A stretch of 46,518 nt of DNA from Methylocystaceae bacterium. Its GTDB lineage: Bacteria > Pseudomonadota > Alphaproteobacteria > Rhizobiales > Beijerinckiaceae. Position numbers and translations under genes: made by a program. The DNA lies in assembly GCA_009773555.1 (NCBI GenBank), contig WSXZ01000016.1:1-46518 (forward strand), given 5' to 3'. The stretch's first letter is position 1; each line of letters opens with the position of its first letter. Below are positions 1 to 46,518 of this stretch, piece after piece. The notes under the pieces are model-generated. The model had not been told where the DNA came from. It was given only the letters and a program-made list of their open reading frames with translations, and made no database searches.

Positions 1-661
1 TCCCGTCGGAGGCGACGAGGAAGATCGCCGGAACCTCGCGATTGCCCTCAAAACGCAGCGTCGTCTCCTTGCCGTCGTCGTACACTGCGTCTGGCTCCAA
101 GCTGGACGATCCTTGCGCCGAATAGCGCCAATTGCGCGGGCTGGCGGCGTTGTGGAGCGCGAAGGTCTCGTTGATCGCGCGGGCTTCCATCTCGCCGCGT
201 CGTGCCGCAGTCACGTCCCGGCGCGCCTCGGCTTCGTCGCCGGGATAAGCGAAGCGCACCATGAAGTAACTTTCCGCAAGCGAACTCTCGGCGATCGACA
301 ATTCGAACTGGTAGGAGCGCTTGCGGCCGTCGCGGCGCGTCGTCACCACTTGCAGATTGGTGGAGGGATGTTTTTCGCGCGGCTTGAGAAAAAGGATATT
401 GCCGGTGGGCGCGACCTCCCAGGAGACGGAATCGCCGATCGCGACATGGGCGATCTCTTCGTCCTCGGCAAAAAGAATCTGGGTAGAGGCGCGAATGACG
501 CCGTTGATCTTGACGACATTGGCGGGGTCATAGGCGACCATGCGCACGCGGGCGTCGCGCGACCCGGCGCTCGGCTGCTGCAAGGCGAATGAGGGGAGGG
601 GCGTGAGGCAAACCCCAGAGGCCAGCATGATAAGGCCGGCGAGAGGAAAGCGACTGATCAT
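1..661 (-). CDS. virB9: VirB9 family type IV secretion protein (3' end outside window)
   Basis: VirB9 is the periplasmic/outer-membrane ring subunit of the type IV secretion core complex, partner of VirB7 and VirB10. The first 220 codons are visible and the gene runs off the left edge. The N-terminus is a signal peptide (MISRFPLAGLIMLASG...), followed by the family start of the mature protein: RDARVRMVAYDPANVVKI, then IQFAxxE-like 'TQILFAEDEEI', 'VAIGDSVSWEVAPTGNILFLKP' and 'TNLQVVTTRRDGRKRSYQFEL', all typical of the VirB9/TrbG N-terminal beta domain. The ATG at 661-659 overlaps the virB8 stop (ATGA), so the two are translationally coupled. It is the last virB gene visible; virB10 and virB11 would be expected just outside. 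Family call is secure. Confidence 0.9.
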   Translation of the reverse strand, partial: MISRFPLAGLIMLASGVCLTPLPSFALQQPSAGSRDARVRMVAYDPANVVKINGVIRASTQILFAEDEEIAHVAIGDSVSWEVAPTGNILFLKPREKHPSTNLQVVTTRRDGRKRSYQFELSIAESSLAESYFMVRFAYPGDEAEARRDVTAARRGEMEARAINETFALHNAASPRNWRYSAQGSSSLEPDAVYDDGKETTLRFEGNREVPAIFLVASDG

Positions 662-1332
662 GGCGCGGTCTCCGGATCGGAGCGGTATTCCGAGACAAGA
701 AAACCGAGGGGATTGATCAGGCGATCGGACGAAGAGATCGTCGCTTTCTTCTCGAAGGAGAAGGCGAGCGTCGCGATCCAATGCGAGAGCTTGGTTTCGT
801 CGCCTCGGCGCGTTTCGCGCATAAAGCGCACTGAGGCGAGATTGGGGCCGAGCAGCGAGATCGCCTTGATGCGGATTTCGGCGACGCCGCTGCGGCCATA
901 GGCGACTTGCGGGCTGTCGGGATTTGATCCCCGATAAAGCGATGAAAACCGCGTCTGTTCACTTTGGGTCGACAGCAGCGAGATCGTCCGAAAATTCACC
1001 GGCGCTTCAATGAAGCTGTAGCCTTCCCGCGCCCGCACATATTGAGCGAGAAAATATTTGGCGATGGCCTCGTCATAAGTCTGCGGCTCGTCCTTGAGGC
1101 CGGAAACCACGTCGACGACGCCGGTCGCATTGTCGACGCGGATGATGAAGGGCTCGACGGTCTTGAGAGGGGTGAGAGCGGCCACCGCACCGATTGAGAC
1201 GAAGGCGAGAGCCGAGGCCGCCGCTGCGACGCCCCAGGCGAGGCGCTTCGAGCGCTGCGCCGAAAGCAGCAGATCCTGCTCCCAAAGCCGGGCGCGCTCG
1301 AAGTAGCTTTTCAGATCGCCGGCCTCAACCAT
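658..1332 (-). CDS. virB8: VirB8 type IV secretion inner-membrane protein
   Basis: VirB8 is a bitopic inner-membrane assembly factor that nucleates the type IV secretion channel. The 224-residue product starts at ATG 1332, chosen because a strong GGAGGAG ribosome site lies just upstream; a longer reading to 1374 has no such site. Order: short cytoplasmic segment with 'SYFERARLWEQDLLLSAQRSKR', one membrane helix (about residues 32-54, AWGVAAAASALAFVSIGAVAAL), then the periplasmic NTF2-like domain with 'PLKTVEPFIIRVDNATGVVDVV', 'AIAKYFLAQYVRAREGY' and 'ETKLSHWIATLAFSF'. It overlaps the upstream lipoprotein gene by 8 bases and virB9 by 4, consistent with one mRNA. Length and motifs are normal for the family. 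Confidence 0.92.
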   Translation of the reverse strand: MVEAGDLKSYFERARLWEQDLLLSAQRSKRLAWGVAAAASALAFVSIGAVAALTPLKTVEPFIIRVDNATGVVDVVSGLKDEPQTYDEAIAKYFLAQYVRAREGYSFIEAPVNFRTISLLSTQSEQTRFSSLYRGSNPDSPQVAYGRSGVAEIRIKAISLLGPNLASVRFMRETRRGDETKLSHWIATLAFSFEKKATISSSDRLINPLGFLVSEYRSDPETAP

Positions 1333-1618
1333 GATCGGCTCCTCCGCAGCGCCGTAACGAGGCAGCGATATCAAAGACGGGTTTTGCGCGCGCGATAAAC
1401 GGAGCGCGGCCGACCTCGCCCTTGCGGATAAGCGGCTCGGCGGGCGCCTCGATCGGCTCTGCCGGGATGGGCTTCGCGCTCTCCCAATCCCACAGCGATC
1501 GGTTGAGCGGACGCCGCGCCGCGCCGTCGCAGGACGGCGCGCCCGCGCCCGTCAGGCTGGCGCAACCACTGAGCGACGCCGCGAGCGCGAGCGTAAGCAA
1601 TGTGAAAGCCGCCTTCAT
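1325..1618 (-). CDS. VirB7-like small lipoprotein
   Basis: This 97-residue protein has a lipoprotein signal peptide ending in the lipobox LSGC, with the acylated Cys near residue 19, then a Pro/Ala-rich body. Its position between virB6 and virB8 is where virB7 lies in classical virB operons; VirB7 is the outer-membrane lipoprotein that stabilises VirB9. The sequence itself is too short and variable for a firm family match, and it is longer than the Agrobacterium VirB7 (about 55 residues), so the role rests on lipobox plus position. The start has a good ribosome site (GGGGAGAGGGA). The last bases overlap the virB8 start. Confidence 0.75.
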   Translation of the reverse strand: MKAAFTLLTLALAASLSGCASLTGAGAPSCDGAARRPLNRSLWDWESAKPIPAEPIEAPAEPLIRKGEVGRAPFIARAKPVFDIAASLRRCGGADHG

Positions 1619-1653
1619 TCCCTCTCCCCAATCCTCGAGATGATCGAATTTCG

Positions 1654-2637
1654 CTATTCGGCGGGAACATGGCGGATGCCGCCGCCTGTCCGCCGTCCGC
1701 GCAGCGTTTGGAGTGACCGCGCTGTGGCCATCCGGGCGCCCGCATAGGCGCCGATCGTGGCCGCCGCGGTCGCCGTGGTGGCGTAGGCGGCCATCCAGCG
1801 ATTGAGCATGTGGGCGGCGAGCGAGGCTCCGCCGCCGGCAAGCGCGCCGGCAATCTCCGGCAATTGCAGCGCGATATAGGCGGCGAGCCCGAGGACGGCG
1901 CTGATCGCCACGGCGCCGACGATCAATTGCCCGCCGGTCGCGGCGTTGGCGCCATATTTGTCGACAAAATGCCCAACGGTCGTCAGCATCAAGCCGATCA
2001 GCGCGACGACGAGCACATGCAAGATTACGAAATTGGCGAGTTGGCGTGTCCAGGCCTCGCCAAAGGTCCGCGTCGCCTCGAACAGCATGAGCGCGATGAA
2101 GATCGGACCGAGCGCAAGAACGAGCGCCAGACCGACCTTGGCGTAAAGCATGATCGCGAATTGCAAAAAGCCGCTGACGGCGGTGAAGACGAGAAGGATC
2201 GCGGCGATCAGAGCGGGTGCGAAGTTAGTGATTCCGGCCTGTTCGTAAATCTGAGTTGCGACCTCGATGCCCTTGCTGAGCAATTGATCGAAGGGCTGAC
2301 CGGACTTCATGTCGAGTCCGCCGCCAGCGATGACCGCACTGATTTCCTTTGGAAGCGACTCAAAAAAGAGGCTCGTGACATATTGCTGATAAGACGCAGG
2401 GTCGGTCGCGAGCATGACGACCGTTATGATCCTGATCGTCCGCCAGGCGAAGTCGAGGATCGGCTCCTGAATGGCTCCGCGCATAACGGCGACGCCATAG
2501 ATCACGACATAAAGCATCACAGCGACGCGCAGCGGCCCGTCGACCCAGGAAGTGAGGTTCTGTACGGAGTTCGAGACGAACTGCGTGATCGGCTGTTCAA
2601 ACTCTTTCAAGAACTCATCAAAAACCTGGATCGCCAT
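1654..2637 (-). CDS. virB6: VirB6/TrbL type IV secretion polytopic membrane protein
   Basis: VirB6 is the multi-spanning inner-membrane subunit of the type IV secretion channel. The 327-residue protein shows at least five to six hydrophobic segments (about residues 35-57, 68-80, 140-165, 168-185, 205-225, 235-258), a periplasmic loop between the second and third, and the conserved 'FLQFAIMLYAKVGLALVLALGPIFIALMLFEATRTFGEAWTRQL' type region, quoted here only in outline. The soluble C-terminus is Ala/Arg-rich and ends RHVPAE. Length is typical. It lies 13 bases after the EexN-like gene and 35 bases before the VirB7-like gene, in operon order. Confidence 0.9.
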   Translation of the reverse strand: MAIQVFDEFLKEFEQPITQFVSNSVQNLTSWVDGPLRVAVMLYVVIYGVAVMRGAIQEPILDFAWRTIRIITVVMLATDPASYQQYVTSLFFESLPKEISAVIAGGGLDMKSGQPFDQLLSKGIEVATQIYEQAGITNFAPALIAAILLVFTAVSGFLQFAIMLYAKVGLALVLALGPIFIALMLFEATRTFGEAWTRQLANFVILHVLVVALIGLMLTTVGHFVDKYGANAATGGQLIVGAVAISAVLGLAAYIALQLPEIAGALAGGGASLAAHMLNRWMAAYATTATAAATIGAYAGARMATARSLQTLRGRRTGGGIRHVPAE

Positions 2638-2650
2638 TGTCTTTCGCCCC

Positions 2651-2935
2651 TCAGCGCTTCAGACTCTTGATGGCGCGCTCTCTGCCGAGCATCATCAAGC
2701 GTTCGTTGGCATAGCCGGCGTTGACGCAATCCGAGCTCTTGCCGAGTCCACCGGGATCATTGCGGCACTTGGCCCAGGTCTCGTCGAACGCCTTGGGGTC
2801 TTCCAGGAATTCGAGCACCGTGCGTGTTCTCGCCAATTCGGGCGTGGGTGATTGAGTTGACGACTTGTCACCAGCCTTATCGCCGCAAGCTGCGAGCAGG
2901 AGGAGCGAGCCGAAAAGCGGCAATAGGCGTCTCAT
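2651..2935 (-). CDS. eexN: EexN-like entry-exclusion lipoprotein
   Basis: A 94-residue predicted lipoprotein: signal peptide with lipobox LAAC (Cys about residue 17), linker rich in Ser/Thr/Pro, then the pattern 'RTVLEFLEDPKAFDETWAKCRNDPG...SSDCVNA', with two spaced Cys and the CRNDPG...CxNA signature of the EexN/TrwH-type entry-exclusion family. Such proteins sit in the recipient envelope and reduce redundant conjugative transfer into cells that already carry the plasmid. Position between virB5 and virB6 is the usual one. Its ATG overlaps the virB5 stop (ATGA). It supports a conjugative rather than effector-secreting role for the operon. Confidence 0.82.
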   Translation of the reverse strand: MRRLLPLFGSLLLLAACGDKAGDKSSTQSPTPELARTRTVLEFLEDPKAFDETWAKCRNDPGGLGKSSDCVNAGYANERLMMLGRERAIKSLKR

Positions 2936-3666
2936 CGCAGGGCTCCTTTCATCTCTTGGACGAGCTTTCGGCCATGCTCGCGTTCGCGCTCGACGTCCAT
3001 GTCGGCCTGTGCGCGTTGGATCATGGCGAGGCCTTGCAGGCGCAGCACGTCGTTTTGCAATAGAGCTTGTTCGGCCTGGAGGCGGGCGGAAAGATCGAGC
3101 ACTTCCTTGGCGTCCTTGGAGGCGCTGATCTGGCGGCGCAAGGTCTCGAGTTGGTCGATGCGGCGGGAGGCCGTGTCGTAGACGGCCTGGCCGAGCGAGT
3201 GCTTGGCGCCGGTCTGGCGAGCGATGCGATCGAGTTCGGAGGCGTAGAAGGAGTTTCCCGGGTTCTCGGTATAGACGCGGTTCTGCGATAGGTAAGTGTC
3301 CATTGAGGCGGCGAAATTGCCAGACCCCGATCCCTTGATCATGCCCTCGATCTGCGAGAATTCGCCCGGCAGATATTTGCGAAATTCCGACGAGTTCAAC
3401 TGGCTCGCGACATCATTGGCGTTGGTCAGCCTATTGAAGGAATCATAGAGCTGCTTTGCCTGGGCGAGTTGGTCCTGCGCGACTTTCAGCTGCGAGGAAA
3501 GCGTCTCGACCTGCTTCTTCATCTCAATCAATTGATCGAACTGGCGGGCGAAGACGCTTGGATCGAAGACGACCTGGGCCGACGCCGGAAGGGGAAGGGG
3601 AAGGGGAAGGGGAAGGGGAAGGGCGGCCATGATCGCAAGAGGCAAGAATCGAGTGGGTGGCTTCAT
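2932..3666 (-). CDS. virB5: VirB5 family pilus-tip/minor pilin protein
   Basis: VirB5 is a secreted minor pilus component at the T-pilus tip. I choose ATG 3666 (MKPPTRF), which overlaps the virB4 stop as ATGA; this gives 244 residues. The signal peptide is unusual: its hydrophobic core is six Leu-Pro dipeptides encoded by a GGGGAA hexanucleotide tandem repeat, followed by a likely cleavage site ASAQ. The mature part is all-helical, with 'FDPSVFARQFDQLIEMKKQVETL', a Gln/Lys-rich coiled coil (about residues 40-80), and a C-terminal helix pair ending KLVQEMKGALR, matching the VirB5/TrbJ fold. Prolines in the h-region are atypical for Sec signals, so export efficiency is uncertain. Confidence 0.88.
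   Translation of the reverse strand: MKPPTRFLPLAIMAALPLPLPLPLPLPASAQVVFDPSVFARQFDQLIEMKKQVETLSSQLKVAQDQLAQAKQLYDSFNRLTNANDVASQLNSSEFRKYLPGEFSQIEGMIKGSGSGNFAASMDTYLSQNRVYTENPGNSFYASELDRIARQTGAKHSLGQAVYDTASRRIDQLETLRRQISASKDAKEVLDLSARLQAEQALLQNDVLRLQGLAMIQRAQADMDVEREREHGRKLVQEMKGALR
3587..3623. repeat. GGGGAA hexanucleotide tandem repeat inside virB5 signal peptide
   Basis: Five full copies of GGGGAA plus partial copies at both ends. On the coding (minus) strand each unit encodes Leu-Pro, so copy-number change adds or removes two residues without breaking the frame. It sits in the hydrophobic core of the VirB5 signal peptide. Confidence 0.95.
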
Positions 3667-5963
3667 GCGAGACCCTTTCGGCGCTGATGAAACAGAGGAA
3701 GCCATTTGTCCGAATCGTCGCCGACGTCAGCGCGCAGGCGATCGAGGAGTTCGACGGTCGCGGTGCGCCCTGAAAGAACGGCGAGCGCGTCGTCCATGCC
3801 TTTCAGATCGAGTTCGGCAACGACGGCGTCATGGCCCTGTTTCAATAGAAACCGACGGCTCTCCGTCGAGAGCTCCTCACGGATGAGCCGGAATTCCGTC
3901 TTGGTGAGATGGAAGCCATCGACATAATCGCGAGCCTGACCTCGGGCGTTCGGAAAGAAGATTTGGGTCGGGCATTGCTCGACGATCGTATGCGCGATTG
4001 GGGAGGCGAGGGCGTCGCGCGGCGATTGCGTGCCGAACACCATGACGCCATTCTTCTTGCGGATGGTCTTCAGCCCGTCATTGGCAAGATCACGGAAGGT
4101 CAATGGCGATGACGATACGGCGTCCGTCGATCAGCTCCTCGACGCGTCGAAAGAGGACCATCATCAATGGCGTACGGATAATTGCGTCATCGAGGACCTC
4201 GGTCATGTCGAAGCCGAAGGCATGGGCGTCGAGGCTGATTGCATCCTCGTCGGCATCGAGAACCCACCCCAAAGCGCCGCCCTTGCACCAGCGCTCTAAC
4301 CGTGCGCCGATTCCTTCCGTGTCGCGCTGGCCGAGGAAGACGCGCAGCGCCGAAAAGGAGCGCTCGGCGCGCGGCATGTCGCGCAGCGCGAGAAGGCCGA
4401 CGTCGATCCGCTGCTCATCGGCGACCGACAGCGGTCGGCCTTCGACGCCGACCAGTTTGCGCACCAGCGCGCCGAGAAACGTCAGATTCGCCGGCGTGAG
4501 ATCGAAGCTCTTCAGGGGCGCGCAACCGGTCGGCGCGCCACTCTTCAGAGCGAGATAAGCGCCGCCGATCGCCCGGATAAACAGTTCGGCCCCGCGATCC
4601 TTGTCGAACAGCACCAGCTGGCAGCCGAGCTTTTCCGCCTGCGCCAGGGCGAAGGTGAGGAAAGCGGTCTTCCCCGATCCTGACGGGCCGGAAACGGCGA
4701 TCCCGAGGCGGTTTTGAGGACGGCGACGGCAGGTCCCCAATGATTGCCGTCGGGATCGCCCGAGGGATAGGCATGGAAGGGCGAGAACGCGGCGAAGTTG
4801 CGCGAGGTGATCGCGCCGGCCCGCGCCCGATATTTGAACAGTCCCGGCAATTGCGCCCAGAAGGCCGCCTCTAACCCAAGGTCCTCGCGCGCGACGACGG
4901 CTCCGGCGTCGGCGAGAATCCGGCGGGCGAGGCTCATCTTGTCGAGCAGGGCTCTTGGCGCGTCGGCAAGGACGAGCAGCGACAGATGGTGTTCGCCCAT
5001 CACGAAGCGGTTCGATTCGAGATCGTCGAGCGCGGCGTCAAGGTCGCCAATCTGCGAGGCCGCCGGATCGTTGGCGGACAGCAGCTGGTTTTGCTTGCGC
5101 GTCATCACCGTCTTCGCTTCCGATTTGTCGAGGAATGCGAAGCTCTGCGCGAGCACCAGCTCGAAGGGGGCGGCGAGAAGGCCGTTGAGGAGGCCAGGCC
5201 TCGTCGTCGCCGGATAATCTTTAAAGGCCAGCATGCCGGCAAAACGCGACCCGCCGGGGCTGCGGATTTCGATGGTCTCGCGGCCGAAGACCAGACGGTT
5301 CGCATAGAGCGCCGGTCCGATCGGGCCATGGACCAAGGGGAAGGGAAGACTCTCACACGCGACGAACTCCTGCAGGAACGAGCCGGTCTCGGAAAAGACG
5401 ACGCCATGCCGCTCCACGAGGCCGAGGCGGCGCGGGCGGTAGCGATCCAACGCCGCCATCAGATCGCGCGTCACGTCTTCGAGCTTGTTCAGCCCTAGAG
5501 TATCGACCTCGGCGCCGGCGTGCCGCGCGCTGCCGAGCCGCGAAAAGAACAGTGAGGCGCGCTCGGTTGCGTCGCGTCCCGGATGCCAGACGAGCGTCAG
5601 GGTGAGTTCGTTGCGATAGAGCGTGTCGGAAACGAGCCTCGTCCGATAGGCGGCGTCGAGTTCCCGCGCAAAATCCGAACGAAAGGCGCCGACCGGATAA
5701 TCTCCTGCGCGACGGCGCGTGAGATGCGTCCACAGCGCCAGCCGTTCGTCGGCGATATTACGCAGCGTGAGATTGAGCTTGGTTTGGAGATCGTTGAGGT
5801 CGGTTGGATCCGCTGTCTCGAAGGAAACGCCGGCAAGACGAATCGTGGTGATCAGCGCGCGCGTCGACAGCGAGATCACATGTTCCGTGACATGGCGCAG
5901 ATAGGGGAGGTGAACGCTCGCTTCGACCTCTCGCGCCTTGATGCGCGTGGCGATGCTAGCCAT
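3663..5963 (-). pseudogene. virB4: virB4 ATPase gene, broken by two internal frameshifting deletions
   Basis: VirB4 is the AAA+ ATPase that powers type IV pilus assembly. Three consecutive segments in different frames together cover the family: 5963 to about 4720 (N-terminal domain, ending GDPDGNHWGPAVAVLKTASG), about 4715 to 4098 (starting NRLGIAVSGPSGSGKTAF, i.e. Walker A, ending RRIVIAID) and about 4103 to 3663 (TFRDLANDGLKTIRKKNG, then the C-terminal lobe with ATQS-like 'GTQSPRDAL'). At the first junction roughly 15-20 residues expected before Walker A are missing; at the second the residues just after the Walker B Asp (usually E-x-W-x-L) are missing. Both look like small deletions, not simple base drops. 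Unless these are assembly errors, no full VirB4 is made. Start at 5963 overlaps virB3 by 8 bases. Confidence 0.88.
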
Positions 5964-6303
5964 GGGGGAGCTCCTTGGCGCTGAAGCGGCGCAGAAGGCG
6001 TAACGGCGTGCAGGACGAGCCGCCCCACAGGCGCGCGTTGCGGTGACGGCCGCGCGTTTCCAGCCAGGCGAACAGGATGGGGAACTGGTTGGCGTCGCGG
6101 CGGCAGATCAGCCGGCACACAAAATGGATGGGCAAGGCGACGAGGCCGTAGAGCAGGCTACCCGCGAGCACGAACAGAATCGACGAGAAGATGACGTTGA
6201 GTCCCATGGCCTCCATCGTCACGCCAAGAATCATCGCTGGCCGCGTGCAGGCCAGAAAAAGGGTGTCCTCGACGAGGCGTTCGTCGCTCTTGGGCGCGCT
6301 CAT
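5956..6303 (-). CDS. virB3: VirB3 type IV secretion protein
   Basis: VirB3 is a small inner-membrane protein that works with VirB4 and VirB2 in pilus assembly. The 115-residue product carries the family start 'LVEDTLFLACTRPAMILGVTMEAMGLN', a hydrophobic hairpin (about residues 25-62) and a basic C-terminus (FAWLETRGRHRN). The ATG at 6303 overlaps the virB2 stop as ATGA, and the stop overlaps the virB4 start. Length is slightly above the usual about 100 residues because of a C-terminal tail (SCTPLRLLRRFSAKELPHG). Confidence 0.92.
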   Translation of the reverse strand: MSAPKSDERLVEDTLFLACTRPAMILGVTMEAMGLNVIFSSILFVLAGSLLYGLVALPIHFVCRLICRRDANQFPILFAWLETRGRHRNARLWGGSSCTPLRLLRRFSAKELPHG

Positions 6304-6593
6304 CTGCCGGTGAGCGTGGAGACGATTTCGGCGGCGCCGAACAGGATGGCGACGCCGAGAATGACGTAGCCAGCGCGCCTCAAGTCGAGATAGCCAAACA
6401 TCCAGGACATGCCGGTGATGATGATCGCAAGCGTCGCGAGGAGCTTCGCCACATTGCCGGTGAGCGCGTCGACGATGTTCTGGAGCACCTTTTCGACATT
6501 GGCGCTTTGCGCCGCGGCGGGTTCGCTGAAGGCGAGCGTGGCGACCATGCCCGAGAGCAGGAGAAAGGAGAGACGACGAGCGAGGGGATGCAT
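6300..6593 (-). CDS. virB2: VirB2/TrbC major pilin
   Basis: VirB2 is the pilin that polymerises into the conjugative pilus. From ATG 6593 (MHPLARR) the product has 97 residues: a signal peptide with probable cleavage after AAAQ (SEPAAAQSANVEK), then two hydrophobic helices separated by a short polar loop (about residues 53-69, AKLLATLAIIITGMSWM, and 76-92, AGYVILGVAILFGAAEIV), the standard TrbC/VirB2 pattern. A reading back to 6785 is possible but adds a non-hydrophobic extension that would hide the signal peptide. It is the second gene of the virB operon and is translationally coupled to virB3. Confidence 0.9.
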   Translation of the reverse strand: MHPLARRLSFLLLSGMVATLAFSEPAAAQSANVEKVLQNIVDALTGNVAKLLATLAIIITGMSWMFGYLDLRRAGYVILGVAILFGAAEIVSTLTGR

Positions 6594-6636
6594 GATGAAT
6601 CCAGACTCTGTGTGAGAGATAAAAGATTGTTTGTGG

Positions 6637-7185
6637 CTAGCGGGGAGAGGAAGCGGGCGCTTCATAGACAAGGAGCGATCGTCCGGACGGATTGCCGAAA
6701 ACGTCCCATGGCTTTTTGGGCGGTGGATCCGATTGTTCGGCGGTGCTTTCATCGCGATGCATGGGTCGCTCGTCGCGACGATCAAGACCGTCGTCGGCAG
6801 AAAATCTTGCTCGCCCGACGCTTTGAACGCGCGCGATCTTCGACGTCACGAAATGCTTCGGGTCGTCGCTGAGAATCTGCGCGGCGGCGCGCAGCGCCGG
6901 ACAAGGCTCGAAGGCTTCCGCCACGCCGATCCCGGCCTTGTCGAGATCGCCAAACGTCAGACCGGCGAGGCCCAATCGCGCCTCTTGTTTGGCGATTTTC
7001 GCCTGCATCGCCAGCTCGATCGCTTCCTGCTTCGAAGTCGCCAATATTTTGATCGGCTTTCGGCCGTCGATCGTAAGCGAAAGCGGCTCGAAGCGGCTCG
7101 CCATCCGCACGATCTCAATCAGCGGCCGCGCATCAGAACCGGGCGCGCAGCGCTCGGCGAGCGCCATGAAGGCTGAAGGGTCCAT
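6637..7185 (-). CDS. VirB1-like protein lacking the transglycosylase catalytic Glu
   Basis: This 182-residue protein heads the virB operon, where virB1 (a peptidoglycan lytic transglycosylase) is expected. From ATG 7185 (ribosome site GCGGAGT) it shows a diverged VirB1 SLT-like pattern: 'FMALAERCAPGSDARPLIEIVRMASRFEPLSL', 'ATSKQEAIELAMQA', 'ARLGLAGLTFGDLDKAGIGVAEAFEPCPALRAAAQIL', the latter matching the VirB1 'GLxQxNxxN...DAFDPCxNL' block. The family has 'RxESGF' with the catalytic Glu; here it is RMASRF, so the Glu is absent. The QIN motif is also changed. It is probably catalytically dead or a structural leftover. No clear signal peptide is visible. Family call is an inference from pattern and position. 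Confidence 0.65.
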   Translation of the reverse strand: MDPSAFMALAERCAPGSDARPLIEIVRMASRFEPLSLTIDGRKPIKILATSKQEAIELAMQAKIAKQEARLGLAGLTFGDLDKAGIGVAEAFEPCPALRAAAQILSDDPKHFVTSKIARVQSVGRARFSADDGLDRRDERPMHRDESTAEQSDPPPKKPWDVFGNPSGRSLLVYEAPASSPR

Positions 7186-7215
7186 TCGATTGACTCCGCA
7201 GACAATCAGGCGGCG

Positions 7216-7229
7216 ACGCAACGTTGCGT
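7216..7229. promoter_or_regulatory. 14-bp perfect palindrome upstream of virB1
   Basis: ACGCAACGTTGCGT is a perfect palindrome 31 bases upstream of the virB1-like start codon, in the luxR-virB divergent region. It could be an operator for the virB operon. It does not match the lux box at 7374-7393, so it may bind another regulator. Confidence 0.45.
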
Positions 7230-7373
7230 GTCAGCGCAAGAGCGGTTTTGAGAAAGAAGGGGGGCTGCAATGCGCAAACGTCCACGGTGGAGGGCAATGA
7301 TCTGCATGAGGTCGAGCTTTCCGAATCGATTGTGAATTCAGAGCGGAACAAAACAAAAGCGTGGACGCGCCGA

Positions 7374-7393
7374 ACCTGCGAGATTTCGCAGGG
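7374..7393 (+). promoter_or_regulatory. lux-box-like operator with matching -10 (7414-7419)
   Basis: ACCTGCGAGATTTCGCAGGG contains a perfect 7-bp inverted repeat (CCTGCGA / TCGCAGG) with a 4-bp centre and closely follows the ACCTG-N10-CAGGT layout of LuxR-family boxes. If it overlaps the -35 region with its centre at -42.5, the -10 is predicted at 7414-7419, and CATAAA is found exactly there. This points to a class-II LuxR-dependent promoter reading right, towards the luxR gene at 7548. The match to the box is seen; regulation is inferred. Confidence 0.7.
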
Positions 7394-7547
7394 GTTATTT
7401 GCGCACAGGCCTTCATAAAATCGCCGCATCCTGCTCACACACACCGCCCGCAAAATGGCGGCGGCGTTCATACGAGCGCATGCAACGCGGGGCCATTGCA
7501 TCAAGCAGGAGCAGGCGGGCGCCGGGGCAAGGCGAGAAGGTTAAGAG

Positions 7548-8273
7548 ATGCGGCAACTTGAAAATGTGTTTCAGGAATTTGTCGACGCCATGCATACGGC
7601 GTCGGACCCATTGGCTTTTCGGGCGCTCGGCGAGCGGGCGACTCAAAGATTGGGCTTTCGCTCGTTCGCCTATCTCGGAGTCGCCGACGAGGCTCATACG
7701 CTGATCTCGACCTATCCGAAGGAATGGACGACGCACTACTTGAACGAACGCTATCAGCAGATTGATCCGGTGTTCATTCGAGCGCGCCGCGACCGCCATC
7801 TGTTCGATTGGGATGGAGCGCAGGCTTCGAAGGGCCGGAGAAACCCCTGCAAACGCTTCTTCGGCGAAGCGTCGGAATTTGGGATAGATAAGGGCATGAC
7901 CATTCCGATCCGGGCCGGCTTCGACCGCTTTGCACTTTTTACCTTCGCCGCTGATAAGCGCGGTCCGGATGTTTTCGAGAAGGTCGCGGAAGCGCAGGAA
8001 ATCTTGCAGCTCATGGCTTTGTATTTCCACTCCCATGTCGAAGCCGCGTTGAAACCATCGAGCCTCTCCAGGCGATCGTCACCGCTGAGCCAGCGCGAAG
8101 CGGAGTGTCTCGCTTGGACCTCGCGGGGGCGCGCCATGGATCAGATCGGCCAGATCCTCGATATCAAACCGCGCACGGTCGCCTTTCATCTCGACAATGC
8201 GCGTAACAAACTCCATGCCGAGAATGTGGCGCACGCCGTGGCGTTGGCCTTGAGGCGCGGGTTGATTCCCTGA
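7548..8273 (+). CDS. LuxR-family (TraR-like) quorum-sensing transcription regulator
   Basis: A 241-residue LuxR-type activator with an N-terminal acyl-homoserine-lactone-binding domain and a C-terminal GerE-type helix-turn-helix. All six ligand-pocket residues invariant in the family are present at near-TraR spacing: Trp60, Tyr64, Asp73, Pro74, Trp88 and Gly112. The DNA-binding domain starts 'LSQREAECLAWTSRGRAMDQIGQIL' and contains 'IKPRTVAFHLDNARNKL'. It is transcribed away from the virB operon, as traR-type regulators of conjugation often are, and its own upstream region carries a lux box, suggesting autoregulation. No luxI-type synthase is in the window, so it is a solo regulator here or uses a signal made elsewhere. 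Confidence 0.9.
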   Translation: MRQLENVFQEFVDAMHTASDPLAFRALGERATQRLGFRSFAYLGVADEAHTLISTYPKEWTTHYLNERYQQIDPVFIRARRDRHLFDWDGAQASKGRRNPCKRFFGEASEFGIDKGMTIPIRAGFDRFALFTFAADKRGPDVFEKVAEAQEILQLMALYFHSHVEAALKPSSLSRRSSPLSQREAECLAWTSRGRAMDQIGQILDIKPRTVAFHLDNARNKLHAENVAHAVALALRRGLIP

Positions 8274-8304
8274 CGGACAGCGAGGCGAAGCCGATTGCAG
8301 GCGT

Positions 8305-8676
8305 TCATTCTTCGGGGCGGGTTGCGGCGCTCGCTGCGTCCGGTTTAGCTGGCTCCGGAATCGGGATGTAGCCCAATTCCTCGTCCAAGGCGGCGAGGGT
8401 TCTGTAAGCTACATCCAGCGCCGCCGTCGCCTCGCTCATAGCAAGCCTGACCTCCTGCAAGCGAGCAATGATCGCTTGGCCGGATTGGATGAGATGCGAT
8501 CTTTGAGGAGAAGCCACGCCATCAAGGATTGCGATTTTGGCGCGGCCCTGCCAATCGGCAAGGGCTCGGCGCGCGGCCGCCTCCTCCTGTTCCATCTCTT
8601 CAACCCTGGCGAACGCCTCGCGGTAGCGGCGCAAAGCATCGATAGCCCTCCTTTCAAGATCGACGTTGTCGCCCAT
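8305..8676 (-). CDS. small helical protein, candidate TraM-like antiactivator
   Basis: A 123-residue, strongly helical, charged protein with an excellent ribosome site (GAGAGAGGGG before ATG 8676), so it is probably expressed. By eye it resembles the Agrobacterium TraM antiactivator in two places: near the N-terminus 'RRAIDALRRYREAF' (TraM has TIDAIRTHRRLV) and at the C-terminus 'LAALDEELGYIPIP' (TraM has LNTLISILGFIPKV), with a long helix between them. TraM binds and inactivates TraR. Location convergent with, and 31 bases after, a TraR-like luxR gene supports this. The similarity is short and from memory, so I treat it as a candidate; it could also be an unrelated coiled-coil protein. Confidence 0.55.
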   Translation of the reverse strand: MGDNVDLERRAIDALRRYREAFARVEEMEQEEAAARRALADWQGRAKIAILDGVASPQRSHLIQSGQAIIARLQEVRLAMSEATAALDVAYRTLAALDEELGYIPIPEPAKPDAASAATRPEE

Positions 8677-8882
8677 GGTCCCCTCTCTCCGACCAATATT
8701 TTGTTTGAGCTATCGAATTATCATTTTCGAACTCTAAACGTGCAGCGCAAGAGGGAGAGCAAGCATAAGGGACGGCAGCTGTGACCTGTCTATTTGGACG
8801 GGCGCCTATGAATTGCCGCTCCGCTGCATCCAAAGGTCGTCTCGACGGAGGGATAGGTGGTGAACCTACCTGCCTTGAGCGC

Positions 8883-9443
8883 CTAGCTGTGCGTCGTCTT
8901 CCATTTGATCGAACAACCTATCGATGAAATTTGATCGGGCGGCGCCAGGCCCGTCGCGGCGATGGCGTGCATCGCCTCGACAAGCTCGCGCCTTGCGCCG
9001 GCCCGGGGCGGAGTCGTGCGTCCCTCGTCGAGACGACCTCGGTATTTGAGCTTGCGATCGCGATCGTAGCCGAAGAAATCAGGCGTGCAGACTGCGCCGT
9101 AGGCCCGTGCGACGGACTGTGTTTCATCGTGAAGATAAGGGAATGGGAAATCATGCGTTTTCTGGAATTCCTTCATCTTGTCGAAGGAGTCCTCAGGATA
9201 GCTCTCAGCGTCGTTCGAGCAAATGGCCGCGAAGCCGACCCCTTTCCGCATGAGCACGCGCGCATCGGCGACAAGGCGGTCAATCACCGCTTTGACGTAG
9301 GGGCAGTGATTGCAGATGAAGACGATCACCGCGCCATTTTCGCCGGCTACATCGTCGAGCGTGTAGGTTCGGCCATCCGTGGCGGGAAGCCGAAAATCCG
9401 CCGCCGGCGTGTCCAGGGTTATATGCTCGGGAGTCGTCGCCAT
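8883..9443 (-). CDS. thioredoxin-fold AhpC/TSA-like (redoxin) protein
   Basis: A 186-residue thioredoxin-fold protein, probably a thiol oxidoreductase or peroxidase-like redoxin. ATG 9443 (MATTPEHITLDTPAADFRLPATDGRTY) is chosen over an upstream reading because redoxins begin here and AGAGAGG lies upstream. The active-site region is 'VIVFICNHCPYVKAVIDRL' with a CxxC (CNHC); further motifs are 'GFAAICSNDAESYPEDSF', 'FPYLHDETQSVARAYGAVCTPDFFGYD' including the cis-Pro segment (CTPDFF), and a C-terminal 'IGCSIKWK'. No signal peptide, so it is cytoplasmic. It is followed upstream on the same strand by an OsmC-type peroxiredoxin, suggesting a small oxidative-stress pair. Confidence 0.88.
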   Translation of the reverse strand: MATTPEHITLDTPAADFRLPATDGRTYTLDDVAGENGAVIVFICNHCPYVKAVIDRLVADARVLMRKGVGFAAICSNDAESYPEDSFDKMKEFQKTHDFPFPYLHDETQSVARAYGAVCTPDFFGYDRDRKLKYRGRLDEGRTTPPRAGARRELVEAMHAIAATGLAPPDQISSIGCSIKWKTTHS

Positions 9444-9486
9444 GGGTCGCGCCTCTCTGTTTCTTAAAATGTAACGCCTGATCCTG

Positions 9487-9939
9487 TCATTCTGCTGGCA
9501 TGACCCTGACTTCGGTCGTCGCGGAGTTGGCGATGAAGCATTCTCGGTGCGCCTTATCGTGTAGCCATTCGAGATCTGCTTGCGTCGGCTGCTTGTCCCC
9601 GCTGTAAATAATTCTCGGGCGCAATTCGACGTGCGTGATGGCGAGCTTGCCGCTGGCGTTCTTTTCGAGGCGCCCGACGGCGTTGTCCTCATAACTGTCG
9701 ACAACGAAGCCCTTGTTCGACGCCAGCGCCAGAAAGGTCAGCATGTGGCAGCTCGACAGCGCCGCGACAAAAGCCGCCTCTGGATCGACGCGCTGTGGAT
9801 TGCCCAGATAGGCGGGCGCGGCGGAAGCTGGCGTCTCGACGCCGCTATCGAACCGCCAGATATGGTCGCGGCTGTAATTCTTGTAGTCGAAATCGGCGCC
9901 GTTGCGGGCCCATTTGATCATGGCTTTGTGTTCGGACAT
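9487..9939 (-). CDS. OsmC family peroxiredoxin-like protein
   Basis: OsmC/Ohr proteins reduce organic hydroperoxides with two Cys. The product is 150 residues from ATG 9939 (MSEHKAMIKWARNG), preferred because GAGTGAGG lies 6 bases before it; upstream in-frame ATGs are weaker. Motifs: 'YSRDHIWRFDSGVETPASAAPAYLG', 'DPEAAFVAALSSCHMLTFLALA' with the peroxidatic Cys, and 'HRECFIANSATTEVRV' with the second Cys. It belongs to the YhfA/OsmC-like subgroup rather than classical Ohr. It lies 44 bases before the thioredoxin-like gene on the same strand, probably one transcript. Confidence 0.9.
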   Translation of the reverse strand: MSEHKAMIKWARNGADFDYKNYSRDHIWRFDSGVETPASAAPAYLGNPQRVDPEAAFVAALSSCHMLTFLALASNKGFVVDSYEDNAVGRLEKNASGKLAITHVELRPRIIYSGDKQPTQADLEWLHDKAHRECFIANSATTEVRVMPAE

Positions 9940-10331
9940 TTTGACCTCACTCATCTTATGCTCGTTTCTTTCTTCAACGCGACCGAGATGCCGGCCGAGC
10001 GCAGAGTCCACGCCTGAGTGCATATATGGTTCAGTCATTGGATGAGAAACATTCCCAGCGGCTCATTAGATTGGACGCCTCTTGCAGAGCGCTCTAACCT
10101 CCTGGCGATCAGAAGCGATCCGCTGCGTGTGGGTTAGATCTTGCAGAACGCGATCTATCCAACCCCCGATGGTTTGAAATTACGAAACTGCGAAGTCGCG
10201 CGTGGTTCCGGCGTTGCTGGAAAGGCGCAGAGACGAATCGGCAGGTGCAGGATCCCATGCAGGCGTTGCGAACGAGGAGAGAAATGTGATTGTGTGCGCC
10301 CAGCGACATGTGGCGGCGAAAGGATCGGGCC
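9940..10331. other. non-coding stretch between osmC-like and SRAP genes
   Basis: About 390 bases without a supportable gene. It holds the upstream regions of the osmC-like gene (leftward) and of the SRAP pseudogene (rightward). I found no convincing alphaproteobacterial LexA box (GTTC-N7-GTTC type) despite the DNA-repair genes downstream, and no RNA gene. Confidence 0.5.
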
Positions 10332-10996
10332 GTGTGCAGCCTGTATTCGGTGACGAAGGGCCAGCAAGCGATCCGCGAGACGGCCGGCGCGATGCGCGAC
10401 CGCACCGACAACTTGGCTCCTTTCCCCGCCATCTTTCCCGATTACGCGGCCCGATCGTCCGAAATCAGTACTCGATGCGCGAATTGACTCTGCCGCGCTG
10501 GGGGACGCCCTCGCCGGTCTTCGCGCTGAAGGACAGGAACTCGGATCCTCGGCGTCACCAATGTCCACAACCTCAAATCCCGCATTGGCGGCGTTGGCTC
10601 GGGGTCGAGCGCCGCTGCGTCGCGCCCTTCAGCAGCTTCTCCGAGAAGGAGGCGTTGCCGGACGGCGCGAAGCCGCCGCAGTGGTTCGCGCTCGACGAGA
10701 CGCGGCCGCTGGCGCTCTTCGCTGGAATCTGGACCCGCGGGACGTCGGTGCGCAAGGTGAAGGAAGGCGAGACAACCAATGACGTCTTTGCTTTTCTAGC
10801 CACCGTACCGAACAATGTGGTTGGTTCGCTTCACCCAAGGGCGTGGCCCGCTATCTTGACGACGCGCGAGGAAATCGACCGCTGGATGACGACGCCTCTC
10901 GATGAGGCGGTCAGGCTTCAGCGACCGCTTGCCGACGACGCTCTCCGGATTGTTGCGAGGGGCGAGAAGAAGGACGAGGGAGGCCTCACGACCTGA
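10332..10996 (+). pseudogene. SRAP (YedK/HMCES) abasic-site peptidase gene with several frameshifts
   Basis: SRAP proteins crosslink to abasic sites in single-stranded DNA through Cys2. The reading starts at GTG 10332 with VCSLYSVTKGQQAIRE, putting the catalytic Cys at position 2 after initiator Met. It stays in one frame to about 10450 (IFPDYAA), continues in another frame as 'PIVRNQYSMRELTLPRWGTPSP', has a short stretch around 10550-10600 in a third frame (GVTNVHNLKS), and then returns as 'HWRRWLGVERRCVAPFSSFSE' through 'LFAGIWTR' to the C-terminal 'HPRAWPAIL' with the active-site His. At least three indels are needed to restore it, so no full protein is made unless these are sequence errors. 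It ends 5 bases before dinB. Confidence 0.85.
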
Positions 10997-11001
10997 CGAT
11001 C

Positions 11002-12150
11002 ATGCTCGCGCCGAACGAAATTCCAGATACGGAGAGGAGCAACGTCGAAAGACGAGATAGCGATATCGCCGTCGAACCTCCTCGGCAACGCAAGATCATC
11101 CACATCGATATGGACGCCTTCTACGCCTCCGTCGAGCAGCGCGACAATCCGGAGCTGCGCGGCAAGCCGGTCGCCGTCGGCGGATCGCGGGAGCGCGGCG
11201 TCGTTGCGGCGGCAAGCTACGAAGCGCGAAAGTTCGGCGTGCGCTCCGCCATGCCGTCGGTCACCGCCAAACGGAAATGCCCCGAGCTCATTTTCGTGAA
11301 GCCTCGTTTCGACGTTTACAAAGAAGTGTCGCGCCAGATCCGTGCGATCTTCGCCAAACACACGCCGATCATCGAGCCGCTGTCGCTGGACGAAGCCTAT
11401 CTCGATGTGATCGAGAATTTGCGGGGAATCGCGTCGGCGACACAGATCGCCGAGGACATACGAGTGGCAATTCGCTCTGAAACCGGCCTCACTGCCTCGG
11501 CTGGGGTCTCCTACAATAAATTCCTGGCCAAGCTTGCCTCGGATTACAGGAAGCCCGACGGCCTCTTCGTCATTACGCCGAAGATGGGGCCGGCCTTTGT
11601 CGAGACCCTGCAGGTCGGGAAATTCCATGGCGTCGGGCCGGCAACAACCGCGAAGATGAACCGGCTTGGGATCGAAACCGGACTCGACCTCAGAATGCAG
11701 ACGCTTGCCTTCCTTCAGCACCATTTCGGGAAATCGGGGCTTTATTACTATTGGATTGCGCGGGGCGTCGACAACAGGCCGGTGCGCCCTGACCGCGTCC
11801 GCAAGTCGGTGGGCGCCGAGAACACTTTTGTCGAGGATCTCTTCACCTTCGCGGCGGCGCGCGCCGCGCTCCAGCCGATCATCGGAAAAGTCTGGCGCTG
11901 CTGCGAGAGCGCGGGAATACGTGGGCGCACCGTCACATTGAAGGTGAAATATGCAGATTTCCGCCAGATCACGCGCAGCCGCACGGGCCCCGCGCCTATT
12001 GCAACGCAAGCCGAACTCGAACAGCTCGCCTTTGCTTTGCTCGGACCCGTGTTTCCCGCGACAAAGGGAATCCGGCTGTTGGGCGTAACGTTGTCATCTC
12101 TCAGTGAAGAGCAATCGGAGCTTGACGTTCAATTGAGCCTGAGCATTTAG
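11002..12150 (+). CDS. dinB: DNA polymerase IV (DinB, Y-family translesion polymerase)
   Basis: Error-prone Y-family polymerase that bypasses lesions. The 382-residue protein contains the palm motifs '[30 protein letters not shown]' (metal-binding Asp), '[17 protein letters not shown]', and '[14 protein letters not shown]'-type segment (here [14 protein letters not shown]) with the Asp-Glu catalytic pair, then the thumb '[24 protein letters not shown]', and a little-finger domain with '[13 protein letters not shown]' and '[18 protein letters not shown]'. It lacks an obvious C-terminal beta-clamp pentapeptide of the QL-x-LF type; the end is LDVQLSLSI, of which QLSLSI could be a weak clamp motif. 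An N-terminal tail of about 30 residues precedes the domain. It is coupled to a broken SRAP gene, another SOS-linked function. Confidence 0.95.
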
Positions 12151-12254
12151 CGCAAGCCAAATCGCGCCCGAGGTCAGGGCGAATTCGCTTAAGAAGCCCT
12201 CGATATCCGCCGTTTCGGCATTATTGCGACCTGTACCAATTTTTGGGTTCAGAG

Positions 12255-12455
12255 ATGGGCAAGTACACATCCGTCGTTATCGGCGATCATTTTGCTTCGT
12301 TCATCGAAGACCAAGTCGCCGCCGGTCGATATGGTTCCGCCAGCGACGTTGTCCGCGCTGGTCTGCGTCTGTTGGAAGAACAAGAGGAGAAGCTCGAAGC
12401 GTTGCGCGCGGCGCTTGTCGAGGGCGAGACGAGCGGCGCCTCGACGCCCGAATGA
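12255..12455 (+). CDS. parD: ParD-like antitoxin without a partner toxin
   Basis: A 66-residue ribbon-helix-helix antitoxin of the ParD/CC2985 type: '[50 protein letters not shown]' in outline (start MGKYTSV at 12255). ParD both represses its operon and neutralises the ParE gyrase toxin. The C-terminal toxin-binding tail is short ([10 protein letters not shown]) where relatives usually continue for about 10-15 residues (FDFDAFLARK-type), so it is truncated or diverged. No parE reading frame follows within the next several hundred bases. It is therefore an orphan antitoxin remnant, perhaps still able to bind DNA or act as an anti-toxin against a chromosomal ParE. Confidence 0.8.
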
Positions 12456-12670
12456 TCCCTGATGGAGTCGATAATTGTCCGCATTCTGAATCAACGCATT
12501 TTGACCGTCAACTGTGAGGCTGCTTTGCGGAGCCCGCGTTCGAGTCAAATGGCATCACAAGTTTGCGTCGCCGGGGTGGTATCGATGCCGACCCTGCGCA
12601 CGCACGCGCGGGGCGCGAAATTTGTGGGATTTGCCTTTTTGCTCATTCCGATCGCACCCTTTGCGATCGA

Positions 12671-13003
12671 TCATGAGCGTGGAGGCTCGTCATCGCGTTC
12701 AATGTCCACGAGGCGTTCGACCTCTTCGGCTTCATCGTCTTCTTCAATCAGTGGAAGGACGCTCGTTTCGTCTGCCTCTTCGACTGCCGGTAAGACAAGA
12801 TCGTCCACAACAGGATCGACTGGGGCGGGCCTGTTGATCGCGGCGGCTGGGATCGTCCATCGTCTTGGCGCCGAGCGCACAATCTCCACGACCTGAAAGA
12901 CGGCGCGACATTTGGGACATACGATCGGTGTGCGACCAAGATCGAAAAACAGCGCATTGCAGTCCAAGCATCGGCGCTTTACGCCGAGTTCAGCTTTGGC
13001 CAC
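12671..13003 (-). CDS. FYDLN-acid domain zinc-ribbon protein (TIGR02300 type)
   Basis: A 110-residue protein with an N-terminal zinc ribbon and a long acidic tail. From GTG 13003 it reads (M)AKAELGVKRRCLDCNALFFDLGRTPIVCPKCRAVF, matching the alphaproteobacterial family that begins 'AKPELGTKRxCxxCxxxFYDLxxxPIxCPxCGxxF'. The four Cys (CLDC, CPKC) would bind zinc. The C-terminal half is rich in Glu/Asp (VEEADETS, IEEDDEAEEVERL). The family is common in alphaproteobacterial chromosomes and its role is unknown. GTG is chosen over the further-upstream start because family members begin at this point. Confidence 0.85.
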   Translation of the reverse strand: MAKAELGVKRRCLDCNALFFDLGRTPIVCPKCRAVFQVVEIVRSAPRRWTIPAAAINRPAPVDPVVDDLVLPAVEEADETSVLPLIEEDDEAEEVERLVDIERDDEPPRS

Positions 13004-13393
13004 CGGGCTTGACCCCTTCAAGGATTGGCCCTCCGGAGGGCGAGGAACATCGGCTGTCGAACCCAACTACATTCGTCGTTACGTCCATCTTCGGCAAAAT
13101 GAGTTCGCTTTCGATCGGGCGCAAATTCCAAGAGCGCCAGCATGCTGGGAAAGCATCAGACCTCCGGGGAATGCCCTGCAGCTATGGGTATTGGCGAGCG
13201 AAGCTTATTCGATGCCGAGTTTGTTCTGAATATGAGACAAATGAAAGTGGTAAAGTTACGCCGAAGATCGAAATCAGCGTGGCGACGCCGCTGAGATCCG
13301 AGGCATTCGGGAAATGCGCATACGTCAAAATACCACAATGCCTTTGATCCCGAGGATTTGACCGCGAATTCACAGTCTCCGATTCACCGGCAA
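13004..13393. other. non-coding stretch, nothing recognised
   Basis: About 390 bases with no reading frame I can support on either strand, no RNA gene and no clear repeat. It is somewhat lower in GC than the surroundings, which suggests a junction between transferred segments. Confidence 0.4.
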
Positions 13394-13660
13394 CTAGAGC
13401 TGATAAATGTATGTCGTACTTACCTTGTGCCGCTCCGCGATCTCGGCGACGGGCACGCCTCTTTTGCGTTCTGCGCGTACCGCCTTCCTGAATGCTGCTA
13501 GCTCTTTTCCGCTGCGGCGCGCGCGCGCCTTACGAGCAGGAACGCTCGCTGATGCAATGCTCTTTCGCTGCTGGGACCTTTTGCTAGCCTCCGCGAGGAT
13601 TGCCTGCGCGGTTTCGATGATCTTTTGCAGTTGGCCAATTTGTCGTTTGCTGAGTTCCAT
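13394..13660 (-). CDS. small basic protein with C-terminal helix-turn-helix
   Basis: An 88-residue protein from ATG 13660 (MELSKRQIGQLQKIIETAQ). The N-terminal half is a helical segment, the middle is very basic (PARKARARRSGKEL), and the C-terminus 'VPVAEIAERHKVSTTYIYQL' has the spacing of a helix-turn-helix recognition unit (Ala-x-x-x-x-Val-Ser-x-x-x-Ile). It is likely a small DNA-binding protein. I do not recognise the family. It stands alone in a region of transferred DNA. Confidence 0.55.
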   Translation of the reverse strand: MELSKRQIGQLQKIIETAQAILAEASKRSQQRKSIASASVPARKARARRSGKELAAFRKAVRAERKRGVPVAEIAERHKVSTTYIYQL

Positions 13661-13981
13661 GGATCCATTCCAGAATAGACGATAAAACACCTACACTATC
13701 TTCGGAATGAAGCAAGTTACTGGCGCTTGTTGAAAGCAGCATGGAGACATTCGTTTTGCATGCGCAGAATCAGTTTGATCTGCGTTATTCAACAAGGCTC
13801 CAGAAGCCGCCCTTTGCGTCCATGCTTCAGCAACAACGCAGCGCGATAAGTTTTCTACGGATCGATCGGCCATGATGAATCTTCATGCGCTGCGAGTGCA
13901 CTGAGCAATCGCCTCGTCAGTTTTGCGAAACCGCGAAGGGGCAGGCTCGACCGCCTGGACCGATGGCGTCTTAATCGGGCT
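13661..13981. other. non-coding stretch with short inverted-repeat element
   Basis: About 320 bases without a supportable gene. It contains a perfect 9-bp inverted repeat (CTTGTTGAA 13726-13734, TTCAACAAG 13788-13796) whose outer sequence resembles the ends of IS903-type elements; see separate repeat entry. Confidence 0.5.
13726..13796. repeat. inverted-repeat pair with IS903-like ends, possible MITE or IS scar
   Basis: Arms CTTGTTGAA and TTCAACAAG are perfect and about 53 bases apart. Read inward from the right, CCTTGTTGAATAACGCAGAT resembles the IS903-type terminus GGCTTTGTTGAATAAATC. No transposase remains, so this may be an internally deleted element. Confidence 0.4.
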
Positions 13982-14500
13982 CTATTTCCAAGAGAGCTGA
14001 TCCTTGGGCAGCCGGCCGCTCGGATCGTAGACTGAGACTTTGTGGGGAAGACTCTTGCCCCATTTCCAAAGGACCAGATTTTGATCGGCGGCGGTCGCGC
14101 TGGGCGCGAAGCTTGGAACCAGAATCCCCACTTTGCCGGCGTCGATGAATTTTCGCGCCAGCCGCCACGACGGCGGTTCCTTGCCTTGCGAAATGTAGGA
14201 GAACCAGGCGCAGGCCATGTCCCCGAAGGAGACGCCGGCTGCATTTTGGCCGGCCTCAGCGCGAAGATCAACAACGTCCTCGCAATCGACGTCATAGGAA
14301 CATAATACGCAGGGCTCGATCTTGTGCGCGAAGCCCTGATTGATCTCTGCGACGGCGGTCATGATGGAGAGCGCGAGATAAAGCGTCGGCACCCCCTTGG
14401 GATTGAAACGCGCGCCGTGGACCGCCGCGCCGTCGCCCGAGAGCGGCGCGAAGGACCACCGTGGATCATGCGCCCGATAACAGGTCGCCCGAAACCTCAA
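13982..14500 (-). CDS. RES-domain toxin (NAD+-consuming) of Xre-RES TA pair
   Basis: RES toxins degrade cellular NAD+. The 172-residue frame begins at TTG 14500 (TTGAGG), which overlaps the antitoxin stop as TTGA, giving 'LRFRATCYRAHDPRWSFAPLSGDGAAVHGARFNPKGVPTLYLA' in outline. Family landmarks are present: the Arg-rich start (R-x-x-x-Y-R), the G-x-R-x-N-P-x-G segment, Tyr in 'TLYLALSIMTAVAEI' followed by the conserved Glu, and a C-terminal 'LPHKVSVYDPSGRLPKDQLSW'. The longer upstream reading is only the antisense-free frame overlapping the antitoxin and has no family match. Gene order antitoxin then toxin with overlap is standard. The non-ATG start would keep toxin translation low. Confidence 0.88.
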   Translation of the reverse strand: MRFRATCYRAHDPRWSFAPLSGDGAAVHGARFNPKGVPTLYLALSIMTAVAEINQGFAHKIEPCVLCSYDVDCEDVVDLRAEAGQNAAGVSFGDMACAWFSYISQGKEPPSWRLARKFIDAGKVGILVPSFAPSATAADQNLVLWKWGKSLPHKVSVYDPSGRLPKDQLSWK

Positions 14501-14967
14501 GCAAAGCCGCCTAGGGCGATGTGGTCGAGATAATCGCGCAATGCGCTCGCTTGTCCGTCCTTGACCAGCGCCTCGGCGGTGCGTCCGCCAAAGGCCGCGA
14601 TCGGCTGCGCGCGATACCAGGCCATGGCCTGTTCCTTGCCGCCGGCCCACCCAGCGACGCGCGAGACGATTTCGAGCATTTCCTTCAGGCGAGACTGGGT
14701 CTTGGGCGCTTCAAGACGCGCCAGCTTATAGAGCGCCTCGCGGCTCAATCCGATGGTTTCGGCGAGCTGGCCTTTCGACATGCCGAAGGTCGCGGCGACC
14801 TTGTCCACGGTGACGACGCCTTTGTGGTTCATCAGCTTCGCGACCAAAGGCCCCTGCTCCGCTGAGCCCGAGAAGCTGGCGATTGGAGCTGCGGCCTTCC
14901 TGGTCGCCTTCCGCCCGGATGGTGCGGCCTTCTTGGGCTGCGGCGCGCGTGGTTTGACGGCGGTCAT
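14497..14967 (-). CDS. Xre-type (MbcA/ParS/Xre) antitoxin of RES toxin
   Basis: A 156-residue antitoxin starting at ATG 14967 (MTAVKPRAPQPKKAAPSG) with AGGAAACC upstream. It has a Lys/Ala/Pro-rich basic tail, then an HTH: 'VVTVDKVAATFGMSKGQLAETIGLSREALYKLARL', and the DUF2384 toxin-binding C-terminus 'VAGWAGGKEQAMAWYRAQPIAAFGGRTAEALVKDGQASALRDYLDHIALGGFA', given in outline, containing the family's W-x-x-x-P-x-x-x-x-G-x-x-P/T-x-x-L-v-x-x-G pattern. It binds the RES toxin and represses the operon. A promoter and an inverted repeat immediately upstream (14981-15026) fit autorepression. Confidence 0.9.
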   Translation of the reverse strand: MTAVKPRAPQPKKAAPSGRKATRKAAAPIASFSGSAEQGPLVAKLMNHKGVVTVDKVAATFGMSKGQLAETIGLSREALYKLARLEAPKTQSRLKEMLEIVSRVAGWAGGKEQAMAWYRAQPIAAFGGRTAEALVKDGQASALRDYLDHIALGGFA

Positions 14968-14980
14968 GGGAAGGTTTCCT

Positions 14981-15026
14981 GCCAGTTTTATAGGCAATAT
15001 TATATGGCATATTCTGGCTGGTTCAA
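14981..15026 (-). promoter_or_regulatory. promoter and operator of the Xre-RES operon
   Basis: On the minus strand TTGAAC (15026-15021) and a consensus TATAAT (15004-14999) are 16 bases apart. The -10 lies inside an AT-rich block bounded by an inverted GCCAG (14981-14985) / CTGGC (15014-15018) and containing two related ATAGGCAATAT / ATATGGCATAT motifs, a likely Xre operator. Confidence 0.6.
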
Positions 15027-15072
15027 GCGGGGAAAGTAAGAGGGCCCTTTGGGCTTCGAGACGGGATAGAGG

Positions 15073-17199
15073 GTGAGAGAGAGGCTTTCGTCCGCCTGTC
15101 GCGGAGTTCTGGGACATGTCGAAGATCACGCTGGTTTGGGGGCGAGGGATATTGCGCTGGATAGACTTGTGGCGTCCGATGCCAATGTGCGTCGGATCAA
15201 GGCAGGGGTGAGCGTCGAGGAGTTGGCGGAGGATATCGGCCGGCGTGGGTTGTTGCAGTCGCTGAGCGTGCGGCCGGTGTTCGATGGCGAGGGCGCCGAG
15301 ACAGGCAAATTCGCGGTTGGCGCCGGCGGTCGCCGGCTTGCTGCGCTGAAACTTCTCGTCAAACAAAAGCGTCTCGCCAAGAATGCGCCCGTTCCCTGCA
15401 TCGTTAAGACGGAGGGGATCGAGGAAGAGGATTCGCTCGCCGAGAATACGATGCGCGAGGCGCTGCATCCGCTCGATCAATTTCGGGCATTCAAGGCGTT
15501 GAACGACCAGGGGCTGACCATTGACGAAATCGCCGCGCGCTTCTTCGCCAGCGCGCAGGTCGTGCGCCAGCGCCTCAAACTCGCGGCGGCGAGCCAAAAG
15601 CTGCTCGATCATTATGTCGCCGAGGAAATGACGCTGGAGCAACTCATGGCCTTCTGCGTCACGGAAGATCACGCGCGCCAGGAACAAGTATGGGGGGCGT
15701 TCACCCACGCCTACAATAAAGAGCCCTATACGATCCGGCGCATGCTGACCGAGGGCGCGGTCAAGGCGGGAGACAAGCGCGCCGTCTTCGTCGGCGTCGA
15801 GGCTTACGAGGCCGCCGGCGGCGTAATCCTACGCGATCTCTTCGTTCACGATCATGGCGGCTGGCTGCAGGATGTCGCGCTACTCGATCGTCTTGCCCGC
15901 GAAAAACTCAGTGCGGCCGCAGAAGAAATCCGCGCTGAGGGCTGGAAGTGGTCTGAATTCGCGATCGATTTTCCTTATGGCCATACCAATGGCCTGCGCC
16001 GGTTGCCGGCGAGTTATGCGCCGGTTTCCGACGAGCAGCAGGCGCGCTACGACGCGGCGCTCGAGGAATATGACGTGCTGTCGCAAGAGCATGAAGGCGT
16101 CGACGAACTTCCCGAGGAGATCGACCGCCGTATGGCTGAACTCGAGCAGGAGATTGCGACCGTCGAAGAACGCCCGGCGATCTACGATCCCGCCGAAATC
16201 GCCAAAGCTGGCGTCTTTATTAGCATCGATCACGCGGGCGCCCTGAAGGTCGAACGCGGCTTATTGCGTCCTGAAGATGAGGCTGCCGCTCGATCTGAGG
16301 AAGATAGCGGCACCCTATCGTCGACGGTAGTTGCTTCGCAAAATGACGCCGTGGAGGAGGATAGAGAAGGTTCAACGGGCGAAGCGTCCGCCGCTCGCTC
16401 CAATGGCGACGAGGAGGCCGAGAGCTCGCCCAAACTTGCGGATCGGCTGCTCGCGGAGTTATCGGCGCATCGCACGCTGGCGCTGCGCGCGACATTGGCG
16501 AGCGATCCCGAGGCGGCGTTTCTTGCGGCGACCCATGCGCTAACGCTTAATGTCTTCTACGGCGCGGCACAGCATTGCTGTCTCGACATTTCTGAGAAGA
16601 GCGTCCCTCTCGGCTCCCATGCTCCGGGTCTCGGCGACGCAGCGGCGGCCCGGGCCTTGCAGGAAAGCTTCGGCCATTGGCAGTTGCGTCTACCCGCCAG
16701 TCCCGGTGACCTTTGGGGCTGGCTCCTTGCTCAGGACCAGAGCCTTCGCGCCGAACTCTTCGCGCAATGCGTCGGACTGGGCGTCAATGCGCTGTATCTG
16801 CCCTGGGAGCGGCGCACGAGCGCGCTCGACCATGCGGACCGCCTTGCAGGTCATCTCGCGCTCGACATGCGCGCGCACTGGTCGGCGACTGTCGAGAGCT
16901 ATTTCGGGAATGTCACGAAGGCGCAGATTCTTGCGGCGGTGCGCGAAGCGAAGGGCGAAGCCACAGTGCAATTGATCGATCATCTGAAGAAAGTCGACAT
17001 GGCGGCGGAGGCGGAGCGCCTGCTGCAAGGAACCGGATGGCTGCCGGAGGCTTTACGCACGCAAAGCCCAGACGCCCCTACCCTTGCGGTTGAAGCCGAC
17101 GGCGCGACCGAAGAAACCCCCAGCACGGACGACGCCGACCTGCCGGCCTTCCTTGCCGATGAAGGCGGCGATCCGACCTATCCCGCCGCCGCTGAATAG
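15073..17199 (+). CDS. ParB/RepB/Spo0J-like plasmid partition or nuclease protein (large)
   Basis: A 708-residue ParB-fold protein of the large plasmid type. Residues about 25-120 form the ParB N-terminal domain: 'ALDRLVASDANVRRIKAGVSVEELAEDIGRRGLLQSL', 'VGAGGRRLAALKLL' and 'SLAENTMREALHPLDQFRAF' (the ENxxREALHPxD box), then an HTH region 'LTIDEIAARFFASAQVVRQRLKLAAAS'. The remainder is a long acidic and helical extension. The start is unsure: a good ATG at 15116 (MSKITL) lies in a different frame and would join the domain if one base were added in the G-run near 15139, so GTG 15073 may not be the true start. It heads a block with a small conserved gene, a methyltransferase-helicase and a primase. 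Confidence 0.85.
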   Translation: MRERLSSACRGVLGHVEDHAGLGARDIALDRLVASDANVRRIKAGVSVEELAEDIGRRGLLQSLSVRPVFDGEGAETGKFAVGAGGRRLAALKLLVKQKRLAKNAPVPCIVKTEGIEEEDSLAENTMREALHPLDQFRAFKALNDQGLTIDEIAARFFASAQVVRQRLKLAAASQKLLDHYVAEEMTLEQLMAFCVTEDHARQEQVWGAFTHAYNKEPYTIRRMLTEGAVKAGDKRAVFVGVEAYEAAGGVILRDLFVHDHGGWLQDVALLDRLAREKLSAAAEEIRAEGWKWSEFAIDFPYGHTNGLRRLPASYAPVSDEQQARYDAALEEYDVLSQEHEGVDELPEEIDRRMAELEQEIATVEERPAIYDPAEIAKAGVFISIDHAGALKVERGLLRPEDEAAARSEEDSGTLSSTVVASQNDAVEEDREGSTGEASAARSNGDEEAESSPKLADRLLAELSAHRTLALRATLASDPEAAFLAATHALTLNVFYGAAQHCCLDISEKSVPLGSHAPGLGDAAAARALQESFGHWQLRLPASPGDLWGWLLAQDQSLRAELFAQCVGLGVNALYLPWERRTSALDHADRLAGHLALDMRAHWSATVESYFGNVTKAQILAAVREAKGEATVQLIDHLKKVDMAAEAERLLQGTGWLPEALRTQSPDAPTLAVEADGATEETPSTDDADLPAFLADEGGDPTYPAAAE

Positions 17200-17233
17200 G
17201 CAGCGTCATTTCACCCCATTTCGACATCAATCC

Positions 17234-17261
17234 GAGCCCGCCCTCATCGGCGGGCTCTTTT
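17234..17261 (+). terminator. Rho-independent terminator after the parB-like gene
   Basis: A perfect 9-bp stem (GAGCCCGCC 17234-17242 with GGCGGGCTC 17249-17257), 6-base loop, followed by TTTTCATTTTT. It lies 35 bases after the parB-like stop and just before the next start (17280), so it may also act as an attenuator for the downstream genes. Confidence 0.9.
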
Positions 17262-17279
17262 CATTTTTGGAGCCGAAAC

Positions 17280-17693
17280 ATGTTCGACCGGTATCGATCC
17301 TGTGCCTATGACGGCGAGCAGAAGAAGAAATTTCACAGGCAGACGCGCGCGGCCTTACGAGCGCTCGCCAAGGAGCTGCGCTTTTCCAAGAGCTCGTACG
17401 ATCTTCGTTCCAACGAGGGCGGCATCGCCGTCAGTGGCGAAATCACCTTGCATCACGAGCGGGTCTACATCCAAGTCTCTCAGCCAGCGACCGGCGCCGA
17501 TAGCGGCGTTTTGATCCGCACGTGTGGCGGCCGGCGCGATTACACGGGCGGGCGCAATCATTTCGCGCCGTTGTCGCTACTCGATGAACCCAAAGCCTTG
17601 GCCGAATATGTGCGTACGGTGATGAGCGAAGATCTATCGCGGGTAAGCCACCTGTTCGGCCCGCTCGTAGTGAAGCGGTCGGCGTTCGGGTGA
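17280..17693 (+). CDS. conserved plasmid protein of unknown function
   Basis: A 137-residue protein beginning MFDRYRSCAYDGEQKKKFHRQTRAALRALAKEL. The N-terminus is basic and helical, and the rest looks like a mixed beta fold: 'SNEGGIAVSGEITLHHERVYIQVSQPATGADSGVLIRTCGGRRDYTGG' in outline, ending 'HLFGPLVVKRSAFG'. No catalytic motif, signal peptide or membrane segment is visible. It lies directly after the terminator and before the large methyltransferase-helicase gene, an arrangement I associate with alphaproteobacterial plasmids carrying ParB-like and strawberry-notch genes. Function unknown. Confidence 0.75.
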   Translation: MFDRYRSCAYDGEQKKKFHRQTRAALRALAKELRFSKSSYDLRSNEGGIAVSGEITLHHERVYIQVSQPATGADSGVLIRTCGGRRDYTGGRNHFAPLSLLDEPKALAEYVRTVMSEDLSRVSHLFGPLVVKRSAFG

Positions 17694-17792
17694 TTGGGAG
17701 AAAGAGGCAAAGGTATTGGCCGGGAGGGGCGAGCCCGGGAGGTTTGCAGAGAGAGCGTTCCGGGCCGGTCACGCAAAGCCCGGAGATATTTG

Positions 17793-20700
17793 ATGAGCCC
17801 GATCCTCGCCGCCGCTCTTCCCAAATCAAGCCAAGCCGAACTTTCCTTCACGACCGACGATAAGCCGCGCGCCTTGATGATGGCGGCGCAGACGCTCGTC
17901 GCCCATCTCGTCGAGAGTCGCGTCGTCGGCGCCGCGACTCTGCGATCGGCGATGGAATGCGCCTTTGGCGCGAGCGACGCACAAGGGGCCTGGAGCTGGA
18001 AGGACGCGTATGAGGCGGTAGAGGCGGCGCAGGTTTTGTTTTTGCGCCGTTATGGGCCGGCGCTGTTCGCGCGCGCTGGAAACGATCCATCGCGCATTCT
18101 AGCCATGCTGTCGAAGATCGGCCCGCTGCTGCCGAGCGAGACGCGTCGTTCCGAAGAGAGCCAGGCGCTGCAGCAATTCTCGACGCCGCTGGAATTTGCC
18201 TATGTCGCGAGTCTCGCGGCAAGGAGCGCGCCCGGCGACGTCGTCCTTGAACCCTCGGCCGGGACGGGAATGCTCGCGACCTTCGCCGAACTCTCGGGCG
18301 CGAAACTCATCCTCAATGAATGGGCGGAGACGCGCGGCAAACTCCTCGAAGGGCTGTTCCCGTCGGCGGCGCTGTCGCGCTTTGACGGCGCGCAGATCAA
18401 CGACCGGCTCGACGGAAATCTCGTCCCGAGCGTCGTGCTGATGAACCCGCCTTTCTCGGCATCGCCTTTTATCGAGGGGCGTCACACGGCGGCGACCTTC
18501 GAACATATCCGCTCCGCGCTTTTGCGTCTTCGCGCCGGCGGCCGGCTCGTCGCCATCACGGGTGAAAGTTTTGCGACGACCTCGAACGCATGGCGCGGAA
18601 GTTTCGAGCGTTTGCAGGAGCACGGACGGCTGATCTTCACCGCCTCGCTCGCGCGCGGGTTCTTTGCGCGCCATGGGACGAGCGTCGAAAGCCGGCTGAC
18701 GATTTTCGACAAGATGCCGGCCGAGAATCCAAAAATCTTCCCCGAGGGTTTTGATCCCGTCGGATCGCTCGACGAACTCCTTGCGCTTGTTCAGCGGGAT
18801 GTTCCGCCGCGCTTGGCGCTGAGCATTGCGCCTGCGCGATCGGCAGCGCTGCCAACGCCATCGACAAGCGCCCTCCTCTTCGCGGCGATCAAACGGTCGG
18901 CGTCTGTGGCGTCTTCGCGGATCGAGGTGCTGGAGCCGTGCATGGTCCGCGCAGCGGCGGCAACGTTGGCGCCTTCCGCTCAGATTCCAGCAGCGGAGAT
19001 TGTCGAAATCGCCTATGAGCATTGCGACTGGAAAGCGCCCGAGGGCGGCGCGCTCAGCGCCGGGCTTTATGAGCCCTACGCCGTACAGTCGATTTCCATT
19101 GATGGCGCCCGCCCGCATCCGACGACGCTCGTGCAATCCGCCGCCATGGCGTCGGTCGCCCCGCCGAAACCCTCCTATCGGCCGCATTTGCCAAAAAGCG
19201 TCATCGAGCCCGGGCTCCTCTCCGACGCGCAACTCGAGAGCGTCATCTACGCCGGCGAAGCCCATAGCGATCATCTCGCCGGCTCCTTCCTCGTCAACGA
19301 GAGCTTCGATACGGTTTCCGCCGCGCCCGACGACGCTGAAAAATCGGTCCGCTTTCGCCGCGGCTATTATCTCGGCGACGGCACGGGCGCTGGCAAAGGT
19401 CGCCAGGTCGCGGGCATCGTGCTCGACAATTGGCTCAAGGGCCGCCGCAAGGCGCTCTGGATCTCGAAGTCCGATAAGCTGCTCGAAGACGCGCAGCGCG
19501 ACTGGGCGGCGCTGCGGCAGGAAAAGCTCCAGATCGTGCCCTTGTCGCGCTTCAAGCAGGGAGCGCCGATCCGCCTTGCCGAGGGCATTCTCTTTACGAC
19601 CTACGCCACGCTGCGCTCAGACGAGCGTCAGGGTCGCGACGGCTCGCTCAAAGCGTCGCGCCTATCGCAAGTCATCAACTGGCTCGGCGGGGATTTCGAC
19701 GGCGTCATCGTTTTCGACGAGGCGCATGCGCTTGCCAACGCCGTTGGCGATAAGGGCGCGCGCGGCGAAAAAGCCGCATCGCATCAGGGGCGAGCCGGCC
19801 TGCGACTGCAAAACGTCCTCCCCGACGCCCGCGTCCTCTATGTCTCGGCCACCGGCGCGACGACCGTCGCCAATCTTGCCTACGCCACGCGTCTCGGCCT
19901 CTGGAGCTCGACCGACATGCCCTTTGCGACGCGTCAGGATTTTGTCGCGGCGATGGAGGCCGGCGGCATTGCCGGCATGGAAGTGCTCGCGCGTGATCTC
20001 AAGGCCCTCGGACTCTATGCGTCGCGGGCGCTCTCCTATGCCGGAGTCGAGGTCGAGATGCTGGAGCACCAGCTCTCAAAGGAGCAAATCCGTATCTATG
20101 ATTCCTATGCCGGCGCCTTCGAAATCATTCACAATAATCTCACCGCGGCGCTGGAGGCGGCCAACATCACCGGCGAGGGCGGTAAGGCCTATAATCGCAA
20201 CGCCAAGAGCGCCGCGCGCTCCGCCTTCGAATCCAACAAGCAGCGTTTTTTCAATCATCTGATCACGGCGATGAAGGTCCCGAGCCTGATCGCGTCGATC
20301 GAGCGTGATTTGGTGGAGGGCTATGCCGCGGTGATCCAGATCGTTTCGACCAGCGAAGCCTTAATGGAGCGCCGCCTCGCCGAAATCCCGTCGTCCGAAT
20401 GGGGCGATCTTTCCTGCGACATCACCCCACGCGAATATGTTCTCGACTATCTCGCCCATTCCTTCCCGACCCAGCTTTTCGAAGTTTATTCCGACGAGAA
20501 TGGCGATCTTCACTCGCGCCCAGTCGTCGACGAGCACGGTAATCCCATCCAATCGCGCGAAGCGATGGAGCGTCGGGACCGCCTGATCGAACATCTCGCG
20601 GCGCTGCCCGCCGTGCAGGGGGCGCTCGACCAGATCGTTCAGCGCTTCGGGACGGAGATGGTCGCGGAGGTCACCGGCCGCTCGCGGCGGATTGCGCGCA

Positions 20701-22253
20701 AAACCAATGCGGACGGCTCGGATCGTTTGTGCGTCGAGAACCGGCCGGCCTCCGCCAATCTTGGCGAGACGCAGGCTTTCATGGATGACGAGAAGCGTAT
20801 TCTCGTCTTTTCCGACGCCGGCGGCACGGGCCGCTCCTATCACGCCGAGCGCAGCGCGAAGAATCAGCGGTTGCGTGTTCACTATCTGCTCGAACCCGGT
20901 TGGAAGGCGGACAACGCCATTCAGGGGCTTGGGCGCACCAACCGTACCAATCAGGCGCAGCCGCCGCTGTTTCGTCCGGTCGCGACCGATGTGAAGGGCG
21001 AGAAACGCTTTCTCTCGACGATCGCGAGGCGGCTCGACACCCTCGGCGCCATTACGCGGGGCCAGCGCCAGACCGGCGGTCAGGGCCTGTTCCGACCCGA
21101 GGACAATCTCGAATCGCCCTACGGCCGCACGGCGCTGCGCCGGCTCTATCAGCTCGTCTTCGCCGGCAAGGTCGAAGGCTGCTCATTGACGCGTTTTACG
21201 GAATCGACAGGTCTCGATCTCACTGACCAGGACGGCAGCCTCAAGGAGGAATTGCCGCCGATCTCAACCTTCCTCAACCGTATCCTTGCTTTGCCGATCG
21301 CGCTGCAAAATCTCCTCTTCGACGTGTTCGAGGGGCTGATGGCGGCGCAGGTGGAGGCGGCGATTCAGGCGGGCGTCTTCGATGTCGGCGTCGAGACTCT
21401 GATGGCGGAAAGTCTCAGCGTCACCAATCGTCAGACAATCGCCGTGCACGGCAAGAGCGGGGCGGAGACACAGCTGCTGACGATTCAGCGCAAGGACAAG
21501 ACGCGGATCACGACGCTGGGCGAAGCGTTCGACTATGCGACCGCCTCCCAAAAATCGCGGCTGGTGATCAACGACCAGTCGGGTCGCGCGGCCGTCAAAT
21601 TGCCGGCCACAGCGTTGATGCAGGACGACGGCTCGGTTCTGACGCGGGTTCGTCTGCTGCGGCCCACCCATGCCGATGTGGTCGCGGTCGACGCGCTGGA
21701 GCGCTCGCATTGGCGCGATGCATCTTCAGAAGAATTTCGCCTCGCATGGAAGACCGAGGTCGCCGCCCTCCCCGAACTGACCGAGAGCTCGTTTCATATC
21801 GTCACGGGCCTTCTGCTTCCGGTCTGGAACCGGCTCCCGGATGAGGCGGCGCGCGTCTATCGGTTACAGACAGATCAGGGTGAACGTGTCATCGGCCGGC
21901 TGGTTTCGCCGGCAAGCGCCGCCGTGCTCCTTGAGGCGACAGGCGTCAGCTCCCCTGCCCTCACGCCAGCCGCCGCCCTCGCCGCCGTCATGCAGGACGG
22001 CGCGGGCCTCGTTCTGGCGGAGGGGCTGGTCCTTAAGCGGTCGCTCGTGATGAACCGGCAGCGGCTCGAACTCGTAGGCTTCTCCGACACGATGGTCGAT
22101 CGACTAAAGGCGCAGGGGCTCGTTTCCGAAATCATCGCCTGGAAGCTGCGGCTCTTCGTGCCGCTCGGCGATGACGCAGGAAAAATCGTCGAGAAGCTTC
22201 TTGCGCTCTATCCCCTGCTTCGCGTCGCGCCCGCGACCCGTGTCAGTTCTTAA
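17793..22253 (+). CDS. methyltransferase-helicase fusion of the strawberry-notch family
   Basis: A 1486-residue multidomain protein from ATG 17793 (MSPILAAALPKSS; GGAG 9 bases upstream). Domains in order: N6-type DNA methyltransferase-like domain with the AdoMet motif 'VVLEPSAGTGMLATFAEL' (about residue 148) and the catalytic 'MNPPFSASPF' (about 217); a superfamily-2 helicase with Walker A 'GDGTGAGKGRQVAG' (about 528), DEAH box 'VIVFDEAHALAN' (about 641) and motif III-like 'YVSATGATT'; and a strawberry-notch C-terminal helicase lobe with 'LEPGWKADNAIQGLGRTNRTNQ' (about 1030-1050) where Gln/Arg residues of motif VI lie. The phage P1 DarB antirestriction protein has a comparable methyltransferase plus helicase layout. 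Inferred role: DNA processing or anti-restriction on plasmid entry. The gene is intact over 4.4 kb. Confidence 0.9.
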   Translation: MSPILAAALPKSSQAELSFTTDDKPRALMMAAQTLVAHLVESRVVGAATLRSAMECAFGASDAQGAWSWKDAYEAVEAAQVLFLRRYGPALFARAGNDPSRILAMLSKIGPLLPSETRRSEESQALQQFSTPLEFAYVASLAARSAPGDVVLEPSAGTGMLATFAELSGAKLILNEWAETRGKLLEGLFPSAALSRFDGAQINDRLDGNLVPSVVLMNPPFSASPFIEGRHTAATFEHIRSALLRLRAGGRLVAITGESFATTSNAWRGSFERLQEHGRLIFTASLARGFFARHGTSVESRLTIFDKMPAENPKIFPEGFDPVGSLDELLALVQRDVPPRLALSIAPARSAALPTPSTSALLFAAIKRSASVASSRIEVLEPCMVRAAAATLAPSAQIPAAEIVEIAYEHCDWKAPEGGALSAGLYEPYAVQSISIDGARPHPTTLVQSAAMASVAPPKPSYRPHLPKSVIEPGLLSDAQLESVIYAGEAHSDHLAGSFLVNESFDTVSAAPDDAEKSVRFRRGYYLGDGTGAGKGRQVAGIVLDNWLKGRRKALWISKSDKLLEDAQRDWAALRQEKLQIVPLSRFKQGAPIRLAEGILFTTYATLRSDERQGRDGSLKASRLSQVINWLGGDFDGVIVFDEAHALANAVGDKGARGEKAASHQGRAGLRLQNVLPDARVLYVSATGATTVANLAYATRLGLWSSTDMPFATRQDFVAAMEAGGIAGMEVLARDLKALGLYASRALSYAGVEVEMLEHQLSKEQIRIYDSYAGAFEIIHNNLTAALEAANITGEGGKAYNRNAKSAARSAFESNKQRFFNHLITAMKVPSLIASIERDLVEGYAAVIQIVSTSEALMERRLAEIPSSEWGDLSCDITPREYVLDYLAHSFPTQLFEVYSDENGDLHSRPVVDEHGNPIQSREAMERRDRLIEHLAALPAVQGALDQIVQRFGTEMVAEVTGRSRRIARKTNADGSDRLCVENRPASANLGETQAFMDDEKRILVFSDAGGTGRSYHAERSAKNQRLRVHYLLEPGWKADNAIQGLGRTNRTNQAQPPLFRPVATDVKGEKRFLSTIARRLDTLGAITRGQRQTGGQGLFRPEDNLESPYGRTALRRLYQLVFAGKVEGCSLTRFTESTGLDLTDQDGSLKEELPPISTFLNRILALPIALQNLLFDVFEGLMAAQVEAAIQAGVFDVGVETLMAESLSVTNRQTIAVHGKSGAETQLLTIQRKDKTRITTLGEAFDYATASQKSRLVINDQSGRAAVKLPATALMQDDGSVLTRVRLLRPTHADVVAVDALERSHWRDASSEEFRLAWKTEVAALPELTESSFHIVTGLLLPVWNRLPDEAARVYRLQTDQGERVIGRLVSPASAAVLLEATGVSSPALTPAAALAAVMQDGAGLVLAEGLVLKRSLVMNRQRLELVGFSDTMVDRLKAQGLVSEIIAWKLRLFVPLGDDAGKIVEKLLALYPLLRVAPATRVSS

Positions 22254-22270
22254 AAGAGCGGGAGGCGATC

Positions 22271-23248
22271 ATGCAAAGTCCCACCCGGACTCTGTCCCGC
22301 AGCCTCGCCGAAAATGTCGAGGCCGTCTGCAGGCATTATCTCTCGAATGGTCGCCGCTGCGGCAATTACTGGATCGTCGGCGACGTGAACAACAACGCAG
22401 GTCGCAGTCTCTACGTGCGGCTCAAAGGACTTTTTGGCAAGGGAGCGCGGGAGGGCTTTGCGTCCTTTCGCGACACGCTCGACGAGGCGCGGCGCTACTT
22501 GCGGGCGCCGCGCGAGACGTTGACAGAGCATAATGGTCGAAGCTCAAGCGAATGCGACACGATCGCGCTCGCGCGCAAAATCTGGGCGGCGTCGCGTCCG
22601 ATCGCCGCCACAAAGGCCGAGGCATATTTGCGCGCGCGAAAAATCACCGCCGATCTCAACGCTGCGCCGCTACGCTATCACCCGGCGCTGATCTATCGCG
22701 AGAGTCTCAATTCGCCGCCACGCAAATTGCCGGCGCTCGTCGCAGCCGTCACCGATAATAAGGGCGAGATCGCGGGAATTCATCGGACGTTCCTCGATCC
22801 GGGTCGCCACGCTAAGGCGACTGTCGCTTCGCCGCGGCGTTCGCTTGGCGCCATTCTCGGCAACGGCGTGCACTTCGGCGAGATCGATGAATTCGCGATC
22901 ATCGGCGAAGGGATCGAAACCGTGCTCTCGCTCAAAAGCGTCGCGCCGCATCTCCCAATGGTCGCAGCGCTCTCGGCGGCCCATCTTGCTGCATGGAAAA
23001 TTCCGGCCGGGTTGCGTCGCTTGGTCGTCGCCGCCGATAATGATCGCGCCGGACGAAGCGCCGCGCGGAAACTTGCGGAACGCGCCAAAGCGGATGGTGT
23101 TGCAGTCGCAACCTTCGTCTCGCGAGGAGGTGATTTTAACAACTATCTGCAGCACATTGCGCCGGATGCCCTTGGGCATCAATGTCCGAGTTCGAAGAAA
23201 CCAGGTGCTCCTGATGCGCCCGCTAGGCTTCCTCTGACCCTAACCTGA
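22271..23248 (+). CDS. Toprim-domain primase-like protein
   Basis: A 325-residue protein with GGGAGG before ATG 22271, 17 bases after the helicase gene. The N-terminus (about 1-75) resembles the primase-type region of plasmid Toprim proteins but is short and lacks a full zinc-finger Cys set. The middle 'AEAYLRARKI..PLRYHPALIY' and 'LPALVAAVTDNKGEIAGIHRTFLDPGRHAKA' are typical of this family, and the Toprim fold is shown by 'AIIGEGIETVLSLK' (the catalytic Glu) and 'LVVAADNDRAGRSAARKLAER' (DxD-like). Likely role: primer synthesis for lagging-strand replication of transferred plasmid DNA. It probably works with the helicase upstream. Confidence 0.85.
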   Translation: MQSPTRTLSRSLAENVEAVCRHYLSNGRRCGNYWIVGDVNNNAGRSLYVRLKGLFGKGAREGFASFRDTLDEARRYLRAPRETLTEHNGRSSSECDTIALARKIWAASRPIAATKAEAYLRARKITADLNAAPLRYHPALIYRESLNSPPRKLPALVAAVTDNKGEIAGIHRTFLDPGRHAKATVASPRRSLGAILGNGVHFGEIDEFAIIGEGIETVLSLKSVAPHLPMVAALSAAHLAAWKIPAGLRRLVVAADNDRAGRSAARKLAERAKADGVAVATFVSRGGDFNNYLQHIAPDALGHQCPSSKKPGAPDAPARLPLTLT

Positions 23249-23263
23249 CCTTCGCGACCCAGC

Positions 23264-24490
23264 TTACTCGGTTGGGATCTCGCCTTCGCCTTTTTTATCG
23301 CGCGGGTTTCGCCGCGACGGAACCAGCAAGAGAAGAGCGAGGCTGCCGAGGACGGCGGAACCAACCCCATAATAGAATACAGCGGTGTGGCCCACCTTGT
23401 CCCAAAGCAACCCCGCAACAATGCTGGCAATTAGTTGCAGCAAGCCTACGGTCGTGCTGAACCAGCCAATGCCTCCCCCCCGCAGATGCTCGGGGACGAA
23501 GTCAGACGCGAACGCCTTGCCCACGGAGCGGAAGATACCTTCGTAAAGCCCGTAGAAAACGAACAATCCCGCGATCATCAGAATGCCGGTCGCTAGAGCA
23601 AAGCCAAGGTAAGCGACCCCAAAAATGACAAAGGAAGCAAGCAGGATATTCTTTCTGCCAAAGCGGTCGGAAAGAGCCCCCGCCGGATAGGAAATCAGCG
23701 CGGCGATCAGATTGAACCCCGCATAAATGAGAATGGTGGTTTCGAGGGAAACCCCCAAATCCTGGGTGCGCAGGATGAGAAAGGAGTTGCTGGAATTGCC
23801 GAGATTGAACAAGGCGGTGACCAGCAAATAGGCCCAGTAGCGCTTGGGAAACTGCCAAATGCTGGCGTCGATTTTCGATTTCGCGGCGGCGGCGGCGGCG
23901 GGTCGTTCCGTGACCAAGAGAACCATAAAGAAGGCGAGGAGTCCGGGAATCAACGCCACGTAGAAAATCGTGCGCATATCGACCTGCAGGGAATAGAGGA
24001 GAATGGCGGCCAGGATCGGCCCCAAGAATGCCCCTGCATTATCGCCAATGCCTTCGAGGCCAAAGGCTCTACCTCGGTTCTCGTCGTCGACCGAAGACGC
24101 AATTAGCGCGTCGCGCGGCGCGGAGCGAATGCCGGAACCAAGCCGGTCGAGGAAGCGCGCGCCAAATACAGCTGGCCACACCGTAGCGACACCCATCAGC
24201 GGCTTGCCGAGCGCGGCCATGAAGTAACCAAGGAGCGCAATCGGTTTTCTTTTTTGCAGCTTGTCCGATAGCGCGCCAGAGAAGCCTTGGACAACGTTTT
24301 GCGCGGCTTGGGCAAAGCCCTCGACGAGCCCGACAACGCTGCCGGTCGCGTGCAGCGTCTGCGTCAAAAAGACCGGCAGAATCGGGTAGAGCATCTCTGT
24401 CGAAATGTCCGCGAACAAGCTGGCGAGGGCCAAAAGGAACGTGTTTCGAGAGAGCCCCGAAAAGATTTGCCGCGTGGTCAAGGAAGTCAT
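23264..24490 (-). CDS. MFS transporter
   Basis: A 408-residue major facilitator with about 12 hydrophobic segments. Start ATG 24490 (MTSLTTRQIFSGLSRN; GAGGG upstream). The loop 2-3 signature is 'GALSDKLQKRKPIALLGY', and the second half has its own copy 'GALSDRFGRKNILLAS'. Other landmarks: 'DRLGSGIRSAPRDALIA', 'GRAFGLEGIGDNAGAFLGP', consistent with the drug/metabolite antiporter-like subgroup that includes YajR-like proteins. Substrate unknown. It is transcribed divergently from a PadR gene with a clear operator between them, so it is probably repressed by that regulator. Confidence 0.9.
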   Translation of the reverse strand: MTSLTTRQIFSGLSRNTFLLALASLFADISTEMLYPILPVFLTQTLHATGSVVGLVEGFAQAAQNVVQGFSGALSDKLQKRKPIALLGYFMAALGKPLMGVATVWPAVFGARFLDRLGSGIRSAPRDALIASSVDDENRGRAFGLEGIGDNAGAFLGPILAAILLYSLQVDMRTIFYVALIPGLLAFFMVLLVTERPAAAAAAKSKIDASIWQFPKRYWAYLLVTALFNLGNSSNSFLILRTQDLGVSLETTILIYAGFNLIAALISYPAGALSDRFGRKNILLASFVIFGVAYLGFALATGILMIAGLFVFYGLYEGIFRSVGKAFASDFVPEHLRGGGIGWFSTTVGLLQLIASIVAGLLWDKVGHTAVFYYGVGSAVLGSLALLLLVPSRRNPRDKKGEGEIPTE

Positions 24491-24563
24491 GGCGAGCCCT
24501 CGAAGGTGTTGCACGTATCGTTATAGAGCTTTCGCTCTTGAGGGTTTTGACCTTTGAAAAGGA

Positions 24564-24609
24564 TTGACAGGGGCCAGAGTGACGCTACCGTTATCGTATT
24601 CCGATAACG
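24564..24609 (+). promoter_or_regulatory. PadR operator: 8-bp inverted repeat overlapping a promoter
   Basis: CGTTATCG (24589-24596) and CGATAACG (24602-24609) form a perfect inverted repeat with spacer TATTC. A consensus -35 TTGACA lies at 24564-24569, so the operator covers the region where the -10 is expected. A half-site-like TATCGTTATA at about 24514-24523 faces the MFS gene. This fits autorepression by PadR and control of the transporter. Confidence 0.7.
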
Positions 24610-24629
24610 AGCTACGTATATCCGAGTCG

Positions 24630-24965
24630 ATGCAGGACAAGTATCTCTATGCCGGGCTGATCCGGCTACACGTTCTTCACCATGCGGCAAAAGAGCCGAT
24701 CTACGGCCTTGCCATGATCAAAGAGCTGGAGCGGCATGGTTACAGAATCAGCCCCGGCACGCTTTACCCCATCCTGCATGGGCTGGAAGGCAAGGGTTAT
24801 CTGACCTCGACCGAAAAACGCAGCGGCAGCACGGCGCGCCGCTTTTATCGCGCGACGCCAGCGGGGCGTAGAGCCCTCGCTGAAGCGAAACAGAAGGTGC
24901 GGGAATTGTTCGGCGAGTTGTTCGAAGACGACGAGCCGCCGAATCATAGAAGGAGACGCCCATGA
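24630..24965 (+). CDS. PadR-family transcription regulator
   Basis: A 111-residue winged-helix repressor. Start ATG 24630 (MQDKYLYAGLIRLHVLHHAAKEPIYGLAMIKELERHGY); an upstream ATG-less extension to 24564 has no family match. The wing region is 'ISPGTLYPILHGLEGKGYLTSTEKRSGSTARRFYRATPAGRRAL', in outline, containing the PadR signature S-P-G-T-L-Y-P-x-L and Y-x-x-T-x-x-G. PadR proteins sense small toxic molecules such as phenolics. It is the first gene of a rightward operon with the hemerythrin-like gene (4-base overlap) and the broken chromate transporter, and is divergent from the MFS gene. Confidence 0.92.
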   Translation: MQDKYLYAGLIRLHVLHHAAKEPIYGLAMIKELERHGYRISPGTLYPILHGLEGKGYLTSTEKRSGSTARRFYRATPAGRRALAEAKQKVRELFGELFEDDEPPNHRRRRP

Positions 24966-25696
24966 TCGCCTTTCGCAGCACGCGCCGCCGTCTCCTCGCC
25001 GTGACCGGCGCAGGGCTGATGCTGTCCGGCGCCAACTCGAAGATTACTCCGGCGGCGGCGAAGCGCGATAAACGGAGCGAAGAAATGAATGAAAAAGAAG
25101 TTGGAGCGGTCGAGGACCTCATGCGCGAGCATGGCGTCATCCGCCGCGCAATTCTCGTCTACCGCAACATGGCCACGAAACTACGCGGCAATCCGGCAAG
25201 TCTTGATCCCGAGCTTCTCCGCCGAACCGCGACGATGTTTCGCGCCTTCGGCGAAGATTATCATGAGAGACAACTCGAAGAGGCCCACATTTTCCCATTG
25301 GTCAAGAAGACCCACGGCCAAGCGGCGACTTATGTCGATATCCTCGTCGCTCAGCATCAACGCGGTCGCGAAATCACCGATTACGTCCTCGTCTTGACCT
25401 CGAAAGGCGCGATAGGAACTGGTGACGTCGAGCGGCTGGCGCGCGCCCTGGATGGGGTTGAATTGATGTATGCGCATCACGCAGCGCGCGAGGACACTGT
25501 CGTTTTTCCAGCCTGGAAAGACGCCCTCTCGGCGCATCAACTCGACGAGATGGGCGAGCTCTTCGAGGAGATCGAGCACACGCAATTCGGCAAAGACGGC
25601 TTCGAGGATGCCGTCGCGCAGATCGCGCGCATCGAGGAAGCGCTCGGGATCGCCGATATTTCCCAGTTCACCCCTACTCCGCCGCCGAAGGGGTGA
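24962..25696 (+). CDS. hemerythrin-domain protein with Tat-like leader
   Basis: A 244-residue protein. The start overlaps the padR stop as ATGA. The N-terminus 'STRRRLLAVTGAGLMLSG' has a twin-arginine-like pattern with a hydrophobic stretch, so export is possible but not certain. The core is an all-helical HHE domain with the di-iron ligands in order: His about 57 in 'MREHGVIRR', His/Glu in 'DYHERQLEEAHIFPLV', His in 'VAQHQRGREI', and 'YAHHAAREDTVVFPAWKD'. Hemerythrins bind oxygen or nitric oxide or sense metal and redox stress. Its operon partners are a PadR regulator and a chromate-transporter pseudogene, suggesting a stress-response role. Confidence 0.9.
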   Translation: MIAFRSTRRRLLAVTGAGLMLSGANSKITPAAAKRDKRSEEMNEKEVGAVEDLMREHGVIRRAILVYRNMATKLRGNPASLDPELLRRTATMFRAFGEDYHERQLEEAHIFPLVKKTHGQAATYVDILVAQHQRGREITDYVLVLTSKGAIGTGDVERLARALDGVELMYAHHAAREDTVVFPAWKDALSAHQLDEMGELFEEIEHTQFGKDGFEDAVAQIARIEEALGIADISQFTPTPPPKG

Positions 25697-25702
25697 TACC
25701 TG

Positions 25703-26849
25703 ATGACCGCCGATATTGAGGCGACGCCCTACAAAGGGCGTCACGCTTTTCTGGAGGTGCTTTGGATATTTCTGCGGCTTGGCCTGACGACTTTCGGCGG
25801 GCCGATTGCGCATCTCGGATATTTCCGCTATGAATTCGTCGAACGCCGCAAGTGGCTCGATGAAGCGGCTTACAGCGACATCGTCGCGCTCTGCCAATTC
25901 CTGCCCGGCCCGGCGAGCAGTCAGGTCGGCATCATCATCGGCATGTCGCGCGCCGGCCTTGCCGGCGGATTGGCGGCATGGGTCGGGTTCACCCTGCCTT
26001 CAGCGCTTGCATTGATCGGCTTCGCCTAGTCGGGCGCCTCGGCGACCTATCGCATGTCGCTTGGCTGCACGGCCTCAAAATCGTCGCGGTCGCCGTCGTC
26101 GCGCAAGCGGTGTGGGGAATGGCGCGAAACCATTGTCCCCGATCGGGGCGATTGTGGCAGGCGGCGTGGTCGGCTGGCTCTTTCTCTCAGACGGAAACAA
26201 AGTTGCGACAACGCCGCTTGCGATTCCCATCAGTCGGGCAATGGCTATCACTTCACTTGCGCTATTCGCCGGCTTGCTTTTCGGGCTCCCCGTGCTTGCG
26301 AAGGCGACGGCCAATCATGCGGTCGATCTCATCAGTAGCTTTTATCGCTCCGGCTCACTCGTTTTCGGCGGCGGGCATGTCGTGCTGCCGCTGCTGCAGC
26401 AAGCAGTCGTGCCGCGTGGCTGGATCGATAATGACTCGTTTCTTGCCGGCTATGGCGTGGCGCAAGCCGTTCCCGGACCGTTGTTTACGTTTGCAGCCTA
26501 TCTCGGCGCCGCGATGAACGCTGAACCGAATGGCTGGACAGGCGGCCTCGTCTGCCTCGCTGCGATCTTTCTGCCGTCCTTTCTTCTCCTCATCGCCGCT
26601 CTGCCCTTTTGGGGCGCTTTACGTCATCGCTCGGGCGCACAGTCGGCGCTCAAGGGGATCAACGCGGCGGTGGTCGGAATTCTGCTTGGGGCGCTCTATA
26701 CCCCGGTTTGGACGAGTGCGATTTACACGCCGTCGGATTTCGGGCTAGGCGTTCTCGCTTTCCTTCTGCTCGTATTCTGGCGGACGCCGCCTTGGCTCGT
26801 GGTCGTCCTCGGCGCGGCGGGCGCTACGATAATCGCGGCAGTCGTGTAA
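25703..26849 (+). pseudogene. chrA: chromate transporter (ChrA/CHR family), two frameshifts
   Basis: CHR-family proteins export chromate. The N-terminal half reads from ATG 25703: 'LEVLWIFLRLGLTTFGGPIAHLGYF', 'FVERRKWLDEAAYSDIVALCQFLPGPASSQVG', to 'LPSALALIGFA' and a stop at 26027-26029. The reading continues in a second frame as 'LGDLSHVAWLHGLKIVAVAVVAQAVWGMARN' and then in a third frame from about 26130: 'SGSLVFGGGHVVLPLLQQAVV', 'GVAQAVPGPLFTFAAYLGA', to VAAVV near 26849. Two single-base-type indels restore a full-length transporter of about 380 residues, so it is either recently inactivated or affected by sequence errors. It follows the hemerythrin gene by 6 bases. Confidence 0.88.
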
Positions 26850-26919
26850 GGCGCGCGATGGAACCGGACGCGCCGCCGCCAGATCGTTTGCGATTGCGCC
26901 GTGAAGATCGCTCTTGGCG

Positions 26920-26947
26920 GATACCGTTGAAAAAGTCGCCGATTGAT
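26920..26947 (+). repeat. left terminal inverted repeat of the IS
   Basis: Begins GATACCGTTGAAAAAGTCG; pairs with 28475-28502. Preceded by target duplication GGCG. Confidence 0.9.
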
Positions 26948-27004
26948 TGATGGAGCGGCGCCGCCGTGATTCACTGCTGTTGGTGATTTGGCGGGGGTGC
27001 GGCG

Positions 27005-28393
27005 ATGATGGGCGTCCAAGTGACCTCGGCCCGGCTATTCTATGATTTCTGCCTCGACGACCATGTCCCTTCGGATCACATGCTGCGAAGCATCGACCGG
27101 CATCTCAATCTCGATGATGTCCGTCAGGCGCTGAAGCCGTTCTATAGCAGCACCGGCCGCCCATCGATTGATCCGGAGCTGATGATCCGCATGTTGATCG
27201 TCGGCTATTGCATGGGCATACGGTCGGAGCGCCGCCTGTGCGAGGAAGTTCATCTCAATCTCGCGTATCGTTGGTTTTGTCGGCTCGGTCTCGATGGCAA
27301 GATCCCTGACCATTCGACCTTTTCCAAGAATCGGCACGGGCGCTTTCGCGAGAGCAACGTCTTACGCCATCTGTTCGAAGCCGTCGTCGAGCGTTGCATG
27401 GCCGAAGGGCTGGTCGGAGCCGATGGGTTCGCCATCGACGCCAGCCTGATTGCCGCGGACGCCAATAAGCAGCGTTCGGTTCCAAGCGACGAATGGAAGC
27501 CGCAGGAGATCAAGGACAAGGCGTGCCGAGCGGCGCGCGAGTACCTTGCGACGCTGGACAATGCCGCCTTCGGCGCGGCGTCTGCTGTGATGCCGAAGTT
27601 CATTTCGCCGTCCGATCCGGCGGCGCAGTGGACGGGGGCGCACAAGGGCCATGCCTTCTTTGCCTACGCCACCAATTATCTGATCGACACCGACCACGGG
27701 GTGATTGTCGATGTTGAAGCCACGCGCGCAATTCGCCAAGCCGAGGTTGGCGCGGCTCGCACCATGCTCGAGAGAACGGAGGATCGCTTCGGCTTGAAGC
27801 CGGAGTATCTGACCGCCGACAGCGCCTGTGGTTCGGCCGAGAGCCTGGCGTGGCTCGTCAAACAAAAGAAGATTACGCCCCACATTCCGGTCTTCGACAA
27901 GTCTACCAGGACGGATGGAACGTTTTCGCGCGCCGACTTCTCATTCGATACGGAAAGGGACCGATATACGTGCCCGGCGGGCAAAGAGCTGGTCCAGTTC
28001 CGGCGCACTTACGCTACCCCACGGACCGGCGTCACCGCCGAAGGCACGCGCCTCTATCGCGCCAGCAAGAAGGACTGCGGCGTTTGTGAACTCAAGGCGC
28101 GTTGCTGCCCGAATGCGGTCGCCCGCAAGATTCCGCGTGATCTGCACGAAGACGCACGCGACGTCGCCCGGGCTCTCGCATCGACGCCAGAATACGCGAC
28201 GGCGTGTCGCCGCCGGAAGAAAGTCGAGATGCTGTTTGCTCATCTCAAACGCATCCTTCGGCTCGGGCGCTTGCGGCTGCGAGGGCCATCCGGGGCCAAA
28301 GACGAATTCCTCCTCGCGGCGACCGCGCAAAATTTGCGGCGGCTCGCGCGATTGAGACCAGCGAATGCGTCAACCGGGGCCATCGCGGCATAG
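27005..28393 (+). CDS. IS1182-family DDE transposase
   Basis: A 462-residue transposase, apparently intact. N-terminal DUF772-type region: 'SARLFYDFCLDDHVPSDHMLRSIDRHLNL', 'GRPSIDPELMIRMLIVGYCMGIRSERRLCEEVHLNLAYRWFCRLGLDGKIPDHSTFSKNR' in outline. Catalytic DDE residues are recognisable: first Asp in 'DGFAIDASLIAADANK', second Asp in 'YLTADSACGSAESL', and Glu in 'RRKKVEMLFAHLKRIL'. A Cys-rich segment 'CPAGKEL..CGVCELKARCCP' lies before the last motif, as in this family. It mobilises the surrounding element. Confidence 0.93.
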   Translation: MMGVQVTSARLFYDFCLDDHVPSDHMLRSIDRHLNLDDVRQALKPFYSSTGRPSIDPELMIRMLIVGYCMGIRSERRLCEEVHLNLAYRWFCRLGLDGKIPDHSTFSKNRHGRFRESNVLRHLFEAVVERCMAEGLVGADGFAIDASLIAADANKQRSVPSDEWKPQEIKDKACRAAREYLATLDNAAFGAASAVMPKFISPSDPAAQWTGAHKGHAFFAYATNYLIDTDHGVIVDVEATRAIRQAEVGAARTMLERTEDRFGLKPEYLTADSACGSAESLAWLVKQKKITPHIPVFDKSTRTDGTFSRADFSFDTERDRYTCPAGKELVQFRRTYATPRTGVTAEGTRLYRASKKDCGVCELKARCCPNAVARKIPRDLHEDARDVARALASTPEYATACRRRKKVEMLFAHLKRILRLGRLRLRGPSGAKDEFLLAATAQNLRRLARLRPANASTGAIAA

Positions 28394-28474
28394 CCCGGGC
28401 CAGCGAGGCGCACGCGCGGCATGATAGTCGCCCCGCTCAGTCCATCAAAAACGCGGCTCACGGCATCGGCCCCG

Positions 28475-28502
28475 ATCAGCCGCCGACTTTTTCAACGGTA
28501 TC
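28475..28502 (-). repeat. right terminal inverted repeat of the IS
   Basis: Complement begins GATACCGTTGAAAAAGTCG; pairs with 26920-26947. Followed by target duplication GGCG at 28503-28506. Confidence 0.9.
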
Positions 28503-28506
28503 GGCG

Positions 28507-29092
28507 CTAAGCGGTCTCCGATGCGCCCAGGCGTTGAGGCTCGATCATCGGGTCGGTATCGCCGACTCCGGATTTGTTGATGCGAGGCCAGACGATCTAC
28601 TCTTGCAACGCATCATCGGCCGGCGGATGCAACAGCGCGCCAGGGTCGTCTCCGCCCATCCATGCGCCGATATCGCGCCAATCAAGAATTACTGGCATAC
28701 GATCATGGAAGCGGCTCATCCATTCGTTCGCGGGCCCGACGAATGATCGTCTCAGAATCCATCCTCTCCTTGGTGTCGGGATCGATCGTGCTCTCCCACA
28801 GCCCTGCAAAGGCGAGTGGGCGGCTGTCGAGCGCCGAGAAGTAGTGGGGCGTCTTTAGCCTTTTGCGCCGGTCCATTCGCAAAAGCCTGATGCCGGGATG
28901 ACGCAGCGACGCGCAGCCGAACTGCGCTCCTATGCGCAACGAGGAGGGACCCTTGCTTGGCCGAAAGTCCTGAGCCCAAGCGCGAGGGCGATGCGTTCGC
29001 GCCAAACGCTGGCGAGAAAGTGCTGACCATGAAGTTGCGCGCATTCGTCGCTCTCCTTGCGCATCGCGACGCGTTTTGAGGCGGTCGCACAT
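28507..29092 (-). pseudogene. second SRAP (YedK)-like gene, frameshifted and with in-frame stop
   Basis: A decayed SRAP abasic-site peptidase gene. It probably begins at ATG 29092 with Met-Cys (MCDRLKTRRDAQGERR; GGGGTGAG upstream), which would place the catalytic Cys at residue 2. The readable middle is 'TPHYFSALDSRPLAFAGLWES', a shift near 28745 leads to 'ANEWMSRFHDRMPVILDWRDIGAWM' with the active-site His, then a TAG stop near 28598 after 'DDALQE', with the tail 'RINKSGVGDTDPMIEPQRLGA' still legible in frame. The N-terminal third is poorly conserved. It is not a copy of the SRAP gene at 10332; it belongs to a different subgroup. The IS inserted just beyond its stop. Confidence 0.75.
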
Positions 29093-29171
29093 TTTCTCAC
29101 CCCGATGGTTGCAGACCGCGAACAGGGAGGCTCGGGGGATAGTGCCGACCGGCCCCCATAGAACTTCGGCT

Positions 29172-30137
29172 TTAGCGAAGCAGTCCCACGGCCCCACCGT
29201 CGGCGTTCGCATTGTTGTCGCTGTCGCGGCGGCAGATTGTAAGCAGGCGCTCTCGCAGCCACATATGGGCGCGATCCTTCTCGTGGCGCGGATGCCAGAG
29301 CATCCTCAACTCGTAGCGAGGCAGGTCGATCGGGATCGGCAGGATTTTGAGCGGAGCGAGCTCTACGAACTTATCGGCCATCCTCTGAGGAAGACAGAGC
29401 AGCAAGTCCGTCTTCTCGAGAATCCAAGGCGTCGTCAAGAAATTTGGTAGGATGAAAGATATGTTTCGACGTAGTCCCAGCTTCGCGAGACAGTCGTCGA
29501 TGAGGCCCGTCCCCGCTTCCCGCCACGTTATCAGAATATGATTGCATTCCAGAAATTGCGCCAGGGTGATTTCATCGCCCGGAACCGCGGCGTTGCACTG
29601 CCTTGTGAGGCATACAATGCTCTCGGCCATCAACGTATCCGAGCAGATATGCGGCGTGCTGCCGAAGATTGCGTCGAAGCCGATCGCCACATCGATATTG
29701 TCCTCCTCAAGTACGACGTGGGGCGGCCCGGTAATTGGCTGCCGAATATGCACCTCGATATGTGGGGCGATGCGGATGATCGACTCGGCAAGCGTCGGCA
29801 ACAGGGCGAACACGACGTAGTCGCTTGTGGAGATCACGAAGCGCCGGCGGCTGGTCGCGGGATCAAATTCTGGCGGGGGTTGGACAATCCTTTCGATCTC
29901 CCGAAGCACGGCGGCCGTTGGCTCCAGCAGCGCAAGCGCGCGCTCCGTAGGGACCATGCCCGATGCGGACTTCACCAGTATCGGATCGTCGAGCTGGTCG
30001 CGCAGCCTGCGCAGAATATGGCTCATGGCGGGCTGGCTCAGGCATAACTTTTCTGCGGCGCGCGACACGTTCTTCTCTTCGAGAAGCGCCTTCAGCGCCA
30101 GCAGCAGATTGAGGTCGAAAGACTTGAGGTTGACCAT
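29172..30137 (-). CDS. LysR-family transcription regulator
   Basis: A 321-residue LysR-type regulator from ATG 30137 (MVNLKSFDLNLLLALKALLEEKNVSRAAEKLCLSQPAMSHILRRLRDQLDDPILVK in outline): a winged HTH over residues about 5-65, then the periplasmic-binding-like co-inducer domain (about 90-300) with 'VDVAIGFDAIFGSTPHI'-type segments. The N-terminal motif 'DLNLLLALKALLEEKNVSRAAE' is of the NodD/NahR-like subgroup. It is divergent from a DUF938 methyltransferase gene 249 bases away. A longer reading to 30800 overlaps the methyltransferase and has no family support. Effector unknown. Confidence 0.92.
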   Translation of the reverse strand: MVNLKSFDLNLLLALKALLEEKNVSRAAEKLCLSQPAMSHILRRLRDQLDDPILVKSASGMVPTERALALLEPTAAVLREIERIVQPPPEFDPATSRRRFVISTSDYVVFALLPTLAESIIRIAPHIEVHIRQPITGPPHVVLEEDNIDVAIGFDAIFGSTPHICSDTLMAESIVCLTRQCNAAVPGDEITLAQFLECNHILITWREAGTGLIDDCLAKLGLRRNISFILPNFLTTPWILEKTDLLLCLPQRMADKFVELAPLKILPIPIDLPRYELRMLWHPRHEKDRAHMWLRERLLTICRRDSDNNANADGGAVGLLR

Positions 30138-30386
30138 CCTGTCGCTACCTCTTGCGAATTGAGTCTGCTGTTCCGAACTCGTCGACGGCAGCTCGTCTAG
30201 GGGTTTAGTTCCCCGAATGAGTTCATAAGATTTTCGAATTTTACCGCGTCGGCGACAATCGATAAAGCTTTCGACTGCTTGGCCTGGAACAACATCCAAA
30301 AATGAAAGGCCGCGAAGCGTTCGAGCCACGCTTTTGCGCCGCCGGGCGAGCGGCGCAAGCGTCGAGAAAAGCCGAGGAGGACCACC

Positions 30387-30926
30387 ATGTTCACCAATGT
30401 GCCTGCAGACCGTCCGCCGATCGATCCGCATCCGCTCAGCCCCTATGTCGCGTGGGCGGGGGATCGAAACCGCGAACCGATCCTGAGCATGTTCAAAGAG
30501 ATTTTTCCGAACAGCGGCAATGTGCTGGAACTTGCGAGCGGCGCCGGCAACCACATCAGCTATTTCGCGCCGCATTTCCCGAATCTGTCGTTTCAGCCTT
30601 CTGACTATGACGTCGAAGTGTTCGATTCGATCAAGAAGAAGCGCGACGAAGTAGGCGGCAAGAATATCTTCGATCCCATCAAAATCGATCTGACTGAGCC
30701 CCAGACCTGGCCCAGCGCCAGCGATCGGCTCTACGACGCCATTTTCGTCGTGAACCTCTTCCAGGTCGCGCCGGTCTCGATCTGCGACGGCATCGCTCAA
30801 GTCGCCGAGCGCGTATTGACCAAGGATGGCTTTGTCGCGATCTACGGGCCCTTCAAGGTTGACGGCAGTTATACGACCGAATCAAACGCCGCTTTCGATC
30901 AGGAGATCCTCGCGGGACGCGCATGA
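30387..30926 (+). CDS. DUF938 SAM-dependent methyltransferase, C-terminally short
   Basis: A 179-residue class I methyltransferase-like protein of the DUF938 family: 'YVAWAGDRNREPILSMFKEIF', AdoMet motif 'VLELASGAGNHISYFAPHFPNLSFQPSDYD', 'YDAIFVVNLFQVAPVSICDGI' and 'DGFVAIYGPFKVDGSYTTESNAAFDQEI'. Family members usually continue about 25-30 residues (W-G-I-R-D-x-E...MPANN), so this one is truncated after FDQEILAGRA, probably by a frameshift or deletion near 30910. Substrate unknown. It is followed by an SDR gene after 31 bases. Confidence 0.85.
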   Translation: MFTNVPADRPPIDPHPLSPYVAWAGDRNREPILSMFKEIFPNSGNVLELASGAGNHISYFAPHFPNLSFQPSDYDVEVFDSIKKKRDEVGGKNIFDPIKIDLTEPQTWPSASDRLYDAIFVVNLFQVAPVSICDGIAQVAERVLTKDGFVAIYGPFKVDGSYTTESNAAFDQEILAGRA

Positions 30927-30957
30927 CGCGGGCGCGGCCCAAGAGAGATGATGCGCC

Positions 30958-31704
30958 ATGACAGAACGAGCGATGGCGAATAGGGGCGTCGCGCTCGTGA
31001 TTGGCGTTGGCGCCGAGTCGGGCCTCGGCGCCGCGCTGGCGCGGCGTTTCGCGCGCGAAGGGCTCCGCGTCATGGTCGCGGGCCGCACGCCGGAGCGACT
31101 GCGAATCGTCGCCGAGCAGATTGCCGCCACGGGCGGCGCGGTCGCGATCAAAGTCGCAGACGCCACCAGCGAAGCCGATGTCGCCGCCCTCTTCGACGAA
31201 GCAGACCGCGACGGCGACCTCGCGCTGGTCGCCTATAATGTCGGAAACAATATCGCGGCTTCTGCGCAGGACACGACGCCCGAACTCTTCGAGCGCCTTT
31301 GGCGCCAAAACGCCCTCGGCGGCTTCGTCGTCGGGCGGGAGGCGGCCCGGCGCTTCTCCCAGCGCGGGCAAGGCACGATCCTTTTCACCGGCGCAACGGC
31401 GTCCTTGCGGGCGCGTCCGCCCTTTCTTGCCTTCGCCGCCGCCAAAGCCGCCTTGCGCGCCGTCGCCCAAGGCCTCGCCCGCGAGTTCGGCGCCAAGGGC
31501 GTTCATGTCGCCCATATCGTCGTCGACGGCGTGATCGCGGGCGAATATGCGGCGACCAATTTCGCCGACTACGCGCGCTCGAAAGGCGCGGACGGCGTCC
31601 TTGCCGTCGACGACATCGCCGACGCCTATTGGGCGCTGCACTGCCAAAAGCGCAGCGCCTGGACTCACGAAATGGACCTTCGGCCCTTCAAGGAGCCATT
31701 CTAG
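30958..31704 (+). CDS. short-chain dehydrogenase/reductase-like protein, atypical active site
   Basis: A 248-residue SDR. The N-terminal nucleotide-binding motif is 'VIGVGAESGLGAALARRFAREG' (a variant of TGxxxGxG), with 'VAGRTPERLR', 'VADATSEADV' and 'YNVGNN' (NNAG position). The catalytic Ser region is 'GTILFTGATASLRARPPF', and the usual Tyr-x-x-x-Lys is 'FAAAK', with Phe in place of Tyr (AFAAAKAALRAVAQGLAREF). Without the Tyr hydroxyl, typical carbonyl reduction is doubtful; some SDR subgroups have this change and bind rather than reduce. The end 'AWTHEMDLRPFKEPF' is typical of the glucose/ribitol dehydrogenase-like group. Confidence 0.88.
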   Translation: MTERAMANRGVALVIGVGAESGLGAALARRFAREGLRVMVAGRTPERLRIVAEQIAATGGAVAIKVADATSEADVAALFDEADRDGDLALVAYNVGNNIAASAQDTTPELFERLWRQNALGGFVVGREAARRFSQRGQGTILFTGATASLRARPPFLAFAAAKAALRAVAQGLAREFGAKGVHVAHIVVDGVIAGEYAATNFADYARSKGADGVLAVDDIADAYWALHCQKRSAWTHEMDLRPFKEPF

Positions 31705-31735
31705 GTCCGCACATTCACGGCCGCGGAGAAAGCAG

Positions 31736-32177
31736 AAAATGGCTGGCGCTTGCGGCGCATGCGCCGGGACCGATGGCGGAGGGCGACTGGACGCTCGCCG
31801 TCTATCTCGACGCGCGCGCGACCGACGAACAGACTGCCGCTCTGGGCGCAATCTTCGGCGGCGAGGAAGGCGGACCGATGGCGGCCTTCGCGCCTTTGGT
31901 CGGAACGCATCTCGGCGTCAAGAAGACCTCGATTCATTATACGATCGAGGGCAAATCACGCTTCGTCGAAATTCCGGGCGTTCTTGCCGTCGCCGTCGAT
32001 CCGCTGGCGAGCATGCATCCGAGCGGCGAAATCTGGGGCATGACCGGGCATCCGCTCGCGCCGGAGAAAATCGCTTTCGGCGTCGGCCGCGCGGGCAATC
32101 ATTTCAGCGACCACGGCATGGACTGGAATAATTCGGGCCGGAACGGCCATTACGCGCCGATCGAATGGTCGAATTGA
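31736..32177 (+). pseudogene. DUF1326 protein remnant, N-terminus missing
   Basis: The frame shows the C-terminal two thirds of a DUF1326 protein: 'LALAAHAPGPMAEGDWTLAVYLDARATDEQTAAL', 'IFGGEEGGPMAAFAPLVGTHLGVKKTSIHYTIEGKSRFVE' and the end 'SDHGMDWNNSGRNGHYAPIEWSN'. The first about 60-90 residues with the family's Cys cluster (CNCD...CPC) are missing; the sequence upstream is the end of the SDR gene. A start at ATG 31773 would give only 134 residues. DUF1326 genes are commonly paired with DUF2182 genes, and a DUF2182 remnant overlaps its end, so this was a two-gene module. Confidence 0.8.
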
Positions 32178-32845
32178 CGGATGGCGCCGCCGGCATGGAA
32201 CCGATGCGCGTGGACCTGATCGCGCTTCAGCGTAACGCGATCCTGGCCTTGCTCATCGCATTGTCGGTCGCGGCGTGGGCGCTTCTGATCTGGCAAGGCG
32301 CAGGTCATGACGCCCATAGCAGCATGGCCTCGCCGTCCATGGGACTCGGCGCGCCGCTGTTCATCGCCGTGTGGCTGGCGATGACGATTGCGATGATGTT
32401 TCCGACAGTGGCGCCGATGGCGCTCACCTTCCACAAGACGCAGGCCGCGCGCCGCAAACGGGGACAGGCCTTCGTCGGAACATGGGCCTTCCTCGCCGGC
32501 TATCTGCTACCAGCTCACGCCGTTGAAAGAACTCTGCCTGACCAAATGCCGCACGCCGATCAGCTTCATCATGACCTCCTGGCGCGAGGGGACGCTCGGC
32601 GCCTTGCAGATGGGCGCGCACCACGGCGCCTGGTGCCTTGGCTGCTGCTGGATGCTTTGCGCGATCATGTTTCCGCTCGGCATGATGAACGTCGCCGCCC
32701 TTGCGAGTCCAGCCTCAGGCGTTTCCGATCTTCCATGGATGACGGGGACTTCGCTGGCCCGCGCTCATATGGAACCTCGCGGGAAGGTCCAGAACTGGCG
32801 CGACGCGGCCATAGCGTTTTGGCCAGGCCGCGCCGCCTGTTGCCT
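32165..32845 (+). pseudogene. DUF2182 membrane protein remnant A (internal deletion, frameshift)
   Basis: DUF2182 proteins are integral-membrane, predicted metal-binding proteins. The first part reads 'LIALQRNAILALLIALSVAAWALLIW', 'FIAVWLAMTIAMMFPTVAPMALTFHKTQAARR', 'AFVGTWAFLAGYLL' to about 32507. The expected middle helices (about 60-80 residues) are gone. Reading resumes in another frame as 'YQLTPLKELCLTKCRTPISFIMTSW' and 'GALQMGAHHGAWCLGCCWMLCAIMFPLGMMNVAALA', the conserved Cys-rich block, before losing similarity near 32760 and meeting the integrase remnant. The first codons overlap the DUF1326 end. Non-functional as it stands. Confidence 0.82.
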
Positions 32846-33106
32846 TCATAGGTCTACTTGCTCTGAAATGCTAAGAGCATCGTCGACTTCGATTCCGAGG
32901 TAGCGCACCGTGCTCTCCAGCTTAGTATGACTTAACAGGAGTTGGACGGCACGCAAGTTTGCCGTCTTTTTGTAAATTTGGGCAGCCTTCGTCCTGCGCA
33001 TGGAGTGCGTTCCGAAGACGGAGCCATCGAGCCCGGCGCTCGCCACCCATCTCTTTACAATGCGAGCATATTGCCGGGTCGAGACATGAGGGTGTTTCGC
33101 AGTCCG
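32846..33106 (-). pseudogene. tyrosine recombinase/integrase C-terminal fragment
   Basis: The C-terminal about 87 residues of a phage-type integrase: 'PHVSTRQYARIVKRWVASAGL', 'FGTHSMRRTKAAQIYKKTANLRAVQLLLSHTKLESTVRYLGIEVDDAL' in outline, containing His-x-x-Arg (HSMR), His (LSHTK) and the nucleophile Tyr (VRYLG). The N-terminal half, including the first catalytic Arg, is missing. The preceding in-frame bases belong to a DUF2182 remnant, so it is a chimeric junction at about 33106. It lies between two convergent DUF2182 remnants. Confidence 0.85.
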
Positions 33107-33558
33107 GAACGCCAATGAGAGGAGAGAAAATGCGCCGGTGAGCGGCAATGCCTAAGGCAGGTCTGTTTGTACTGCGTGATCGGATAGAGCCCCACCGCGA
33201 AAAGCATGCCCACCGAGAGTCACGAGTTGAGCGACCACATCAGCATCGAGTGAACCAGGCGGGCCCTTTCGAGAGAAAACTGAAGGACGCTGGCGAGGAC
33301 CGAGAGGACCAGCCAAGCGATCAGATAGCCAGTCGCAAAGGCGGCCGTCGGCACAACTCCTTCTGCGAGTGGGCCGCTCTTCTGCTCGTGGCGCGTGACG
33401 CGCGCGTAGAGCAAAATCATCGGCGCAGCGCTCGGTACCATCATGGCGATCATCATCACCCACCACATCGCCAACATGATCGCACGCTTCGGCGCATCCA
33501 TGCCCTTCGCAAAGGCGACAGGATTGACTTTGGGCTTTCTCGACTCGACTTCGGGCAA
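33107..33558 (-). pseudogene. DUF2182 membrane protein remnant B (stop codon, truncated)
   Basis: A second DUF2182 copy, on the opposite strand: 'MDAPKRAIMLAMWWVMMIAMMVPSAAPMILLYARVTRHEQ' and 'VVPTAAFATGYLIAWLVLSVLASVLQFSLERARLVHSMLMWSLNS' in outline, then a TGA at 33220-33222 (probably CGA in the ancestor) and, still in frame, 'LSVGMLFAVGLYPITQYKQTCLRHCRSPAHFLSSHWRSG' where the Cys-containing block begins. It is cut off at about 33107 by the integrase fragment. The first about 60 residues of the family are also missing. The sequence is clearly different from remnant A. Confidence 0.82.
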
Positions 33559-33772
33559 GACGGATGGGGAGCAAATTAAAGTTGCTCACGGCGGTTGTCG
33601 GCAGGTTTCTCACACCTCGGCTACTGACGCTTGGCCTCCGTCGCATCGGGTAGGCGGGGCGTGGGGTCGTTTCGCCTCGGCGGCAGAAACGGCATGAACT
33701 GAGATATTCTCAGCCGCCCATCGCAGCTATTCGTAATCATTCACGCTCGATGACAATTCGAGCAAGACGGTT

Positions 33773-34105
33773 TCAGTTAGAGGATTTGCTGTATTTCCAA
33801 CATTTTTTGAGAGGCTTGACAAAACTCTTGCCGTCTTCAGCTGATTGAGGAGTTTCAACGCAAGACTCATCCGCCTGTGGTTGCAGCCCGCTTTCTTTCA
33901 AGCATCGTTCAACGTAGTCTCCAATTGCAACGTGCTTCTTATCGTCCGTTAGAGGTGAATCCGCCATCGCATAGTGAGCGGACATCTGGCAATCCGTAAT
34001 CAAACGTCCGAGCGCTTCATCTTTTTCTCCACTGCCGCACGCGGATAGTGATATTGCGCTTGACATGAAAACGAAGCCACATATTTGGGCTGGCTTAGGA
34101 TACAT
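33773..34105 (-). CDS. hypothetical lipoprotein
   Basis: A 110-residue predicted lipoprotein: signal peptide 'AQICGFVFMSSAISLSAC' with lipobox LSAC (Cys about residue 23), then a charged body with three more Cys (DCQMSAH, ERCLKE, ESCVET) and a C-terminal KKCWKYSKSSN. The ribosome site before ATG 34105 is strong (GGGAGGG). The gene is noticeably less GC-rich than its neighbours, a sign of separate acquisition. I do not recognise the family; four Cys in the mature part suggest disulphides in the periplasm. Confidence 0.7.
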   Translation of the reverse strand: MYPKPAQICGFVFMSSAISLSACGSGEKDEALGRLITDCQMSAHYAMADSPLTDDKKHVAIGDYVERCLKESGLQPQADESCVETPQSAEDGKSFVKPLKKCWKYSKSSN

Positions 34106-34350
34106 GTCGCCCTCCCTGAATTTTCTGCTCCCTAATTTTTGAGAGCAACGGCCGAAGTTACTTTAGGGTGTTGAAACACTGCTGCAAGAACTTTGCGCCG
34201 CCATCTGGGTCCCCGAAGCGTCCGTTGGTGGCGCAACGCTGTCATTGGTGAGCGCGCCGCGCAATGACAGCTTTCCGCCCATGCCGGTCATCCGTCGTCA
34301 GGTTCCATTCCTTCTGAAGCCGCGCCAAAAAATTCTCAGTCAATAAGACT

Positions 34351-35771
34351 CTAAAAAGAACTTTTCTTCCCGTGCTTTCCGCGAAGTTTCGCGGCGAAAG
34401 CTTCGTGCGTCTCCCATTTTCCAAAATCCGAAATTACCGAAGCGAGACTGGCGCATTCCTGAAAATGGCGAGCGACGTGCTTGTATCGACTGGATCGGCC
34501 GTGATCGAGAGAAAACTCAATCATCGTGCGCAGGGCCAGCGTCGCCGCCAAGGGATGTTTGCCGGAGAGGGCGTCGGCGACGGGCGTCAGCACCTCGTAA
34601 CGATCGCCGTCCAATTCTTCTGTCCGGCTAAGCAGAAGTTTCGCCGCACGATCGGACGCAGGCCAGCACGCGAGGAACGTCAGCGCCTCGGACAAATTTG
34701 CGAGATTCTCGGCGTGATCGAGCGCTCGGGTTTCGACTTCAATGTCGTCGAAATCGGGCAGCCGTTTCAAATAGTCGCGCAAGTGTCGCGCCGACAGAAA
34801 TCGTTCGAAGCACAACCAGCGCGCCGCTTGCGCGTCGTCGCTTCGTCCGAGCGCCTCAAGCGCCGCGACGCGCGTGTCCTCCCATTCGAATTCCGGCCAG
34901 CCAGAACGCTTGTGTTCCGTGGCGTCGATCGCCTGTAAAGCTTCCGCAGCTCGGCCGGCGGCAAGAAGCCGCTCAGCGATCTCGGCCGCGATGCGTGGAA
35001 CCTTTCGTGTTTCGCGATCATATTGCGCGATGAAGGCATCGACGTCACCCTGCGCATCGGCAATGTCCCTGAGCGCCATTTCGATGACGTGGGCGCGGTG
35101 ACGATTGGCGATTTCGTCTTCGTAGATCGGACCGCCCGTCGACCAGCCGATTTTTCGTCGCTCGTGCTCGGCCGGCTTTTCGACAGGCTCCCTGGACAAA
35201 GCGACGAAGCGTTGCCTCAAATGTTCGAGACCCGTGTCGCCGAGCGCTGGGCTAAGAGCGGTGACAAGGCCGTCGAACTGGCCATAATCATTGTCGAGCA
35301 AAGCCTCGAACGCGCGATCGGCAACGTCTTTCGCATCGCCCTTAGCCGCTTCGGTCAGCCGCGCAAGATCGTTCACGCCTTCGTGGAAAATTCCGATAGC
35401 GTGCCGCTGCTGTCGTCGCAGCGTGCAAAGACGGACGAGGCCAGCGCCATGAAGCCCCACATCAGATCGAGCGCTTCTTTGGGATCAGTCTTTCCGAGAT
35501 GATCGATGATCGCGCGCCGCTGTGTCTGGAGATCATCGACGAGGCTGCGCCGGTTCTGCCAGTCGACGAAGCTCCGGGAGCGGGCAATTGCGTTCAACCG
35601 CTTGCGGATTTCGCGCGCAACTTCGGAAGGACTTTGCACGCCGGCGAGTTCAAGCCGCAAACGGCGTTGGACCGCCGCATTCGTGTCGCTGATCTCGATC
35701 AGGAGCTCGGCCAGCCGTTCAGCGCCGAGCGCTTCGAGGTTCTTCGTAGTGAGAGTCTTCTTCGGAGGCAT
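34351..35771 (-). pseudogene. DUF6880-type protein with one frameshift
   Basis: Two adjoining frames form one conserved helical-repeat protein of about 470 residues. The first, from ATG 35771, is 'KKTLTTKNLEALGAERLAELLIEISDTNAAVQRRLRLELAG', 'EVAREIRKRLNAIARSRSFVDWQNRRSLVDDLQTQRRAI', 'KEALDLMWGFMALASSVFARCDDSSGT'. A one-base loss at about 35400 moves the rest into another frame: 'IGIFHEGVNDLARLTEAAKGDAKDVADRAFEALLDNDYGQFDGLV' and on to the C-terminus at 34351. The protein is rich in Ala/Leu helices of SEL1/TPR-like type ('AERLLAAGRAAEALQAID'). Function unknown. The rest is intact over 1 kb, so this is a recent mutation or a sequence error. Confidence 0.75.
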
Positions 35772-35923
35772 CGTGTCAATCTTATATCCGTGGGATTCTC
35801 GGCATGCGTTAAGGGTCGGAAAGGACGGTTCGAATCCCCGGAAATTAAGCGGCCTTAATTTTTGGATCCCGTTATTTAAACGGTCTGGTGATTGCTTAAA
35901 TAAGAAGCTTGAGGCATGCTTCG

Positions 35924-37105
35924 ATGATGAGCGCCCTCACCCCAGAAAACTCCCGCCTCGGTCGCTTCGTGGAAACGCCTGCCGGCGGAGAAATGGTGCG
36001 CGCCTTCGTTCCCCCGCCTTTGCCGCCAAAGCCTGAGATTAACCTGCTCCTGCTTCTGGATCGCTTGAGCGCCGCCGAGCGGGCGCTCGGTCGTCTTGAC
36101 GGCGCCGCCGTGCTGCTGCCGCGGCAGGAGCTTTTTCTCTACATGTATGTTCGCAAGGAAGCTGTGCTTTCCTCACAAATCGAGGGAACGCAGTCGACTC
36201 TTGCGGACCTTCTGCGCTTTGAGACCGAGGCTCAGTCTGGCCGGCCGATCGACGACATTCGCGAAGTTTCGAATTATGTCGATGCGATGATGTTCGGTCT
36301 GGATCGCCTCAAGGAGTTCCCGCTGTCGCTTCGGCTCATTCGCGACCTGCATGCACGTCTCCTGCAGAGCGGGCGCGGCGAGACGAAAGACCCTGGGGAA
36401 TTTCGTCGTTCGCAAAATTGGATTGGCGGGACGAGGCCAGGTAACGCGCTGTTCGTGCCGCCGCCGGTTAGCGAACTCGACGCCTGCCTCAACGCGTTCG
36501 AGCGGTTCATCCGCGAGACGGAGTCGCGACTGCCGCCGCTGATCAAAGCCGGCCTGCTCCACGTCCAGTTCGAGACCATCCATCCCTTTCTCGACGGCAA
36601 TGGTCGTGTCGGACGCCTTCTGGTGACGCTCTTTCTTTGCGCCAATGGCGTGCTGCGCAACCCCCTGCTCTATCTCAGCCTCTATCTGAAAACGCGCCGC
36701 GCCGATTATTTCCGCCTGCTACAAGAAGTCCGCGAGAATGGCGCCTGGGAGGCGTGGCTCGAATTTTTCCTCGACGGCGTCGCCGAGACGGCAAATCAGG
36801 CCTTCGATGCGGCGGTGCGGATCGCCGATCTATTCGCGAAGGATCGGGCGCGCATTGTGATGGAGAGCGAACGGGCCGGATCCGCGCCGCGCATTCACGA
36901 CCAACTCCAGCAGCATCCCTTCGCCACCGCCAACAACCTTGTCATTCGTACCGGTCTGACCGCGCCCACCGTCAATGCCGCACTGGATGATCTCGAGCGC
37001 CTTGGCGTCGTCAGCGAGATAACGGGGCGCCGCAGGGGGCGCGTTTTCAGCTACCGCGCTTACCTCGACATCCTCAACGAAGGAACGGCGCCGCTGCAGG
37101 GCTGA
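35924..37105 (+). CDS. Fic/DOC family protein (class II, auto-inhibited AMP transferase type)
   Basis: A 393-residue Fic protein from ATG 35924 (MMSALTPENSRLGRF; GAGG upstream). The inhibitory helix motif is 'SSQIEGTQST' (S/T-x-x-x-E-G type, about residue 84), the Fic core is 'HPFLDGNGRVGRLLVTLFL' (about residue 215) with the catalytic His and the phosphate-binding G-N-G-R, and 'NWIGGTRPGNALFVPPP' precedes it (the flap). The C-terminus has a winged-helix-like domain 'HPFATANNLVIRTGLTAPTVNAALDDLERLGVVSEITGRRRGRVFSYRAYLDIL', in outline. It would transfer AMP to hydroxyl side chains when the inhibitory Glu is displaced. No antitoxin-like partner is adjacent, consistent with intramolecular inhibition. 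Confidence 0.92.
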   Translation: MMSALTPENSRLGRFVETPAGGEMVRAFVPPPLPPKPEINLLLLLDRLSAAERALGRLDGAAVLLPRQELFLYMYVRKEAVLSSQIEGTQSTLADLLRFETEAQSGRPIDDIREVSNYVDAMMFGLDRLKEFPLSLRLIRDLHARLLQSGRGETKDPGEFRRSQNWIGGTRPGNALFVPPPVSELDACLNAFERFIRETESRLPPLIKAGLLHVQFETIHPFLDGNGRVGRLLVTLFLCANGVLRNPLLYLSLYLKTRRADYFRLLQEVRENGAWEAWLEFFLDGVAETANQAFDAAVRIADLFAKDRARIVMESERAGSAPRIHDQLQQHPFATANNLVIRTGLTAPTVNAALDDLERLGVVSEITGRRRGRVFSYRAYLDILNEGTAPLQG

Positions 37106-37471
37106 GCCAGTCCGCGCGCCCGGCATGAATCGCTACGTGAGTTGCGCCGGCCGCGTGCATCGACCTATCCCTTCGACCGCTTGCGGGAGGGGAGCTTTGC
37201 TCGCGCTCAGGCAAGCGCTTTTCGAGAGGGCCGCGCGCCGGCCTGAGAGAGCAGCGATGACGCCAAAAGCGGCTCGCTTGCCGCAACGCGTCCCGCCGAC
37301 TTCTTTCCCCTGCCCGACGCTCAAGCGCCGGGCATTCCTCGCGGTTCAAAGAAGCCGTTGGGAAGCGTCCTCCGCTGCGCTTCGGCCCTTTGGGTGCGTC
37401 GCGATCCGCCCGTGGCTCGAGATCGCTGTCAGGCCGTGATCGGCGCGGCCAAAAGCGAAAGAGCAACAGCC
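37106..37471. other. non-coding stretch between fic and DUF2493 gene
   Basis: About 365 bases. Reading frames here lack family matches and ribosome sites, and I see no RNA gene, terminator or repeat. It probably holds the promoter of the DUF2493 gene. Confidence 0.45.
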
Positions 37472-38405
37472 ATGGATATCGACATCACGCCCCTCCCCCA
37501 CGACGTGCCTCATGAATCGCCCTCTTCGTACCTCCTCGACGAACTCGCACTTCACGGCTATAGGCCCTTTGACGACGAGCCGGACCCGCGTCCCCTGCCC
37601 TCTTCCGACATTGCGTCAGTGGCCCTCGAATCCGCCGTCGAATCGCTTTCAAGTCTGTTTCTCAACACCCGGCTTGAAGCTGACCTGCCCGACCTGCTCT
37701 GGTCCTTCGTCAACCTTTTTCATCGCAAAGCGGAGCGCATCGATCGTGATCTCGACGACAATGAATCCGCGCAGCGTCGCGCGCAGGCCGAACAGGACGG
37801 CTCGGAAATCCGTTCGGTCGAACTGGAGCGGCTGATCTCGCAAGGGCTGACGCTCAATGAACGCCGCAACGCCTTCGAATTCTTCCGCGACCATCTCGCC
37901 GAACTCTATGCGGCCGAGACTGGCTCCGCCTGGCGTCCCCGCTCGGGCTCAAAGGTCTATCACCGCGCGCTGACGGCTGCGATGATCGACAGTCGGGATT
38001 TCCTGAACGCCAAGAAGCTGGCCGAGACGCAAGTGCTCTTGCCGCGCGGACCGCGGATCGCTTTTGCCGGCGGAGCAGAGTGCAACGATCATCGGCGGAT
38101 TTGGGATGCTCTCGACAAGGTCCACGCCAAGCATCCCGATATGGTCCTTCTCCATGGCGGCGGCTCCAAGGGTGCCGAGCGGATCGCCTCCTGCTGGGCG
38201 GACAATCGCAAGGTTCCCCAGGTCGCCTTCAAACCGGACTGGAGCCGTCACAAGAAACGCCGCGCCCTTCAAGCGCAATGATGTGATGCTCGAAACATTG
38301 CCGATAGGCGTGATCGTCTTCCCCGGTTCCGGCATCGTCGAGAACCTCGCGGACAAAGCGCGCAAGATGGGAATTCCCATGTGGCGGTTTGGTAAAGGCG
38401 GCTAA
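37472..38405 (+). pseudogene. DUF2493 / SLOG-domain plasmid protein with a late frameshift
   Basis: A plasmid protein of about 310 residues. From ATG 37472 (MDIDITPLPHDVP): a helical N-terminal half ('LLWSFVNLFHRKAERIDRDLDDNES', 'QGLTLNERRNAFEFFRDHLAELYAAETGSAWRPRSGSK') and a SLOG nucleotide-binding-like domain, 'RIAFAGGAECNDHRRIWDALDKVHAKHPDMVLLHGGGSKGAERIASCWADNRKVPQVAFKPDW' in outline. At about 38260 the frame changes: 'AAPFKRNDVMLETLPIGVIVFPGSGIVENLADKARKMGIPMWRFGKGG' completes the domain in the next frame to 38405. Unmutated, it would be full length; the current frame stops at 38281 and loses the last about 45 residues, including the Gly-rich GSGI turn. Function unknown; SLOG domains sense or process nucleotide ligands. 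Confidence 0.82.
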
Positions 38406-38554
38406 TGAACAGTGCGCCTTTGCGCGATGGGGTTCCCGTGAGCGTGCGTCAACCACCTTAAGTTGTCGTTAACTCTTTATTTCTTGCAAAGATCCGAGAA
38501 TCGCCTTCTAGTCGGAGACGGAATTATACCGTTTAACGACCGGGAACCGTTTTG

Positions 38555-39772
38555 ATGGCGATCCTCTCAAACGCCGCACCTTCTTTGGTCCCTGAGAATG
38601 CGCTTGCGCGGATGACCCGTCACGCCAAAGTTCTTTCGGGGCAGATGCAGTCGTTGAGCGCGACGCTATTTCCGCCGGCCTCGAAAAAGACGCTCCGGTC
38701 GTTTTCGTCGGGCGAGGTGGCGCGATTCCTTGGCGTGTCCGACGGCTATCTCCGGCAATTGTCGCTCGATGGTCTTGGCCCTTCGCCGGCCTTATCCGCG
38801 GGCGGCCGCCGGTCTTACACGCCGGCACAGATCAGTGAACTGCGTGAATATCTCTCAGCCGCGCGACCGAAAGAAGCGCTCGAATTCCTGCCCACGCGCC
38901 GGCCCGGCGACAAACTGCAAATCGTCGCTGTCGCCAATTTCAAGGGCGGCTCTGCCAAAACGACGACGGCGCTATACCTCACCCAATTCCTTGCCTTGGA
39001 AGGCTATCGGGTGCTGGCGATCGATCTCGACCCGCAAGCGTCCCTATCCGCCATGTTTGGCTATCAGCCGGAATTCGACATCGGCGAGGGAGAGACCCTT
39101 TACGGCGCGATTCGATATGACGATGCCCGACGACCAATGCGCGACGTGGTGCGGCCGACATATTTCACCGGCGTCTCGCTCGTGCCGGGCAATCTGGAAC
39201 TGATGGAGTTCGAACACCACACGCCGCGCGCCATGGTCGAGCGGTCGTTGCGTGGTAGTGATCTCTTCTTCCGCCGCGTTGGCAGCGCCATTGCAGAGGT
39301 CGAAGACGATTTTGACATTGTCGTCATCGATTGTCCTCCGCAGCTAGGCTACCTCACCATGGGAGCTCTGAACGCGGCGACCGCCATGCTGGTGACCATC
39401 CACCCACAGATGGTGGACGTGGCCTCCATGAGCCAGTTCCTGCTGATGACCGCAGACGTAATGGCGGTCATAGAGGAAGCCGGCGGCAATCTAGATTATG
39501 ACTTCATCCGCTATGTGGTGACCCGCCACGACCCCAACGACGTGCCCGAAACCCAGATTGTCGCTCTGCTGCGCAATCTTTTCAGCGATGACGTTTTGGG
39601 GGCGACAGTGTGGAAATCAACTGCAATCGCCAATGCGGGGCTCACCAAGCAATCGCTCTATGAACTCGAGAAGGGCTCCGTCGGCCGCGCCGCGTATGAG
39701 CGGGCGCTCGAATCGGTCAATGGTGCCAATTCGGAAATCCTCCGCCTCTTGCAGAAGGTGTGGCGGCGATGA
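38555..39772 (+). CDS. repA: RepA, ParA-type partition ATPase of repABC
   Basis: Partition ATPase and transcriptional repressor of the repABC operon. The 405-residue protein (start ATG 38555) has an N-terminal HTH region ('FSSGEVARFLGVSDGYLRQLSLDGLGPSP') followed by the ParA fold: deviant Walker A 'NFKGGSAKTTTALYLTQFLA' (about residue 127), Walker A' with 'AIDLDPQASLSAMFG', and Walker B 'DDFDIVVIDCPPQLGYLTMGAL'. RepA binds ATP and RepB-parS complexes to move plasmid copies apart. Its stop overlaps the repB start as ATGA. Length and motifs are typical. Confidence 0.95.
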   Translation: MAILSNAAPSLVPENALARMTRHAKVLSGQMQSLSATLFPPASKKTLRSFSSGEVARFLGVSDGYLRQLSLDGLGPSPALSAGGRRSYTPAQISELREYLSAARPKEALEFLPTRRPGDKLQIVAVANFKGGSAKTTTALYLTQFLALEGYRVLAIDLDPQASLSAMFGYQPEFDIGEGETLYGAIRYDDARRPMRDVVRPTYFTGVSLVPGNLELMEFEHHTPRAMVERSLRGSDLFFRRVGSAIAEVEDDFDIVVIDCPPQLGYLTMGALNAATAMLVTIHPQMVDVASMSQFLLMTADVMAVIEEAGGNLDYDFIRYVVTRHDPNDVPETQIVALLRNLFSDDVLGATVWKSTAIANAGLTKQSLYELEKGSVGRAAYERALESVNGANSEILRLLQKVWRR

Positions 39773-40788
39773 GCAAACGCACCGATACGATTCGCCACCT
39801 GTTCGCCCAGCCCCCCTCCCCCATGTTGTCTGCTGACAACAATCCGCCCGAGCCGCGGCGAGTGGCGGCCGGGGCCGTGCGCTCGATGAAAGACAGCTTT
39901 TCGGAAATCGAGCGCGAGAATGAAGTTTTGCGCGCCCGCGTCGCGGGCAGCGAACAGGTGGTCGAGATCGACCCGGCGCTCATAGATCCTTCCCCCTTCG
40001 CCGACCGCTTTGCGCAGGAAGACGACACAGCGTTCGAAGCGTTGAAACAGTCGATTGCCGAGAGCGGCCAGGAAATCCCCGTTTTGCTCCGGGCTCACGG
40101 CACCGTGCCGGGTCGTTATCAAACTGCTTTTGGCCATCGCCGCATTCGCGCCGCGCGGCTACTGGGGCGGCAGGTCAAGGCGATTGTCCGGGCGCTGAAC
40201 GACGACGAATTGATCGTCGCTCAAGGCGTCGAAAATTCCGCGCGTGAGGATTTGAGTTTTATAGAACGGGCAGTCTTCGCCTCCCGGCTGGAGGCCGCCG
40301 GGCGCAGCCGCGCCGTCATTCAACAAGCGCTCGCTATCGACCGCGCGGAAGCGTCCAAGCTGATCGCTGTCGCGAAAGCAGTTCCAAATGATTTGATTCA
40401 TGCCATCGGAAAGGCGCCAAAGATCGGGCGTGGCCGCTGGCAGGAACTCGCCGAGCTTATGCGCGAGAAGGCGGCGACGAAGCGCGCGCAGGCTGCGGCC
40501 ATTCTCCCAGCCTTCATCAACGCCGACAGCGACGAGCGTTTCGCCCGCGCCTTGGGAGCCGCCAAACGGAAGGAGGCGGCCAATGCCCCTGCCGGGCAAA
40601 TTGTCGAAATCAGAGACTCGGCTGGACAATCCGTTGCCGAAATCCGCGCTACCGAGCGCGATGTGAAAGTGAGGCTCGCGAAACCAGCAGGAAGCGCCTT
40701 CGCGCAATTCCTGACCGCTCGCTTGCCGGAGTTGTTCGAGGAGTTTCGCTCTTTCGAAGCCGGAGACGGCAAGTCGAAAGATAATTGA
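39769..40788 (+). CDS. repB: RepB, ParB-type partition protein of repABC
   Basis: Centromere-binding partner of RepA. The 339-residue protein (ATG 39769, MSKRTDTIRHLFAQPP) contains the RepB signature start, a segment 'MKDSFSEIERENEVLRARV', and the ParB core: 'IDPALIDPSPFADRF', 'LKQSIAESGQEIPVLLRAHG', 'YQTAFGHRRIRAARLLGRQVKAIVR', 'ELIVAQGVENSAREDLSFIERAVFA', followed by an HTH 'RAVIQQALAIDRAEASKLIAVAKA'. It spreads from parS. A parS-like site lies inside its own first 25 codons. It is followed by the intergenic region that carries the antisense RNA. Confidence 0.95.
   Translation: MSKRTDTIRHLFAQPPSPMLSADNNPPEPRRVAAGAVRSMKDSFSEIERENEVLRARVAGSEQVVEIDPALIDPSPFADRFAQEDDTAFEALKQSIAESGQEIPVLLRAHGTVPGRYQTAFGHRRIRAARLLGRQVKAIVRALNDDELIVAQGVENSAREDLSFIERAVFASRLEAAGRSRAVIQQALAIDRAEASKLIAVAKAVPNDLIHAIGKAPKIGRGRWQELAELMREKAATKRAQAAAILPAFINADSDERFARALGAAKRKEAANAPAGQIVEIRDSAGQSVAEIRATERDVKVRLAKPAGSAFAQFLTARLPELFEEFRSFEAGDGKSKDN
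39825..39840. promoter_or_regulatory. parS: parS-like centromere site inside repB
   Basis: GTTGTCTGCTGACAAC matches the repABC parS consensus GTTNNNNGCNNNNAAC at every fixed position and is a near-perfect palindrome (GTTGTC / GACAAC). It encodes part of MLSADNN in repB. Some repABC plasmids carry parS inside or next to the rep genes. Confidence 0.75.
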
Positions 40789-40814
40789 GGTCCGGCGAAA
40801 GGAGTATCGCCAGC

Positions 40815-40868
40815 AAAAGAAAAAGGCCCCCGAAACGTCGCCGTCCGGAAGCCCTTCTCAGATCTAGC
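40815..40868 (-). ncRNA. repC antisense RNA (ctRNA) of repABC
   Basis: The repB-repC gap (about 170 bases) encodes, on the minus strand, a small RNA of about 54 bases. It starts near 40868, ends in an intrinsic terminator (stem 40846-40853 with 40825-40832, including G-U pairs; U-run 40824-40815), and is antisense to the repC leader. In repABC plasmids this RNA is the main copy-number and incompatibility control: it blocks repC translation. Promoter and terminator are directly visible. Confidence 0.85.
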
Positions 40869-40874
40869 ACTCAG

Positions 40875-40903
40875 AGAATCACACTTCCGAGAATCGCTGT
40901 CAA
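40875..40903 (-). promoter_or_regulatory. promoter of the antisense RNA
   Basis: Minus-strand TTGACA (40903-40898) and GATTCT (40880-40875) separated by 17 bases. Consensus -35 and near-consensus -10; strong constitutive type expected for a ctRNA. Confidence 0.8.
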
Positions 40904-40958
40904 GAGTCAGCGCCGTTTCGGCGAGCAGATTTCTTTTGCCTGAACGAGGCAAAGGATC

Positions 40959-42332
40959 ATGCAGTCACATCCAACGACGCCCTTTGGGCGACGGCCGCTG
41001 TCGCTCGCCATGGTGGCGAGCCAAGCCGCGGCCAAGGAATTCGCGGCGAAACCAAACGCATCCGAAATGGCGGTCCATAAATGGCGGCTGTTTCGCGCGC
41101 TCACGGAAGCCAAGGAGCCGGTCGGCGTCACCGACCGGGCTTTGTCGGTGCTGCACGCGCTGCTCAGTTTCCATCAGGAAACTGCGCTGACGCTGCCGGT
41201 CCGCGATGCAAAAGCCGATAGCGAGGACGATTCGCCTGGCCCCGGCATCGTGGTGTTCCCATCGAACCGAGAGCTCTCCATCCGCGCCCATGGCATGGCG
41301 CCGGCGACGCTACGGCGGCATCTGGCGTCGCTCGTCGAGGCGGGGCTGATCATCCGGCGCGATTCGCCGAACGGCAAACGCTTCGCCAGGCGCGGGCAGG
41401 GCGGCGAGATCGAAAGCGCCTTCGGCTTCGATCTGACGCCGCTGATCGCGCGCGCGGCCGAGATCGAAAACCTCGCCGAGGAAGTGCGTGCCGAAAACCG
41501 CGCCATCGCCCTATTGCGGGAAAGGATCACGCTGGTTCGGCGCGATATCGTCAAAATGATCGAGACTGGGATGGAGGAGGGCGTTCGGTTCGCGCCGATA
41601 TCGATTGACGGGCAGGACATCAGCGACTGGGAAGGCCTTTACGGGCGTTACCAGGCCCTCTCGGCGCGCTATTCGCGCAGCCTCGGGAGAACCGGGCTGG
41701 AGGCTTTGGCGGGCGAATTGGCGGCCTTCGCGGCCGAAATCCAAAAGCTGCTCGAAACTCACGTAAAACAGCAAAAAAGAAGCGCCAATGAGTCCCAGAC
41801 TGAGCGCCATATACAGAATCAAATCACAAACATTCCTGATCTTGAACCTAGCCTTCGAGAAGGCAGGGTCGATCCGTCCGGGTCGATGCCGAAAGAGCTG
41901 GAAGCCGAGAGGGCAGGGGCTTCAACAACCGAGGGGCCCGGTTCAGGAATCGGGGAGCGGCAGGCTACGTCGACGCGAACCTATCCGCTCGGCATGGTGC
42001 TGCAAGCCTGCCCCGACATTGTCGATTACGGCAAGAGCGGGGAGATTTCCTGCTGGCGCGATCTGATCGAGGCGGCGGCGATCGTGCGCTCGGCGCTCGG
42101 CGTCTCGCCAGACGCCTGGAAACAGGCGCTCGACGTCTTGGGCGAGCATGACGCCTCGATCGTCATCGCGGCAATCTTGCAGCGGGGCGATGAAATCAAA
42201 TCCGCCGGCGGCTATCTGCGAGTGCTGACTGGGAAAGCGCGGGAAGGGAAATTCTCGCTGGGGCCGGTTTTGATGGCGCTGCTGCGCGGCAAGGCCGCAA
42301 AAGCGGCGCGTGAACGGCGGCAAGCAGGGTGA
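40959..42332 (+). CDS. repC: RepC, replication initiator of repABC
   Basis: Replication initiator protein, 457 residues (ATG 40959). The N-terminal winged-helix region is recognisable: 'VTDRALSVLHALLSFHQETALTLP', 'IVVFPSNRELSIRAHGMAPATLRRHLASLVEAGLIIRRDSPNGKRFARRG' in outline, matching the replication-protein C domain. The C-terminal half ends with 'GMVLQACPDIVDYGKSGEISCWRDLIEAAAIVRSALGVSPDAWKQALDVLG', also family-specific. The region between the two domains is AT-rich at DNA level and probably contains the origin. Its leader is complementary to the antisense RNA upstream, which limits its translation. Confidence 0.95.
   Translation: MQSHPTTPFGRRPLSLAMVASQAAAKEFAAKPNASEMAVHKWRLFRALTEAKEPVGVTDRALSVLHALLSFHQETALTLPVRDAKADSEDDSPGPGIVVFPSNRELSIRAHGMAPATLRRHLASLVEAGLIIRRDSPNGKRFARRGQGGEIESAFGFDLTPLIARAAEIENLAEEVRAENRAIALLRERITLVRRDIVKMIETGMEEGVRFAPISIDGQDISDWEGLYGRYQALSARYSRSLGRTGLEALAGELAAFAAEIQKLLETHVKQQKRSANESQTERHIQNQITNIPDLEPSLREGRVDPSGSMPKELEAERAGASTTEGPGSGIGERQATSTRTYPLGMVLQACPDIVDYGKSGEISCWRDLIEAAAIVRSALGVSPDAWKQALDVLGEHDASIVIAAILQRGDEIKSAGGYLRVLTGKAREGKFSLGPVLMALLRGKAAKAARERRQAG
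41755..41850. other. AT-rich segment in repC, probable oriV
   Basis: The stretch between the two RepC domains is far more AT-rich (AAAACAGCAAAAAAGAAG, ATACAGAATCAAATCACAAA) than the surrounding coding sequence. In repABC plasmids the origin lies in such an AT-rich part of repC. Position is by analogy. Confidence 0.55.
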
Positions 42333-42397
42333 TAGGCGTGGGGTTTCGCTGCCGTGGATTTGGCGATTATCGTTACCGATCGAGGGAGGCGGACGCC

Positions 42398-42616
42398 ATG
42401 ATCGATACGACGACCCAACTCGCCATTCTTTCCGATGCTTTGGTCAAAATCATCGACCTTTGTCCCCTGGCGACGACAGGGAAGGCCGAGTCCGCTGACC
42501 TTTTGACACAAGCGGGCGACATCGCCGCACAGGCGCTGACCGCCGCCGCCACCTACGGGCCGTTGCCGCCATTCGCGGATCCGTCGGCGCCTCAATCCAG
42601 CTTGGCAAGCGAATAA
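42398..42616 (+). CDS. small hypothetical protein
   Basis: A 72-residue protein from ATG 42398 (MIDTTTQLAILSDALVKII) with GGGAGG upstream. It is helical and Ala-rich ('DLLTQAGDIAAQALTAAATYGPLPPFAD'), with no catalytic motif, signal peptide or membrane span. It sits between repC and the Phd/PemK pair. I do not recognise it; size and ribosome site support a real gene. Confidence 0.5.
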   Translation: MIDTTTQLAILSDALVKIIDLCPLATTGKAESADLLTQAGDIAAQALTAAATYGPLPPFADPSAPQSSLASE

Positions 42617-42630
42617 AGTGCTGGTTGGTC

Positions 42631-42659
42631 TTGCGGGATTTCCGGGGAATCCGTATATT
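42631..42659 (+). promoter_or_regulatory. promoter of the Phd-PemK operon with inverted repeat
   Basis: TTGCGG (42631-42636) and TATATT (42654-42659) are 17 bases apart. An inverted repeat GGATT (42636-42640) / AATCC (42648-42652) lies between them, a likely site for autorepression by the antitoxin. Confidence 0.6.
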
Positions 42660-42677
42660 TTCGGCAAGGAGTTCCTT

Positions 42678-42953
42678 ATGCCCGCCACCGTCACCTCTGC
42701 CGACGTTTCCAAGAATTTCGGCGCCTATCAGGATGCCGCTGTTCGCGATCCCGTGATCATCACCAAGAATGGCCGGCCGCGTACCGTGCTGATGGCCTAT
42801 GAGGATTATGTGCGGCTTTCGAAACGTGACCGCCGGGTCGAGCGCACGGTTGATCTTGGCGAGGCCGATATCGCGGCTGTCGAACAATCGCAAATGGCGC
42901 CAGGATTTGAGGCGCTCAACGCCGAACTCGATACGCCCGACTCGAGGAAATGA
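42678..42953 (+). CDS. Phd/YefM-family antitoxin
   Basis: A 91-residue antitoxin from ATG 42678 (MPATVTSADVSKNFGAYQDAAVRDPVIITKNGRPRTVLMAYEDYVRLSKRDRRVE in outline; AAGGAG upstream). The N-terminal Phd/YefM fold is clear ('SKNFGAYQD', 'PVIITKNGRPRTVL', 'YEDYVRL'), and the C-terminal tail binds the toxin. Like its relatives it should repress its own promoter, and an inverted repeat lies between the -35 and -10. The ATG of the next gene overlaps its stop as ATGA. Confidence 0.9.
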   Translation: MPATVTSADVSKNFGAYQDAAVRDPVIITKNGRPRTVLMAYEDYVRLSKRDRRVERTVDLGEADIAAVEQSQMAPGFEALNAELDTPDSRK

Positions 42954-43387
42954 TCCCGACCGAAGTCAAGGTCGGCTATGTGTTTCGCTACGCTTATCTC
43001 TGGGATCGGGAAAGCCAGGAGGGACGGGAGGAGGGCGAGAAAGACCGTCCTTGTCTGGTGCTGGCGATCGTCGTGATCGACGAAGAGGGGATTCGCACCG
43101 TCCGCGTCCTCCCGATCACGCATGCGCCGCCTTTGAGCCCTAGCGACGCGATCGAAATTCCGCCGAGGGTCAAGCAGAGGCTCGGGCTCGACGATGAACG
43201 CTCGTGGATCGTTTTGACCGAAAGCAATCGTTTCGTTTGGCCGGGCCCGGATTTGCGGCCGCCGCTCTCTGAGTCTGTGGACGGATATTATGGTCCGTTG
43301 CCGCCGGCTCTGTTTGAGGCCGTGAAGCGCGGTTTCGTGGCGTTGGCCCGGGGGGGCGGCCATGTCAGCGTCGCGCGCACCGAGTGA
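42950..43387 (+). CDS. PemK/MazF-like toxin (growth inhibitor)
   Basis: A 145-residue toxin paired with the Phd-type antitoxin. It begins MIPTEVKVGYVFRYAYLWDRE and shows the SH3-like beta-barrel pattern of PemK-like proteins: 'DRPCLVLAIVVIDEEGIRTVRVLPITHAPPLSPSDAIEIPP', 'RSWIVLTESNRFVWPGPDLRP' in outline. The Arg-Pro-Cys-Leu-Val-Leu strand and the late Thr-Glu-x-Asn strand correspond to the RNA-binding face of MazF-type endoribonucleases. It is larger than MazF (about 110 residues), typical for the plasmid subgroup often annotated as growth inhibitor PemK. Mode of action is presumed mRNA cleavage but unproven. Confidence 0.8.
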   Translation: MIPTEVKVGYVFRYAYLWDRESQEGREEGEKDRPCLVLAIVVIDEEGIRTVRVLPITHAPPLSPSDAIEIPPRVKQRLGLDDERSWIVLTESNRFVWPGPDLRPPLSESVDGYYGPLPPALFEAVKRGFVALARGGGHVSVARTE

Positions 43388-43399
43388 GCGGCGCTGCGC

Positions 43400-44626
43400 T
43401 CACAGTCCGGCGGCCTTGGTGAGATTGACCTTGAAACGATCGCGTTTGCGCTGATAGCGGCGGGTCATTTCGGGGCTGGCGTGGCCGAGGTGCTTTTGCA
43501 CATGCGCCTCCTCGATTTGCGCGGAGGAGGCGAGTCCGGCGCGCAGCGAATGGCCAGAAAAGGCGCATTTGCGTTCGCCCTCCGAAAGATCGCCGCGAAT
43601 GCCGGCGGCCAGCGCGGTTTTCTGCACCAGCCGGGCGACGTGCTTGTCGGAGAGGCGCTCGGGCGAGACGCCGCCGTTCTTGCGGGCGATCGGCCGAAAT
43701 AGCGGCCCGTGACTGATCCGGCCGAGCCGCATCCAGGTCTCCAGCAGCGCGACCGGACAGGTCTCGGGGCGGGAGCCGCGGCCGATTTCGACCTCGCGCC
43801 AGCCGGTCTTGCCGGAAATCTGCAGCACCGCGCCGCCGTCGTTGTTGCTGGCGTTGGATATATCCGCGCCAGTCCTTTTGCCGCCGCTCGAAACATCGGC
43901 GGAGTCTTTGCTGGCGCTGGATAGATCCGCGAAGTCCTTTCTGGCGCTCGAAACATCGGCGCCAGATGGAAAAATCTCGACCCAGCCGTTTCCGTCCTCG
44001 CTCTGATCGGGCCCGCAATCGAGGCCGACGATTTCCGACCGGCGCAGGCCGCCGGCGAAGCCGATCGCCAAAATGGCGCGGTCGCGGATCCCGCGCAGAT
44101 CCATATCGAGCGTCGCCAGCATAGCGATGAGTTCATCGGCGAAGATGGCTTCCTTTTGGACCGGCGGTCGGCCATGGGCGCGGCGAATGCCGGCGAGCAC
44201 CGTCGAAATATGCCGATCGCTTGCATCGAGCGGTTCGCCGCGCTGGCGGTAATGCCAGCAGATGCCGGCGAGCCGGCGCTCTATTGTAGCGACCGAAACC
44301 GGCGCGCGACCTCCGGCGGCGATGTTTCGCACGCCGGCAGAAACCTCGCCGATGTTTCGCGCGCCGGCAGAGACTGCGCCGCCCACACAAGCGGCGAGAT
44401 AGAGGCCGACGGTCTGCGGATCCGGGGGCAGGGGGTCGAGCCCCTGGCGGCGCAGCCAGGCGGCAAACTGCCGCCAGTCGGCGTCATAGGCGCGCCGGGT
44501 GTTATCCGAGCGGGCGTTACGGGCGTAATCGCGGGCCTTTTCGGAGAGCGCAGTGAGATGGGGGGAGGGGGACCGCTCTGTGAGGGGCGCGGGGTCACCT
44601 TCGAAGTCATCGTCGATGTCAGCCAT
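43400..44626 (-). CDS. tyrosine recombinase (plasmid integrase) with palindromic repeat insertions
   Basis: A 408-residue tyrosine recombinase. N-terminal SAM-like domain: 'SEKARDYARNARSDNTRRAYDADWRQFAAWLRRQG'; catalytic domain: Arg in 'AGGLRRSEIVGLD', His-x-x-Arg in 'FSGHSLRAGLASSAQ', 'LGHASPEMTRRYQRKRDRF' with the third His and the nucleophile Tyr. All catalytic residues are present, so it is probably active. Two low-complexity segments interrupt the fold: around residues 82-102 ('GAVSAGARNIGEVSAGVRNI', antisense copies of a 30-bp repeat) and residues about 224-267 (four sense copies: DVSSARKDFA, DLSSASKDSA, DVSSGGKRTGA, DISNASNNDGG). A perfect 11-7-11 inverted site lies about 125 bases upstream of its start and may be its recombination site. 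Confidence 0.9.
   Translation of the reverse strand: MADIDDDFEGDPAPLTERSPSPHLTALSEKARDYARNARSDNTRRAYDADWRQFAAWLRRQGLDPLPPDPQTVGLYLAACVGGAVSAGARNIGEVSAGVRNIAAGGRAPVSVATIERRLAGICWHYRQRGEPLDASDRHISTVLAGIRRAHGRPPVQKEAIFADELIAMLATLDMDLRGIRDRAILAIGFAGGLRRSEIVGLDCGPDQSEDGNGWVEIFPSGADVSSARKDFADLSSASKDSADVSSGGKRTGADISNASNNDGGAVLQISGKTGWREVEIGRGSRPETCPVALLETWMRLGRISHGPLFRPIARKNGGVSPERLSDKHVARLVQKTALAAGIRGDLSEGERKCAFSGHSLRAGLASSAQIEEAHVQKHLGHASPEMTRRYQRKRDRFKVNLTKAAGL
43832..43957 (-). repeat. four in-frame 30-33 bp palindromic repeats in the integrase gene
   Basis: On the minus strand, units start at 43957, 43927, 43897 and 43864 with GATGTTTCGA, GATCTATCCA, GATGTTTCGA and GATATATCCA; spacing 30, 30 and 33 bases. 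Each unit carries GCGCCAGMAA- or GCGGCGGCAA-type middles. The first one with its flank can form a hairpin with 7-bp arms (CTGGCGC / GCGCCAG). All are in frame and encode DVSSARKDFA-like decapeptides. Confidence 0.9.
44321..44380 (+). repeat. two palindromic repeat units in inverted orientation within the integrase gene
   Basis: GATGTTTCGC-ACGCCGGCAG-AAACCTCGCC (44321-44350) and GATGTTTCGC-GCGCCGGCAG-AGACTGCGCC (44351-44380), hyphenated per 10 bases. They are the same element as at 43832-43957 and 45113-45205 but opposite to the integrase coding strand, where they read as RNIxxVSAG-type peptide. Confidence 0.9.
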
Positions 44627-44751
44627 CTCGTCCCTCTTTTGGCTCCCGGTTTGGGGTCCCGCGCCGTTCGAGCGGAAAAATCCGACGCCTCGGCCGGCTG
44701 ACCGGGTCGATTTTCGGGCGCAATCGCCCGGAACACCGGGGCAATCGAATC

Positions 44752-44780
44752 ATGTCCGATAAGCGCACATTATCGGACAT
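44752..44780. promoter_or_regulatory. 11-7-11 perfect inverted repeat, candidate recombination core site
   Basis: ATGTCCGATAA (44752-44762) and TTATCGGACAT (44770-44780) are perfect inverted arms around GCGCACA. Eleven-base arms with a 6-8 base centre are the geometry of tyrosine-recombinase core sites. It lies between the divergent recombinase and DUF1403 genes; an operator is the alternative. Confidence 0.6.
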
Positions 44781-44878
44781 ATAGGAGAGAAGACAAGCGC
44801 GGCGGATTGGCGTGAAGTTTAAGCATAAAGCGCCGCCATCCTTGCCGCCGGATTGGTTCCGGGGCTACGATTCCGCCC

Positions 44879-46030
44879 ATGCTGGAACGTGATTCGCCCG
44901 ACCCGTTGAGCCTTGAACCCGTGGCGATGGGGCGGCCGCGGCGCGTCGTGCGAAGGCGTCCTCTAGACCCGTCGCTCCGCCCAAATCTTCCGGAAATCCA
45001 GCCGCTTCCGCGTTGGGCGAGGCTCGACGGCGGCGCCGGCGGCGACAGAAACGCGATGTTTGTCGCCGGCGCTGGGCTCGCCCATCTCGATCAGATTTTG
45101 CGCGCCGGCGCCGATGTTTCGACCGCCGGCTTAGGGACTGGCGCCGATGTTTCGAGCGCCGGCAGCGACTCCGTCGATGTTTCTAATGCCGGCAAAATCT
45201 TCGGCGTCGAACCGGTTTTTTCGGGCGCGCTGCGCCAGCGTCTGGCGCTCAAAGCCGCCGCAACGTGCGCGCGGCTCGCGCGGCTGCGCGAGGACGAAGC
45301 GGCGCTCCGCGACGCCGAGCATCTTTCCGGCGTCGGCGTCGACACCAGCCCGGCCGGACGCCTGCATCGGCTGTTTCGGCTGTTTGCGTCGCGGCCCATA
45401 AAATTTGATGCGGCGACATTGTCCGCCGCCGCCGAATGTGTCGGGGCGCCGAGCGCCTTCGACGCGCAGGGTATTGCCGAGGCGTTGCGCCAAACCGTCG
45501 CCAGCGCCAATGATCCGCTTGCCGCGGCGGCGGGCTTGAGCGCAGCCGCCGTGCATGATCTCGCGGCCGTCCCCGCGATCGACGCGGAGATCTTCGCGCT
45601 CTGGCTCGCCGACCTCGCCCTAGCGCAAAAACTCGGCTGGCAGGCGCCGGTTCCGCTGCTGGCCACAGTGATCGCTCACCCCGCATTGCGCCGCGCCGCA
45701 AACGGTCGTCGACCGCGTCCCAGCGATCGCGACTGGTCGAACGCGCTGGCGAGCGCCTACGCGCTTGCGGCGGGTGAGGCGATCGATGTCGCTGGCGCCT
45801 TGTCGCGCCAAACGCAAAAACTTCTCGACGCCGCGCCGAAATTGCGGGCCAAGAGCGCGGCGCGGGTCATCGAGATGCTGCTCGCCGATGATTGCATTGC
45901 GCCGGCGCGCGCGGCGAAAACGGCTAAGCTCTCCGACCGCGGCGCGCGGCGCCTGTTCGATCGGCTGACGGAACTTGGCGCCGTATGCGAACTGTCGGGG
46001 CGAGCGAGCTTCCGGCTCTATGGGCTCTGA
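44879..46030 (+). CDS. DUF1403 family plasmid protein with palindromic repeat insertions
   Basis: A 383-residue protein of the DUF1403 family, common on alphaproteobacterial plasmids next to integrase and ScpB-like genes; function unknown. Family landmarks: 'LPRWARLDGGAGGDRNAMFVAGAGLAHLDQILRAG', 'ALRQRLALKAAATCARLARLREDEAALRDAEHLSG', 'GRLHRLFRLFASRPI', and the C-terminal wHTH-like 'KSAARVIEMLLADDCIAPARAAKTAKLSDRGARRLFDRLTELGAVCELSGRASFRLYGL', in outline. Between 'QILRAG' and 'VEPVFSGALRQRL' relatives have only a few residues, but here three copies of a repeat peptide are inserted: DVSTAGLGTGA, DVSSAGSDSV and DVSNAGKIFG (residues about 79-109). The insertion sits in a linker, so the fold is probably kept. 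Confidence 0.85.
   Translation: MLERDSPDPLSLEPVAMGRPRRVVRRRPLDPSLRPNLPEIQPLPRWARLDGGAGGDRNAMFVAGAGLAHLDQILRAGADVSTAGLGTGADVSSAGSDSVDVSNAGKIFGVEPVFSGALRQRLALKAAATCARLARLREDEAALRDAEHLSGVGVDTSPAGRLHRLFRLFASRPIKFDAATLSAAAECVGAPSAFDAQGIAEALRQTVASANDPLAAAAGLSAAAVHDLAAVPAIDAEIFALWLADLALAQKLGWQAPVPLLATVIAHPALRRAANGRRPRPSDRDWSNALASAYALAAGEAIDVAGALSRQTQKLLDAAPKLRAKSAARVIEMLLADDCIAPARAAKTAKLSDRGARRLFDRLTELGAVCELSGRASFRLYGL
45113..45205 (+). repeat. three in-frame palindromic repeat units in the DUF1403 gene
   Basis: Units start at 45113 (33 bases), 45146 (30) and 45176 (30), each with GATGTTTCKA followed by GCCGGC. The middle unit with its left flank can pair CTGGCGC with GCGCCGG. They encode DVSTAGLGTGA, DVSSAGSDSV and DVSNAGKIFG and match the repeats in the integrase gene 1 kb away. 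Confidence 0.92.
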
Positions 46031-46156
46031 AACGTTTTCGAGCCGAAGTGGACGCCGGTTTGGCGCGGGAAACGCGTTTTAAAAAATGCTTTGTCGAGCA
46101 AAGTGCAGCCGGCATCGATGAAGCAAACGCGGCAAGAGGCAAGGTGAGGCGCAAAC

Positions 46157-46518
46157 ATGGGCCGCCCAAAAACACGCGAGCTGCACGAACCATTCGATCC
46201 CCTGCTTATGGAGTTGCCGGAAGCCGCGCGCTGGCGCGAGTGGATGGGACGCGTCGAATTTTCTCCGCGCGTACCCCAGTGTCGCGCGAGGCGCTCGCGA
46301 GGCTGGTTGACTCGACCTGCAATCTTGACGATCTGATCGCCGACATCCGTAGCGAGTTACGCGCGCGGCCCTATGAGCTCGTCTTTGTCGCCGGCGGCTA
46401 TCAACTGCGCACCAAGCCTCGCTTCGCGCCGGCAATCCGCGCGGCGGGCGGCGGCGATCTGCGCGACGCCGGCGCGCCCGAATTGACGCCGACCGAGATT
46501 TTGGCGGTGACGGCGATC
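46157..46518 (+). pseudogene. scpB: ScpB-like gene with a frameshift, 3' end outside window
   Basis: Start ATG 46157 (MGRPKTRELHEPFDPLLMELPEAARWREWMGRVE). The reading frame then shifts at about 46258, in a run of T, to give the rest of a segregation-and-condensation protein B-like wHTH protein: 'FSARTPVSREALARLVDSTCNLDDLIADIRSELRARPYELVFVAGGYQLRTKPRFAPAIRAAG' in outline, running off the right edge at 'LTPTEILAVTAI'. Plasmid ScpB-like genes usually follow DUF1403 genes. In the starting frame translation stops shortly after the shift, so the gene is broken unless a sequence error is involved. Confidence 0.82.

Follow-up and report, generated by a model that had tools for sequence, protein, structure and literature searches.

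Short palindromic repeats in unrelated genes of Methylocystis as a putative mobile element family

Here, we describe a family of palindromic repeats of 30, 33 or 36 nt which is best read, with a probability of about 0.78, as a non-autonomous DNA element that has spread through the plasmids, prophages and chromosomes of Methylocystis and resides mostly within genes. Copies are found in unrelated genes and in both orientations, their lengths keep the reading frame, and their hairpin carries compensatory changes. Related sequences provide empty sites, and the number of units changes at individual sites. Protein-coding palindromes are discussed as a possible source of new protein segments, and the best-known ones are those of obligate intracellular bacteria, which are hard to grow and manipulate. 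The relatives among which empty sites and copy-number variants occur include the cultured strains M. rosea and M. silviterrae, and the host enzymes HemF, UvrB, NrdJ and LeuRS have established assays. With a small unit, empty sites, copy-number variants, cultured relatives and assayable enzymes, both the movement of such a palindrome and its neutrality for the protein become testable.

The window (the whole stretch of DNA analysed, 46,518 nt) is a contig of a Methylocystis genome and resembles a repABC plasmid. Part of it is matched by repABC plasmids of M. rosea, with the best record covering 24% of a 24.5-kb query at 85.2%. Two of its genes together contain nine units that are 30 or 33 nt long and keep the frame (Table 1), as a preliminary description of this DNA had claimed. 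The orientations it gave (four sense and two antisense units in a recombinase gene, three sense units in a DUF1403 gene) were confirmed, and Pfam agrees with both gene identities, returning Phage_integrase and DUF1403. When up to 3 mismatches are allowed, the window contains 7 matches to the core GATGTTTCGANCGCCGGC, compared with an expectation of 0.68, and none of 100 shuffles reaches this count. A second loop type, GGAT(A/C)TATCC, is likewise self-complementary and occurs in two of the recombinase sense units; its exact matches across the genus were inspected in part, and those inspected all lie at the recombinase sense site. Two paralogues of the recombinase gene in the same genome lack one insert each, the antisense one on contig C17 and the sense one on contig C99. 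Since both empty sites are thereby supplied, the segments are inserts, which is how they had been interpreted.

Table 1. Repeat units in the window, with their host genes and sites.
Feature	Position	Strand	Remarks
Tyrosine recombinase gene	43400..44626	-	PF00589; 408 aa; six units at two sites
Recombinase sense site	43838-43960		
Unit 1	43931..43960	-	sense in recombinase; 30 nt; CGATGTTTCGA loop; covariance-model match G000:C6:43940-43966
Unit 2	43901..43930	-	sense in recombinase; 30 nt; loop variant GGATCTATCC
Unit 3	43868..43900	-	sense in recombinase; 33 nt; covariance-model match
Unit 4	43838..43867	-	sense in recombinase; 30 nt; loop variant GGATATATCC
Recombinase antisense site	44318-44377		
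Unit 5	44318..44347	+	antisense to recombinase gene; 30 nt; within VSAGVRNIAAGG; covariance-model match
Unit 6	44348..44377	+	antisense to recombinase gene; 30 nt; within VSAGARNIGE
DUF1403 gene	44879..46030	+	PF07183; 383 aa; three units
DUF1403 site	45110-45202		
Unit 7	45110..45142	+	sense in DUF1403; 33 nt; covariance-model match
Unit 8	45143..45172	+	sense in DUF1403; 30 nt; covariance-model match
Unit 9	45173..45202	+	sense in DUF1403; 30 nt; diverged loop

The repeat is not confined to these two genes. By eye, about 22 units were counted in the window's own genome: 9 in the window, 3 each on contigs C17, C84 (where they are diverged) and C115, 2 in hemF on C52, 1 on C99 and 1 in uvrB on C62. 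Weak matches on C5, C26, C60, C61, C88, C111, C112, C123 and C134 resemble chance. From 54 distinct copies, hand-picked from 75 that passed a filter for the core and at least a partial stem, we built a covariance model (R1; 27 positions, 11 pairs). It gives 15 matches in this genome at E<=0.1. A search of related genomes had been proposed in the preliminary description, and across 39 Methylocystis genomes it yields 109 matches at E<=0.005, distributed over 25 of them. When the threshold is relaxed to E<=0.1, a match is present in 33 of the 39, the weak ones being partly chance.

All except two of the 109 matches could be placed within genes, which are of nine kinds: DUF1403 (40 matches), the recombinase (21, with 13 at the sense site and 8 at the antisense site), HemF (18), UvrB (11), NrdJ (7), an ABC ATPase (5), a Mu portal protein (2), a Mu transposase (2) and LeuRS (1). 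These assignments were made by reading the open frames around the matches, and one or two examples of each kind were checked with Pfam. One match is intergenic (G209:C47, L092), approximately 50 nt from a tRNA-Gly gene, and the match G216:C18:18310 resembles chance. In a further case, the HslU match (L073), inspection by eye pointed to the ordinary sequence of the gene and not to an insert. In the DUF1403 copy L375, which contributes two of the genic matches, the frame is apparently broken downstream. The totals of 109 and 107 count copies and not independent events; the independent sites number about a dozen, with at least three insert positions in DUF1403. Counted by site, there are about 12 coding against 1 intergenic, a bias that gene density alone would be enough to produce.

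Comparison of filled and empty sites, which had also been suggested, was successful for hemF, nrdJ, uvrB, leuS, the ABC ATPase, DUF1403 and the recombinase. The search for HemF matched 36 of the 39 Methylocystis genomes, and 30 loci, one per genome, were inspected. Fifteen of these are empty, 9 have one unit (shortened in one case) and 6 have two (in one case with a shortened second unit). The empty sequence ...CACAGC GGCGCG CCCGGC becomes ...CACAGC GGCGCG [30 nt] GGCGCG CC... when filled. A HemF tree calculated with the insert left out places all filled rows in one clade (100/94) that is unresolved inside; the clade includes one empty row (G222), the nearest row outside it (G017) is empty, and the three copy-number states require 6 changes, several of them inside the clade. 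Judged from these sequences, the hemF insertion seems to go back to a single old event, so that much of the distribution of the repeat is inheritance. For NrdJ, 13 of 16 loci are readable, of which 9 are empty, 3 single and 1 double, while the 11 UvrB loci comprise 4 empty, 4 single, 2 double and 1 triple, with one further single copy outside them at L377. Five identical 36-nt units occur in the ABC ATPase of one genome and none in eight other loci of this gene. LeuRS has the insert in 1 of 8 loci, and for DUF1403, L067 is empty and L224 filled. A phage search with the Mu transposase for an empty site of the Mu gene returned only distant relatives. As the unit number varies at the same place across orthologues and may be zero, the segment does not behave as an ancestral domain. 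The occurrence of both orientations in one gene had been offered as evidence for mobility; the observation is correct, although on its own it is weak, and the spread of the repeat together with its empty sites is the stronger evidence.

The DNA at the hemF, nrdJ, uvrB, ABC and DUF1403 junctions is GGC-rich, and in hemF, nrdJ and uvrB the inserts have GGCGGC or GGCGCG on both sides. The unit, a single hairpin with inverted repeats at its ends, is MITE-like in this respect, and the 6 bp on both sides would suit a target-site duplication, but the targets are GGC runs and the net insert lengths are 30, 33 and 36 nt, so that no exact duplication can be defined. The same flanks would also be found if the repeat owed its spread chiefly to gene conversion or recombination among GGC-rich stretches and not to transposition. 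Similar units in the neighbouring recombinase and DUF1403 genes (ADISSAS, for example) fit such a history as well. However, a first arrival in hemF, leuS or nrdJ would then have required very short homology, and both orientations are present, which makes conversion an unlikely main route, if one to be taken seriously.

If the repeat is instead a mobile element, as we favor, an enzyme or a repair process acting in trans might copy its hairpin form into GGC-rich sites flanked on either side by GGCGGC or GGCGCG. Insertions in genes would survive because unit lengths are divisible by three and stops are absent from most frames, and the encoded peptide, rich in small residues, would fall in flexible loops. 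The units could later multiply or shrink locally through slippage or unequal recombination. Our search for a mobiliser covered PF01797, the Y1/RAYT-type transposase domain, across the 39 genomes and did not identify one. The domain is absent from the window's genome and from G135, G190, G203, G204, G205, G215 and G216, and it is matched in 9 of the 39, including the carriers G017, G177, G201, G207, G217 and G219.

This result bears on whether the repeat could be of the REP type and depend on a RAYT or another Y1 transposase for its movement. In the relevant sections of one published account, REPs are stem-loops of 20-40 nt that are mainly extragenic and bear a GTAG or CGTC tag, with the GTAG types tied to RAYTs, and some are located inside ORFs, including excinuclease genes (PMC3733652). 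The Methylocystis units share the stem-loop form, the size range and the location of copies in ORFs, an excinuclease gene among them, and the apparently intergenic copies in two genomes of a sister genus (see below) would fit as well. They lack a regular tag at the foot of the stem: of 29 copies at 17 chosen loci, 3 have a GTAG or CGTC tetramer within 9 nt. PF01797 is absent from the window's genome and from seven element-rich ones, although some carriers have it. In contrast to the mainly extragenic REPs, 107 of the 109 matches are genic. Taken together, we find a REP-like element quite improbable.

What appears to be conserved is the hairpin. It consists of the loop CGA-TGTT-TCG within arms of seven to eight pairs, and the pairing of CTGGCGC with GCGCCAG folds as the preliminary description had drawn it: the window hairpin TCTGGCGC...GCGCCAGA reaches -13.9 kcal/mol as DNA with a z of -3.75. 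Single copies fold well (z -3.75, -4.17 and -5.15), and a 46-nt stretch of the chromosomal type folds moderately (z -1.54, with 15 of 200 shuffles as good). In the 54 sequences, 86.4% of cells are paired against 78.4 in shuffles (0 of 500 as high), a share that leans towards structure because the sequences were preselected partly for the stem. Cells with a double change number 57 against 28.8, and the covariation score is 0.216 against 0.102, neither value being reached in 500 shuffles; since two subtypes account for much of the covariation, there are fewer events than cells. The other two of the five measures do not exceed the shuffled values: pairs that show a double change number 5 against 4.0 (131 of 500 shuffles reach this) and additional pair types 13 against 12.8 (297 of 500). 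Covariation is strongest in the column pairs 2-26 and 5-23, where C-G and G-C are swapped.

The 30- and 33-nt consensus units are free of stops in each of the six frames, and the sense frame of the 36-nt unit is closed; in hemF, uvrB and the ABC gene, this last unit lies in antisense orientation. Three frames are in use, encoding ADVSSAG, GARNIGG and, in the Mu transposase, PLETSAA. Arg/Cys-rich frames were seen at none of the sites read as inserts, a bias that either selection or a target preference for Gly codons could cause. One could imagine a functional peptide module, such as a linker or tag, that is passed from protein to protein and retained for its amino-acid sequence, as ADVSSAGK recurs in DUF1403 and the recombinase and AARNIGG in HemF, NrdJ and the ABC ATPase. 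Yet the same DNA is read in three frames, and thus the peptide is not the conserved thing; the arm swap, moreover, keeps the hairpin while altering the peptide (DVSSAG to DVSSGA), which favors the DNA or RNA form and leaves a shuffled module very improbable. The insert in HemF is predicted to be a low-confidence loop (residues 61-89, pLDDT below 50) in a model of modest quality (mean pLDDT 65.5, pTM 0.72, 28 close sequences). Minisatellite-like slippage within each gene, with GC-rich Gly/Ala codon bias behind the similarity between genes, would explain the tandem units, their varying number at one site and the GGC-rich targets, but it is the least credible account, given single copies of the hairpin with the CGATGTTTCGA loop in unrelated genes and both orientations, empty hemF and nrdJ orthologues that have no precursor repeat for the single-unit inserts, and the presence of the repeat in many other unrelated genes, for which tandem slippage alone is insufficient.

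The preliminary description compared the repeat with the Rickettsia palindromic elements as a mobile protein-coding palindrome, and the spread and the empty sites support this comparison as far as sequences can. Those elements are 105-146 (about 150) bp long and nearly half are in ORFs, according to the parts of the literature consulted (Ogata et al., 2000, 2002; PMC2229807, PMC10969869). Both are palindromic stem-loops, dispersed and in frame within unrelated conserved genes. In contrast to the Rickettsia elements of about 100-150 bp, the Methylocystis units are only 30-36 nt, mostly genic and in tandem arrays of 1-5, and their host is a free-living methanotroph. Contrary to what had been supposed, Rickettsia is not the only precedent; cases from Wolbachia and Methanocaldococcus jannaschii, PARCEL, ERIC/Correia and intra-ORF REPs are published. 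The palindromic repeats of Wolbachia and M. jannaschii are coding inside genes as here, in other organisms, and the palindromic amphipathic repeat coding sequence (PARCEL) occurs in tandem arrays, as stated in portions of one report (PMC2996958). PARCEL is thus also a palindromic coding tandem repeat, which, compared by description, has a different sequence and is found in other microbes. On the best reading, the Methylocystis element would work like the Rickettsia and Wolbachia palindromes, a likeness in description that does not in itself make it one of them. Protein-coding palindromes are a known kind, to which this family adds much smaller units in free-living bacteria; no Methylocystis case of such repeats was found in the open-licence PMC literature.

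Beyond the genus, 199 genomes of the family were searched with the model at E<=0.003 under stricter filters. Matches were found in 14. These are 6 of 10 sampled Methylocystis, two members of a single sister genus, with E values as low as 6e-7, and six genomes of other genera (E 0.001-0.003), where the one locus inspected in each is not like the element. Among 397 genomes of the order, the only matches to the chromosomal-type 25-mer beyond Methylocystis have 3 mismatches and come from 8 genomes. Most loci outside Methylocystis among the matches listed in a contig-wide scan look like conserved genes or chance. Convincing copies outside the genus are thus apparently limited to the two sister-genus genomes, where they seem to be intergenic: 6 of 7 loci are outside well-supported frames and 1 of 7 is at the end of a possible frame. 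An intergenic palindrome may therefore be the source of the element. A bolder and tentative extension, which we think somewhat doubtful, is that the family represents a class of gene-resident micro-elements, in which a 30-36 nt hairpin that targets GGC codons and is preadapted to translation would have arisen from an intergenic palindrome and would still be adding loops to essential enzymes through an undescribed process. In the sister genus, the hairpin GCGCCGCCGATGTTTCGAGCGGCG is nested in a longer palindrome, CGCATCAGC...GCTGATGCG. RIME are intergenic mosaic palindromes of Rhizobiales, and the nested arrangement in these two genomes resembles them, whereas the inspected Methylocystis copies lie in genes and have no outer palindrome.

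In Methylocystis the hairpin is also present in Mu-like genes for transposase and portal proteins (loci L237, L373, L379; L088, L100), and in the transposase gene it lies in yet another, third reading frame. At the sister-genus loci, which come from two genomes, the Methylocystis-type hairpin is nested within a larger palindrome that is apparently intergenic. The units in the ABC transporter ATPase gene are all identical; their array lies soon past the GAGKST motif and adds 60 residues.

Features outside the window
Feature	Locus	Position	Sequence or composition
Larger sister-genus palindrome	L274-L280		CGCATCAGC..GAAAAGTGC..GGTTTTCGG..GCTGATGCG; 24-25 nt hairpin as inner portion
Array in ABC transporter ATPase gene	L281 / L090	G207:C7:623614-623784	five 36-nt units

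The recombinase and DUF1403 genes (window 43400-46518) adjoin each other on Methylocystis and Methylosinus plasmids, accompanied in some plasmid records by ScpB, and on those of Methylocystis the pair is close to repABC. GANTC is the methylation site of CcrM. The GACTC at window 45167-45171, found within several other 30-nt units as well, fits this pattern by sequence.
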